Assembly (NCBI GenBank): GCA_021808485.1 | Contig: JAKBBN010000018.1 | Location: 1 to 45,541 of the forward strand | Direction of reading: 5' to 3' | DNA from: Planctomycetota bacterium | GTDB lineage: Bacteria > Planctomycetota > Phycisphaerae > WQYP01 | Length of the DNA: 45,541 nt | Shown here: positions 1 to 45,541 of the stretch, in pieces | Numbering within the stretch: the stretch's first letter is position 1 | Layout of the letters: each line of letters begins with the position of its first letter | The notes under the pieces: model-generated | What the model saw: the letters and a program-made list of their open reading frames with translations, nothing else | Database searches by the model: none | Told to the model about the DNA's origin: nothing | Made by a program: the position numbers and the translations under genes

Positions 1-644
1 ACAACCCCTTCGCGATGCATTTTAATACAAAACAGACCGAGAGCCTCAGTCCCTTAGGCACCGGGATTGATTCTCCTTTTCACGCTGAACCAGTACACTG
101 AAACGCGGTTGGGCAAACCATCGCCTGCTTTATTTTTTCGAAGGTGTTAAGGCCGCTCTGCGGACCGAGGCAAAGGCGCCCCCGGGATCAAAACCCTGAT
201 GTGGACCGAACCGTTCCGGCGAATTGTGAGGCAGCCTGCTTCCACCGCAATGAAGAATCGGACCGCCGGACAGCCAAGCCCCGCGAGGGCGTTTGCCTGG
301 GTTTGGCCGGCCTTGCCCGGCGGGTGTTTGCACCCAGAGTGAAGGGCGGCGCGTACGCTTGTTGGGAAAAAATGCTGCGCGGCAACACCTTCGGCACCGG
401 CAGGTAATCCCGCGCTAAAGTTCAACTCCCCTCGGCCGCCCAGCGATAAAACGCCAGTAACCGTTGCAATCCGCGAACCGTGGCACCCGCGGTTTGGTGG
501 ATAATCCTATTCCGGCCTATTCCGGTAGCAGGCACAACATTTTGGGGATATTTACGCTCCGCGACGGTTCGTTTATGCTGAATAGTTTGCGGATAGGTCG
601 GCCACCCGGGCCGGCACCGGCAGACGGCGATAAAACAGGAAGCG
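1..644. other. Gene-poor left edge, no recognised gene
   Basis: The open frames here overlap one another on both strands, are rich in Arg and Pro, and resemble no family I know, so none is called. Visible structure is limited to a tandem copy of CCTATTCCGG at 506-515 and 516-525 and small hairpins such as AACCG/CGGTT at 476-480 and 490-494. I looked for RNase P, 6S and tmRNA hallmarks and did not find them. The last 100 bases should hold the promoter of the PpiD-like gene, but no clear -35/-10 pair stands out. Confidence 0.5.
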
Positions 645-2639
645 ATGATGTCTATAACACTGATGCGAAAATACAGCAAGCCGCTGATGGCCTTTTTCGG
701 CGTCATTCTGATGATTGTTTTTCTGGCCGGCTATTCCTACACCTCCGGCCTTGGCAAAGGTGGGGCCAGTTATGTTGTCGGGCAGCTCAATGGCCGTCCC
801 ATCACTACCGGCAGCCTCACCATCCCAACCATTGACGTGCGGATCTTGCGCCGATTGAACCCCAATCTAATGCCGTGGCTTTCGCAGCGAAGCACCTCGC
901 GGGCGGCAATTCAGTTTTACCTGCTTTTGCACGAGGCCCGGCAGAACGGCTTCCTGCCGGACTATAACACCGCGGCTGCGGAATTAAGCGATAAAAGATT
1001 GCAGACGCGATTGCAGAAAGTCTTGGCCAACTCCAGTTATGTGGCGGAGAATGTTGTTCAGGCCCTCGGAGATTACGGCGCGATTGAGTCTTTGGCGGAA
1101 TTTGCCTATGGGGCGGCCCAGCCCAGCGATCCGCAGCTTTCGCATACCTTAAGCGAAATGCAATCACCTCTGGAAATCGGGTATATCCGATTGCGTGCGT
1201 CCGCAACCGCCGACGCCATGCCCGCGCCTTCGGCCGGTCTGCTGCGGAAATTGTTCACAAAGTACCGCACTCTGTTGCAATGGGATGCGGAATCGGGAAC
1301 CCAGCCGCCGCTGGTGAACGGCCGGCGCTACCCCTTTGGTTTCCGCTATCCGGACCGCGTAAAGATGGAATTCCTGAAATTTGATGAGGCCAAGGTGCGG
1401 GCGGGGATGAAAGTGACCTTTGCCGACATCCAGGCGGCCTATCGCTACTACGAAGCTCACCGCGCGGATTTTGCCGTTACTCCATCCACGCAAGCCGCCG
1501 GTTCGGCCGCAGCCACCACCTTCAAACCGTTTTCCCAGGTAAAGACAGAACTTATCCGCAGGCAGCAGGATAAACAGATTCAACTTCTGTTTCGGCGCAT
1601 GACGGAATATGCCCGGCGCATCACATCCAAGGTCTGGACGCATCCGGAAATTGATGGTTATTACACTCCCGAACCTGCGAATAAATGGGTGTCCTATCGA
1701 TCGCTGGCGGCGAAGATTGGCAGGCGGTTCGGCTATACGCCGCAAATCGGCCGATGGAACCACTGGGCCAGCGCTGCGGCGCTGGCATCGCTTCAGGGCA
1801 TCGGCCAGGCGAGTTCCGTGCAGTCCGGATTTTCTCAACCCGTGGATTTGCCGCTGCTGGCGATGAAGGTGCGTGAACTGGATCCGAAAAGCAAGGGCCT
1901 TGGCGTGCTGCTGCATTTGCAGGTGGGCCGTGACGGCCCAGTGCTGACGGATGCCGATGGGAATTATTACCTTTACCGGATCACCGCGGTCAGCCCGGGG
2001 CATAATCCCAAAACGCTCTCGCAGGTGCAATCCCAGGTCGTGCGCGATGCGCGATTGCTGGAGGCTTACAAGGCGGACGAGAAGCGGGGCAAAACACTGG
2101 CTGGCTGGGCACGCCGGATGGGCCTGGCGGCGGCGGCGAAGAAAGCTGATTTGCCGGTGAAATTCCCCCGGGCATTTACCGCCCTTACGCAGGTTCCCGT
2201 GGGCACCGGGCCGACCGGCGAATCGCTCTATTTTTTGGTTCCCTCCTATGTACCGGGTGTGCATGGCCGCCTGGGCCGGCTGACGCGTGCGGCCATTAAA
2301 CTTGCCCGCGAATGGCAGGTCGCGGCGGAGTCGGGAAAGTTGAAGGGGGCGAAAAAACAGGCGACCATCACCCAGTTTTTGAAGCAGCATAAAGAATCGC
2401 AGTTGATCAAGGAACTGGCCGGTAAACCCGCTGAAAGTGTCGCGGTGGACCCGCGGCTGGAGGTGTTTGTGGTGCAACTGGTTCAGGCCCGGCCGCTGCC
2501 GGCGAATATCCTTGATCTGGCGGATTTGCGGGCGGAAAATGCGGGCGTTCTGAATTTTCAGATGCGTGAGCTGTATCTGTCCGGCTGGCTGCGCTACAAA
2601 GAGGTTGCGGCGCGGGTTGGGTTTGTGACTTCACGGTAA
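645..2639 (+). CDS. Membrane-anchored PpiD/SurA-like folding protein
   Basis: A 664-residue protein with one N-terminal membrane segment (about residues 12-30) followed by a long extracytoplasmic domain. This is the layout of PpiD and SurA_N proteins, which help secreted proteins fold after translocation. The region around 420-470 (GRDGPVLTDADGNYYLYRI, then a helix rich in Gln, Val and Arg) looks like the end of a PpiC-type domain and the following helix. A full parvulin active site is not obvious, so it may be a chaperone rather than an active isomerase. An AGGAAG ribosome site precedes the ATG. pheT follows after 75 bases in the same direction. The family call is moderate; the membrane-anchored topology is well supported. 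Confidence 0.6.
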   Translation: MMSITLMRKYSKPLMAFFGVILMIVFLAGYSYTSGLGKGGASYVVGQLNGRPITTGSLTIPTIDVRILRRLNPNLMPWLSQRSTSRAAIQFYLLLHEARQNGFLPDYNTAAAELSDKRLQTRLQKVLANSSYVAENVVQALGDYGAIESLAEFAYGAAQPSDPQLSHTLSEMQSPLEIGYIRLRASATADAMPAPSAGLLRKLFTKYRTLLQWDAESGTQPPLVNGRRYPFGFRYPDRVKMEFLKFDEAKVRAGMKVTFADIQAAYRYYEAHRADFAVTPSTQAAGSAAATTFKPFSQVKTELIRRQQDKQIQLLFRRMTEYARRITSKVWTHPEIDGYYTPEPANKWVSYRSLAAKIGRRFGYTPQIGRWNHWASAAALASLQGIGQASSVQSGFSQPVDLPLLAMKVRELDPKSKGLGVLLHLQVGRDGPVLTDADGNYYLYRITAVSPGHNPKTLSQVQSQVVRDARLLEAYKADEKRGKTLAGWARRMGLAAAAKKADLPVKFPRAFTALTQVPVGTGPTGESLYFLVPSYVPGVHGRLGRLTRAAIKLAREWQVAAESGKLKGAKKQATITQFLKQHKESQLIKELAGKPAESVAVDPRLEVFVVQLVQARPLPANILDLADLRAENAGVLNFQMRELYLSGWLRYKEVAARVGFVTSR

Positions 2640-2714
2640 ATAAAAAGTCCGGAATATCCCGTCCGCACATGCGCCCAGGCGGGTGCATGTGGCTGTGGTA
2701 ATGGGGAAACCATC

Positions 2715-4778
2715 ATGAAAATCGCCCTGAACTGGATCAACCAATATCTTGATCGTCCCGTGGACGCCCCGGCCGCCCAGGAGGCATTGGTTAACGGCGG
2801 CCTGGTGGTGGAATACATTGATTCGATCGGCTCCACGCAGGTGCTGGACGTGGAAGTTACCAGCAATCGTACGGATTGCCTCAGTCATCTGGGACTCGCA
2901 CGGGAACTTGCCGCACTGCTGCACCGGCGTTTCGTTCCGCCGGCCGTTACGCTGAACGACAATGGTCCGCCGATGGACAAGGAATTGCAGGTGCAAATTC
3001 TGTCACCGGAATATTGCGGCTTTTATTCAGCCCGGCTGATCCGCAATGTTCACGTCGGGCCGTCACCATCGTGGCTGGTAGAGGCGCTGGAATGCATGGG
3101 CCTGCGCAGCGTCAATAATGTCGTGGATATCACCAATTACGTGCTGATGGAAACCGGCCAGCCGCTGCATGCCTTTGACTATGCGCAGATTCGCGGCGGC
3201 CGACTGACGGTGGATACCGCCGGTGAAAGTGAATCCATTACGGCGATCGACGGCCGCATCTATCCGCTGCTGCCCAGTACGCTGGTCATTGCGGATGCGG
3301 TTTCGCCGTTGGCCATTGCCGGGATTATGGGGGGCAAGGAAAGTGAAGTGACGTTGCGCACGCGGGATATCCTGCTGGAATCCGCGGCGTTTGATCCCGT
3401 CTGCATTCGCACGACATCGCGGCGACTGAATCTTTCCTCGGATTCGTCCTTCCGTTTTGAGCGCGGCATTGATCCGGCGATGGTGGAGTTCGCCTCGCGC
3501 CGGGCGGCGCAGTTGATCGCGGATTTGGCCGGGGGACAACCCGCAGCCGATGTGCTTACGGCAGGCAAGCTGGAAATTCGCCGACCGGAGGTGCAGTTGC
3601 GCCTCACCCGGATTCACGACGTACTTGGCGTGGAAGTTCCGCTGGAGGATGTGGTGGGCATTTTGAGCCGCCTGCATCTGCATCCGCAGGCGGATGCGGC
3701 GCACGGCGGGATTATCTGTCGTATTCCATCGTACCGGTCCGACATTACGCGGGAAATTGATTTGATAGAGGAAATTGTCCGCGTATGGGGTTATGGCCGG
3801 GTGCCGTTGGGCGCCGCCATCAGCCACCCGGTGGCGCCGCAGACAAATGACCAGCGTGCCCGCAACGAAATTCGCCGCAGCCTTTGCGGCGCCGGCTGGC
3901 ACGAAACCCTGACCTACAGTTTTGTGGATCAGCAGGATACGGCGCTTTTTATACCCGCCAATTGCTCGCCCGTGCAGGTAAGCGACGCGGTCCGCAAGAC
4001 CGCCAATCTGCTGCGGCCGAGCCTGTTGCCCGGGTTGCTCGCGGCCCGGCGTGTGAATCAAAATGCCGGCGTTCCGGATGCACGATTATTTGAGATTGCC
4101 CGTGCCTATTGGCAGGTGGCCGATGCTCCGGCGGCCCCGCCGCAGGAAGAAACGCGGCTGGCCATCGTGGGTAACAGTGTCGGTGAAGTGCTGGGTGCGG
4201 TCGAATTGGTCGTAAAATCCATGAATCCGGCGGCGCTATTACGGCAAAAACCCACGGGGGTTCCCGGAATGGCGGCGGGAATTTCCGCGGAACTTCTGGT
4301 TGATATTTCAGCCGGAGTCCAAAGCTCCGCGGAAGCCGGCTCAGCCCCAAAAATGACCATCGGCACCGTGGGTGAGCTTTCATCCGACGTGCTGCGGTAT
4401 TACGACCTTCGCCATGCCGCGGCCGCTGCGGAGATGAATATGGACAAGCTGCTGACGTTGTTTGTGCCGGTGCGTGCGGCGGTGGGCGTGCCGCGTTTTC
4501 CGGCGGTACGACGGGATTTATCACTGTTGGTGCCGCTGGCGGCGCAGTGGGCGGCTTTGCGTGCGGCCCTGGAAACCGCACAATTGCCGCATCTGGAAGA
4601 GATCAGTTTCACCGGGTCGTACCGCGGGAAGCAGGTTCCCGCCGGCACCAAAAGCGTCACGCTCAGCCTGCGTTTTCGTGATGCCGCCGGTACGCTTCGG
4701 TCCGAGATGGTTGACAGTCATGTGAATGCGGCGCTGAATGTGCTGGCTGAAAAATTCGGGGCCAAGTTGCGCACCTGA
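2715..4778 (+). CDS. pheT: Phenylalanine--tRNA ligase beta subunit, lacking the B2 tRNA-binding domain
   Basis: The beta subunit of the cytosolic alpha2beta2 enzyme that charges tRNA-Phe. The N-terminus is typical (MKIALNWINQYL), with the B1 marker VTSNRTDCLSHLGLARELAA at residues 48-67, a B3/B4 editing core containing NNVVDITNYVLMETGQPLHA (134-153), and a C-terminal ferredoxin-fold anticodon-binding domain from about residue 595. The protein is 687 residues, against roughly 790-800 in most bacteria. The missing piece is the EMAPII/OB-like B2 domain that normally lies near residues 40-150: here residue 34 runs straight into the B1 remainder. The frame is intact and motifs on both sides are conserved, so this looks like a real domain loss. 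pheS is not in the window. Confidence 0.95.
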   Translation: MKIALNWINQYLDRPVDAPAAQEALVNGGLVVEYIDSIGSTQVLDVEVTSNRTDCLSHLGLARELAALLHRRFVPPAVTLNDNGPPMDKELQVQILSPEYCGFYSARLIRNVHVGPSPSWLVEALECMGLRSVNNVVDITNYVLMETGQPLHAFDYAQIRGGRLTVDTAGESESITAIDGRIYPLLPSTLVIADAVSPLAIAGIMGGKESEVTLRTRDILLESAAFDPVCIRTTSRRLNLSSDSSFRFERGIDPAMVEFASRRAAQLIADLAGGQPAADVLTAGKLEIRRPEVQLRLTRIHDVLGVEVPLEDVVGILSRLHLHPQADAAHGGIICRIPSYRSDITREIDLIEEIVRVWGYGRVPLGAAISHPVAPQTNDQRARNEIRRSLCGAGWHETLTYSFVDQQDTALFIPANCSPVQVSDAVRKTANLLRPSLLPGLLAARRVNQNAGVPDARLFEIARAYWQVADAPAAPPQEETRLAIVGNSVGEVLGAVELVVKSMNPAALLRQKPTGVPGMAAGISAELLVDISAGVQSSAEAGSAPKMTIGTVGELSSDVLRYYDLRHAAAAAEMNMDKLLTLFVPVRAAVGVPRFPAVRRDLSLLVPLAAQWAALRAALETAQLPHLEEISFTGSYRGKQVPAGTKSVTLSLRFRDAAGTLRSEMVDSHVNAALNVLAEKFGAKLRT

Positions 4779-4883
4779 TCAGGATCGTGGAGCGGGGGAG
4801 CGGGCCGGCGCACGCAACCCATTTGCTTCCGTGTGCGGGGCCGAATATCCCGTGCCCATTGCTCCTGCATTTGCATCGCGGTT

Positions 4884-4912
4884 TTTACAGGCGGCGGTGG
4901 GGGCGGTATAAA
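4884..4912 (+). promoter_or_regulatory. Sigma-70-like promoter for the Rnf-like operon
   Basis: TTTACA at 4884-4889 and TATAAA at 4907-4912 are separated by exactly 17 bases. Transcription would begin near 4919, just upstream of the RnfC-like start at 4941, and separates this operon from pheT. Confidence 0.55.
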
Positions 4913-4940
4913 TGCAGACATGATGAAGCGGTGAGATGCC

Positions 4941-6035
4941 ATGGGAATATTCGGGTTTAAATCAACGGCCATGGCGGGAGGGCTGTATTTCGGCCCGCCG
5001 GCGTGGCGCGTGCACGTATGGCCGCATTTGCCGGAAATTCAGCCGCCGCCGGCGGTACCGCACGAAACGCCGGTGGATCGCCAAAGTCTGCGGGATCTTC
5101 TGGCGGTCATTTGTCCTCATGCCACCGCCCACTGGACGCCCGCGCTTCAGCAGTCCCTGTCGCAGCTTAATGACCAAAGTTGTTCCCGGCTGGTGCTCAA
5201 TCTGATTCCAGAGCAGCCGGAATCACAGTTGCATGTCGGGCTTACGCATTTTGCGATGCCGGAAATGACGGCCGGCCTGGCGTTGGCGGCCGATTGCCTC
5301 AAGCCGCGGCAGGTCGTCGTCGCGGTGAACAAGCATGATTCGTTCATGGTCAATGCATGGCGGAAAGAATCGGCGGAAAAGAACTACCAACTGGCCGCAG
5401 TGGTGGATCGGTATCCGCAGTCGCATCCATTGCTGCTGCTGCGGGCGGTCTGTTTGCCCCGGCTGCGCGCCGGCGATTGCCCGATGGACAGCGGTGTGGT
5501 GTGCCTTGACGCCGTAACTTGCTGGGTCCTGGGATACTGGTACATTCACCGCATTGGGCCCGCGGCCCGCCCGCTGGAGCTGTTTTCCGACGGAGCGGAA
5601 CCCGGTGTGGCGTATATCCGCCCTTCGGAGTTCATTGGCGACATTCTGGATCGTGCCGGAATTCCGTGGCAGGGGAGGCAATGCGTTGTCAACGGTATGC
5701 TCACGGGCATGCAGGTGGATCCGGCAACGGCGACAGCCCATTGGGATACAAGTTGCATCAGCGTGCGGGATATTCCCGCGGCCGAACCGGAGCATGATTG
5801 CATCCGCTGCGGCTGGTGCGTGAGTGTTTGTCCGACATCACTTAATCCGTTGGCATTGTACAGCCGGATCAAGCCGGATTATCCGCCGGTTGGATTGCAG
5901 GAAGCGGACGCCTGCATACAGTGCGGGTTGTGCAGCTATGTTTGTCCATCGCGCATTCCATTGGCCGCGGGAATTGCGCAGTTGACACAGCCAGCGGCCG
6001 TATCGCCCCCGGTAAAATCGGAGGCCCGGCCATGA
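4941..6035 (+). CDS. Shortened RnfC-like electron transport subunit, two 4Fe-4S clusters
   Basis: A 364-residue RnfC-family protein. Two ferredoxin-type motifs hold Cys 287, 290, 293, 297 and Cys 325, 328, 331, 335, matching the two 4Fe-4S clusters of RnfC, the NADH/ferredoxin-facing subunit of Rnf. The stretch YPQSHPLLLLRAVCLPRLRA (158-177), followed by PMDSGVVCLDAVT, corresponds to the family's YPQG...GREVP.G..P.d.GvvV.NV block. The N-terminal GGLYFGPP resembles the family's GGIHPP strand, but the barrel-sandwich domain that should follow is absent. The glycine-rich GCGGAGFP-type flavin site is not seen, and the NGAECEP region is replaced by NLIPEQPESQ. It may therefore shuttle electrons through Fe-S only. 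The RnfD-like gene follows closely. No rnfA, B, E or G is present. Confidence 0.75.
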   Translation: MGIFGFKSTAMAGGLYFGPPAWRVHVWPHLPEIQPPPAVPHETPVDRQSLRDLLAVICPHATAHWTPALQQSLSQLNDQSCSRLVLNLIPEQPESQLHVGLTHFAMPEMTAGLALAADCLKPRQVVVAVNKHDSFMVNAWRKESAEKNYQLAAVVDRYPQSHPLLLLRAVCLPRLRAGDCPMDSGVVCLDAVTCWVLGYWYIHRIGPAARPLELFSDGAEPGVAYIRPSEFIGDILDRAGIPWQGRQCVVNGMLTGMQVDPATATAHWDTSCISVRDIPAAEPEHDCIRCGWCVSVCPTSLNPLALYSRIKPDYPPVGLQEADACIQCGLCSYVCPSRIPLAAGIAQLTQPAAVSPPVKSEARP

Positions 6036-6093
6036 CCGGCGTCTATCACACTTCCCTTATGCGGCCGACGCGCGGGTGCGTGGAGGAGACGCT

Positions 6094-7266
6094 ATGAGCC
6101 AAACCGACACGGCTGGCGATATGAAAAATGTCAATATTCGCTCCGGTGCACCGTTTCTATTCTGGCCTGTGGCCAAACGCGAATTTTACCAGTCGCTGGC
6201 ATATTCGGCCGTTTTGCCCTTGATATGGGGCGTGGCAGTGTATGGGTTTCGTGCCGCTGACGTGCTGGCCGCCTATGTCGCCGGTTCGGTCGGCGTATAT
6301 CTGCTGTTAAAGGTGATTTTCCGTACCGGTCTTCGGCTCACGTTCCATCAAACCCTCGCCGGTGCTCTGCTGGCCGGTGCGCTGTCATGTCCCCTGCTGC
6401 CATGGTTCGCGGGGCTTGCAGCGGGGGGCTGTCTGACGTTGTTTCTTTGGTGGACCGGTTCCGTGCGGCGGGAAGGTATTCATCCGGCGCTGCTCATTCC
6501 GCTGCTGGTAATGGTCCTTTTTCCATTACCGGTGCGCTGGCCGCTGCTTATGCGAAACCGGTTGTTTATCGGCGATGCCCTGCTTACCCGGCCGGTGCAT
6601 GTATATCAATGGCCCAGGGCACGGATTCTTTCTCATACGGATGGAATCCGCGTTCGTACGCCGGCTGCCCAGATCAGCCGCCTGTATAAACAGATCGCGT
6701 TGCACCCCATAAGCCCTGGATCCGTTCGGGCGATGCGCGCGGTATTTGCCATGAGTCTACCCGCGCCGACGGCACTCATTCTGGGAGGGGTTTCCGGCTG
6801 GATAGGGACGGTGGGGCTGTTGGCAATTTTCATTTCCGGACTCTATTTGTCCTACCGCCATATTCTACGGCCTGATTCCTGGGCAATATTTCTGGGGGCC
6901 GTGCTCATCGGTCTGGTATTCGGCCCGTTGTCGCCCTATGTGTTTCATCATGATTTCTGGCAAAGCCTCGGCGGCGTATGGTACTTGCCCCCGGAACGGG
7001 CGATTGCGCTGCTGTTTTATGAAATCGGAAGCAGTGATTTTATCTTTGCATCGGTTTTTGTGCTCGCAATGCCCGGCACACTGCCGGTAGAGCCGCTGGC
7101 GCGATGGGTGTTTCTGATAATTGCCGGGTTGGCCGCGGCGCTAATCCATCGCCTGGATGTGCCGGTCCCGCCGGCGACGACGGTATTGCTGCTGATGCAA
7201 CCGCTCAGCCCGGCAATGGATATGCTATTGCATAAACCGACATGGGCGCTGCGTCGTGAGCGGTAA
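6094..7266 (+). CDS. RnfD/NqrB-like membrane protein
   Basis: A 390-residue integral membrane protein with about nine hydrophobic segments, of the RnfD/NqrB type. In that family a periplasmic Thr carries covalently attached FMN within a D-g-x-[ST]-[GS]-A-T motif. Here the matching place reads DGIRVRTP (183-190): Asp183, Gly184 and Thr189 are kept, but the three residues before the Thr are Arg, Val and Arg. Whether ApbE could modify it is uncertain, and no apbE is in the window. I chose the ATG at 6094 because GGAGGAG lies at 6082-6088; an in-frame GTG exists at 6076. It lies 58 bases after the RnfC-like gene and is probably cotranscribed. The family assignment is good; activity is uncertain. 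Confidence 0.72.
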   Translation: MSQTDTAGDMKNVNIRSGAPFLFWPVAKREFYQSLAYSAVLPLIWGVAVYGFRAADVLAAYVAGSVGVYLLLKVIFRTGLRLTFHQTLAGALLAGALSCPLLPWFAGLAAGGCLTLFLWWTGSVRREGIHPALLIPLLVMVLFPLPVRWPLLMRNRLFIGDALLTRPVHVYQWPRARILSHTDGIRVRTPAAQISRLYKQIALHPISPGSVRAMRAVFAMSLPAPTALILGGVSGWIGTVGLLAIFISGLYLSYRHILRPDSWAIFLGAVLIGLVFGPLSPYVFHHDFWQSLGGVWYLPPERAIALLFYEIGSSDFIFASVFVLAMPGTLPVEPLARWVFLIIAGLAAALIHRLDVPVPPATTVLLLMQPLSPAMDMLLHKPTWALRRER

Positions 7267-7398
7267 ACGCCGCGGCGATGGCTGGGCCATACTTCAGGAT
7301 AGCGTAAATCCGCCCGGCGACTGCCATTTTATTGCGTGAAACCCGCCTCTGGCCTTGCCCGCGATTCGTGCGGAATCTATACTGAATTGAGAGGAATT

Positions 7399-7680
7399 AT
7401 GACTGAAAGTCGCACATTACCCCTTGCTCAATCCCCTGCGGAACAGGCGTTGCCGCAGCGTGTGCAGGCGGTACTGGATACATTGCGACCCCTGATTCAA
7501 TGGGACGGCGGCGACGTTGAATTAGTGGATGTTGATGATAAAGGCGTAGTGAAAATCCGCTTTCGTGGTGCTTGTGTCGGCTGTCCGAGTTCTGATATGA
7601 CGCTGCGACTGGGGATTGAAAAAAGCCTCCGCGAAAAAGTGCCGGAAATAACGCAGGTTATTCCGGTGGAGGATACCTGA
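7399..7680 (+). CDS. NifU C-terminal domain Fe-S scaffold protein (Nfu type)
   Basis: A 93-residue stand-alone NifU C-terminal domain. The core runs IQWDGGDVELVDVDDKG, then RFRGACVGCPSS, with the CxxC pair that binds a transient Fe-S cluster for delivery to client proteins. Length and motif are those of Nfu scaffolds. The ATG at 7399 follows AGAGGA at 7390-7395; a longer in-frame reading back to 7336 lacks homology. It lies downstream of the RnfC-like protein with eight cluster-binding cysteines, so supplying that protein is a reasonable guess, though a general housekeeping role is just as possible. Confidence 0.9.
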   Translation: MTESRTLPLAQSPAEQALPQRVQAVLDTLRPLIQWDGGDVELVDVDDKGVVKIRFRGACVGCPSSDMTLRLGIEKSLREKVPEITQVIPVEDT

Positions 7681-7855
7681 AAAGCGCGGAACGGGCGTTT
7701 TCCGCAGTGGGCGTTCCGCCGCGGCAATCATCCAGTTCTGCGGGCCTTGTGGCGGATGGTCAATCGCTTATAGTGTCAAACTGCCTGATGGCGGATGAAT
7801 TGGCCGTGTGAATGAGCCAGTCGCCGCGGGCGATATTTTGCATGGAGTTTACCTG

Positions 7856-8995
7856 ATGAATCGGATGCGTTTGTTTACGCCCGGCCCCACGAGTGTGCCG
7901 GAAGATGTGCTTCTGGAGATGGCCAAACCTGTATTCCATCACCGGACACAGGATTATAAAAATCTTTATGCCGCGGTAAATAAACTGCTGGCGCAGGTGT
8001 TCATAACCGCCAATCCGGTGGTGACCATCGCCGGCAGCGGCACGGCGGCCTATGAATGTGCCATGATCAATACAATCCCGCAGGGCGGCAAGGTGCTTTG
8101 CCTTTCCAACGGAAAATTCGCGGAACGCTGGGTTACCGTTGCCAAACGCAACAAATGTGAGGTGGTGGAGCTTAAGGCGGAATATGGCCATGCGGTTCCC
8201 GTGGGAAAAGTAGCCGAGGCGCTGGCCGCACACAAGTTTGACGCCGTTACGTTGTGCCACAGCGAAACCAGCACCTGCACGGTCAATGACCTGCAGGCGA
8301 TCGCGGCCCTGGTGCGCAAAACGGACGCCATTCTGATTGTCGACGGCATTACCAGCGTGGGCGCCTTGCCGGTGAAGCCGGACGAATGGGGTGTGGATAT
8401 TCTGGTCACCGGGTCGCAAAAAGCCTTGATGCTGCCGCCGGGCCTGGGTTTCCTGAGCGTGTCGGAAAAGGCCCGCAAAAAATCGGAAACAGTCTCGCAA
8501 CCGAATCTGTACTTGAGCCTGTCGCATTATCTGAAAAGCCTTGCCGAAAACGATGTGCCATGGACTCCTGCCGTGACATTGGTTCGCGGCCTGCACACAT
8601 CGTTGACCATGATTACGCAGGAAGGCATGGAAAATGTGTGGAAGCGGACGGCGGCTTTCGCCCGCGCGACGCGCGCTGCGGCCGTGGCCATGGGGCTGAA
8701 GGTATTTTCCAGCAATCCGGCGGACTCCGTGACCGGTATTCACTATCCTGCGGGTGTTGATGATAAAACCTTCCGTGGGGCTTTGCGCAAGCAGTTTAAT
8801 ATTCACATTGCCGCCGGACAGGGATCCATGCAGGGGCAGATTTTTCGCCTCAGTCATATGGGCTATGTGGATGCCTTTGACACGCTGGGCGTGATAAGTG
8901 CTCTGGAAATTGTGCTCCAGCAACAGGGGCATAAGTTCACGTTTGGCGCCGGTGTCGCGGCCGCGCATCAGGAACTGTCTAAACTGCACCTGTAA
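7856..8995 (+). CDS. Class V PLP-dependent aminotransferase (serine/alanine-glyoxylate type)
   Basis: A 379-residue fold-type I aminotransferase of class V, related to alanine-glyoxylate and serine-pyruvate aminotransferases. It begins with the family's LFTPGPTSVPEDV. SGTAAYECA (61-69) holds the phosphate-binding turn, VDGITSVGA (162-170) the Asp that contacts the pyridine nitrogen, and TGSQKALMLPPGLGF (185-199) the Schiff-base Lys189. The probable reaction moves an amino group between Ser or Ala and glyoxylate or pyruvate, but substrate cannot be read from sequence. The ATG at 7856 follows GGAG at 7844-7847; an upstream in-frame GTG at 7808 is less likely. A strong terminator closes the unit. 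Confidence 0.88.
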   Translation: MNRMRLFTPGPTSVPEDVLLEMAKPVFHHRTQDYKNLYAAVNKLLAQVFITANPVVTIAGSGTAAYECAMINTIPQGGKVLCLSNGKFAERWVTVAKRNKCEVVELKAEYGHAVPVGKVAEALAAHKFDAVTLCHSETSTCTVNDLQAIAALVRKTDAILIVDGITSVGALPVKPDEWGVDILVTGSQKALMLPPGLGFLSVSEKARKKSETVSQPNLYLSLSHYLKSLAENDVPWTPAVTLVRGLHTSLTMITQEGMENVWKRTAAFARATRAAAVAMGLKVFSSNPADSVTGIHYPAGVDDKTFRGALRKQFNIHIAAGQGSMQGQIFRLSHMGYVDAFDTLGVISALEIVLQQQGHKFTFGAGVAAAHQELSKLHL

Positions 8996-9038
8996 GCCTC
9001 CCATGATACGGGGGATTCACACCGGATAATATTGCCGG

Positions 9039-9085
9039 GGCGGCGGCGGTTTTTACCGCCGCCGCCTCTTTTTTTTATTTTTTTA
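9039..9085 (+). terminator. Rho-independent terminator after the class V aminotransferase
   Basis: A perfect 12-bp stem, GGCGGCGGCGGT (9039-9050) with ACCGCCGCCGCC (9055-9066), closes a TTTT loop and is followed by a long T-rich tract from 9067 to about 9085. It lies 44 bases after the stop codon and is the clearest intrinsic terminator in the window. Confidence 0.93.
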
Positions 9086-9264
9086 TATGGCGCATTTGAA
9101 ATTGCGGCGTTAACGCTCCGGATCCGCCGCTGGCGTCCCGGCGGATTTGGCAATACCGCACGCGGCAATCGCCGGTAATGACCGCCATTCTGCCTGATGA
9201 TGCCGGACCTGCCGGACAGGTGTGCATTTGCTAGCATGCGCCGGGCCGGGCATAATCATGTCGC

Positions 9265-9690
9265 ATGGAATCGGCACAGGAAATTTTTCAATCGTTTCTG
9301 CGTACAAAGCGGCTGAAGTACACGCCGGAACGCCGCGCCATTCTTGAAAACATCCAGCAGTTCCGCCGCCCGTTTGAGGCGGAAGAGCTTTTGCTGCAGC
9401 TTCGCCAGAGCGATCATCGTGCCAGCAAGGCGACGGTGTATCGCACGCTGAAGCACCTGGTTGAGTCCGGATTGCTTAACCAGATGTTTTTTGGCGCGGG
9501 AAAACAGTCGTACTACGATTTTGCCGGCTCCAGTCGGGGGCATGATCACCTGGTAGATATTGAAAGCGGCCTCATTGTGCCGTTTGAAAGTCCGGAGGTG
9601 AGCGATTTGTGCGGCAGGCTGGCCGATCGGCTTGGATATTCAAATGTATCGCACCGGTTCGTTATTATCGGCCGGCGTAAATCACCATAA
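9265..9690 (+). CDS. Fur-family metal/peroxide-responsive transcriptional regulator
   Basis: A 141-residue Fur-family repressor. The winged helix holds KATVYRTLKHLVESGLL (55-71), the DNA recognition helix typical of Fur, Zur and PerR. HDHLVDIESG (93-102) is the dimerisation and metal-site strand. Unlike Fur and Zur it has no C-terminal CxxC pairs (only Cys116), so the structural zinc site is missing, and the usual Cys after HDH is Val. It could sense iron, manganese or peroxide; the subtype cannot be settled. The aldo/keto reductase starts 24 bases downstream and is probably in the same operon. The ribosome site is weak, and another in-frame ATG lies a few codons upstream. Confidence 0.88.
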   Translation: MESAQEIFQSFLRTKRLKYTPERRAILENIQQFRRPFEAEELLLQLRQSDHRASKATVYRTLKHLVESGLLNQMFFGAGKQSYYDFAGSSRGHDHLVDIESGLIVPFESPEVSDLCGRLADRLGYSNVSHRFVIIGRRKSP

Positions 9691-9714
9691 GGTTTTTATT
9701 AAGGACGTCATGCC

Positions 9715-10701
9715 ATGAAATACCGTGCAGCATCGCGGCTGGGTGTCGCTGTTTCGGAAATCGGCCTTGGGTGCTGGCAACTCGGGGGCAGTCAGTGGGG
9801 AGATGTGTCCGAGGGTACGGCCCAGGATATTTTGGGCACAGCGGTGGATGCGGGGGTCAATTTTTTTGACACCGCGGATGTGTACGGCGCCGGCCGCAGC
9901 GAGTCGCTTATCGGGCAATTTTTATCGCAGCGGGCCGATGGTCATAAAGTGTTTGTGGCCACCAAGCTGGGCCGGCTTCATGGCTATCCGGACGGGTATT
10001 CATCGGAACTTTTTCACCGGTGTGTGACGGATTCAATCGACCGGCTGCGACGCCCGAAACTTGATCTTGTGCAACTCCACTGTGTACCGCGGGCGTATCT
10101 GGAATCCGGCCAGGCGTTTGACTGGCTGGCCCAATTGAAAAAACAGGGGCTTATTGCCCACGCCGGCGCCAGCGTGGAAACAATGGATGAGGCGATTCTG
10201 TGTCTGCGGCATGAAGCCTGCGATTCCCTGCAGATTATTTTCAACATTTACCGCCAAAAGCCGCTGGAAAAGGTTTTAGAACAGGCGCAGCGGCAGGGAG
10301 TGGCCGTAATCGTGCGCCTTCCGCTGGCCAGCGGATTGCTGGCGGGTACAATGACCGCGCAAAGTCATTTTGCGGCCAATGATCATCGCACGTTTAACCG
10401 CAATGGAGAACAGTTCAACGTCGGCGAAACCTTCGCCGGACTGCCTTTTGAAAAGGGCGTCGCCCTCACCGGGGAATTAAAGGAAATTGTCGGCAGGCCG
10501 CCGAACCTTGCGGTGACGGCGCTGCGTTGGATTCTGGATTTCCCGGCGGTGACGACGATCATTCCCGGAGCCACACGGCCCGCGCAGGTTGCCGCAAACG
10601 TTGCGGCTTCAGAGGCGCCGCGGCTTTCCCTGGCCGTTCACGAAGCGATCCGGTCGTTTTATCACAGCCGGGTTGCAGCGCATATCCGCGGGCCGTATTA
10701 A
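9715..10701 (+). CDS. Aldo/keto reductase
   Basis: A 328-residue NAD(P)H-dependent aldo/keto reductase with a TIM-barrel fold. The catalytic tetrad is visible as Asp52 and Tyr57 (FFDTADVYGAGRSE), Lys84 (VATKLG) and His122 (LVQLHC). The end of the barrel carries the cofactor motif IIPGATRPAQVAANV. It most resembles the YghZ/general-stress AKR group, which reduces aldehydes and ketones. AAGGACG precedes the ATG. It lies directly after the Fur-family gene, which suggests redox- or metal-responsive expression. The gene ends 24 bases from the converging wrbA. Confidence 0.9.
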   Translation: MKYRAASRLGVAVSEIGLGCWQLGGSQWGDVSEGTAQDILGTAVDAGVNFFDTADVYGAGRSESLIGQFLSQRADGHKVFVATKLGRLHGYPDGYSSELFHRCVTDSIDRLRRPKLDLVQLHCVPRAYLESGQAFDWLAQLKKQGLIAHAGASVETMDEAILCLRHEACDSLQIIFNIYRQKPLEKVLEQAQRQGVAVIVRLPLASGLLAGTMTAQSHFAANDHRTFNRNGEQFNVGETFAGLPFEKGVALTGELKEIVGRPPNLAVTALRWILDFPAVTTIIPGATRPAQVAANVAASEAPRLSLAVHEAIRSFYHSRVAAHIRGPY

Positions 10702-10725
10702 AAGCCCCGTCGTTTGGGCCTCCGG

Positions 10726-11346
10726 TTATTTTGCCGCCAGTTTTGCCGCAATTTCGGCCACATGTTTGCCTTGGAAGCGGGCGATAGCCAGCTCGTTTTC
10801 GCTGGGCATGCGCTTGCCGTCACCGCCGGTGAGTGTGCTTGCGCCGTAGGGGCTTCCGCCGGTGATTTCCGTCATGTTCAGCAGGCCTTGCTCCGAATAG
10901 GGGACGCCCACCACCACCATTCCATGGTGCAGCAGCGTGGTGTGGAAACTGGTGATTGTGGTTTCCTGTCCGCCGTGCTGGGTCGCGGTGCTGGTAAATA
11001 CGCTGCCCACTTTCCCGATCAATTTGCCATGAAACCAGAGTTGCCCGGTCTGGTCCAAAAAATTGCGCATTTGGGCGGCCATATTCCCAAATCGTGTAGG
11101 AGTTCCAAAGATAATCCCGTCCGCTTCCACAAGCTGCTCCGGCTTGATCAGCGGGATGTGTGCAAAGGCCTTGCGTGCCGCCGCCGCACCGGCTTTCTCA
11201 AGTGCTTCAGGCGGCACGAGTTCCGGCACCTGAAACAGCTGAACATCCGCGCCGGCTACCTGGCGGGCGCCGGCGGCGATCGCTTCAGCCATGGTGTAAA
11301 CGTGGCCGTACATGCTATAAAAAACGACGTGAATTTTAACCGACAT
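10726..11346 (-). CDS. wrbA: NAD(P)H:quinone oxidoreductase, WrbA type
   Basis: A 206-residue flavodoxin-fold enzyme that reduces quinones by two electrons with FMN, avoiding semiquinone radicals. The N-terminal FMN phosphate loop is [37 protein letters not shown] and [14 protein letters not shown] are signature WrbA stretches, and the C-terminal [20 protein letters not shown] is typical. The length is normal. The MarR-family gene lies 18 bases upstream on the same strand, so the pair forms an operon whose regulator probably responds to a quinone or oxidant. Confidence 0.95.
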
Positions 11347-11364
11347 ATCCGAACTCCTTAAGCA

Positions 11365-11892
11365 TTATGACTCTGAATCCGCATTCACATTGGACGCGGA
11401 AAGACCTTTTTCCATGAGGCTTCGCTCCAGTTGATCCAGTAATTGCTGCAGGTCCTGCTGTTGGCGGATGGATAACCCGCCAAAAACATCCTGAATGGAT
11501 CCATGGATGAGCGGTGCAATGGCCGCGAATAGCGACTGCCCGGCCGACGTCAAAAAAAGCTGTTTGGCTCGCCCGTCCGAAGGGTCGGCAACCCGCTTAA
11601 TGTAACCGGCTTCCTCCATTCGTCCGATGACGGTGCATACATTGCCCTTGGTTACCAGCAGGTGTTCCGCAAGTTCCTGCTGGGAAATGCCCTGCTGCGC
11701 ATCAAGGATGGCGAGAATTTCAAACTGCGCCACGGTGATATTCTGCGGCCGCAGCGCGATGCTCATCATTCGCGCCATCCGCCAGTAAACACGGGCGATC
11801 TGCAGCCAATTTTGGCGCTGCAATTCATCCGGCGGGTATATGACGTTCAGTCGCGACTGGTGCGGCAGCGGGTTGGAATGCGAGGCGTTCAT
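11365..11892 (-). CDS. MarR-family transcriptional regulator
   Basis: A 175-residue winged-helix regulator of the MarR family. ISQQELAEHLLVTKGNVCTV is the helix-turn-helix, and RVADPSDGRAKQLFLTSAG is the beta wing with the family's D-x-R-D/G-R pattern. A Cys in the recognition helix (GNVCTVIGRM) might sense oxidants, but it is not in the OhrR sensing position, so this is only a possibility. It is the first gene of the operon with wrbA and probably represses its own promoter. Confidence 0.9.
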   Translation of the reverse strand: MNASHSNPLPHQSRLNVIYPPDELQRQNWLQIARVYWRMARMMSIALRPQNITVAQFEILAILDAQQGISQQELAEHLLVTKGNVCTVIGRMEEAGYIKRVADPSDGRAKQLFLTSAGQSLFAAIAPLIHGSIQDVFGGLSIRQQQDLQQLLDQLERSLMEKGLSASNVNADSES

Positions 11893-11918
11893 TGGTTTAA
11901 TTGTATACTAAAATAAGT
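11893..11918 (-). promoter_or_regulatory. AT-rich promoter/operator candidate of the MarR-wrbA operon
   Basis: An AT-rich patch just upstream of the MarR start contains GTATAC and, on the plus strand, AATTGTA, which is one half of the OhrR-type TACAATT-N-AATTGTA operator. The dyad is imperfect, so this is a weak candidate resting on position and composition. Confidence 0.3.
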
Positions 11919-11978
11919 GGATGTCAACTGCGTGAACGTTCGAGCGTAACCCATTTTCATTCTGCATTGCATCATACC

Positions 11979-12770
11979 CTATTTGGATCTGCTTGCCGCG
12001 GGCATTGTGGCCGCCGAATGGCTCGCCACCCACCGCTTGCAGGCGTTGAATATCGCATGACGCATCATGCGCTGAACGCCGGAATCCGCCGAAATATTCA
12101 CGTGATTGATCGGGCCGGTATTAAAAGGTTCGGGAGTGGTGCGGAGATTAATATCCGTCAGATGAGTCCACGCCGGATTCACCGCCGTAACCGGTACGCC
12201 GCGCCAGGCCGGAAACCAGTCGGTCAGGGGGTGGCTTTTGTAAATGTCGATGCATCGTTCAACATTGGTGGGGATGCGCGGTGGAGTCACGGGGTCTATC
12301 AGCAGCAGCAGGTCCACACGGACGCCGCGCTTTCCCAGGGACCTGGCAATACGAATTTGATCATCCGCTCCCCATGAATGGCCCACCAGAATCAGCGCGC
12401 CGTCATCCAATCGATGTTCGGCGGCAGCCTTTAACAGAAAGTCCTTTAATTGATCGCGAGCTTCGTCGGCGACGGCTGCGGTTTCCACCAGGTGTTCCTT
12501 GGAAAGAGTGAATGCCAGCGTGTCCATGCCTGTGCTGAATATGCCCAGAAATCCGCGCATGGCATACACATGACCGGGGTATTTGAATTCCGCCGCTTTT
12601 TTTGCCGCGATGGTTCCGGCTACGGGATCCTCCGGCAGGCCGGTGAGATCCACGCAACCGCCGCACAAAAGCGTCAACATACCCAGGATCACCATGTACA
12701 CCGCGGCTCGCCGGCCGCCGGCGGGGCCTGATCGAAAGCGGTCTTGCTGCGGGGGTTTCACCATAGTCAT
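11979..12770 (-). CDS. Probable lipoprotein with alpha/beta-hydrolase fold
   Basis: A 263-residue protein with a lipoprotein-like leader: hydrophobic VYMVILGMLTLLCGGC ends in a Cys followed by VDLTG. The mature part holds LILVGHSWGADDQIRIARSL, a GxSxG nucleophile elbow as in lipases and thioesterases, followed by LLLLIDPVTPP, which fits the next strand. A late His (GPINHVNIS) could complete the triad. The substrate is unknown. The ATG at 12770 follows GGGAG; the longer frame to 12911 overlaps the upstream epimerase and looks non-coding. It lies 61 bases after the epimerase and may be the last gene of that operon. Confidence 0.62.
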   Translation of the reverse strand: MTMVKPPQQDRFRSGPAGGRRAAVYMVILGMLTLLCGGCVDLTGLPEDPVAGTIAAKKAAEFKYPGHVYAMRGFLGIFSTGMDTLAFTLSKEHLVETAAVADEARDQLKDFLLKAAAEHRLDDGALILVGHSWGADDQIRIARSLGKRGVRVDLLLLIDPVTPPRIPTNVERCIDIYKSHPLTDWFPAWRGVPVTAVNPAWTHLTDINLRTTPEPFNTGPINHVNISADSGVQRMMRHAIFNACKRWVASHSAATMPAASRSK

Positions 12771-12831
12771 ATCACTCCCATGGAATTTGCAAAAAGGTGC
12801 AGATTTATTACGCTTGGCCGCGGCCGGTAGA

Positions 12832-13872
12832 TCATTGCTGTCCCGGGCTGTCCGCGGAATTTTTGAATTGTCTGGCGTACCACGCCGCGGTTTGTGCCAG
12901 GCCTTCATCAAAATAAGTCACGGGGCGATACCCCAGTAGACTGTCGGCGGCGGCAATATCGGCCAGCGAATCCCGTACATCACCCTGCCGTGGCGGCAAA
13001 TATTGCGGCTGAACCCGGCGTCCGAGCAGGCCGATAATCTTTTCCAGCAAGGCATTGAGGCTGATATTTTGTCCGCAGGCGATATTCACCACTTCCCCCG
13101 CCAACGGGCGGGTGGCGATGCCGGCCAGCATATTCGCGGATACCACGTTGGATACATGGCAGAAATCCCGTGTCTGGCCGCCATCGCCGAAAATTCGCGG
13201 CGATTCACCGCGCAGCACGGAGGCGATAAACGCCGGAATAACGGCGGCATACTGACTGTTGGGATTTTGCCGGGAACCGAACACATTAAAATACCGCAGG
13301 CTGACCGCTGACAGGTTAAATACCTGCGCATAAACACGTGCGTAGAGTTCACCGGTCAGTTTGCCTACGGCGTATGGACTTTTAGGGGCGGCGGGCATGT
13401 CCTCGCGTTTGGGCAGCGTGGCGCTGTCTCCATAGGCGCTGCTGCTGGCGGAATAGACCAGGCGATGCACGCCGGTCTGTCGGCAGGCTTCCAGCACGTT
13501 CAATGTGCCGTTCACGTTGACCGCGTTGTAACCAACCGGGTCCGCCACGGACCCCGGCACACTGCCCCGTGCGGCCAGATGAAACACAATCCGGCATCCC
13601 TCGGCGGCTTTTTTACATGCCTGCGGATCGGTGATATCCGCCTGATGGAATTCAATGCGATCGCGCACCTCCGCCAAATTTCCCGGCGTTCCGGAAGAAA
13701 GGTTATCCATGACGCGAACACTTGCGCCCTTCTCCAGCAATCCGCGAACGAGGTGAGAACCGATGAAGCCGGCTCCGCCCGTTACCAGCACGGTTTGACG
13801 ACGGTAATCAGGAAAACCGGCATGTAAAAGATGACCGGAATCCACAACTTCGGCCGAATCGAGATTATTCAT
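12832..13872 (-). CDS. NAD-dependent UDP-sugar epimerase (extended SDR)
   Basis: A 346-residue extended short-chain dehydrogenase. The NAD site is TGGAGFIGSH (31-40). The catalytic residues are Ser in SASSSAYG (141-148) and Tyr167/Lys171 of YAVGK. The N-terminal lead-in (HAGFPDYRRQTVLV) and SLRYFNVFG recall the WbpP/GalE group of UDP-hexose and UDP-hexuronate C4-epimerases. UDP-glucose dehydrogenase lies immediately upstream with its 3' end 21 bases away, so conversion of UDP-glucuronate to UDP-galacturonate is plausible, although UDP-GlcNAc or UDP-glucose are alternatives. The ATG at 13872 is preferred to the longer frame, which overlaps ugd. The ribosome site is weak, suggesting coupling to ugd. 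Confidence 0.86.
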   Translation of the reverse strand: MNNLDSAEVVDSGHLLHAGFPDYRRQTVLVTGGAGFIGSHLVRGLLEKGASVRVMDNLSSGTPGNLAEVRDRIEFHQADITDPQACKKAAEGCRIVFHLAARGSVPGSVADPVGYNAVNVNGTLNVLEACRQTGVHRLVYSASSSAYGDSATLPKREDMPAAPKSPYAVGKLTGELYARVYAQVFNLSAVSLRYFNVFGSRQNPNSQYAAVIPAFIASVLRGESPRIFGDGGQTRDFCHVSNVVSANMLAGIATRPLAGEVVNIACGQNISLNALLEKIIGLLGRRVQPQYLPPRQGDVRDSLADIAAADSLLGYRPVTYFDEGLAQTAAWYARQFKNSADSPGQQ

Positions 13873-13892
13873 AGGCCGGGATTTTAAGGCAT

Positions 13893-15242
13893 TCAGCCCG
13901 CGGCTACCACTCCCATGCTGCCGGGCCGGCCCGACCCTGGTTCCAGTTCCGGTCGGCCGACGGCGTGGTAATAAAGGCCGGCTTCCGTCACCTTTCCGCT
14001 GGCCAGGCAATTGCGCCCGTCAAAAATGTGTTTGCCGCGCATCAGGCTTGCGATATGTTTCCAGTCCTGGGTGATAAATTCCGGCCAGTCCGTCACCAGC
14101 GCCACCGCATCGGTATCGCGGGTGCATTCGTCCAGTCCGCCTGTCCAGACAATGGCATCCCCCAATATTTTCCTGGCGTTGGCCATGCCTTGCGGATCAT
14201 ACGCCTTCACAATCGCCCCGGCGGAAACCAGCGACCGGATAATGTCCACACTGGGAGCTTCACGCATGTCATCCGTGTCGGATTTAAAAGCCAGTCCCCA
14301 AATGGCAATCTGCGGCTTCGGACAGTCTTTTACGGACTGAAGAATCCGGCGGGCAAAAACCAGTTTCTGCCGCTGGTTCACTTTCTCCACGCCTCCCAGC
14401 AGGTACGGTTCTATGCCGAATTGTTGCATCTGGTAAACCAGTGCGGCAACATCTTTGGGGAAGCAGGAACCGCCGTAACCCACCCCGGCCTTAAGAAATC
14501 CAGGACCAATCCGTTTGTCCGTGCCTATGCCTACCCGTACGCTTTCAATATCCGCCCCGATATTCGCCGCGAGCATGGAAAGCTCATTCACGAAGCTGAT
14601 CCGCATCGCCAGCATGGCGTTGGCGGCGAATTTGGACATTTCCGCGCTGGCGCGGCTCATGGAAAAAATGGCGAATCCACGGTCAATAAGCGGCTGGAAA
14701 ATTTCCCGCAGAACGGCAAGCCCCTCGGTTGTGTTGGCGCCGAACACAATGCGGTCCGGCTGCATGAAGTCCTGTATGGCCGTGCCTTCCCGCAAAAACT
14801 CCGGATTATTGACCACTTCAATTTTGTGTTTGGCGTCCTTCACCCGGCGCGCCACTTCCTCACCGGTTCCCGGTGGTACCGTGCTTTTTATCACCAGCGT
14901 TTTGGCGCTGTTGGCGTGACGGGCAATTTCATCCACGCTCGCAAACAGCATGCTCAAATCCGCGCCGCCCGCCGGTGACGGTGGTGTTCCCACGGCCACA
15001 AAAATGGTTGAACTTTTTTGTACGGCCATGGCGGTGTCCGTAGTGAATTTCAGTCGACCTTGAGCCGCCTGTGTTGTAATAAGCTCGGACAGGCCGGGTT
15101 CGTAAATCGGCACTTCACCGCGGCCAAGCGAATCCACCCGTCGCTTGTCCACATCCACTCCGATAACGTTATGCCCCAGTGAGGCCAGGCAGGTACCACT
15201 TACCAGACCCACATAACCACATCCAATCACGGCAATGTTCAT
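13893..15242 (-). CDS. ugd: UDP-glucose 6-dehydrogenase
   Basis: A 449-residue enzyme oxidising UDP-glucose to UDP-glucuronate with two NAD+, in the cytosol, for exopolysaccharide or lipid A-type glycans. The N-terminal Rossmann motif is IAVIGCGYVGLVSG. FVAVGTPPSP (81-90) and NPEFLREGTA (146-155) are family blocks. The catalytic Cys260 sits in GVGYGGSCFPKD, and the C-terminal domain has IWGLAFKSDTDDMREAPS. The ATG at 15242 follows GGGGAA; the longer frame adds 12 residues without homology. The last 20 or so residues, rich in Gly and Pro, are an unusual tail. It is first in an operon with the epimerase. Confidence 0.95.
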   Translation of the reverse strand: MNIAVIGCGYVGLVSGTCLASLGHNVIGVDVDKRRVDSLGRGEVPIYEPGLSELITTQAAQGRLKFTTDTAMAVQKSSTIFVAVGTPPSPAGGADLSMLFASVDEIARHANSAKTLVIKSTVPPGTGEEVARRVKDAKHKIEVVNNPEFLREGTAIQDFMQPDRIVFGANTTEGLAVLREIFQPLIDRGFAIFSMSRASAEMSKFAANAMLAMRISFVNELSMLAANIGADIESVRVGIGTDKRIGPGFLKAGVGYGGSCFPKDVAALVYQMQQFGIEPYLLGGVEKVNQRQKLVFARRILQSVKDCPKPQIAIWGLAFKSDTDDMREAPSVDIIRSLVSAGAIVKAYDPQGMANARKILGDAIVWTGGLDECTRDTDAVALVTDWPEFITQDWKHIASLMRGKHIFDGRNCLASGKVTEAGLYYHAVGRPELEPGSGRPGSMGVVAAG

Positions 15243-15616
15243 TAAATTCCCCAAAAAAAGCAGTATTATCGGTACCATTGAGTGATTTTTGGCAAAAAGT
15301 CACCCGTTATTGCACTTAATCCCCGTATTATTGCCGGGTCGGCAACACAATACGGACGTTGAACTATCGGTCATTGTGGAAAGATTCCTGAACTTCCCTT
15401 GACCGCCAAGGGCAAATTTTAGGCCATTATCCACACGTTGGCCAGTGTATGCCGCGCCCGGGGCATGGGCGGTTATTGTTCGCCAGCACGGCGCTGCGGC
15501 CGTATTTCAGCCCCGGCTCCTGCGCCACCGGATAACGCGGCATGATTTTGTGCTGGCTAAATGGGCGGCATAAAGGGATTTGGTTGTGTGAGTGCAGGGC
15601 GGTTAACATATACAGC
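15243..15616. other. Divergent intergenic region between ugd and the PH-domain gene
   Basis: Mostly AT-rich near ugd, with CGATAATAC on the minus strand about 25 bases before the ugd ATG as a possible -10. No convincing -35 sits at the right distance. Nothing else is recognised; short frames here are Cys- and Arg-rich noise. Confidence 0.4.
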
Positions 15617-16237
15617 ATGAGGTTTAAAACCGTCCAGATCGGTGGTCAGAATGCGGCGAGTCTGACGGCGGGTGCCGAACCGGCGACCGGCGTAAGGCCC
15701 GCTCAACCGGTAGCCGGAGAAGCGGCACCGGCGGCGGTGCTTACGGGGCGCGGGCCGGAAGGGCTGCTGCACGGCAACGAGGTGGTCATTATGCTGGTGC
15801 GGCCGGCGGTATGGTATCTGCTGGGTGGAAGCCTGCGATTTTCCGCCGTGGTGGCGCTGCTCGCCGTTTGGCTGGGGCCCCGGTTGACCGCCGCGCATTG
15901 GCTTACCATGCAAACGGTTCTAAGCCTGGTGGCCATATTAATCATGGTGCGGCTGGGCTATGCGGTTATGGATTGGCTGTCCCATTGGTATATGCTTACC
16001 AATTGCCGGATCATCACCATTAAAGGTGTGCGGCGGCCGGTATTTTATCAAGTCTCACTGAGCAAAATCTGTGACGTACACCTGATGCGTTCGCCCATCG
16101 AGCGGATTCTTGGCGTTGGGACAATAGGCTTTTCAACCGAATCACAAATCAATCCGGACAGTTTGTGGCACTGGGTTGCCCATCCACAGCGTGTGCATCG
16201 GCAGATACTTCGCACCATGCAGGATCGGCGCAAATAA
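15617..16237 (+). CDS. Membrane protein with bacterial PH (bPH2/YdbS-like) domain
   Basis: A 206-residue protein with two adjacent membrane segments (about residues 57-80 and 95-115), followed by a bPH2 domain: YMLTNCRIITIKGVRRPVFY, then VSLSKICDVHLMRSPIERIL and GVGTIGFST. This pattern matches YdbS/YdbT-like proteins of unknown biochemical role at the inner membrane. The start is uncertain because no good ribosome site is visible before the ATG at 15617; the reading upstream to 15542 lacks family likeness. It stands alone, converging with the PDZ gene. Confidence 0.7.
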   Translation: MRFKTVQIGGQNAASLTAGAEPATGVRPAQPVAGEAAPAAVLTGRGPEGLLHGNEVVIMLVRPAVWYLLGGSLRFSAVVALLAVWLGPRLTAAHWLTMQTVLSLVAILIMVRLGYAVMDWLSHWYMLTNCRIITIKGVRRPVFYQVSLSKICDVHLMRSPIERILGVGTIGFSTESQINPDSLWHWVAHPQRVHRQILRTMQDRRK

Positions 16238-16275
16238 ACTTATGGACCGCCGGCCGACCATTTAACGTCGTAACG

Positions 16276-17556
16276 TCAGTGTGCGCCCGGGGACCGCGGC
16301 ATGGAAACGCCCACCAGCCGCCGGGCGGGAATAATATCGGCAACGGCAGCGTGGGATGCCGCGCGTAACGCCCAGATGTGATGGGGCAGGTGCATCGCCA
16401 CCAGGGTGCCGTCCTGCAAAAAGAAGTATGCCGCCCTTACCATTGAAAACTGCAGCAGTTCCACTTCCCAGCATTGCTTTACCTTCAGGCCGTTGATATT
16501 CAGTTGCACCGAGCCGATGGTTTTAAGCGAGCAGTTCAGCCGGGTGGCCAAATTGGCCGATGCCAGTTCCGCAACGCGTATGACCACGCCCGGGCGCCGG
16601 GGGAGCGCAGCGGCGGGCAACGCCATGGCTGTTGTTGGAACCAGCAACGCTCGCGTGGTCTGCAAAACAGTCGGTTGCGTTCCGTCGGGCTTCGGGCCGC
16701 GGAGGAACAGTTCATGGCTCCGGCGGATAACCCGCAGAAATCGCTTCGGTTCGCGGCTGGCAAGCCGTAAAAAACGCCATGGTTGCAATGAATTGGTCGG
16801 GTCGGATTGCAGTGCGATTTGCTGCCGGATCGGCGGCAACGGTCCACGGCGAATCGCCGACTGATTCCAATCGGTGAGCCAGCGGTTTCCGTGCCGGTGT
16901 ATATGAAAATTAAGTTCGCCGACCACCACGCCGGATTGAAAAACAAGATACCACGAATTATGTCCGGCGATCTGGCCGGGCGGTGGTTCAAGGGTGGGAA
17001 CCTGACGCAGATGCCAGTGGAATTTCGTCAACGGCGTCGCCGGCGGGGAAGGTGGAACCGGCGTGCCGGCGATCACGGGAACCAGGTCTGCATGCAGCGG
17101 TCCGATGGGCAGCGCGACGGACACAATTTTGTTTCCCCTGGCGACCTGCGCGGCAAGCCGTTTCTCGCCGATGGTTTGTGCCGATTGAATGGCGGATTTC
17201 AGGCTCTTTACGTTGTGCGTCCGGCGGCCGTCAGCCATTACAATGATATCGCCGCTGCGAAGACCGCCGCGGATCAGCGCCGGGGCCAGTTCCAGCGAAA
17301 CAACGGCCAGTCCGGTGGCCGGCGGCTGTCGCAAAACGGCAAGGACCCGCTGGTCGGTCTGTCTTATTGCCGACAACGCAGTGGGCGCCGCCGCAGTGAC
17401 ACGAATGGCCGCCGATGCCCATACCAACAACGTCAGGCCTTCGGCGATAAACACCCGGTATCGGTGCAGTGCCCGTTTAACCGGCTGCGGAAAGCGACGG
17501 GGGTCGCGGCAGGCGGGACGGATTTTGAAGGCGATGAAACGAAAAACTGGCGGCAC
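16276..17556 (-). CDS. Secreted or membrane-anchored PDZ-domain protein
   Basis: A 426-residue protein with a hydrophobic N-terminal segment (about residues 37-56) that could be a signal peptide or anchor. A PDZ-like domain follows at about 80-150: LELAPALIRGGLRSGDIIVMADGRRTH is the carboxylate-loop and ligand-groove region as in HtrA-type PDZ domains, split here by residue 95. No protease motif follows. The rest is beta-rich and not recognised. The GTG start at 17556 follows CAGGAG at ideal spacing and lies 21 bases after the GlmM-like gene, so the two are cotranscribed. The function is unknown; peptide binding in the periplasm is a guess. Confidence 0.6.
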   Translation of the reverse strand: MPPVFRFIAFKIRPACRDPRRFPQPVKRALHRYRVFIAEGLTLLVWASAAIRVTAAAPTALSAIRQTDQRVLAVLRQPPATGLAVVSLELAPALIRGGLRSGDIIVMADGRRTHNVKSLKSAIQSAQTIGEKRLAAQVARGNKIVSVALPIGPLHADLVPVIAGTPVPPSPPATPLTKFHWHLRQVPTLEPPPGQIAGHNSWYLVFQSGVVVGELNFHIHRHGNRWLTDWNQSAIRRGPLPPIRQQIALQSDPTNSLQPWRFLRLASREPKRFLRVIRRSHELFLRGPKPDGTQPTVLQTTRALLVPTTAMALPAAALPRRPGVVIRVAELASANLATRLNCSLKTIGSVQLNINGLKVKQCWEVELLQFSMVRAAYFFLQDGTLVAMHLPHHIWALRAASHAAVADIIPARRLVGVSMPRSPGAH

Positions 17557-17577
17557 GGTTGCTCCTGAGGTAGAACG

Positions 17578-18960
17578 TCACGCGGTCGGCAGCCGCAGCC
17601 GTTCAATCCGGAAAATCAGCTCGCGGGCGGCGGTTTCGTCCGCGGCTTCCGCAATGACGCGGGCGATTGGCTCGGTATTGCTGGGCCGCACCTGCACCCA
17701 GCCTTCCGGCCAGTCAATGCGCACGCCATCCTGCGTATCAAGCCGTTCACCGGCATAGGCGGTTTTAACTTTTTCCACGAGTTCATCCGCCTGTTGGCGC
17801 GTGCAGGCGAATTTGGTCTTTATCATGGCGTAACCGGGCAGTCCGGCAATCAGTTCGCTTATTTTTTTCCCGGTGCGGGTCATCAACTCCAGAATGCAGG
17901 CCATTCCCATCAGCGAATCCCGCACGGGACCGATGCGCAGGTCAATGATGCCGCCGTTGCCTTCCCCGCCGATGACGGCCTTTTCCTGGATCATGCGGCC
18001 GGCGACATTGGCCTCGCCGACCGGAGTGCGTATGACCGGCGACTGGAAACGGGCGGCAATGTCGTCGATCATGCGGCTGGTGGACAGATTGCACACCACG
18101 GTTCCTGCACGGGACATCAGGCGGTTGAGAACCGCCAGGGCCAGGGTGTATTCTTCACCGACAAACCGCCCGGTCTCGTCCACCACCACCAGCCGATCCG
18201 CGTCCGGGTCCTGTGCAAAACCGACCGCGGCTCTTTTTTCCTGCACAACCCGGCCCAATTCCAGCAGGTTTTCACGGACGGGTTCCGGCGTATGGGCAAA
18301 GCGGCCGTTGGCCTGCCCGTTGATATGAATCAATTCGGCGCCCAGCTTTCCCAGCAGCATCGGCGAGGGAATGCAGCCGGCGCCGTTAATGCTGTCAAGC
18401 ACCACGCGATACCGGTGGTCGGCAATCGGCTTGGCGTCCACATGTTGCAGCACCGTTTGCACATGATGGGCATGGGTACGGCTGTCGGTGCTTAACATGC
18501 CGATGCGGTTAACGTCCGCAAGTTTCCAACCACCGGAGGCGTAGATCGACTTCACACGTTCCATTATCGCGGGCGGAAATCCGATGCCGTCCGACCGCAG
18601 GAATTTGATGCCGTTGTATTCCGGCGGATTATGCGAAGCGGTAATCACAATGCCGGCATCCGCGGCAAGAAACCGGGTCATCAGGCCGACACTGGGCGTG
18701 GTGACCACGCCAAGGTCCGTCACATGCACACCCACGGAAAGCAGGCCCGCCGCCAGTGAACAGGCGACCATGGGGCCGGAAGCCCGGCTGTCACGCCCCA
18801 GCACAACCTGCAAGGGTTTTGTTTCACCGGCAATGGCCTGGTTGTCCAGCAGCATTTTTCCCAGGGCCTGTCCAAAGCGCAGGATGGAATCCGGCAGCAG
18901 TGTCTGACCGACAACGCCGCGGATTCCGGAAACGCTGATGATCAACTCGGGTTGCGACAT
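17578..18960 (-). CDS. Phosphoglucosamine mutase / phosphomannomutase, GlmM-like
   Basis: A 460-residue alpha-D-phosphohexomutase that moves phosphate between C6 and C1 of a hexose, probably glucosamine, feeding UDP-GlcNAc synthesis. The phosphoserine is Ser109 in ITASHNPPEYNG; the Mg loop is DPDADR (251-256); the phosphate-binding loop is RPSNTEP near the end. The sugar loop reads GGEGNGG (331-337), which is the archaeal-style version rather than the GGEQSGH of classic bacterial GlmM, so mannose or glucose phosphates may also be handled. The PDZ gene follows in the same operon. The family is certain; the substrate is not. Confidence 0.85.
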   Translation of the reverse strand: MSQPELIISVSGIRGVVGQTLLPDSILRFGQALGKMLLDNQAIAGETKPLQVVLGRDSRASGPMVACSLAAGLLSVGVHVTDLGVVTTPSVGLMTRFLAADAGIVITASHNPPEYNGIKFLRSDGIGFPPAIMERVKSIYASGGWKLADVNRIGMLSTDSRTHAHHVQTVLQHVDAKPIADHRYRVVLDSINGAGCIPSPMLLGKLGAELIHINGQANGRFAHTPEPVRENLLELGRVVQEKRAAVGFAQDPDADRLVVVDETGRFVGEEYTLALAVLNRLMSRAGTVVCNLSTSRMIDDIAARFQSPVIRTPVGEANVAGRMIQEKAVIGGEGNGGIIDLRIGPVRDSLMGMACILELMTRTGKKISELIAGLPGYAMIKTKFACTRQQADELVEKVKTAYAGERLDTQDGVRIDWPEGWVQVRPSNTEPIARVIAEAADETAARELIFRIERLRLPTA

Positions 18961-19043
18961 GAATCATGCACCTTTCGATTACATGCGGGTCTGCGGCCGA
19001 CATGCGGCCAAAGCGCCGGCGCACCGTCATTGTGGTGTATCGG

Positions 19044-19253
19044 CTAACGGCGGCCGCGGCCCGCCAAAAAATAGATAATTGAGCCGACCGGCGGCAGCAC
19101 GAAGACCATCACCAAGCCCCACAGAATTTTGTGCAGCGCCGGCTTGGCGGACAACAGCATGTCCACAAGCATCCAGATCCAGAACAGGAACGCCGCCACG
19201 CAGATAATGCCGTAGAAGAATTTGAACAGCAGGTGTGCGCCGGTATAAACCAC
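19044..19253 (-). CDS. Small PLDc_N-type membrane protein
   Basis: A 69-residue protein with two membrane helices and the linker LLSAKPALHKILWGLVMVF, then VLPPVGSIIYFLAGRGRR. This is the pattern of the PLDc_N domain (phospholipase D/cardiolipin synthase N-terminal), often found alone as a short membrane protein of unknown function. The GTG start at 19253 follows GGAG. It lies 18 bases after gyrB on the same strand, so it is probably cotranscribed. Confidence 0.75.
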   Translation of the reverse strand: MVYTGAHLLFKFFYGIICVAAFLFWIWMLVDMLLSAKPALHKILWGLVMVFVLPPVGSIIYFLAGRGRR

Positions 19254-19271
19254 TGTTTGATCTCCGCGGTA

Positions 19272-21896
<2,625 letters not shown>

Positions 21897-22078
21897 TTAT
21901 ACGCCCGCTTCAACGTGTAGCGGGTGGACCTTAACTATACCCGAAAATGCCGTTTCTCACAACGCATGTTCCCCGGAAAATCCGCTTCAAATCGTGGTTT
22001 TATGCGGATTTACAAGGCGCTCACCGCCGGCCAGACCACGCGATTATTCCGTCGCCGGCAAGCCCGTCGCCATGAGGC

Positions 22079-22840
22079 CTATTCGCTTAATTCCCGTGCC
22101 ACCACCAGGCGCTTGCGGCCCGCCTGAATATCACTTTCTATGCGCATTTCCGACTTGGCGGCGTGCGATGATCCCAATTGCCGCTGCAGGGCCACGAGTT
22201 CCCGCCGGATGCGGATCGCGATATCGTCCGCGGACAGTGATTCAAGCTCTGTGATATCAATCGGTTTGCCGTAACGGATGCGGATGGGCCGCGGACGCGG
22301 CAGTCGTCGGCCCCGTGGCCAGGCTTCAAACGCTCCCTCCACGGCCACGGGTATTACCGGAACCCTGGCCCGGCGCACAATAACCGCCACCCCGGCCGCC
22401 ACCGGGCCGATGGACCCATCCGCGGTTCGCGTCGCTTCTGGGAATATGTTGACCAGGTACCCTTTTTCCAGGCGGTTGAGTGACTCACGGATCGCCGTGG
22501 TATCCGCCCGCCCGCGGCGAATGGGAAAGGCGTTGGTTCGCTCGAATAGGTACTGGATAATCCCGCCGCGGAACAATGATTCCCGCGCCATATAATGAAT
22601 CTGGCGTTTTAGCGCAATGCCGATCAGCCACGGGTCCAGCATGCTTTGGTGATTCGTGACCAAAAGTGCCGCACCCTTTGTCGGCACATTTTCCCGTCCG
22701 CTGATGCGCACATGAAAAAGGAGAATGGCGATGAATTGAAAAAATACGCGGCCGAAATTCCACAGCAGGGCCTGCCATCGGTCGGTTCCTTCTCCGCGAA
22801 AAACATAGGGGCGGGAAGATCGTTCGTCAGGCGTGTTCAT
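22079..22840 (-). CDS. plsC: 1-acyl-glycerol-3-phosphate acyltransferase (PlsC family)
   Basis: A 253-residue membrane-associated acyltransferase that adds the second acyl chain to lysophosphatidate in phospholipid synthesis. The HX4D catalytic motif is NHQSMLDP (His64, Asp69). The acceptor-binding block reads IFPEATRTADG, where Ala replaces the usual Gly of FPEGTRS. A hydrophobic helix (about 30-45) anchors it. Its ATG overlaps the cmk stop by four bases (ATGA), so the two are translationally coupled. plsC beside cmk is a common bacterial arrangement. Confidence 0.9.
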   Translation of the reverse strand: MNTPDERSSRPYVFRGEGTDRWQALLWNFGRVFFQFIAILLFHVRISGRENVPTKGAALLVTNHQSMLDPWLIGIALKRQIHYMARESLFRGGIIQYLFERTNAFPIRRGRADTTAIRESLNRLEKGYLVNIFPEATRTADGSIGPVAAGVAVIVRRARVPVIPVAVEGAFEAWPRGRRLPRPRPIRIRYGKPIDITELESLSADDIAIRIRRELVALQRQLGSSHAAKSEMRIESDIQAGRKRLVVARELSE

Positions 22841-23577
22841 GGTTTCACCGCGTCGGCTGCCCCGGCCGCTTCGGCGATTTTTTCGGCCGCGTGCCTGGCG
22901 AGCTCCTCCACTACCTGCTTAGGCGTCAGCAGCGTTGTGTCCACGATAATCGCTCCGGATGCGACCGCCAATCCCCCGATTGCCCGACTTTTATCCTGGG
23001 CGTCGCGATTCTTTAGTTCCTCCACCATTTTAATTTTCGTGACCAGGACTCCTTTTTTCGCCAATTCGTTTATTCGTCTGTCGGCACGTACGTCAATGTC
23101 GGCATCCAGGTAGAATTTGCATATTGCATCAGGAAACACAATCGTGCCCTGATCCCTTCCCTCCGTCACGATGCGGCCGGTCTTTTCGGCGATCCGGCGC
23201 TGGCAGTCCACCAGCACGGTACGAACCGCGGTATTATCCGCTGAAACATAAGTTAACCGGGTAACTTCCGGCGTGCGAATCGCTTCGGAAACATCTCGCC
23301 CGTTGAGCAGAATATGGGCCGGTTGGCGGTTCCAGTCAAAATCAAGGTTCAACTCTCCAACTCGGCTTGCCATGGCTTGCGGATTTTGTGTAATTCCCCG
23401 CTCAATGGCGTCCAGGGTGACGGCACGATACATCGCCCCGGTATCCAAATGTTGAAATCCCAGATATCGGGCCAACTGATGGGCCACGGCGGACTTACCG
23501 GAACCGGCCGGGCCATCCAATGTGATTACCACCGGTTGATGCGCAGGGTGGCGTGATGGAGAAATATTCTGTGCCAT
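22837..23577 (-). CDS. cmk: (d)CMP kinase
   Basis: A 246-residue nucleoside monophosphate kinase making CDP/dCDP from CMP/dCMP. The P-loop is DGPAGSGKSAVA (21-32), followed by YLGFQHLDTGAMYRAVTLDA, the CMP-binding block. RIVTEGRDQGTIVFPDA carries the GRD substrate motif (most families read GRDIGTVV; here Gln replaces Ile). The C-terminal lid contains SRAIGGLAVASGAIIVDTT (normally DS.R...PL..A.DA..IDT). The length is slightly above the usual 225 because of a 15-residue N-terminal extension. Coupled to plsC downstream. Confidence 0.93.
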   Translation of the reverse strand: MAQNISPSRHPAHQPVVITLDGPAGSGKSAVAHQLARYLGFQHLDTGAMYRAVTLDAIERGITQNPQAMASRVGELNLDFDWNRQPAHILLNGRDVSEAIRTPEVTRLTYVSADNTAVRTVLVDCQRRIAEKTGRIVTEGRDQGTIVFPDAICKFYLDADIDVRADRRINELAKKGVLVTKIKMVEELKNRDAQDKSRAIGGLAVASGAIIVDTTLLTPKQVVEELARHAAEKIAEAAGAADAVKP

Positions 23578-23661
23578 TCTGGTTGATCCAGTCCAAAATT
23601 AATAACGTAAATGCGATAAAGTTTGGCCGAAAAACAAAATTAAGGCCAAAATTTGCATCTC

Positions 23662-23698
23662 CTCAGTTCTTGGACTATAGTCCAGCGCTGAGTATATA
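23662..23698 (+). promoter_or_regulatory. Promoter with overlapping palindromic operator, leader of the M20 dipeptidase
   Basis: TTGGAC at 23670-23675 and TATATA at 23693-23698 are exactly 17 bases apart, a good sigma-70-like promoter on the plus strand. A perfect 14-bp palindrome, TGGACTATAGTCCA (23671-23684), covers the -35, and outer arms CTCAG (23662-23666) and CTGAG (23688-23692) extend it. This is the geometry of a repressor site. Transcription would start near 23705. Confidence 0.5.
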
Positions 23699-23765
23699 TG
23701 GGAGATTGTTAACCAAAACTAATCTTTTCACAACCAATTCTTACTTTGTCCTTCTCTCCCCTCCG

Positions 23766-23801
23766 GTAGGCGGGTTGGCTTTGCCACCTGCCTACTTTTT
23801 T
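23766..23801 (+). terminator. Rho-independent terminator or attenuator inside the M20 leader
   Basis: A 13-bp stem pairs 23766-23779 with 23783-23795 around a TTT loop; it has one bulged T and one G-T pair. Six Ts follow (23796-23801). No plus-strand gene lies upstream, and the M20 gene starts only at 23983, so this ends either a roughly 95-nt small RNA or an attenuated leader. GGGAGA (23700-23705) can pair with TCTCCC (23755-23760) just before it. Confidence 0.72.
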
Positions 23802-23982
23802 ACGCGCCGTCTTTTTGCCGTCGTTTTTTTCATTCTGGTCGATGCGTTGGCCGCCCAATGGGTTAACGCTACAATTTCACCGTCCGCCACGCGACTACGC
23901 TATTGTGCCGTTTTGGCTCTCCGTTGCCTGGAAACATAGCTGCCGGCATGTGGGGTACGCCAATCATGGATGGAGCAACATT

Positions 23983-25362
23983 ATGCTGGACAGTGTTTTG
24001 GTATGGATTGACAAAAATCGACGTGCCTGGCTTGATGACCTGAAGCAATGGTTGAGCATAGCCAGCGTGTCCGCGGATCCGCAGCATGCCGCGGATACCG
24101 CCGCGGCCGCGGAATGGGCGATGTATTACCTGCGGGGGGCCGGTATGCAGACAAAACTGCTGGCTACGCCGGGGCATCCGTCTGTTCTGGCCGTTACGCC
24201 CGAGGGATTGTACCCGCCGGGTGCGCCGCATGTGCTGTTTTACGGCCATTATGACGTACAACCGCCCGAACCATTGGATAAGTGGTTGTCGCCACCCTTC
24301 AGCCCTGCCCAGCGAGACGGCCGACTGTTCGCACGCGGCGCCAGTGATGATAAGGGACAAGTGTTCTGTCATATGGCGGCTCTTGTGGCGTGGAAGCAAA
24401 TCGCAATGCAAATTCCCGTACGGCTGACGGTGCTCTTGGAGGGTGAGGAAGAGATCGGGTCCATTCATTTACGATCCGTGCTGGAAGCCGAGCGCGAGGC
24501 CCTCGCTTCGGCATCCACCGTTATCATCAGCGATTCCAGCCAGTTTGCACCCGGCATACCGGCCATTACCACCGGACTGCGCGGGCTGGTTTACTACCAG
24601 ATAACGTTAACCGGAGCGAATCAGGACTTACACAGCGGTGTATATGGGGGGGCCGTGGCCAATCCGGCCAACGAACTATGCCAATTGCTGGGGCGTTTGC
24701 ATGATGCCTCCGGCCGAGTCACCATTCCCCATTTTTACGATAATATAATTGCGGTTGAAGAAGCCGTGCGGGAGCAATGGGAAAAATTGCCGTTTTCGGA
24801 GAGTGATTTTGCCCGCGGCCTGGGATTGGAAGCGTTACGCGGCGAGCCGGGTTACTCGACGCTCGAACGGCGATGGTGCCGGCCCACGGTGGATATCAAT
24901 GGATTAACCAGCGGTTATCAGGGCGCGGGAGCCAAAACGGTGCTTCCGGCGGTTGCGTCCGCAAAGGTTTCCATGCGTTTGGTACCCGGCCAAAACCCTG
25001 CGGAAATTTGCGCAAATTTTGAAGCTTTTTTTCGGGCGGCCTGCCCGCCGGGGGTAAAACTTTCATTGGAATGTCTCAGCGCATCGCCTGCCGCATTGAC
25101 CCCGTCGGATTCCCCGGCCGTTCGCGCGGCCATGGCGGCACTGGAAATCGGATTTGGTAAATCGCCGGTGCTGATGCGTGAGGGAGGCTCCATTCCGGTG
25201 GTCAACTGGTTTAAGGAGATACTGGGTATTGACAGCGTGCTGGTCGGTTTTGGCCTGCCGGATGACAACCTTCATGCGCCCAATGAAAAACTGGATTTGG
25301 ACTGCCTCTATGGTGGAATTCGCACCGCGGCGGCACTTTACGATAAAATCGCGGGAAATTAA
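23983..25362 (+). CDS. M20-family dipeptidase
   Basis: A 459-residue di-zinc metallopeptidase of the M20 family, close to the ArgE/DapE/carnosinase-like dipeptidases. The first metal His and Asp lie in YGHYDVQPPEP (His89, Asp91); the bridging Asp is in ARGASDDKGQ (118-126); the general-base and metal Glu are in LLEGEEEIGS (151-160). A dimerisation domain starts near 210 with the LHSGVYGG motif that supplies a His across the dimer. It has no signal peptide, so it is cytosolic. The ATG at 23983 follows TGGAG at 23971-23975; the frame open to 23815 shows no homology. It may be controlled by the leader upstream. Confidence 0.9.
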   Translation: MLDSVLVWIDKNRRAWLDDLKQWLSIASVSADPQHAADTAAAAEWAMYYLRGAGMQTKLLATPGHPSVLAVTPEGLYPPGAPHVLFYGHYDVQPPEPLDKWLSPPFSPAQRDGRLFARGASDDKGQVFCHMAALVAWKQIAMQIPVRLTVLLEGEEEIGSIHLRSVLEAEREALASASTVIISDSSQFAPGIPAITTGLRGLVYYQITLTGANQDLHSGVYGGAVANPANELCQLLGRLHDASGRVTIPHFYDNIIAVEEAVREQWEKLPFSESDFARGLGLEALRGEPGYSTLERRWCRPTVDINGLTSGYQGAGAKTVLPAVASAKVSMRLVPGQNPAEICANFEAFFRAACPPGVKLSLECLSASPAALTPSDSPAVRAAMAALEIGFGKSPVLMREGGSIPVVNWFKEILGIDSVLVGFGLPDDNLHAPNEKLDLDCLYGGIRTAAALYDKIAGN

Positions 25363-25483
25363 TCCCGGCGGCCGATAATAACAGGAGTGTTGAAACTTTC
25401 GCGAAAATTCGGCCGGTGTTTCACGACGCGCGTTTGGCAATATGCAAGGCACTACCAACGTTGGAATTTTCGAAGGGTGCAGG

Positions 25484-27127
25484 ATGTTTTCGACTCAAAA
25501 CGTTTGGCCCGGCAGGCTCACCGGTATACCGCAGATCATGCCGCGGAAATTGTTTTGCGGCCTTGTCTTGGTCGCATTGCCCGTATTGACCGCATCGACG
25601 TATCCCGGCCGGGCATTTGCCGCGGCAAACGCCGGAAGTGGAAATCATTCGGCGATTCAACCCGGTCAGAATAATGGGCAGGGCAATGCAAAAGCGAACG
25701 CGCAAAAGGGCGCCGCAAACAATCCGACGCAAAAGAGCCTCCTTCCGGTGCCGCCATCGGCGGATCAGAACGCCGCCCGTCGGCAACTTGAGGTGGAATT
25801 CAATCGTTTATACCGCGGTCATGTGAACCACTTTACGGTGGGGCAGTTTCTGCAAAAACTCGCTGCGGCCACGCGCAATCCGCAACATCATCCGGTGCAC
25901 TGTTATGTTGCGCTTCATATGATGATTGAGCTGAGCGGCACATTTAATTATTTTCAGCAGGGGCAGAATGCCATCGAGCAAATGACCGCGCATTATGATG
26001 TGCGGGCGGCGCGTATGCAGGCGAAATTGGTGCATCTGTGGGCAAATTCCCGATTTTTGACGTATCCGACGGTGGCCGAATACCTGTGGGCGCCCAAGTA
26101 TTGGGTCGGCAAGGCGATCCCGGCGGGAGAGTTGCATTCCGCCCGGAGTATCGCCGCGGACGGACTGCGACTGGCGGTGCGCTTTTCACAGCGGCAGGCC
26201 GCAATAGGTTTTCGGCTGTTGCTTACGCGGATTCACCAGCAGAAGCCGATGATCAAAAAATTCCTGGCCGCGGAAAAGCTGCTGCGGACCAATCCGGATG
26301 ATCCGCGGGCCAACCAGACGGTGGGACTTTTTCTGATTGTGACGAAGGACTACGTCGCCGCCGGCGCGAAAAATCTGGCATTATCCGCGGACCCGGCCTG
26401 GCGGCAGATAGGCAAACTGGGTCAGATCGCGTTTACCGCTAAAACGCCCTGTCCGCCCATTTCGCAGCTTAAGGAGGCTTCGCTCTGGTGGTCGGCGGCG
26501 GATCGCGAGCGGCACAATTCATTTTACGCGATGGAATTTCGCCGCATGGCGCGGTGGTGTTTTCAATGCGCCCGGCCGCTGATCAATCGCGGATTCATAC
26601 AACTGCTTTCCGAAGGGCATTACCATATCGCCGTGGAGATGCTCAACGCCGCCGAGGTCTTTGTGTCGCACCGTAAAAACAGGAAGATAAAAGGGCACGC
26701 GGATGAGGCTGTCTGGAAATTTATGCTGGCGGATATTAAAAAACTTCGCGCAAAATTTTCCTCCGCCATGGTCGCCGTAAGTGCGGGGAACGCGACGCCG
26801 GACCTCAATGAATCGATCGGCACTTACCTCTGTTTTGGAGAGGGAAGGTGGAAAGACGGGCTGGTCTATCTGTCTCATGCCAGAACCACCGCGATTCGGG
26901 CCGCCGCGAGGCGGGATGCAAGTTTGCCGGTGCAACCGGAGGCGGAACTCGCCGCAGGCGATGCCTGGTGGCGGCTGGCGAAAAATGCGAGTGGACTCCA
27001 GAAAATGAACATGGAAATGCGGGCGGCCCATTGGTATCGCCGGGCATTGCCGCAACTGGCCGGGCGCAAAAAAAAGCGTGTGCAATATCGCCTGCTTCAC
27101 GAACAGCTTTTGTTGAAATCAGAGTAA
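25484..27127 (+). CDS. Secreted protein with planctomycete GDAWW C-terminal module
   Basis: A 547-residue exported protein. A hydrophobic stretch, LFCGLVLVALPVLTAST, is followed by a Gly/Asn/Gln/Ala-rich linker, then a helical body. The C-terminal 120 residues match a module I know from many planctomycete secreted proteins: an N-x-x-x-G-x-Y-L-C-F start with DGLVYLSHA, then LAAGDAWWRLAKNASGLQKM and AAHWYRRALPQLAG. Its role is undefined; it usually sits behind catalytic or carbohydrate-binding domains, none of which I see here. Two starts are possible: 25484 (GAAGGGTGCAGG before ATG) or 25538, where the signal peptide begins. The gene has its own unit 121 bases after the dipeptidase. Confidence 0.65.
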   Translation: MFSTQNVWPGRLTGIPQIMPRKLFCGLVLVALPVLTASTYPGRAFAAANAGSGNHSAIQPGQNNGQGNAKANAQKGAANNPTQKSLLPVPPSADQNAARRQLEVEFNRLYRGHVNHFTVGQFLQKLAAATRNPQHHPVHCYVALHMMIELSGTFNYFQQGQNAIEQMTAHYDVRAARMQAKLVHLWANSRFLTYPTVAEYLWAPKYWVGKAIPAGELHSARSIAADGLRLAVRFSQRQAAIGFRLLLTRIHQQKPMIKKFLAAEKLLRTNPDDPRANQTVGLFLIVTKDYVAAGAKNLALSADPAWRQIGKLGQIAFTAKTPCPPISQLKEASLWWSAADRERHNSFYAMEFRRMARWCFQCARPLINRGFIQLLSEGHYHIAVEMLNAAEVFVSHRKNRKIKGHADEAVWKFMLADIKKLRAKFSSAMVAVSAGNATPDLNESIGTYLCFGEGRWKDGLVYLSHARTTAIRAAARRDASLPVQPEAELAAGDAWWRLAKNASGLQKMNMEMRAAHWYRRALPQLAGRKKKRVQYRLLHEQLLLKSE

Positions 27128-27249
27128 ACGGCGCGGTCCCGGCCCGCCTGTTCCCCGTGCGTTCGCCAGCTAATTTGCGCCGCGGCACGGCGAATTGATC
27201 CGTGCCGTTACGCGCGACCGCAAAGCGGGCGGTTGCATCCGGCGGGCCG

Positions 27250-28317
27250 CTATCCTGCGCCGGCGGCTGTTTTGCCGCCTTCCTGTTTGGCGGCGATAAC
27301 CTGCGCCTGGCGTCTCAATCGTTTGCGTTCATTGAAATTGCTGGCGAGTTGATCAATCAAAACCGCCAGGAGTATCACCGCCCCGGTGATAAAGTATGTC
27401 CAGTTCGAACTTATGGTGAATACTTTTCGCTGGCCGGCCACATGGTATACCCATTTGAACAGGATAATTCCGTTTTGAATCAATTCCAGCATGATCGAAC
27501 CGATAATGGCGCCCAGCACGCTGCCTTCACCGCCGCGGAGGGATACGCCGCCGATCACCGCCGCGGCAATGGCGTTGAGTTCATAACCGTTGCCCACAAG
27601 ATAGGTCATTTGCCCTATGTAGGATGCGTAGCAGATGCCCGCGACGCCGGCCAGGCCGGCCGAAATGACATACGTAAGCGTTTCCACGCGATCCACCGGG
27701 ATGCCGGAATACCGTGCCGCATCCCGATTTCCACCGATGGCGAATACATACCGGCCGAACACGGTTGCATGCAGCAGGTAGCCGGCAAGGATAATCACGC
27801 CGATGAACATCAGGACCGGATAGGCCAGCACGGAGTGGTAGCCGTAACGGAAAAGTCCCTCGGTGGATAAGTTGATCAGCGGCGAGGTGCCGAGCCCCAG
27901 CGTGCCGCCGTGTGTGATAATCTGCGCCAGTCCACGCCACAGCAGCATTCCGGCCAGTGTAACGATGAAAGGGGGGAGCTTTAATTTGGAGATCAGCAGT
28001 CCCTGGCACAATCCGATCAACAGCGCCACGGCCATCGCGATGCCGATGCCCATCCAAAGCGGATAATGGAGACAATGAATGGAAGGAGACGATATTTTTG
28101 CAATCAAAACGCCGGTCAGGCCGATGATGCCGCCGACGGAAAGATCAATGCCGCCGGTAATAATTACAAAACTGCTGCCGATGGCGAATATGCCCAGCAT
28201 GGCGGCCTGGCGCGACAGGTTGAGAATGTTCCCGGCGTTCCCGAAGTCATGGTTGCTCCAGAATAAAAAGCCGCACATAACGACCACGGCACAAAAAATT
28301 CCCAGTTCACGTCGCAT
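27250..28317 (-). CDS. Sugar ABC transporter permease, RbsC type
   Basis: A 355-residue inner-membrane permease of the ribose/galactose class (BPD_transp_2) with about nine or ten helices. The signature stretches are IGSSFVIITGGIDLSVGGII, an ABC-type loop in the first half, and AAAVIGGVSLRGGEGSVLGA in the second. These are the family's GGIDLSVG and GG.s..GG.G...G. It is the third gene of a binding protein-ATPase-permease operon. The C-terminal 30 residues are basic. The family is firm; the sugar is not known. Confidence 0.93.
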   Translation of the reverse strand: MRRELGIFCAVVVMCGFLFWSNHDFGNAGNILNLSRQAAMLGIFAIGSSFVIITGGIDLSVGGIIGLTGVLIAKISSPSIHCLHYPLWMGIGIAMAVALLIGLCQGLLISKLKLPPFIVTLAGMLLWRGLAQIITHGGTLGLGTSPLINLSTEGLFRYGYHSVLAYPVLMFIGVIILAGYLLHATVFGRYVFAIGGNRDAARYSGIPVDRVETLTYVISAGLAGVAGICYASYIGQMTYLVGNGYELNAIAAAVIGGVSLRGGEGSVLGAIIGSIMLELIQNGIILFKWVYHVAGQRKVFTISSNWTYFITGAVILLAVLIDQLASNFNERKRLRRQAQVIAAKQEGGKTAAGAG

Positions 28318-28335
28318 CAGGGGCCGATCCTTTTA

Positions 28336-29835
28336 TCAAGTTTTTCCCGCGCCGGTCATCAATGCCGCAATGTTTTCCTGCGTGGCCTGTTGGCGCGGCA
28401 GGATTCCTTCCAATCGTCTTTCCCGCATCACCACAATCCGGTCGCTCATACCCAGAATTTCTTCCATTTCCGAGCTGACCATCAGAATGGTGACTCCCTG
28501 CTGCGCCAGCTCCATCATTTCCCGGTAAATTTCCGCCTTTGCGCCCACATCCACCCCGCGCGTAGGCTCGTCAAGAATCAATATTTTCGGTTGCATGGCC
28601 AGCCATTTGCCCAGAACCACTTTTTGTTGATTGCCGCCGGAAAGGCTGCCCACGCGGTATTTAACGCCCGGCGCCTTGATTCGTAAAGCGTTCAGCTGCT
28701 TTTTGGCCACGGTCGCCTCCTGCCGGCGATGCAACCATCCGAACGGTTTGTAGTTGCAAACGTCCGGCATGGAAATATTCTGGGCGATGCTCATCGGCAG
28801 CACCAGGCCGTGATGTTTGCGGTCCTCCGGCGCCAGGTATATGCCGCGGTTAATCGCGTCGCGGGGGGATCGCGGTCGGAAATGTTTTCCATTCAGGGTA
28901 ACGACGCCGCCGATCGGGGGCGTGACCCCGAAAATCGCCTGCATCAACTCGGTCCGGCCGGCGCCCACAAGCCCGGCGAATCCAAGGATTTCCCCTGCTC
29001 CGGCGACAAAGCTGACCGGGCACGGCGCGCCTGGAACAATTAAATTATCCACCTCAAGAATCGCGGGGTATTGGGCGGCGGGGCGCAGAGGCGGGTACCA
29101 GTTGGTCAATTCCCTTCCCACCATCATGGAGACGATCTTCTGCTGCGTGATCTGTTCACGCTGCAATTCGCCGACGCGCTTTCCGTCGCGAAGAACAATG
29201 ACGCGGTCCGCCAGCCGTTGAACTTCCTCCATGCGGTGTGAAATGTAGATAATGGCGATGCCCTGCCGCCGGAGGTCGCCGATGATCTTGAAGAGCTGTT
29301 CGGATTCGGTGAGCGTCAGCGAGCTTGTGGGTTCATCAAGAATCAGAATGCGGGCTTTATGGGAAAGCGCTTTGGCGATTTCCACCATCTGCATCTGGCC
29401 GGGCGTAAGCGATCCCACCAGCGTTGCCGGCGAGCAGGCCAGGCCCACGCGCCGAAGCAGCGACTCCGACGCGGTATGCATGGCCCGCCGCTGGAGCATT
29501 CCCCAGCGGCAGGTTTCACTGCCCAGAAAAATATTGCCGGCCACATCCAGGTTGGTCGCCATCATCAATTCCTGATGCACCAGCACGATGCCGTGCCGCC
29601 GGGAATCCGACACGTGGCGGAATTCCACGGGGTTGCCGTCGATACGGAGCGTGCCTTCATCCGGCGGCTGCGCGCCACCGAGGATTTTCATCAGCGTGCT
29701 TTTGCCGGCGCCATTTTCGCCCATCAGGGCCAGCACCTCGCCGGAGCGCAGTTCCAAATCGACTTTTTCCAGCGCCGTAACACCGGGAAACCGTTTGGTT
29801 ACGCCGTGCATTTGCAGAATGTAATCGTGGGCCAT
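28336..29835 (-). CDS. Sugar ABC transporter ATP-binding protein, RbsA type
   Basis: A 499-residue tandem ATPase that drives sugar import. The N-terminal half has Walker A GENGAGKSTLMK (39-50), signature-like LTPGQMQMVEIAKAL and Walker B ILILDEPTSSLT. The second half has a degenerate Walker A (GLVGAGRTEL), a good signature LSGGNQQKVVLGKWLA and ILILDEPTRGVDVGAK. This asymmetry is typical of RbsA/MglA. It lies 34 bases after the binding protein and 18 before the permease. Length is standard. Confidence 0.95.
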   Translation of the reverse strand: MAHDYILQMHGVTKRFPGVTALEKVDLELRSGEVLALMGENGAGKSTLMKILGGAQPPDEGTLRIDGNPVEFRHVSDSRRHGIVLVHQELMMATNLDVAGNIFLGSETCRWGMLQRRAMHTASESLLRRVGLACSPATLVGSLTPGQMQMVEIAKALSHKARILILDEPTSSLTLTESEQLFKIIGDLRRQGIAIIYISHRMEEVQRLADRVIVLRDGKRVGELQREQITQQKIVSMMVGRELTNWYPPLRPAAQYPAILEVDNLIVPGAPCPVSFVAGAGEILGFAGLVGAGRTELMQAIFGVTPPIGGVVTLNGKHFRPRSPRDAINRGIYLAPEDRKHHGLVLPMSIAQNISMPDVCNYKPFGWLHRRQEATVAKKQLNALRIKAPGVKYRVGSLSGGNQQKVVLGKWLAMQPKILILDEPTRGVDVGAKAEIYREMMELAQQGVTILMVSSEMEEILGMSDRIVVMRERRLEGILPRQQATQENIAALMTGAGKT

Positions 29836-29869
29836 GGGGTGGTCCTGAATGCTCGGATGACCGCTCGGA

Positions 29870-30904
29870 TCATTTACTGGCCATCATCTTGGCCAGCTTC
29901 GTCTGATAGGCGGCCAGATTTCCGACATCCACAATTTGCACGCCGGTGTCGACATTTGCCGACGCCGGCACGGCTTTCATCCCGTTCGCACAGATATTCC
30001 GCAGATATTTGCAGGACAGATAGCCTTCCATGAACGGATTCTGCACGATCGTCGCATTAATCAGGCCGGTTTTAATATCCTGCAGGGTATCCGGATCCTG
30101 ATCGAAGGCGATGACTTTAATCTTTCCTTCATCGCCCGCGGCCTTGACGGCGGCGGCGGCCAAGGCGCCGTTGTAGGAATACAGGCCGCACACCAGCTTC
30201 AAGTGCGGAAAAGCGCTGATGACATTTTCCGCATTCGATCTGGCCAGGGCATAGTCCTGATTGTCTTCCTTTTTTGCGACGATCTTAATATTGTGTCCTT
30301 TGATGACATGTTCAATGCCGTCAAGCCGGCGATACGCATTGCGTGCCGCCAGATTACCGACGAAAATCGCGATTTGGCCGCCCTTGGGCAGCAGTTTTAC
30401 AATTTCCTTGCCCATCAGCAGGCCGGCGTTGTAATTCATCGTGCCGATGTACATCAGCCGGTCGGATTTTGGCGCGTCGGAATCAACGCAGACCAAATTC
30501 AAGGATCGCGCCGCGGAGTCCAGGGTGCGAATCTGGTCATTGGGGGCGATGACGCTGATCGCGATGCCGTTGTATCCTTCCGTTACCAGGTCTTCAATAA
30601 TTTGATTCTGCTCGGCGACAGTCCCTTTCGCCGGCTCGCGGAACGTTACCCGAATTCCGGTCTTTTTGGCGAAGGCCCGTACGCCGGCATGGGCGAAGTT
30701 CCAGTAATTGGCGACGTTATTGCTCACAAAGGCCAGCTTGATCGGGGAACTCTGGGGAAAAACATGAACGGGCTTCGCCGCCGCGGAACCGGAAGTTGAT
30801 GTTCCGGTTTGTCCGCCGCTGTTGCCTCCTTTGCTGCAGCCGGCAAGACCGATGGTCAATCCCAGTGTCGCCGCCAACAATGTCAATTTTGGACACATTC
30901 GCAT
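29870..30904 (-). CDS. Sugar ABC transporter substrate-binding lipoprotein
   Basis: A 344-residue periplasmic binding protein of the RbsB type. The leader ends in GLAGC (Cys23 lipidated), followed by a Ser/Gly/Thr spacer. The body begins KLAFVSNNVANYWNFAHAG, which is the family's first strand and sugar-contacting helix. EQNQIIEDLVTEGYNGIAIS is the hinge region with bound-sugar contacts. It would be anchored outside the inner membrane and delivers sugar to the permease. AGGAG precedes the ATG. As first gene it defines the operon promoter region, which carries an inverted repeat. Confidence 0.92.
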   Translation of the reverse strand: MRMCPKLTLLAATLGLTIGLAGCSKGGNSGGQTGTSTSGSAAAKPVHVFPQSSPIKLAFVSNNVANYWNFAHAGVRAFAKKTGIRVTFREPAKGTVAEQNQIIEDLVTEGYNGIAISVIAPNDQIRTLDSAARSLNLVCVDSDAPKSDRLMYIGTMNYNAGLLMGKEIVKLLPKGGQIAIFVGNLAARNAYRRLDGIEHVIKGHNIKIVAKKEDNQDYALARSNAENVISAFPHLKLVCGLYSYNGALAAAAVKAAGDEGKIKVIAFDQDPDTLQDIKTGLINATIVQNPFMEGYLSCKYLRNICANGMKAVPASANVDTGVQIVDVGNLAAYQTKLAKMMASK

Positions 30905-31545
30905 AGGTATTGCTCCTGAATGAAAATATTATCAGGCAGTCAAATTGAATGCCTGGTGTTCAGCACATTTACTTTTTAGTGCGTCCGCCGGTGTGTCGTC
31001 AATTCCGCACGGACACACTGATTCAGCTCTTGTTTAAGCCAGAGTCTTGGACATTTGAGTGTCCTCCGGAAAGACCCAGGCCTTCGCCGCCGGCAAGAGC
31101 TGGCGTAACGCCGTCAAGGAAACCGGATTGTAGCGTTGTGCCGATTCATTGGCAAACGTGCGCAAAACCGAATAGCCCTGATGCATCGGGTGCATCAGGG
31201 GCAGGGCCGGAAGCATTCGCGGCTAAGTAACGGCTGCGCTAAGGGTAATGCCGATCGCGGTTGATTGGAGCCTGCGGCGGCCGCGCCGCTCGGCGATATG
31301 AACTCGGCTGTGGATTGGCGCTGCCTCCGGCGGCCGCAGATTGCCAAACGCAACGCCGGAATGCGGCGGGGTTCAAGGTCTTGGCCAAAAGGTAATTCGT
31401 GGAACGAATCGTCGCCCGGCGGGCAGGTTGCCGCGACCCCGGAAGTAGCCGCAAAAATACCGGCCGCCGACCACATCGATCCACCCATCGGCCGGGTGCA
31501 CCGGTTTGACGCGCCCTTCCCCAATTTAGACACAAGCAGAATAAT
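30905..31545. other. Non-coding region upstream of the sugar importer
   Basis: No gene is recognised in 640 bases. Besides the dyad at 30933-30955 there is a perfect 10-bp hairpin: CCCTGATGCA (31176-31185), loop TCGGG, TGCATCAGGG (31191-31200). It lacks a T tract on either side, so it is not an obvious terminator. The frames here are short, overlap on both strands and have no family likeness. Confidence 0.45.
30933..30955 (-). promoter_or_regulatory. Inverted repeat, possible operator of the sugar importer
   Basis: CAGGCA (30933-30938) and TGCCTG (30950-30955) form a perfect 6-bp dyad with an 11-base spacer, 28 bases upstream of the binding-protein ATG. The spacing suits a dimeric repressor, but no regulator is adjacent. 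The nearest LacI gene is about 3.7 kb away. Confidence 0.4.
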
Positions 31546-32175
31546 TCAGACCCCCGGTTTGGCGGATTTGTCCAGCGGGGAGGCCGGACGGTTTCCCATC
31601 AACGGCAGGAAACCTTCAATGGTAATGTTGTTGTGATGCGGGCTGGCTGACATCAGATAGGTCAAAAACCCTTTGTTTCCCAGGCGTGTGATCAGCAGGG
31701 TCCAGGCCTCAGAATCATGGGATTGCGGGTGGTGGCCGCAATGGCCGAAAATACCCAGCGATTTGGGGATACCGTTGTGTTTAATCGGCCCCATGCTGAG
31801 GGTCGCGTCCTCAAATCCCAGGGCTTTGTCCCGCAGGACCGGACGGAACACCTGACACAGATAATTCAACAGTACCTTGAATTTGATATGGGAGTGAACT
31901 TCATCGTCAAAATGCCGCGGATTAAGCACGGCGAAGCATTCTTCCCGCGTCAGTTCCGGCAGATATCCGATGGACGATTCCACCTGCCGCGAGAATTGAT
32001 CGCACCAGTACGCAAATGATTCCGCCATGACTTTGGCCTGGATTGCCGCGGTAACCTTTCCGCAGTGTCCGCACCGGATCTGCCGGGCTTTGCGAAATGG
32101 CAGAAAACTAAAGCCGGACTGGGGCTTTTCAAGTGGACCGGCGCAGGCCGGACACAGCATGACGGCGTGTTCCAT
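31546..32175 (-). CDS. Hypothetical zinc-ribbon protein
   Basis: A 209-residue protein not recognised. The N-terminus holds two CxxC pairs, Cys8/Cys11 and Cys35/Cys38, in CPAC and CGHC knuckles 24 residues apart, a zinc-ribbon arrangement. The middle is helical and Phe/Tyr-rich. A later FGHCGHHPQSHDSEAW is a His/Cys-rich patch that might bind a second metal. The ATG at 32175 follows GGAGGT at ideal spacing; a GTG at 32190 is less likely. It stands alone, flanked on both sides by non-coding DNA. Coding status is supported by the ribosome site and ordered cysteines; function is unknown. Confidence 0.6.
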   Translation of the reverse strand: MEHAVMLCPACAGPLEKPQSGFSFLPFRKARQIRCGHCGKVTAAIQAKVMAESFAYWCDQFSRQVESSIGYLPELTREECFAVLNPRHFDDEVHSHIKFKVLLNYLCQVFRPVLRDKALGFEDATLSMGPIKHNGIPKSLGIFGHCGHHPQSHDSEAWTLLITRLGNKGFLTYLMSASPHHNNITIEGFLPLMGNRPASPLDKSAKPGV

Positions 32176-32699
32176 AAATAAGACCTCCACCCCGACCCTT
32201 ACATTAGAATTGAAGACTTGCCGCCTTTACCGCCAGGGCCACGAGCGATCAGGATTCTCTTCATTGTGTGATACATCAAACTTCCGGCGAAAGCAACTGT
32301 GCCGCGGTCGTGCGTTGCCGCCTGTACGGTCTGTACAGCGGGGGCCGGACGCCGCACGGGCAGATCAAAATCCGGCCGGCCGTATCCCTTTCCACGGCGG
32401 AATATCCGAAAATGGAGGGCCCGCGTCGCAAAATTTCAACTTTTTTTTTCTGCGGACCTGCACGGTCTGGTAACTCCATAAGTCGATAATTCCGGCCCAT
32501 CCCGCCGAACGCAAACCATATTATTCGGCGATCGGCGGGCGGAAGATTATAGGATTGGCGGCGGACGGGGCGGGGCACGGGCGGCGGGGAATTTGCCGAA
32601 GATTATTCAAAGGCATGCCGATAGAATAGTTGTGCTGATCAGACAGTTGTCCTGAGCATATCAACCAGTGATTCGGCACAAGAGTAAAGAGCATCTTAA
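32176..32699. other. Non-coding sequence upstream of the zinc-ribbon gene
   Basis: No gene is recognised. An inverted repeat, CTGTAC (32322-32327) and GTACAG (32333-32338), is separated by five bases. A run of nine Ts lies at 32441-32449 without a good stem before it. The frames here are short and conflicting. Confidence 0.4.
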
Positions 32700-33212
32700 A
32701 GGGACCGAATGCCGATCCAGTCTGGATCGGCCCGCACGAAGCGGAAATCTGAAAGTTGTTCGGTCGCAGGAAGACAGAATTGTTTCATCCATACGGCAAA
32801 GCCGGTGGACCTCCTTCGCGGAGGGAGTGAGAGGTTTTTCGCCGCCGGTCGGCGGTGATTGAAATCAATTCTGCTTCGCCATTCGGCGGACGGTTGAGAA
32901 TAGATTGTCGTGCGGGGGAGTTGGAAGCAAGCGCCGCCGGTTTGGCGGCGGGGGAATGCAGTTCTGTACCGCGATTTCGCGGGCAGTTTTAGATAGATGT
33001 CCGGCGAGGGAGCGAGAGGTGCAATGGGCGGGGGCTCGCGTTGTCGCCCCGCCGGACCGGGTGGAGAGGTGCGGGCAGGTTCGTGAAGGAAGAGAGAGGA
33101 GTCCGATCCGCGGCAGGCAAGGCCGGTGATCCGGCAGCGGGCGCGAATCGGAATATTGTTTCGAGGGGGAGAGACTCGTCCCGGCAATGCGGCTTTATGC
33201 TGCATTGCCGGG
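32700..33212 (+). ncRNA. Candidate structured non-coding RNA element
   Basis: About 500 bases with many nested stems and no believable protein. Stem GACCGAA/TTCGGTC (32703-32709, 32759-32765) encloses a GCCGATCCAG/CTGGATCGGC hairpin. A second domain is closed by CAGAATTG (32775-32782) pairing with CAATTCTG (32866-32873), extended by TTTCA/TGAAA past one bulged T. Inside it are three hairpins: CGGC-AAA-GCCG, CCTCC/GGAGG and CGCCGCC/GGCGGTG. More follow: GCCGCC/GGCGGC near 32940, CCGCGA/TCGCGG near 32972, and GTCCGGCG/CGCCGGAC (32999-33006, 33050-33057). It ends with a terminator-like hairpin. GAGGGAG-Y-GAGAGGT occurs twice (32821 and 33006). The orientation is taken from the terminal T tract. 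It may instead be a degenerate repeat cluster. Confidence 0.4.
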
Positions 33213-33220
33213 TACATTTT
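33180..33220 (+). terminator. Terminator-like hairpin ending the structured element
   Basis: CCCGGCAATGC (33180-33190) pairs perfectly with GCATTGCCGGG (33202-33212), with three more pairs inside, giving about 14 bp around a TTTAT loop. TACATTTTT follows on the plus strand. On the minus strand it lies 18 bases past the nadD stop but has no T tract, so it fits a plus-strand transcript better. Confidence 0.5.
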
Positions 33221-33229
33221 TGCGCCGGC

Positions 33230-33856
33230 CTACGGTGCGGGCAGATACAGGCGGTGCTGCCGGATGTAGCCAGCAACGGCCGGCGGCACGAGGTCGTCAA
33301 TGGATTCGCCGGCGGCGATTCTCCCGCGGATTGCCGAGGAGGCGATGGAAAATTCCGGAATGGAAAGGCGCTGAAAATGCCGCCAGGCCTCCGGCGGAAT
33401 GTTGTCCGGACGGCTGGGCGATAACGGCCAGCCGGGCCGCGGCATGACGGCAAAATCCGCGGTTGCGGCCAGCAGTGGAAAATTCCTCCAGGTATGCAGC
33501 TTGGGCAGTTGGTCCGCCCCTATCAAAAGAATAAACCTTTCCGCGGGGTTTGCGGCCTGAAGCTGCCGAAGCGTGTCCCAGGTGAAACTGGGCGGCGGGC
33601 GCAGAATTTCCAGATCGGCGATTTCCCATGTGTCATGACCGTGCGCGGCCAGTTGGAGCATTTTCAACCGGTGATGGGCCCCGGCGAACGGCCCGGCGGA
33701 TTTATGCGGTGACGCGGCCGCAGGCACAAACAACAAACGGTCCGCGGCGGTTGCCTGCAGGGCGGCTTGCGCCGTATGCAGATGCCCCCAATGAACCGGA
33801 TCAAACGAACCGCCGAGAATCAGCGTGGTGCGGGGGAATGACGGCAAGCTGCACAT
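33230..33856 (-). CDS. nadD: Nicotinate-nucleotide adenylyltransferase
   Basis: A 208-residue cytosolic enzyme converting nicotinate mononucleotide and ATP to deamido-NAD. The nucleotidyl-transferase motif is LGGSFDPVHWGHL (14-26), containing the HxGH-type phosphate site. FTWDTLRQLQAANP and ILLIGADQLPKLHTW are NadD blocks, and IASSAIRGRIAAGESIDDLV is the C-terminal SxxxR motif. Length is typical. It stands divergent from the cobalamin adenosyltransferase, about 100 bases apart. Confidence 0.95.
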   Translation of the reverse strand: MCSLPSFPRTTLILGGSFDPVHWGHLHTAQAALQATAADRLLFVPAAASPHKSAGPFAGAHHRLKMLQLAAHGHDTWEIADLEILRPPPSFTWDTLRQLQAANPAERFILLIGADQLPKLHTWRNFPLLAATADFAVMPRPGWPLSPSRPDNIPPEAWRHFQRLSIPEFSIASSAIRGRIAAGESIDDLVPPAVAGYIRQHRLYLPAP

Positions 33857-33953
33857 GGTATTTGAACATCCGACAAGGGAAACTTACACTGACCGGTAGA
33901 TGACGGCGTTGGTAAGTGCTTTTCCGCAGCCGATGCCGCGGACAGGAGCATTT

Positions 33954-34526
33954 ATGCGTATTTATACCCGGCAGGGGGACAACGGCCAAACCACGCTGTT
34001 TGATGGAACGCGCGTTTCCAAGTGCAACCTTCGCTTGCAGACGTACGGTACGCTGGACGAACTGAACAGCCTGCTGGGGGTTGCCGCCGCCTTGTGCGCG
34101 CATGCGGAACTGCGGGCCATGCTGGAATCACTGCAACAGCAGTTGTTTGATCTTGGGGCGGATCTGGCGACTCCGCTGGGTTCCAAGAACGCTTCAAAGG
34201 TACGGCGATTTACAACGGATGACGCGGCGGCGCTGGAGCCGCAGATAGATGCGGTGGCGGCCCGGCTGCCGCCGTTAAAGACATTTGTTCTGCCCGGCGG
34301 AAGTGTTCTGGCGGCGCAACTGCATGTGGCGCGGACGGTCTGCCGCCGTGCCGAGCGGCACCTGGTGGAACTTATGGAGCGTGAACAGATCGGCGCCGGT
34401 CCGCTGGTTTATCTTAACCGGCTCAGCGACCTGCTGTTTATGCTGGCGCGCCTGGGGAATCAACTGGAGGGGACACCGGACGTGGCGTGGCACATGCGGA
34501 AATCCGCCGAACCGAGGCCGCAATAA
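33954..34526 (+). CDS. PduO-type ATP:cob(I)alamin adenosyltransferase
   Basis: A 190-residue enzyme that transfers the adenosyl group of ATP to cob(I)alamin, making coenzyme B12. The N-terminal ATP loop is IYTRQGDNGQTTLFDGTRVSK, shown here as TRQGDNGQTTLFDG. YGTLDELNSLLG is the family's conserved helix, and AEVxxR-type CRRAERHLVEL carries the key Arg and Glu contacts. LNRLSDLLFMLAR is the C-terminal signature. The ATG at 33954 follows AGGAG. No B12-dependent mutase or B12 riboswitch is visible nearby. Family certain. Confidence 0.94.
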   Translation: MRIYTRQGDNGQTTLFDGTRVSKCNLRLQTYGTLDELNSLLGVAAALCAHAELRAMLESLQQQLFDLGADLATPLGSKNASKVRRFTTDDAAALEPQIDAVAARLPPLKTFVLPGGSVLAAQLHVARTVCRRAERHLVELMEREQIGAGPLVYLNRLSDLLFMLARLGNQLEGTPDVAWHMRKSAEPRPQ

Positions 34527-34592
34527 TCGGCCGCCGACGGGATAAAGTCGCGGTGGAAGCCGTGCGGCAGCCGCACGGGCATGCAGGGGGGA

Positions 34593-35624
34593 TCAACTGT
34601 TTTCAGGCGGCGGGACAAGCTCCGGCGGCACGAGCACCATCAACGGGCCGGCGTCATTCGGGTTTTCCATACGCCACAGCAGTTGTGACACGGCGCAGGC
34701 GCCGATCGTGCTTGCCCGTATATCCACCACGGCCGGCCATGGATTGAGCCCGAACAGATACGGTTTTTCGTTATTGACGGACACAATTTCCGCATGTCCG
34801 GGACCAATATGAAGCCCTTTCCGCTGCAGCACCGGTTGAATAAGGGCCGTTTGAATGTCGTCCGCAATCATGATACCGGTGGGTTGCGGGGACAAGGCGA
34901 GGAAATCATCGGCAATGGTTTCAATCAGGGATGGGGCATACTTAAACCAGTAATCCGCACCTTCATCCGCGGTGCGCTCCACTTTTATCGTGGCCGCGCC
35001 CAATTGTTCCGCGGCGGCGGCAAAGGCATGATAATACATCCGGAACGCCCAATGCAGCCGGTCCATATTAAGAAACGCCAGGAGCCTATGGCCGCGCGAA
35101 TGCAGATACTGCGCCGCCTTTGAACCCACATCATAATGACTGGGCATAACCTGATCACCCCAACCGGGACGGTGGCGGTTGGCCATCAGCCATACCGCCG
35201 GGACGCCGGACAATTTTGCCTGAACGTTGGGCGTGGGAGCCGCCCCGTGCAAAAGCAGGCCGTGCATCTGCTGATCCCGAAATTGAGCGGGTGGATTGGC
35301 CGGGTCATGATGATGAAAAATGGATAAATTCATTCCGCGGTTGTTGACCGCATCGGACACGCCGCGAATAAGCTGTTCAAACCCCGGCGTATCCCCCCGG
35401 CTGCTGGATCCGAAAGTGATAAACGCCACATTTTTTTTCGACAACGCCGATCGCGATCCCGGTTTGGGGCCGGGTCTGTTTTCCGAGGGCACATAACCGA
35501 TTTCATTCATGGCGCGGCGCACGGCTTTAATCGTATCAGGCGCGACCCTGGGATGTTTATTGAGAATGCGCGAGACCGTTGACGGGGAAACGCCGGCTCT
35601 TTTTGCAACCTTGGTGATTGACAT
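34593..35624 (-). CDS. LacI-family transcriptional regulator
   Basis: A 343-residue repressor. The N-terminal helix-turn-helix is ITKVAKRAGVSPSTVSRIL, followed by the hinge helix region NEIGYVPSE. The sugar-binding half follows a periplasmic-binding fold (KKNVAFITFGSSS, DQQMHGLLLHG, PTGIMIADDIQ). The effector cannot be deduced. The neighbours are a PEP-CTERM protein upstream and pduO downstream; the KGSADH-like enzyme at 37858 and the sugar importer at 27250-30904 are possible targets. A ribosome site GGGAG lies just before the ATG. Confidence 0.93.
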   Translation of the reverse strand: MSITKVAKRAGVSPSTVSRILNKHPRVAPDTIKAVRRAMNEIGYVPSENRPGPKPGSRSALSKKNVAFITFGSSSRGDTPGFEQLIRGVSDAVNNRGMNLSIFHHHDPANPPAQFRDQQMHGLLLHGAAPTPNVQAKLSGVPAVWLMANRHRPGWGDQVMPSHYDVGSKAAQYLHSRGHRLLAFLNMDRLHWAFRMYYHAFAAAAEQLGAATIKVERTADEGADYWFKYAPSLIETIADDFLALSPQPTGIMIADDIQTALIQPVLQRKGLHIGPGHAEIVSVNNEKPYLFGLNPWPAVVDIRASTIGACAVSQLLWRMENPNDAGPLMVLVPPELVPPPENS

Positions 35625-35702
35625 GAAATACTCCCGCTTCTCAGTCAGTCCTGTCCGCCGCAGATCCGGATGGTGTGAATACCACAGTCAATTATCGATT
35701 CT

Positions 35703-35732
35703 AGCGGTGTTCACCTGATTTGCAAGATTATT
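35703..35732 (-). promoter_or_regulatory. Likely promoter of the LacI-family gene
   Basis: On the minus strand TTGCAA and TAGAAT are separated by 16 bases, about 75-105 bases upstream of the ATG. Four of six and five of six positions match the sigma-70 consensus. A partial dyad TGGT-N6-ACCA lies between it and the gene and might be an autoregulatory site. Confidence 0.4.
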
Positions 35733-36143
35733 TTCACTAATTTTCACGGATCAAGGCATTGCTGAATTGCGCGTACCGCAACCACGCGCGGGTGCAAATC
35801 ACCGGTTATGCAATCCGCCGACGCAGGAATCGGTTTGCCCGGGCCGGAGAACCGATCCGCGTGAATACCTTTTAGGATAGTTGACGGCCCGGGAAATGCA
35901 GTCGCAAGAACGGTGATTGGACTATGAGGCCAAGATACCGGAATATCAAGACGCCAAGACGTCAAGGGCATCAGAGCATCCATACTTGACTTGGCGAATC
36001 AACATCGTGCCCGTCCGCAAATCAGGTGTTCAAACGGAAAATGCGCAAGACGGCATGGTGCACGCCATCTCCGTTCCGAGGGGGTGCATTTGCGGGCACC
36101 CCCTCGGCTGTTACGGAGAAGCACACGAATACTGTCGGCATGC
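35733..36143. other. Intergenic region between the LacI and PEP-CTERM genes
   Basis: No gene is recognised. The main structure is the hairpin at 36076-36107, annotated separately. A pair of near-repeats, CAAGACGCCAAGACGTCAAG, lies near 35946. Both flanking genes are on the minus strand, so this is downstream of the PEP-CTERM gene and upstream of lacI. Confidence 0.45.
36071..36118 (-). terminator. Long stem-loop downstream of the PEP-CTERM gene
   Basis: CCGAGGGGGTGC (36076-36087) pairs perfectly with GCACCCCCTCGG (36096-36107) around an 8-base loop; TCCGT/ACGGA extends the stem beyond an internal loop. It lies about 40 bases past the PEP-CTERM stop. There is no T tract on either strand, so it may protect the mRNA 3' end or act with Rho rather than be a classic terminator. 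Confidence 0.5.
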
Positions 36144-37076
36144 TCAGGCCGGGGATTTGCGACGCCGCAGGAGCAGTCCCGCGCCACCAATCGCTATAAG
36201 CGCCAGGGTAGCCGGTTCCGGGGTGGACGTGGCATCAAATGTCAGCGTCGGCGCCGCGGCGCCGACGGTATTTTCCTTGCTGTAAAAATAGAAATCCTGG
36301 GAGGAATCACTGTTGGTGGTCATCAGCGCGATGGTGACCAGGCCGTGATCCGCCGGATTGGCCAGGGCATTGTTCAGGAAGGTTGACAGGGCGTTTGCGG
36401 AGGCCGTCACTCCCGGAACGCCGACCGTTGGAGTTACGGTGGAACTGCTGGTGAGGACCGTACCCGTGGCGGCCGCGGCGCCGCCGGAACCGGTTTCAAA
36501 CCCACCCAGCAATGCCCAGTTTGCCGCCGCCCCTGCGGAGACGCCGTTCACTGGATTTCCGCCGTTTGTCAGCGAGGGAGAATATGTTCCCGCCGCCGCC
36601 GCGGTGAATCCCGGGGCATAGCTGCCGGTGCTGGCGCCGCCATTCATTGCCGCCACGCCCGGATAAATTGTTTTGGCTTCCGACCAGTTGTAGCTTTGGG
36701 AACTGGTGGCGTTGGTATAGGCGTAATTGGTGAAGCCGTAAAGGGCCACAACCCGATCACGGTTGATCGCGTCCGCAGTGATGCTCAACGTGGCGTTGGA
36801 GATTGTGTCGCCGGCGTAAGCGCTCAAATCAAAGCGTAAAAAAGGCATGCGCATGCGGACCGTCGAATAGTTCCGCAACTCCATTGCTCCGCCGCCGCCC
36901 TGTGCAATACCTGCGTTCGGGCCGGTATCGTTGATGAGTGTTGTATCGGCGCCATTGCCGGTGGCGGTGGTTACCGAAACGCTGGCCATCGCCTGTTCGG
37001 TCGTGGCCGCCAAGCCGAGGCACGCAGCCATTGCGGCTGCAGCCAAAAGGGATGAGATGGGTTTTGATGGAAACAT
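36144..37076 (-). CDS. PEP-CTERM sorted surface protein with DNRLRE-like domain
   Basis: A 310-residue exported protein. A signal peptide covers about residues 1-32 (SSLLAAAAMAACLGLAATTE). The body resembles the DNRLRE/CBM96-type beta-sandwich: MPFLRFDLSAYAGDTISNAT (strand pair that follows the usual R-x-L-x-F-D-L-S pattern), then a Tyr/Asn-rich part. The C-terminus is a complete PEP-CTERM signal: TPEPATLALIAIGGAGLLL followed by RRRK, recognised by exosortase, which is not in the window. The protein is probably displayed on or released from the cell surface, perhaps binding glycans. The ATG at 37076 follows GAGGAG. Confidence 0.88.
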   Translation of the reverse strand: MFPSKPISSLLAAAAMAACLGLAATTEQAMASVSVTTATGNGADTTLINDTGPNAGIAQGGGGAMELRNYSTVRMRMPFLRFDLSAYAGDTISNATLSITADAINRDRVVALYGFTNYAYTNATSSQSYNWSEAKTIYPGVAAMNGGASTGSYAPGFTAAAAGTYSPSLTNGGNPVNGVSAGAAANWALLGGFETGSGGAAAATGTVLTSSSTVTPTVGVPGVTASANALSTFLNNALANPADHGLVTIALMTTNSDSSQDFYFYSKENTVGAAAPTLTFDATSTPEPATLALIAIGGAGLLLRRRKSPA

Positions 37077-37857
37077 GACAAGACTCCTCGCTGAAATCCA
37101 AGGGAAATATCTCCGGGTCACGCACCCGGTGCTCATCCCTCGAAATAGATAACTCAACTGCCCATGGTGCTCCTGTCCGCGCGCGGAAAAAGCGGTCTTA
37201 TTTCTTTTGCGTGGTCGTCGGATCGTCGACCGGACATTGCAGGGCAAAGAATCAAATGAACGACATTTCGTCCATTCGCCCTGCGGATTTTTCTAAGTGC
37301 CATGCGCTATATGAAAAAAGCGCCAAAGTCCCTGTAGAGTTCAGGCCGTTGGGGTTGGAAATCAGTCAGAACAGACTCGTTATCAAGCCCTCCGCGATCG
37401 CATGGTCCTTAGACGGCGGCCTATGCGAATCACGGCGTTCAGCAAAAACGCTACGACCGAATTATAGTATGTACAATATGGTGTTGTCAAGAAAAATCGG
37501 ATTATTTTCTATAGAAATTAAAATTAATTACCACGAATTGCCACTGTTCCGTGTTAGGGAGTATTTGCGGCGTTTTTTTTAAGCGGAAATGATAGCGGCG
37601 CCCACGGCTGCGCCCCATCGTTTTTTGGGGTTTGCACCGGACCTGGCAGATTGTTTTCTTTGGGATCGCCAATTGAACGCCAGACGCCGTACCGCGCCGG
37701 AGCGCCATGGAAAGGTTCCCGCGCCGCAAATCATCCAATTCGCCAAAGAGCAGGGCCGATGCGGCGGCTTGGCGGATTACCACCAATTCCCGGATAATAA
37801 ACCGATGGAATCACACGGGTGTGCCCAACCGGCGGAAAATCAGGAGAAACGATACCC
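37077..37857. other. Long leader and divergent region between PEP-CTERM and KGSADH genes
   Basis: 37077-37454 is the probable untranslated leader of the PEP-CTERM mRNA; I see no known riboswitch. The part around 37460-37580 is markedly AT-richer than its surroundings and holds the consensus promoter. From 37580 to 37857 nothing is recognised beyond the CAGGAGA ribosome site at 37841-37847. Confidence 0.5.
37461..37490 (-). promoter_or_regulatory. Consensus sigma-70 promoter for the PEP-CTERM gene
   Basis: On the minus strand TTGACA (37490-37485) and TATAAT (37466-37461) match the sigma-70 consensus at all twelve positions with an 18-base spacer. Transcription would start near 37454, leaving a leader of about 375 bases before the PEP-CTERM ATG. 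Confidence 0.75.
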
Positions 37858-39453
37858 ATGGCAAACGAAGCGCAAGTGTTGATTGGCGGCGAATGGCGGC
37901 CGGCCCGGAAGACCGGCGGACAAATGGCCTTCCGGGCGGTTAATCCCCAGACGGGGGCTGCTGTCGAACCGGAATTTCCGATCAGCGGGTGGGCGGATGC
38001 GGATGACGCATTGGCCGCGGCGGCGAAGATTGCCGCCGATCCGGAGGCATGCCCCGGCGGCCGGATTGCGGATTTTCTGGTTGACTATGCAGCCTCCATT
38101 GAACTGCATGCACAAACGCTATGCGCACTGGCGAATTGCGAAACCGCGCTGCCAATTCAGCCGCGGCTGGCCGCCGTGGAACTGCCGCGCACCGTCGGGC
38201 AGTTGCGGCAGGCTGCGGCGGCCGCAAGGCAAGGGAGCTGGCGGCGGGTGGTGATTGATACCGTGAACAATATCCGTTCGCAGCTGTCGCCGGTCGGCCC
38301 GGTCTGCATATTCGGGCCTAACAATTTCCCGTTGGCGTTTAACGCGGTTTCCGGGGGCGATTTTGCCGCGGCAATCGCCGCGGGCAATCCGGTGATCGCC
38401 AAGGCGCATCCGCTGCATCCGGCGACAAGCCGGGCACTGGCGGAACTGGCCCACGCAAGTGTATTGCGGGTCGGCTTGCCCCGTGCCATGGTGCAAATGC
38501 TTTATGCCGTGTCCGAAACGGATGGCATGCGGCTGGTGGCCGATCCGCGAATCAGCGCCAGTGCCTTTACCGGCAGCCGCAAGGCCGGCCTGCAACTGAA
38601 AGCCGCGGCGGATGCCGCGGGAAAACCGATTTATCTGGAAATGTCCAGCATCAATCCGGTCGTGGTATTGCCCGGCGCGCTGGCCGCGCGCCGGGCCGAT
38701 ATTGTGCGGGAATTCATCGGTTCCGTGCTGCTGGGGACCGGGCAATTTTGTACGAATCCGGGATTGGTTTTGCTGGTCAAACAGCCCGATTCAGATGCAT
38801 TCATCGGCGAGGCGGCCGCGGCAATGGCGTCTCTGCCCGCCGGTACGCTGTTTTCCGCCGCGGTGCGGCATAACCTTGCGGCCGCGGTACAGGAATTGAT
38901 CTCCGGCGGGGCACGCCTGGTAACCGGCGGCAAAACTGTCGGCGGACCGCGGATAGCCTTTGAAAATACCCTGCTGGCGCTGACAGGCAAACAATTCCTG
39001 GCCGCGCCGGAACTATTTCAGAAAGAGGCATTCGGCAATGCCGCGATGTGCGTGCAGGCACAGGATTTGGCTGAATTAAAGGAAATCTGCCGCAACCTGG
39101 TTGGAAATTTAACCGGGACGATTTATCTGGATGAGGCCGCCGACGGGCGGGCCTGCGAGGAAATAACGGCGATCCTAAGACCACGGGTGGGGCGGCTGCT
39201 GAATAATAAAATGCCGACGGGCGTGGCGGTGTCGCCGGCGATGAATCATGGCGGGCCGTTTCCGGCAACCGGCCATGCGCATTTTACCGCTGTCGGTTTA
39301 CCCGCCGCGATTGACCGGTTCACACGCCTGGAATGCTATGACCAGGTTCCTCAGAATCGCCTGCCGCCGACATTGCGCGATGCGGCGCCCGGCCAATGGC
39401 AATGCGTGGACGGCCGTTGGCGGCAGGCGGGGCCGGCGACGGCCGACGAGTGA
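37858..39453 (+). CDS. Aldehyde dehydrogenase, 2,5-dioxovalerate (KGSA) dehydrogenase type
   Basis: A 531-residue NAD(P)+-dependent aldehyde dehydrogenase most like alpha-ketoglutaric semialdehyde dehydrogenases, which finish oxidative breakdown of pentoses, glucarate or galactarate to 2-oxoglutarate. The active-site Asn lies in FGPNNFPLAF (152-161), the general base is Glu261 in YLEMSSINP, and the nucleophile is Cys298 in GQFCTNPG. The substitution of MSSINP for the usual LGGxNP, and the HGGPFPAT block near the end, are KGSADH traits. The ATG at 37858 follows CAGGAGA. It stands near a LacI regulator, which supports a sugar-acid role, but no other enzyme of the pathway is in the window. Confidence 0.85.
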   Translation: MANEAQVLIGGEWRPARKTGGQMAFRAVNPQTGAAVEPEFPISGWADADDALAAAAKIAADPEACPGGRIADFLVDYAASIELHAQTLCALANCETALPIQPRLAAVELPRTVGQLRQAAAAARQGSWRRVVIDTVNNIRSQLSPVGPVCIFGPNNFPLAFNAVSGGDFAAAIAAGNPVIAKAHPLHPATSRALAELAHASVLRVGLPRAMVQMLYAVSETDGMRLVADPRISASAFTGSRKAGLQLKAAADAAGKPIYLEMSSINPVVVLPGALAARRADIVREFIGSVLLGTGQFCTNPGLVLLVKQPDSDAFIGEAAAAMASLPAGTLFSAAVRHNLAAAVQELISGGARLVTGGKTVGGPRIAFENTLLALTGKQFLAAPELFQKEAFGNAAMCVQAQDLAELKEICRNLVGNLTGTIYLDEAADGRACEEITAILRPRVGRLLNNKMPTGVAVSPAMNHGGPFPATGHAHFTAVGLPAAIDRFTRLECYDQVPQNRLPPTLRDAAPGQWQCVDGRWRQAGPATADE

Positions 39454-39475
39454 GCGTTGTTAGCCGCCGCATCAA

Positions 39476-41095
39476 TCAGGCCGGGGGAACCGCCGGGGCG
39501 AGGCATCGCCGCCAGGTGGTGCCGGCCGGGGTATCTTTCAATTCCACGCCAAGGGCCAGCAATTGCCGCCGGACGGCATCACTTTGTGCAAAATCCCGGG
39601 CGGCCCTGGCGGCATTCCGCCCGGCCAGCAGCGATTCAATGTCGGCTAGTTTTGCCGGGTCAAAGGGCAGCACCGGTGGAAACGCCACCTGCAAAACATG
39701 ATCCACTCGCTTAAGAGCCAGTAATGCGGATCGTGCGCAGGGAAAGCCGATGGTTTTTTGCTTCAGCAGGGGCGGCGCCCAGATAAAGACCGCGGCCAGC
39801 GCGGCCGATATGTTCAGGTCCTCGGCCAGGGCACGATCAAATTCGGTCAGCATATCCAGGTCCGCGGGATCCAGCGTTTGGGCCAGTTGTGAAAGCGCGG
39901 TGCGTGTGGATGGCAGGCCGTCTCCGGCGGCTTCATCCACACCGGCAACGGCAAGCAGCAGCTTTTCCGCCAGGTCACGGAGCGTGGTGATGGCGGCGGC
40001 CGCCTCATGCAGGCCTTTAAGGGTGAAATTCAGCGTTTCCCGATAACGCGCCGCCAGCAGGGCATAGCGCACCACCAGCGGGTCGTAGCCTTTTTCGACC
40101 AGGTCACGAATGGTGAAAAAGTTGCCCTTGGATTTGGACATTTTTTCACCATTGACCATCAGGTGGCGGGCGTGCATCCACAGATGGACAAACGGCCGCC
40201 CGGTGGCGCACTGTGACTGGGCGATTTCACACTCATGATGGGGAAATATATTGTCCTCCCCGCCGGTATGAATATCCAAAGATTCGCCAAGGATGCTCAT
40301 GGCCATGGAACTGCATTCCACATGCCAGCCGGGATAACCGTCGCCCCAGGGGCTGGGCCATCGCATGATATGTTTTTGATCCGGTTTCCATAAAAAGAAA
40401 TCCGCCGGGTGGCGCTTGGCCGCCTGTTCGTTGGTGCGGCCGCCGGCGCCGTGGGCAAGCTGGTCCACCGAATTGCCGGAAAGCGCCCCATAATCGGGAA
40501 AACTGCCGACATCAAAGTAAACCACACCGTCTGAACCGACATAGGCGTGGCCGCGGCTGATTAATGTGCGGATCAGGCTTATGAATTCCCCGATATGCCG
40601 GGTAGGCCGCGGCATGATGTTCTCTTTCTCCGCCTCCGGCGCGGCATGATGGTCCATGACCACCTGCAGCCGCAGGGTCAACGCGTCCTGCTGGAAGGCC
40701 TGAATGAAAAAATCCGCGACCTGGAACGGATCGTTGGGATTTTCCACCAGGGCGCGGCCGGTCTTCTTGTTTTCCTTCATTTTTTCAACCGCCAGTTCCA
40801 GTTTGTCGCGGCCGGCGCCATCGGCGATCTGGTCATCGGTCATATGGCCGACATCGGTCATGTTCATGACTTGGCGAACCACGGCCCCGCGAATTTCCAG
40901 GTAACGGCGCAACAGATCAGCGAACAGAAAAGACCGGAAATTTCCGATATGGGCGTAATCGTACACGGTGGGGCCGCAGGAGTAGAGTGTGATTTCCGCA
41001 CCGTTCAACGGGTCCTGGGGGTCCGGGCCGGGCCGGCTGGGCTTCAACGGCGCGATGTGATGGGTGAGTGTGTTATAAAATTCCGGGATGATCAT
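39476..41095 (-). CDS. cysS: Cysteine--tRNA ligase
   Basis: A 539-residue class I synthetase. The zinc ligands are visible as Cys40 (SCGPTVYDYAHIGN), Cys261 (WHVECSSM), His286 and Glu290 (FPHHECEIAQS). The HIGH motif is HIGN (49-52) and KMSKSKGN is at 318-325. An insertion of about 50 residues (roughly 84-135), rich in Lys, Glu and Asp, separates NMTDVGHMTDD from AFQQDALTLR; related insertions exist in some CysS subtypes. The ATG at 41095 has no good ribosome site; a TTG at 41152 is an alternative. It is last in the run dedA, HEAT-like protein, cysS. Confidence 0.94.
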   Translation of the reverse strand: MIIPEFYNTLTHHIAPLKPSRPGPDPQDPLNGAEITLYSCGPTVYDYAHIGNFRSFLFADLLRRYLEIRGAVVRQVMNMTDVGHMTDDQIADGAGRDKLELAVEKMKENKKTGRALVENPNDPFQVADFFIQAFQQDALTLRLQVVMDHHAAPEAEKENIMPRPTRHIGEFISLIRTLISRGHAYVGSDGVVYFDVGSFPDYGALSGNSVDQLAHGAGGRTNEQAAKRHPADFFLWKPDQKHIMRWPSPWGDGYPGWHVECSSMAMSILGESLDIHTGGEDNIFPHHECEIAQSQCATGRPFVHLWMHARHLMVNGEKMSKSKGNFFTIRDLVEKGYDPLVVRYALLAARYRETLNFTLKGLHEAAAAITTLRDLAEKLLLAVAGVDEAAGDGLPSTRTALSQLAQTLDPADLDMLTEFDRALAEDLNISAALAAVFIWAPPLLKQKTIGFPCARSALLALKRVDHVLQVAFPPVLPFDPAKLADIESLLAGRNAARAARDFAQSDAVRRQLLALGVELKDTPAGTTWRRCLAPAVPPA

Positions 41096-41180
41096 GGGCG
41101 GCGTCCAATTCAACAAAAAAACAGTGCCGGAACGCTCGAGGATTGCCGGCAAAACGGCGGACCTTCACAATGATTACGGA

Positions 41181-42800
41181 TCACGTTCCCGGTTTTTTGG
41201 CGGCACTTACCGCGTGAAGGAGGGCGGCGGATTTGCCGGCAAGCTTAACATAGTACCATCCGGCGACGGCTCGAAAGCCGCCGGTACGCCGGTCATTGTA
41301 AAGCACAATATTGCGCAATTCAGGCATGGCGATGGACATCCCGGACCGCGCCATAACGACGGCGGCAAATTGCCGTATCTGGTGGTCGTGATTCTTCCGC
41401 AGCTGCGGCCAGTCCGGAGCCACCAGCGATCCGAAGCCGGTATGCCGGCTTTCCATCATGCCGGCCAACGCGGCTTCCACAACGCCGGGATTGACTGATT
41501 GCAGAAATCCGGCGAGGAGTTTGCGCGCCGCGGGCGTATCCGTATTGGCGAGGCGATTGGCCGCGGCGGCGGCACGCAGGTAATCCACGTCATGCTGGCC
41601 GTCGACAACCGTGGCGTAACGCACAAGGGAGGCCAGCAACCGCAGGCGATGGGGGGCCGTGGACCGGCGGCAATAGGCATACACCCAATTCAAAAACAGC
41701 GGCTGCCCCTGGTGCACCAAATGCAGAATTTCCGGCAGCGGATTTTTATGATAGGCCGCCAGCAGGCCGACCCGCGCAATATCCCGCTGCAGCGGCGAAC
41801 GGGTTTTAAGAAGTATCCGCAGTGAATCCGGCGATATCCGCCGGCCGTATTGAATCGCCAGCAGGCCGAGTTCAATGCGGCCGATGGTGCTGTGGGCATC
41901 GGCAATGAGCTTTTCGAGTTGTTTGCCCGCGCCGGGCATTTTCATGTAAAGCATGGCCGCTGTCGCTCTGCGCCTGGTTCCGCTGGTGGCTTTGGCGTCC
42001 GCGGCGATGGCGGCCAGCCAAGGTTCCGCCGGGCGAATGTGCTTGACGGCGGCCCGCGCCAGCAGCGCCCGTTTAATGTGCTGCAGGTCCGGTGAATGCG
42101 AGACCGCCAGACGGTGAAGCGCCTTAAGACCCTGGGCGATCGCGGCGCTGTCCGGTGTTTCCAGCAGCGTCATGGCGGCGTAATAACGCACGGATGGGTC
42201 CACGCTGGCCAGCAATTTCAGCAACTCCGGTACGGCCGGCGGGAATTGCTTCCGGGTGACGAGGGCGGCGGCGGCCAGCAACCGTTGCGACGGCTGGGGA
42301 CCGATTTTCAGCACGGTTTCAAGCTGGGAATTTGTGATATGGCCGTATTGGATCAGCAGAGCCAATGACGGCGTAAGCAATGAAGGCAGTGGGATGGTGA
42401 AAAAATGCCGGATGTGCAGCAAAGCCGCATTTTTGGAAACATAATTGGCATCCAGTGTGCCGGTTAATTGCAGCATGGGGTCTTTGGCGCGGCTTACGGA
42501 TAAAAAATAGGGTGCCAGGGCCGGGTCCCGGGTGGCACGCAGCGAACCAAGAACCAGTGCCCCGTGGCGATTGGATTCATATCCCCGTAAAAAAAAGTGA
42601 CGCGTCATCGCAAAAACGTCGGTCATATCGCCGGGCGTTTCCGTGATGCCGGCGGCCGATTGCGACTGCGGCGCCGTTGCGGGTGCGGCATAAACCGCCG
42701 CCGTGGGCAGGATTATGCAGGCCGCCGCCAGAAGATTAAATATGGACCGGCGGCCGGCGCCGCAGCGGCGGGTAGAACTTAGATGATGCCCGGTATCCAT
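41181..42800 (-). CDS. Exported HEAT-like repeat protein
   Basis: A 539-residue protein with a signal peptide (about residues 16-40: RSIFNLLAAACIILPTAAVY). From about residue 150 it is a run of short amphipathic helix pairs such as VPELLKLLASVDPSVRYYAA and PEILHLVHQGQPLFLNWVYA, the pattern of HEAT-type repeats, so it is likely a curved solenoid for protein contacts in the periplasm. No enzymatic motif is seen. The start at 42800 is chosen for the signal peptide; the longer frame to 43034 runs into dedA and is doubtful. Partner and role are unknown. Confidence 0.6.
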   Translation of the reverse strand: MDTGHHLSSTRRCGAGRRSIFNLLAAACIILPTAAVYAAPATAPQSQSAAGITETPGDMTDVFAMTRHFFLRGYESNRHGALVLGSLRATRDPALAPYFLSVSRAKDPMLQLTGTLDANYVSKNAALLHIRHFFTIPLPSLLTPSLALLIQYGHITNSQLETVLKIGPQPSQRLLAAAALVTRKQFPPAVPELLKLLASVDPSVRYYAAMTLLETPDSAAIAQGLKALHRLAVSHSPDLQHIKRALLARAAVKHIRPAEPWLAAIAADAKATSGTRRRATAAMLYMKMPGAGKQLEKLIADAHSTIGRIELGLLAIQYGRRISPDSLRILLKTRSPLQRDIARVGLLAAYHKNPLPEILHLVHQGQPLFLNWVYAYCRRSTAPHRLRLLASLVRYATVVDGQHDVDYLRAAAAANRLANTDTPAARKLLAGFLQSVNPGVVEAALAGMMESRHTGFGSLVAPDWPQLRKNHDHQIRQFAAVVMARSGMSIAMPELRNIVLYNDRRTGGFRAVAGWYYVKLAGKSAALLHAVSAAKKPGT

Positions 42801-42987
42801 CAAACCGGTGACGGGGTTTTGAGGTTGCACTTCGTAACTCCTGCAGGCGGCCGCGGCCGCGGAAAATCGGTATGGTATTGTAAGCCAAACCTGTCGGATC
42901 GGTACAGGCAGGGGATTGGAAAAAGTGCCGTGGGCAGGACGGCGGCTGTTCGGCGGGAAATAAAGCCCGCCGCTGAAGGCGGCATGA

Positions 42988-43737
42988 TTACAGCCCACCG
43001 CGGCCGGGCCGGCGGCGGCGGACCAGAAAAACAACCAGGCCGATAACCAGCGCCAGCGCGGCCAGCAGATAAATAATGTGCTTTATCTCCGCCACTTTGG
43101 CGAAGAGCCAGTTAATGTGTGCGGCCTGCCAATAGCCCAGCCAGATAAGCGTGGGTACGCTTATAAGGCCGGCGAGTCCGTCCACCACCACGAACCGCCA
43201 GTAGGGCATTTTGGAAATTCCGCACAAGGCAAAAATCATCGCGCGCACACCCGGTACAAACCGGCCGATGAAAAGTGTGAGATTGCCATGCCGGTCAAAA
43301 TGCTTTTGCACCTTGTCGCGGCGCTTGGAGTGGAGTACTTTGCGGATGTGCCGGGCGATGATATTTTCCGAATCAATTCCGAATCGCCCGATCATATAAA
43401 GAATGCTGTCACCGCCGATGATCCCCAGCATGCCGGCCAGAAACATGATATTGGCCGAGGGCACATTTTCCGGCGTGGAACGCTGCGAGCCGGCCGGTGC
43501 GGATGCGGGCGACGGCTGCGATGCCCCGGCGGCGGCTGGATCACCGGCGGCCTGGGGCTTTGCGGCATTCGCCGCGGCGATGTCGCGCAGCGGGCTTTGG
43601 TGCGGATTGCACAAATAGCCGGAAAATATCAGCGGCACATCCTCCGGAATCGGCACGCCGCAGCCTGCCGCCACAAGAATTAGGGCCAAGGCCACATAAG
43701 TGAACTTGGTAAGCAACATTTTTAAGAGGCTGATCAT
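42988..43737 (-). CDS. DedA-family membrane protein with low-complexity insertion
   Basis: A 249-residue DedA-family protein, a group implicated in undecaprenyl-phosphate or phosphatidyl lipid flipping and envelope homeostasis. The start ALILVAAGCGVPIPEDVPLI and the core FIGRFVPGVRAMIFALCGIS, with the family's GRF.PG.R....G..., are clear. Between the first segment and LAGMLGIIGGDSILYMIGRF lies an Ala/Pro/Ser/Gln-rich stretch of about 50 residues (44-94) that most DedA lack. The C-terminus ends in a basic RRRRPGRGG tail. It is the first gene of its strand run with the HEAT-like protein and cysS. Confidence 0.9.
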   Translation of the reverse strand: MISLLKMLLTKFTYVALALILVAAGCGVPIPEDVPLIFSGYLCNPHQSPLRDIAAANAAKPQAAGDPAAAGASQPSPASAPAGSQRSTPENVPSANIMFLAGMLGIIGGDSILYMIGRFGIDSENIIARHIRKVLHSKRRDKVQKHFDRHGNLTLFIGRFVPGVRAMIFALCGISKMPYWRFVVVDGLAGLISVPTLIWLGYWQAAHINWLFAKVAEIKHIIYLLAALALVIGLVVFLVRRRRPGRGGL

Positions 43738-44151
43738 GCAGGCGGTTTATCCAGTTCTGTCCGTTCGCGGGGCCAAAACACCCATCGTAATGGTATAGGG
43801 CGCATTGGGTCAAATATCATGGTCCGATACCGGATCGGCTTTTCTTATTCGCCCGTGCGATGTCCTGTACAATGCCCTGTGGTCCGGCGGATTCTGCGGG
43901 TTGCCGCGGGGCAGTATCAAAGATAGTATGATAAGTCGTCAATAAATAAGGTTTTAGATTGGCAGCGAGCCAAGGACAATTTCGAGGGCAATTTCAAGGA
44001 CAATTTCGAAGTTAAGCGGAGGACGCGGCGGCGCAACCCACCAGCTGCGGAAACAATCAATCCAGCAGACTCGGAGCGCTGCCATCCCGGCCGCATGCCG
44101 TTGGCTATCTGCAGTCGCGGCGGCCGGCCCGCCCGAAACGGAGGCTGAAAT
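43738..44151. other. Intergenic region with a 12-bp tandem repeat
   Basis: Divergent region between dedA and a small membrane protein. Apart from the tandem repeat at 43973-44008 there is an AT-rich patch around 43916-43955 that could hold promoters for both sides. No gene is recognised; minus-strand frames across the repeat overlap the real gene at 44152. Confidence 0.5.
43973..44008. repeat. Three tandem 12-bp repeats
   Basis: AGGACAATTTCG at 43973-43984 and 43997-44008 flank AGGGCAATTTCA at 43985-43996, which differs at two positions. The three copies are exactly head to tail. They lie about 145 bases upstream of the membrane protein gene and could be binding sites for a regulator or a slippage product. 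Confidence 0.85.
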
Positions 44152-44499
44152 ATGTCCGAACCTGAGACAATGGCCAAATCGCGATCCTTTCGGTTCTACT
44201 GGCATGATCCGAACGGGGAGCTTCGCAGGCTTAAATGGTGGGTCTCCGGCATTTTCATCCTGACTCTGGCGGCGTACTTTATCTGGGGCTTGCTCCCGGA
44301 GCCGGCGTTTGATCTGGCAAGGCTTAAAGGCTTGACTCCCGCGCAGATTGTGAGTCGTTTTGGCCCGCCTGACTATAAATATAAGCGACTTGGCCGGCCG
44401 GTTTATGTTTATCACAAGGCTTTTAGCTGGTGCGATTTGTCCTACGCCGTGATGTTCAGACGCGGACGGGTCTACGAAGTAGCCCATGGGTCGCACTAA
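44152..44499 (+). CDS. Small membrane-anchored protein, BamE/SmpA-like tail
   Basis: A 115-residue protein with one membrane helix (about 30-48: WVSGIFILTLAAYFIWGLL) and a C-terminal globular part. LARLKGLTPAQIVSRFGPPD followed by Y-K-Y and an aromatic strand recalls the SmpA/OmlA-type fold (a helix with x-x-G-P-P-D, then strands), but no lipobox is present. GGAGG precedes the ATG. It is the first gene of a short plus-strand run. The function is unknown. Confidence 0.6.
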   Translation: MSEPETMAKSRSFRFYWHDPNGELRRLKWWVSGIFILTLAAYFIWGLLPEPAFDLARLKGLTPAQIVSRFGPPDYKYKRLGRPVYVYHKAFSWCDLSYAVMFRRGRVYEVAHGSH

Positions 44500-44693
44500 T
44501 GCCGGGGCGCCCGACGGCCTGACGGCGAATTGACGAACCAACCGTGCGGCCGTCCCGCGGGGTTTATCGGCAGGTGACGGGCTGCCTGCAATGCGTCTAC
44601 CGAATCGTGCCGGGTAAACTGTTGTGAGTGCGGCTTGTTAAGGACCGGTTATCCTCTTTCCCTTATCCGCACCCTTCTTAAGGGATCCGATCT

Positions 44694-45080
44694 ATGGGTG
44701 ACATCAGCCAAAGCTCCCACGCAGCGGACGATAAATCGGCGGGCAGTTCGCCCACAAAGCAGGAACGTTATTTGGCGATGCTCATCTGGCTGTCCGGCCT
44801 GTTTCTGGGTCTTGTACCCAGCCTTGTCTTTTATCTGGTGAAACGCAAAACTCCCGGTTGGCTCCTGGAACAGACCAAGGAATCCCTCAATTTTGAAATT
44901 ACAATCCTGATTTTTTGTCTCGCAGTCCCGCTAATGCTGATTCTTCCACTCGGAATCATCCTCCTGCCGGCCATCCCCGTCATCCTGATTTTAAATTTGG
45001 TTGTTTCAATCCGCGGCGCGGCAAAAGCCTATTGCGGCGAATCATATCGATTTCCCGCGGCTCTTCATTTTGTGAAATGA
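44694..45080 (+). CDS. DUF4870-type membrane protein
   Basis: A 128-residue protein with a polar N-terminus and three to four hydrophobic stretches. AMLIWLSGLFLGLVPSLVFY, then KESLNFEITILIFCLAVPLM and the ending AAKAYCGESYRFPAALHFVK (G-x-x-Y-R-x-P), match the DUF4870 pattern of small Tic20-like membrane proteins of unknown function. The ATG at 44694 is preceded by AAGGGA. It follows the small membrane protein by about 195 bases. Confidence 0.8.
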   Translation: MGDISQSSHAADDKSAGSSPTKQERYLAMLIWLSGLFLGLVPSLVFYLVKRKTPGWLLEQTKESLNFEITILIFCLAVPLMLILPLGIILLPAIPVILILNLVVSIRGAAKAYCGESYRFPAALHFVK

Positions 45081-45541
45081 TGTGCCGGTGAATTCAGCCA
45101 CCTCATCCTTTTGATATCTATAAAGCACCGGCCGGGCAAACAGCAGGTTAATTCATGTTGGGGCAATTCAAGGCCCGGTGTCGCGCCGGCTCCGGTTTGG
45201 GCGATGCCCGATGGTTTGTAAACCGAGCATTTGTGGTAGAATGATGCCACTCTAAATCATTCCGATCGTGATTGGGAAAACTGCATGGTCGCACTGGGTG
45301 AAAAACTTTGCCGCAACGACACAAGGCCGCAATGCGGTCGCCGCCGCCGGAAAGACCGATTCGGGCGGTATAGCAAATCCCCTGCGGCCCCTGCGACCTC
45401 TGTGGCTGGCAATTATCCCAACGGCGGGCTGATGGGCAACATTCCCAACGGCACAACGGACAGCCTTTGGCATGTTTTTGTTTCGACGTAGGTCTCCATT
45501 TACGCCAACCGGGATAAACTCATTGCCGAAATGGAAAAGCA
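45081..45541. other. Right edge, no gene recognised
   Basis: No convincing gene is complete here. The last 50 bases read, after a stop at 45489-45491, as VSIYANRDKLIAEMEK, which looks coding-like, but the start would be unclear and the window ends. A short plus-strand frame at 45285-45491 has no family likeness. Confidence 0.4.

Follow-up and report, generated by a model that had tools for sequence, protein, structure and literature searches.

A candidate RNA sponge carrying purine boxes complementary to a conserved, predicted C/U-seed small RNA in a family of Planctomycetota

Comparative sequence analysis indicates that a structured non-coding RNA, previously uncatalogued and found in one planctomycete family, is encoded on the plus strand of the DNA stretch analysed here (the window; 45,541 nucleotides, contig C135 of the genome G000). 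We call it GA-box RNA. Its conserved core consists of two to five purine boxes (GGAGGGAG-Y-GAGAGG, GGGGGAGAGA and variants), and on sequence comparison these boxes are variants of the complement of the seed of a second candidate RNA, CU-sRNA. Since the boxes are complementary to that seed, GA-box RNA is most likely a decoy for CU-sRNA, and we consider it probable that it is a stand-alone, trans-acting sponge (target mimic) with multiple sites. GA-box RNA would be made from its own locus as a transcript of about 590 nt that ends in a terminator of its own, its boxes would pair with the CU-sRNA seed, and this pairing would keep CU-sRNA away from its mRNA targets or leave it open to decay. The computed support consists of an RNA family that is conserved and covaries, a partner element that is ultraconserved, and complementarity above composition-matched controls. 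Box-seed complementarity is kept although the box sequences differ. Both RNAs are presumably transcribed and presumably pair in the cell.

The first-pass annotation had proposed a large structured non-coding RNA without a known class at 32700-33212. The proposal was supported by the lack of an Rfam match, by homologs in five genera and by covariation in two domains. An RNA does lie at this place and ends at 33221, but the proposed start was about 70 bases late because the conserved 5' domain lies at 32630-32681, which puts the real start near 32630 (Table 1). The Rfam search that had been recommended, run also in a permissive form, returned nothing for the region. Identity with tmRNA or another Rfam family was rejected (nothing from ARAGORN, nothing from Rfam at the gathering score), as was identity with RNase P RNA (RF00010), which is located at G000:C138:14795-15260 (293 bits). 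The view that the region holds no believable protein also stands, the longest open reading frame (173 aa, minus strand) having no Pfam match. The homolog alignments begin at 32620, and CGATAnnA or a similar sequence is kept in the homologs at the place of the -10-like hexamer. A consensus promoter scan upstream of GA-box RNA found nothing, and there is no good -35 element. The small putative zinc-ribbon gene on the upstream side has a paralog (G000:C144:4828-5328) close to csrA (G000:C144:4111-4266); such a paralog lies close to csrA also in G027, G025, G024, G012, G010 and G016.

Table 1. Features of GA-box RNA, its neighbours and the candidate partner (window positions unless another locus is given)
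Feature	Position	Strand	Remark
Small putative zinc-ribbon protein gene (divergent, outside the RNA)	31546..32190	-	no Pfam match
-10-like hexamer TAGAAT, putative promoter	32622..32627	+	conservation in alignments only
GA-box RNA	32630..33221	+	about 590 nt, putative transcript
5' domain	32630..32681	+	covariation, covariance model
Helix P1 of 5' domain	32630-32640 with 32670-32681	+	bulged U 32672
Inner helix P2 of 5' domain	32646-32649 with 32662-32665	+	
Purine tract GAGUAAA, 3' of P1	32682..32688	+	GAGWAAA in many homologs
GA box 1, GGAGGGAGUGAGAGG	32820..32834	+	complementary to CU-sRNA seed save at U
GA box 2, CGAGGGAGCGAGAGG	33005..33019	+	top predicted seed site of the window, -30.9 kcal/mol
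GA box 3, GGAGAGG	33063..33069	+	predicted seed site, -26.6 kcal/mol
GA box 4, GAAGGAAGAGAGAGG	33085..33099	+	exact 8-nt complement AGAGAGAG
GA box 5, GGGGGAGAGA, directly 5' of terminator	33165..33174	+	exact 8-nt complement GGGAGAGA; predicted site, -25.1 kcal/mol
Terminator hairpin, 14 pairs	33180..33212	+	homologous helix covaries, 0/500 shuffles
U tract, imperfect	33217-33221	+	sequence after hairpin is TACATTTTTG
nadD (cytidylyltransferase-like; convergent, outside the RNA)	33230..33856	-	Pfam
CU-sRNA candidate	L180:2827-2895 (G000:C64)		downstream of glyS; predicted about 107-114 nt

The structure that evolution supports, as read from the alignments, is the 5' domain together with the terminator. 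In 13 sequences the 5' domain, whose two helices comprise 12 pairs, had a covariation score of 0.463 against 0.170 in shuffles, none of 500 reaching the real value, and slid controls did not exceed 0.112. With 15 structure-fitted sequences the values were 0.477 and 0.165, although fitted alignments lean towards their own model. The covariance model matched the window at 32620-32693 with an E value of 3.7e-12, the window itself belonging to the training set. The terminator helix showed two-sided changes in 7 pairs (0/500 shuffles). Compensatory changes, which the first-pass annotation had suggested looking for in the stems it named, were found in these two domains, and its 14-bp hairpin with a T tract corresponds to the terminator, the T tract being imperfect. 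Of the other stems it had named, GACCGAA/TTCGGTC is present as sequence at 32703-32709 and 32759-32765; the AT-rich stem with a bulged T (32775-32787 with 32860-32873) is likewise present in the window but could not be seen in those g3 homologs that can be aligned. Fold energy relative to shuffles gave z = -5.6 on the plus strand and a stronger value, -7.6, on the minus strand. With unusual values on either strand, fold energy by itself settles neither which strand is used nor whether the region has a function.

A blastn search of the region against 60 relatives returned short matches only. Several of these places hold, in order, the 5' hairpin, GGAGGGAG-Y-GAGAGG, GGGGGAGAGA and a terminator, and the homologs L073-L078, L091-L097, L149, L163 and L164 agree in having the 5' hairpin first, then the GA boxes and last the terminator. 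Copies with the 5' domain number 15 and occur in genera g1, g2, g3, g5 and g6, that is, in five of the 11 genera of the family; G004 and G011 each carry more than one copy of GA-box RNA. The covariance model R2 found members in 14 of the 28 family genomes, and covariance models found no convincing member outside the family. A weak match in G131 was rejected because it reads as a coding stretch, and matches to the GA-box pattern in Gemmatales KatS3mg105, MohnsGC08 and G263 were rejected because they look like coding sequence. All related sequences come from draft genomes, and the relatives that carry names are metagenome bins assigned to Planctomycetota or Phycisphaerales. Where GA-box RNA is missing from a genome, this may reflect an assembly gap or an overlooked homolog. 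The suggestion that homologs be sought downstream of nadD in relatives proved misleading because they lie elsewhere; no GA box was present in the nadD loci fetched. Within the 3.3-Mb genome (147 contigs) there was no second copy of the full region, which answers the earlier concern about dispersed repeats, and a related GA-box stretch occurs at G000:C138:18205-18233. Two copies, L073 (G018) and L074 (G012), are interrupted by an inserted repeat (AGGAGCCTGTCCGGGT...ACCCGGGAACGCTCCT) that recurs at many other sites in genus g3 and in genomes related to it, and L078 (G002:C97) has a tandem duplication of the middle module of GA-box RNA together with its box.

The homologs are neighboured by sugar-transport genes, by a xylose isomerase and by mla-like and hydrogenase-like genes (named by eye from the sequence; the window's own neighbours were looked up in Pfam). 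Such varied neighbourhoods fit the expectation for a trans-acting RNA. They bear also on the reading of the region as a cis-acting leader or 3'UTR element of an adjoining gene, which might be favoured by the position of the RNA beside mlaE-looking genes in G013 and G011 and upstream of a sugar-binding protein gene in g3. However, nadD is convergent, the neighbours vary between genera and the RNA has its own terminator, and we hold a cis element to be highly improbable.

The duplicated motif GAGGGAG-Y-GAGAGGT that had drawn attention to the region is indeed present in both copies (32821 and 33006), but the GA-rich boxes number about five in all, not two. GA box 5 is kept in the g3 and g5 copies. 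The hexamer GAGAG[AG] occurs eight times on the plus strand of the window, and six of these occurrences fall within GA-box RNA (32829-33169). Relative to dinucleotide shuffles the hexamer was enriched in the window copy as well as in each of the four g5 copies; elsewhere it was above expectation. The exact box GGAGGGAGNGAGAGGT was found in 13 of the 28 family genomes (own genome counted) and in 3 of 369 other genomes. In predicted folds of GA-box RNA the boxes are just partly unpaired. Opposite one U of the seed, all 16 main boxes counted read C or T and never A; this fixed mismatch perhaps avoids cleavage of a double strand. A second GA-box stretch, GGAGGGAGAGAGAGTTGGAGGGAGCGAGAGG, is the one at C138:18205-18233 (L136, L150); it lies downstream of a cupin-domain gene, has no 5' domain and, at -35.9 kcal/mol, gave the strongest prediction of any CU-seed site.

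Repeated purine boxes might instead bind a protein, such as the RNA-binding protein CsrA, which RNAs of the CsrB kind titrate. CsrA is encoded in 27 of the 28 genomes, mostly in two copies (two in the own genome), the loop of a hairpin holds GGAGGGAG in genus g2 (G020, G011) and, by inspection, in G005, and the zinc-ribbon neighbour has the paralog close to csrA described above. Yet GGA was not enriched relative to dinucleotide shuffles in any homolog, which, despite the two csrA copies, argues against such a sponge. Moreover, several conserved boxes have no GGA (e.g., GCGAGAGAGGG), the common core being GAGAG, and csrA occurs equally in genomes with and without GA-box RNA. We therefore regard the CsrA reading as very unlikely. 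The main box also contains GGAGG and AGGU, and the boxes could in principle mimic the Shine-Dalgarno sequence, bind the anti-Shine-Dalgarno of 16S rRNA and so allow the RNA to bind or titrate 30S subunits. However, GGAGG is found in some boxes only, and boxes of the GAGAGA type match the CU-sRNA seed, not the usual anti-Shine-Dalgarno; this reading has hardly any probability.

The own genome was searched for the box with the pattern GRGRGAGNGAGAG and with the reversed pattern. The pattern gave six matches in three places, namely GA-box RNA (twice), C138:18205-18233 and the antisense of CU-sRNA, and the reversed pattern gave zero. The match at C64:13869-13883 is the antisense of the tract CTCTCTCTCCCTCC; this tract lies 3' of glyS and is followed immediately by a terminator. 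The predicted layout of CU-sRNA comprises a sigma70-like promoter sequence (TTGAAG-N16-TACGAT or TTGCAG-N16-TACGAT), a 5' hairpin, the unpaired seed CUUGCUCUCUCUCUCCCUCCCC and the terminator. The element occurs downstream of glyS in 21 family genomes as 22 copies, two of them in tandem in G006 (L203). Across these copies and genomes the seed core CUCUCUCUCCCUCCCC is without change and the 16-nt core CTCTCTCTCCCTCCCC of the C/U tract is invariant, and the terminator helix shows compensatory changes. The seed is predicted to be 61-83% unpaired in the six short forms (six of the seven genomes examined). In G019 (L182, G019:C101) CU-sRNA is predicted to be 257 nt long, with a GA box of its own, GAAGAGAGAGG, folded onto the seed; self-inhibition through this box is possible on the predicted fold. 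G013 possesses GA-box RNA and has no CU-sRNA directly after glyS; its CU-sRNA may be located elsewhere in the genome.

Complementarity between the boxes and CU-sRNA was assessed by a blind scan of duplex energies over 9102 forty-base windows on both strands of the 45 kb; these energies take no account of accessibility or structure. The top three sites for the CU-sRNA seed, and four of the best seven, fell in GA-box RNA. Among 100 shuffled seeds of equal composition, two also placed all of their top three sites here, so the purine-rich composition explains part of the signal; none matched the 5 of the top 10 sites obtained with the real seed. In eight related contigs the best seed site lay in the homolog in 8/8 cases with a mean margin of 6.9 kcal/mol, as compared with maxima of 7/8 and 4.3 kcal/mol for 100 shuffled seeds on the same contigs. 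When wider flanks were included for the G004a copy, its seed site fell to second place. Inside GA-box RNA, seed-complementary 7-mers reach about 50 times the density that they have in the remainder of the window. Full-length copies contain three to five exact complements of at least 7 nt, of differing sequence (GGAGGGAG, GGGAGAGA, AGAGAGAG etc.). The copies thus hold different pieces of the seed complement, so that complementarity is conserved rather than one motif. Since the seed is without variation, co-evolution of box and seed cannot be read from these alignments. Taken together, complementarity to the C/U tract, the presumed functional seed, is beyond chance. One could argue that GA-box RNA is a structured RNA whose boxes serve some other protein or function and that its match to CU-sRNA is secondary, the partner having been found by sequence complementarity only. 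The ranking of the sites, the shuffled-seed controls and the varied boxes that all stay complementary speak against this, and we give it very little credence.

Complementarity is symmetric, and the control might run in the reverse direction, with GA-box RNA as a regulated target or effector whose stability or activity is controlled by CU-sRNA. GA-box RNA is long and structured, and a pure decoy does not need a separate conserved 5' domain. However, multiple redundant boxes are typical of decoys, and CU-sRNA is present in 21 of the 28 genomes, GA-box RNA in 14-15, so that other work is to be expected of CU-sRNA. The reverse direction is therefore unlikely, though it deserves some weight. If GA-box RNA is the sponge, sequestration of CU-sRNA would be the outcome, control would run from GA-box RNA to CU-sRNA, and CU-sRNA would have mRNA targets of its own; its occurrence in more genomes than GA-box RNA means that such targets are probably older. 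As a whole, there is about an even chance that these elements form a two-RNA regulatory circuit hitherto undescribed in Planctomycetota, in which a near-invariant CU-seed small RNA at glyS is countered by a long multi-box sponge that lies at varied sites, is duplicated in some species and has a fixed mismatch in the main box, and in at least one species (G019) also by a GA box within the small RNA.

Sponges of this kind have been described in other bacteria. RosA of Bacillus subtilis, a sponge of RoxS and FsrA, is, as proposed for GA-box RNA, a stand-alone RNA with its own terminator; its three G-rich regions are complementary to C-rich regions of the small RNAs, and it acts by titration (PMC8216469). 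RosA is about 225-229 nt long, belongs to Firmicutes and was proven by experiment, whereas GA-box RNA spans about 420-700 nt, carries 2-5 GA boxes and a conserved 5' hairpin domain, and would have another partner; its sponge function is a prediction from sequence. GA-box RNA would resemble RosA in function but is apparently unrelated to it. RsaI (RsaOG) of Staphylococcus aureus is another stand-alone RNA whose G-rich regions bind C-rich small RNAs (as described in PMC8216469), in another phylum and with other partners. CrfA of Caulobacter crescentus is a non-coding RNA that inactivates the small RNAs SisA-D by base pairing (PMC12559287); its phylum and partners also differ from those of GA-box RNA, and it is associated with Hfq. 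CsrB and CsrC are, like the sponge proposed here, long RNAs with repeated purine motifs that titrate a regulator. However, CsrB titrates a protein through GGA motifs, and in GA-box RNA GGA is unenriched and there is no Rfam match. The best Rfam match of CU-sRNA was ncr982 (RF02454; 23.8 bits, E 0.33), a Bacillus small RNA in which a similar terminator hairpin likewise follows immediately upon a C/U-rich stretch; the score is below the gathering score of 50, and CU-sRNA is not a member of that family.

The PVC group is almost a blank as regards small-RNA regulation. In a 2022 survey 8 small-RNA families were counted in this group and 345 in Proteobacteria (PMC9029176), and our literature searches on regulatory RNAs of Planctomycetota turned up no relevant work. 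With two new RNA families that each point to the other as partner, function becomes testable at once. The pair also suggests independent origins, in Firmicutes and in Planctomycetota, of the control of C/U-seed small RNAs by sponges.

Possible mRNA targets of CU-sRNA were sought at the translation starts of 78 genes. Sites of -16 kcal/mol or below were found at 9% of them and in 3-6% of control windows, a difference that is unconvincing. One of the best CU-seed sites outside GA-box RNA, GGAGGGGAGAGAAGG at 23732-23771 on the minus strand of the window (-25.8 kcal/mol), lies upstream of a cytidylate-kinase-like gene and, judging from its sequence, is a possible mRNA target of CU-sRNA.
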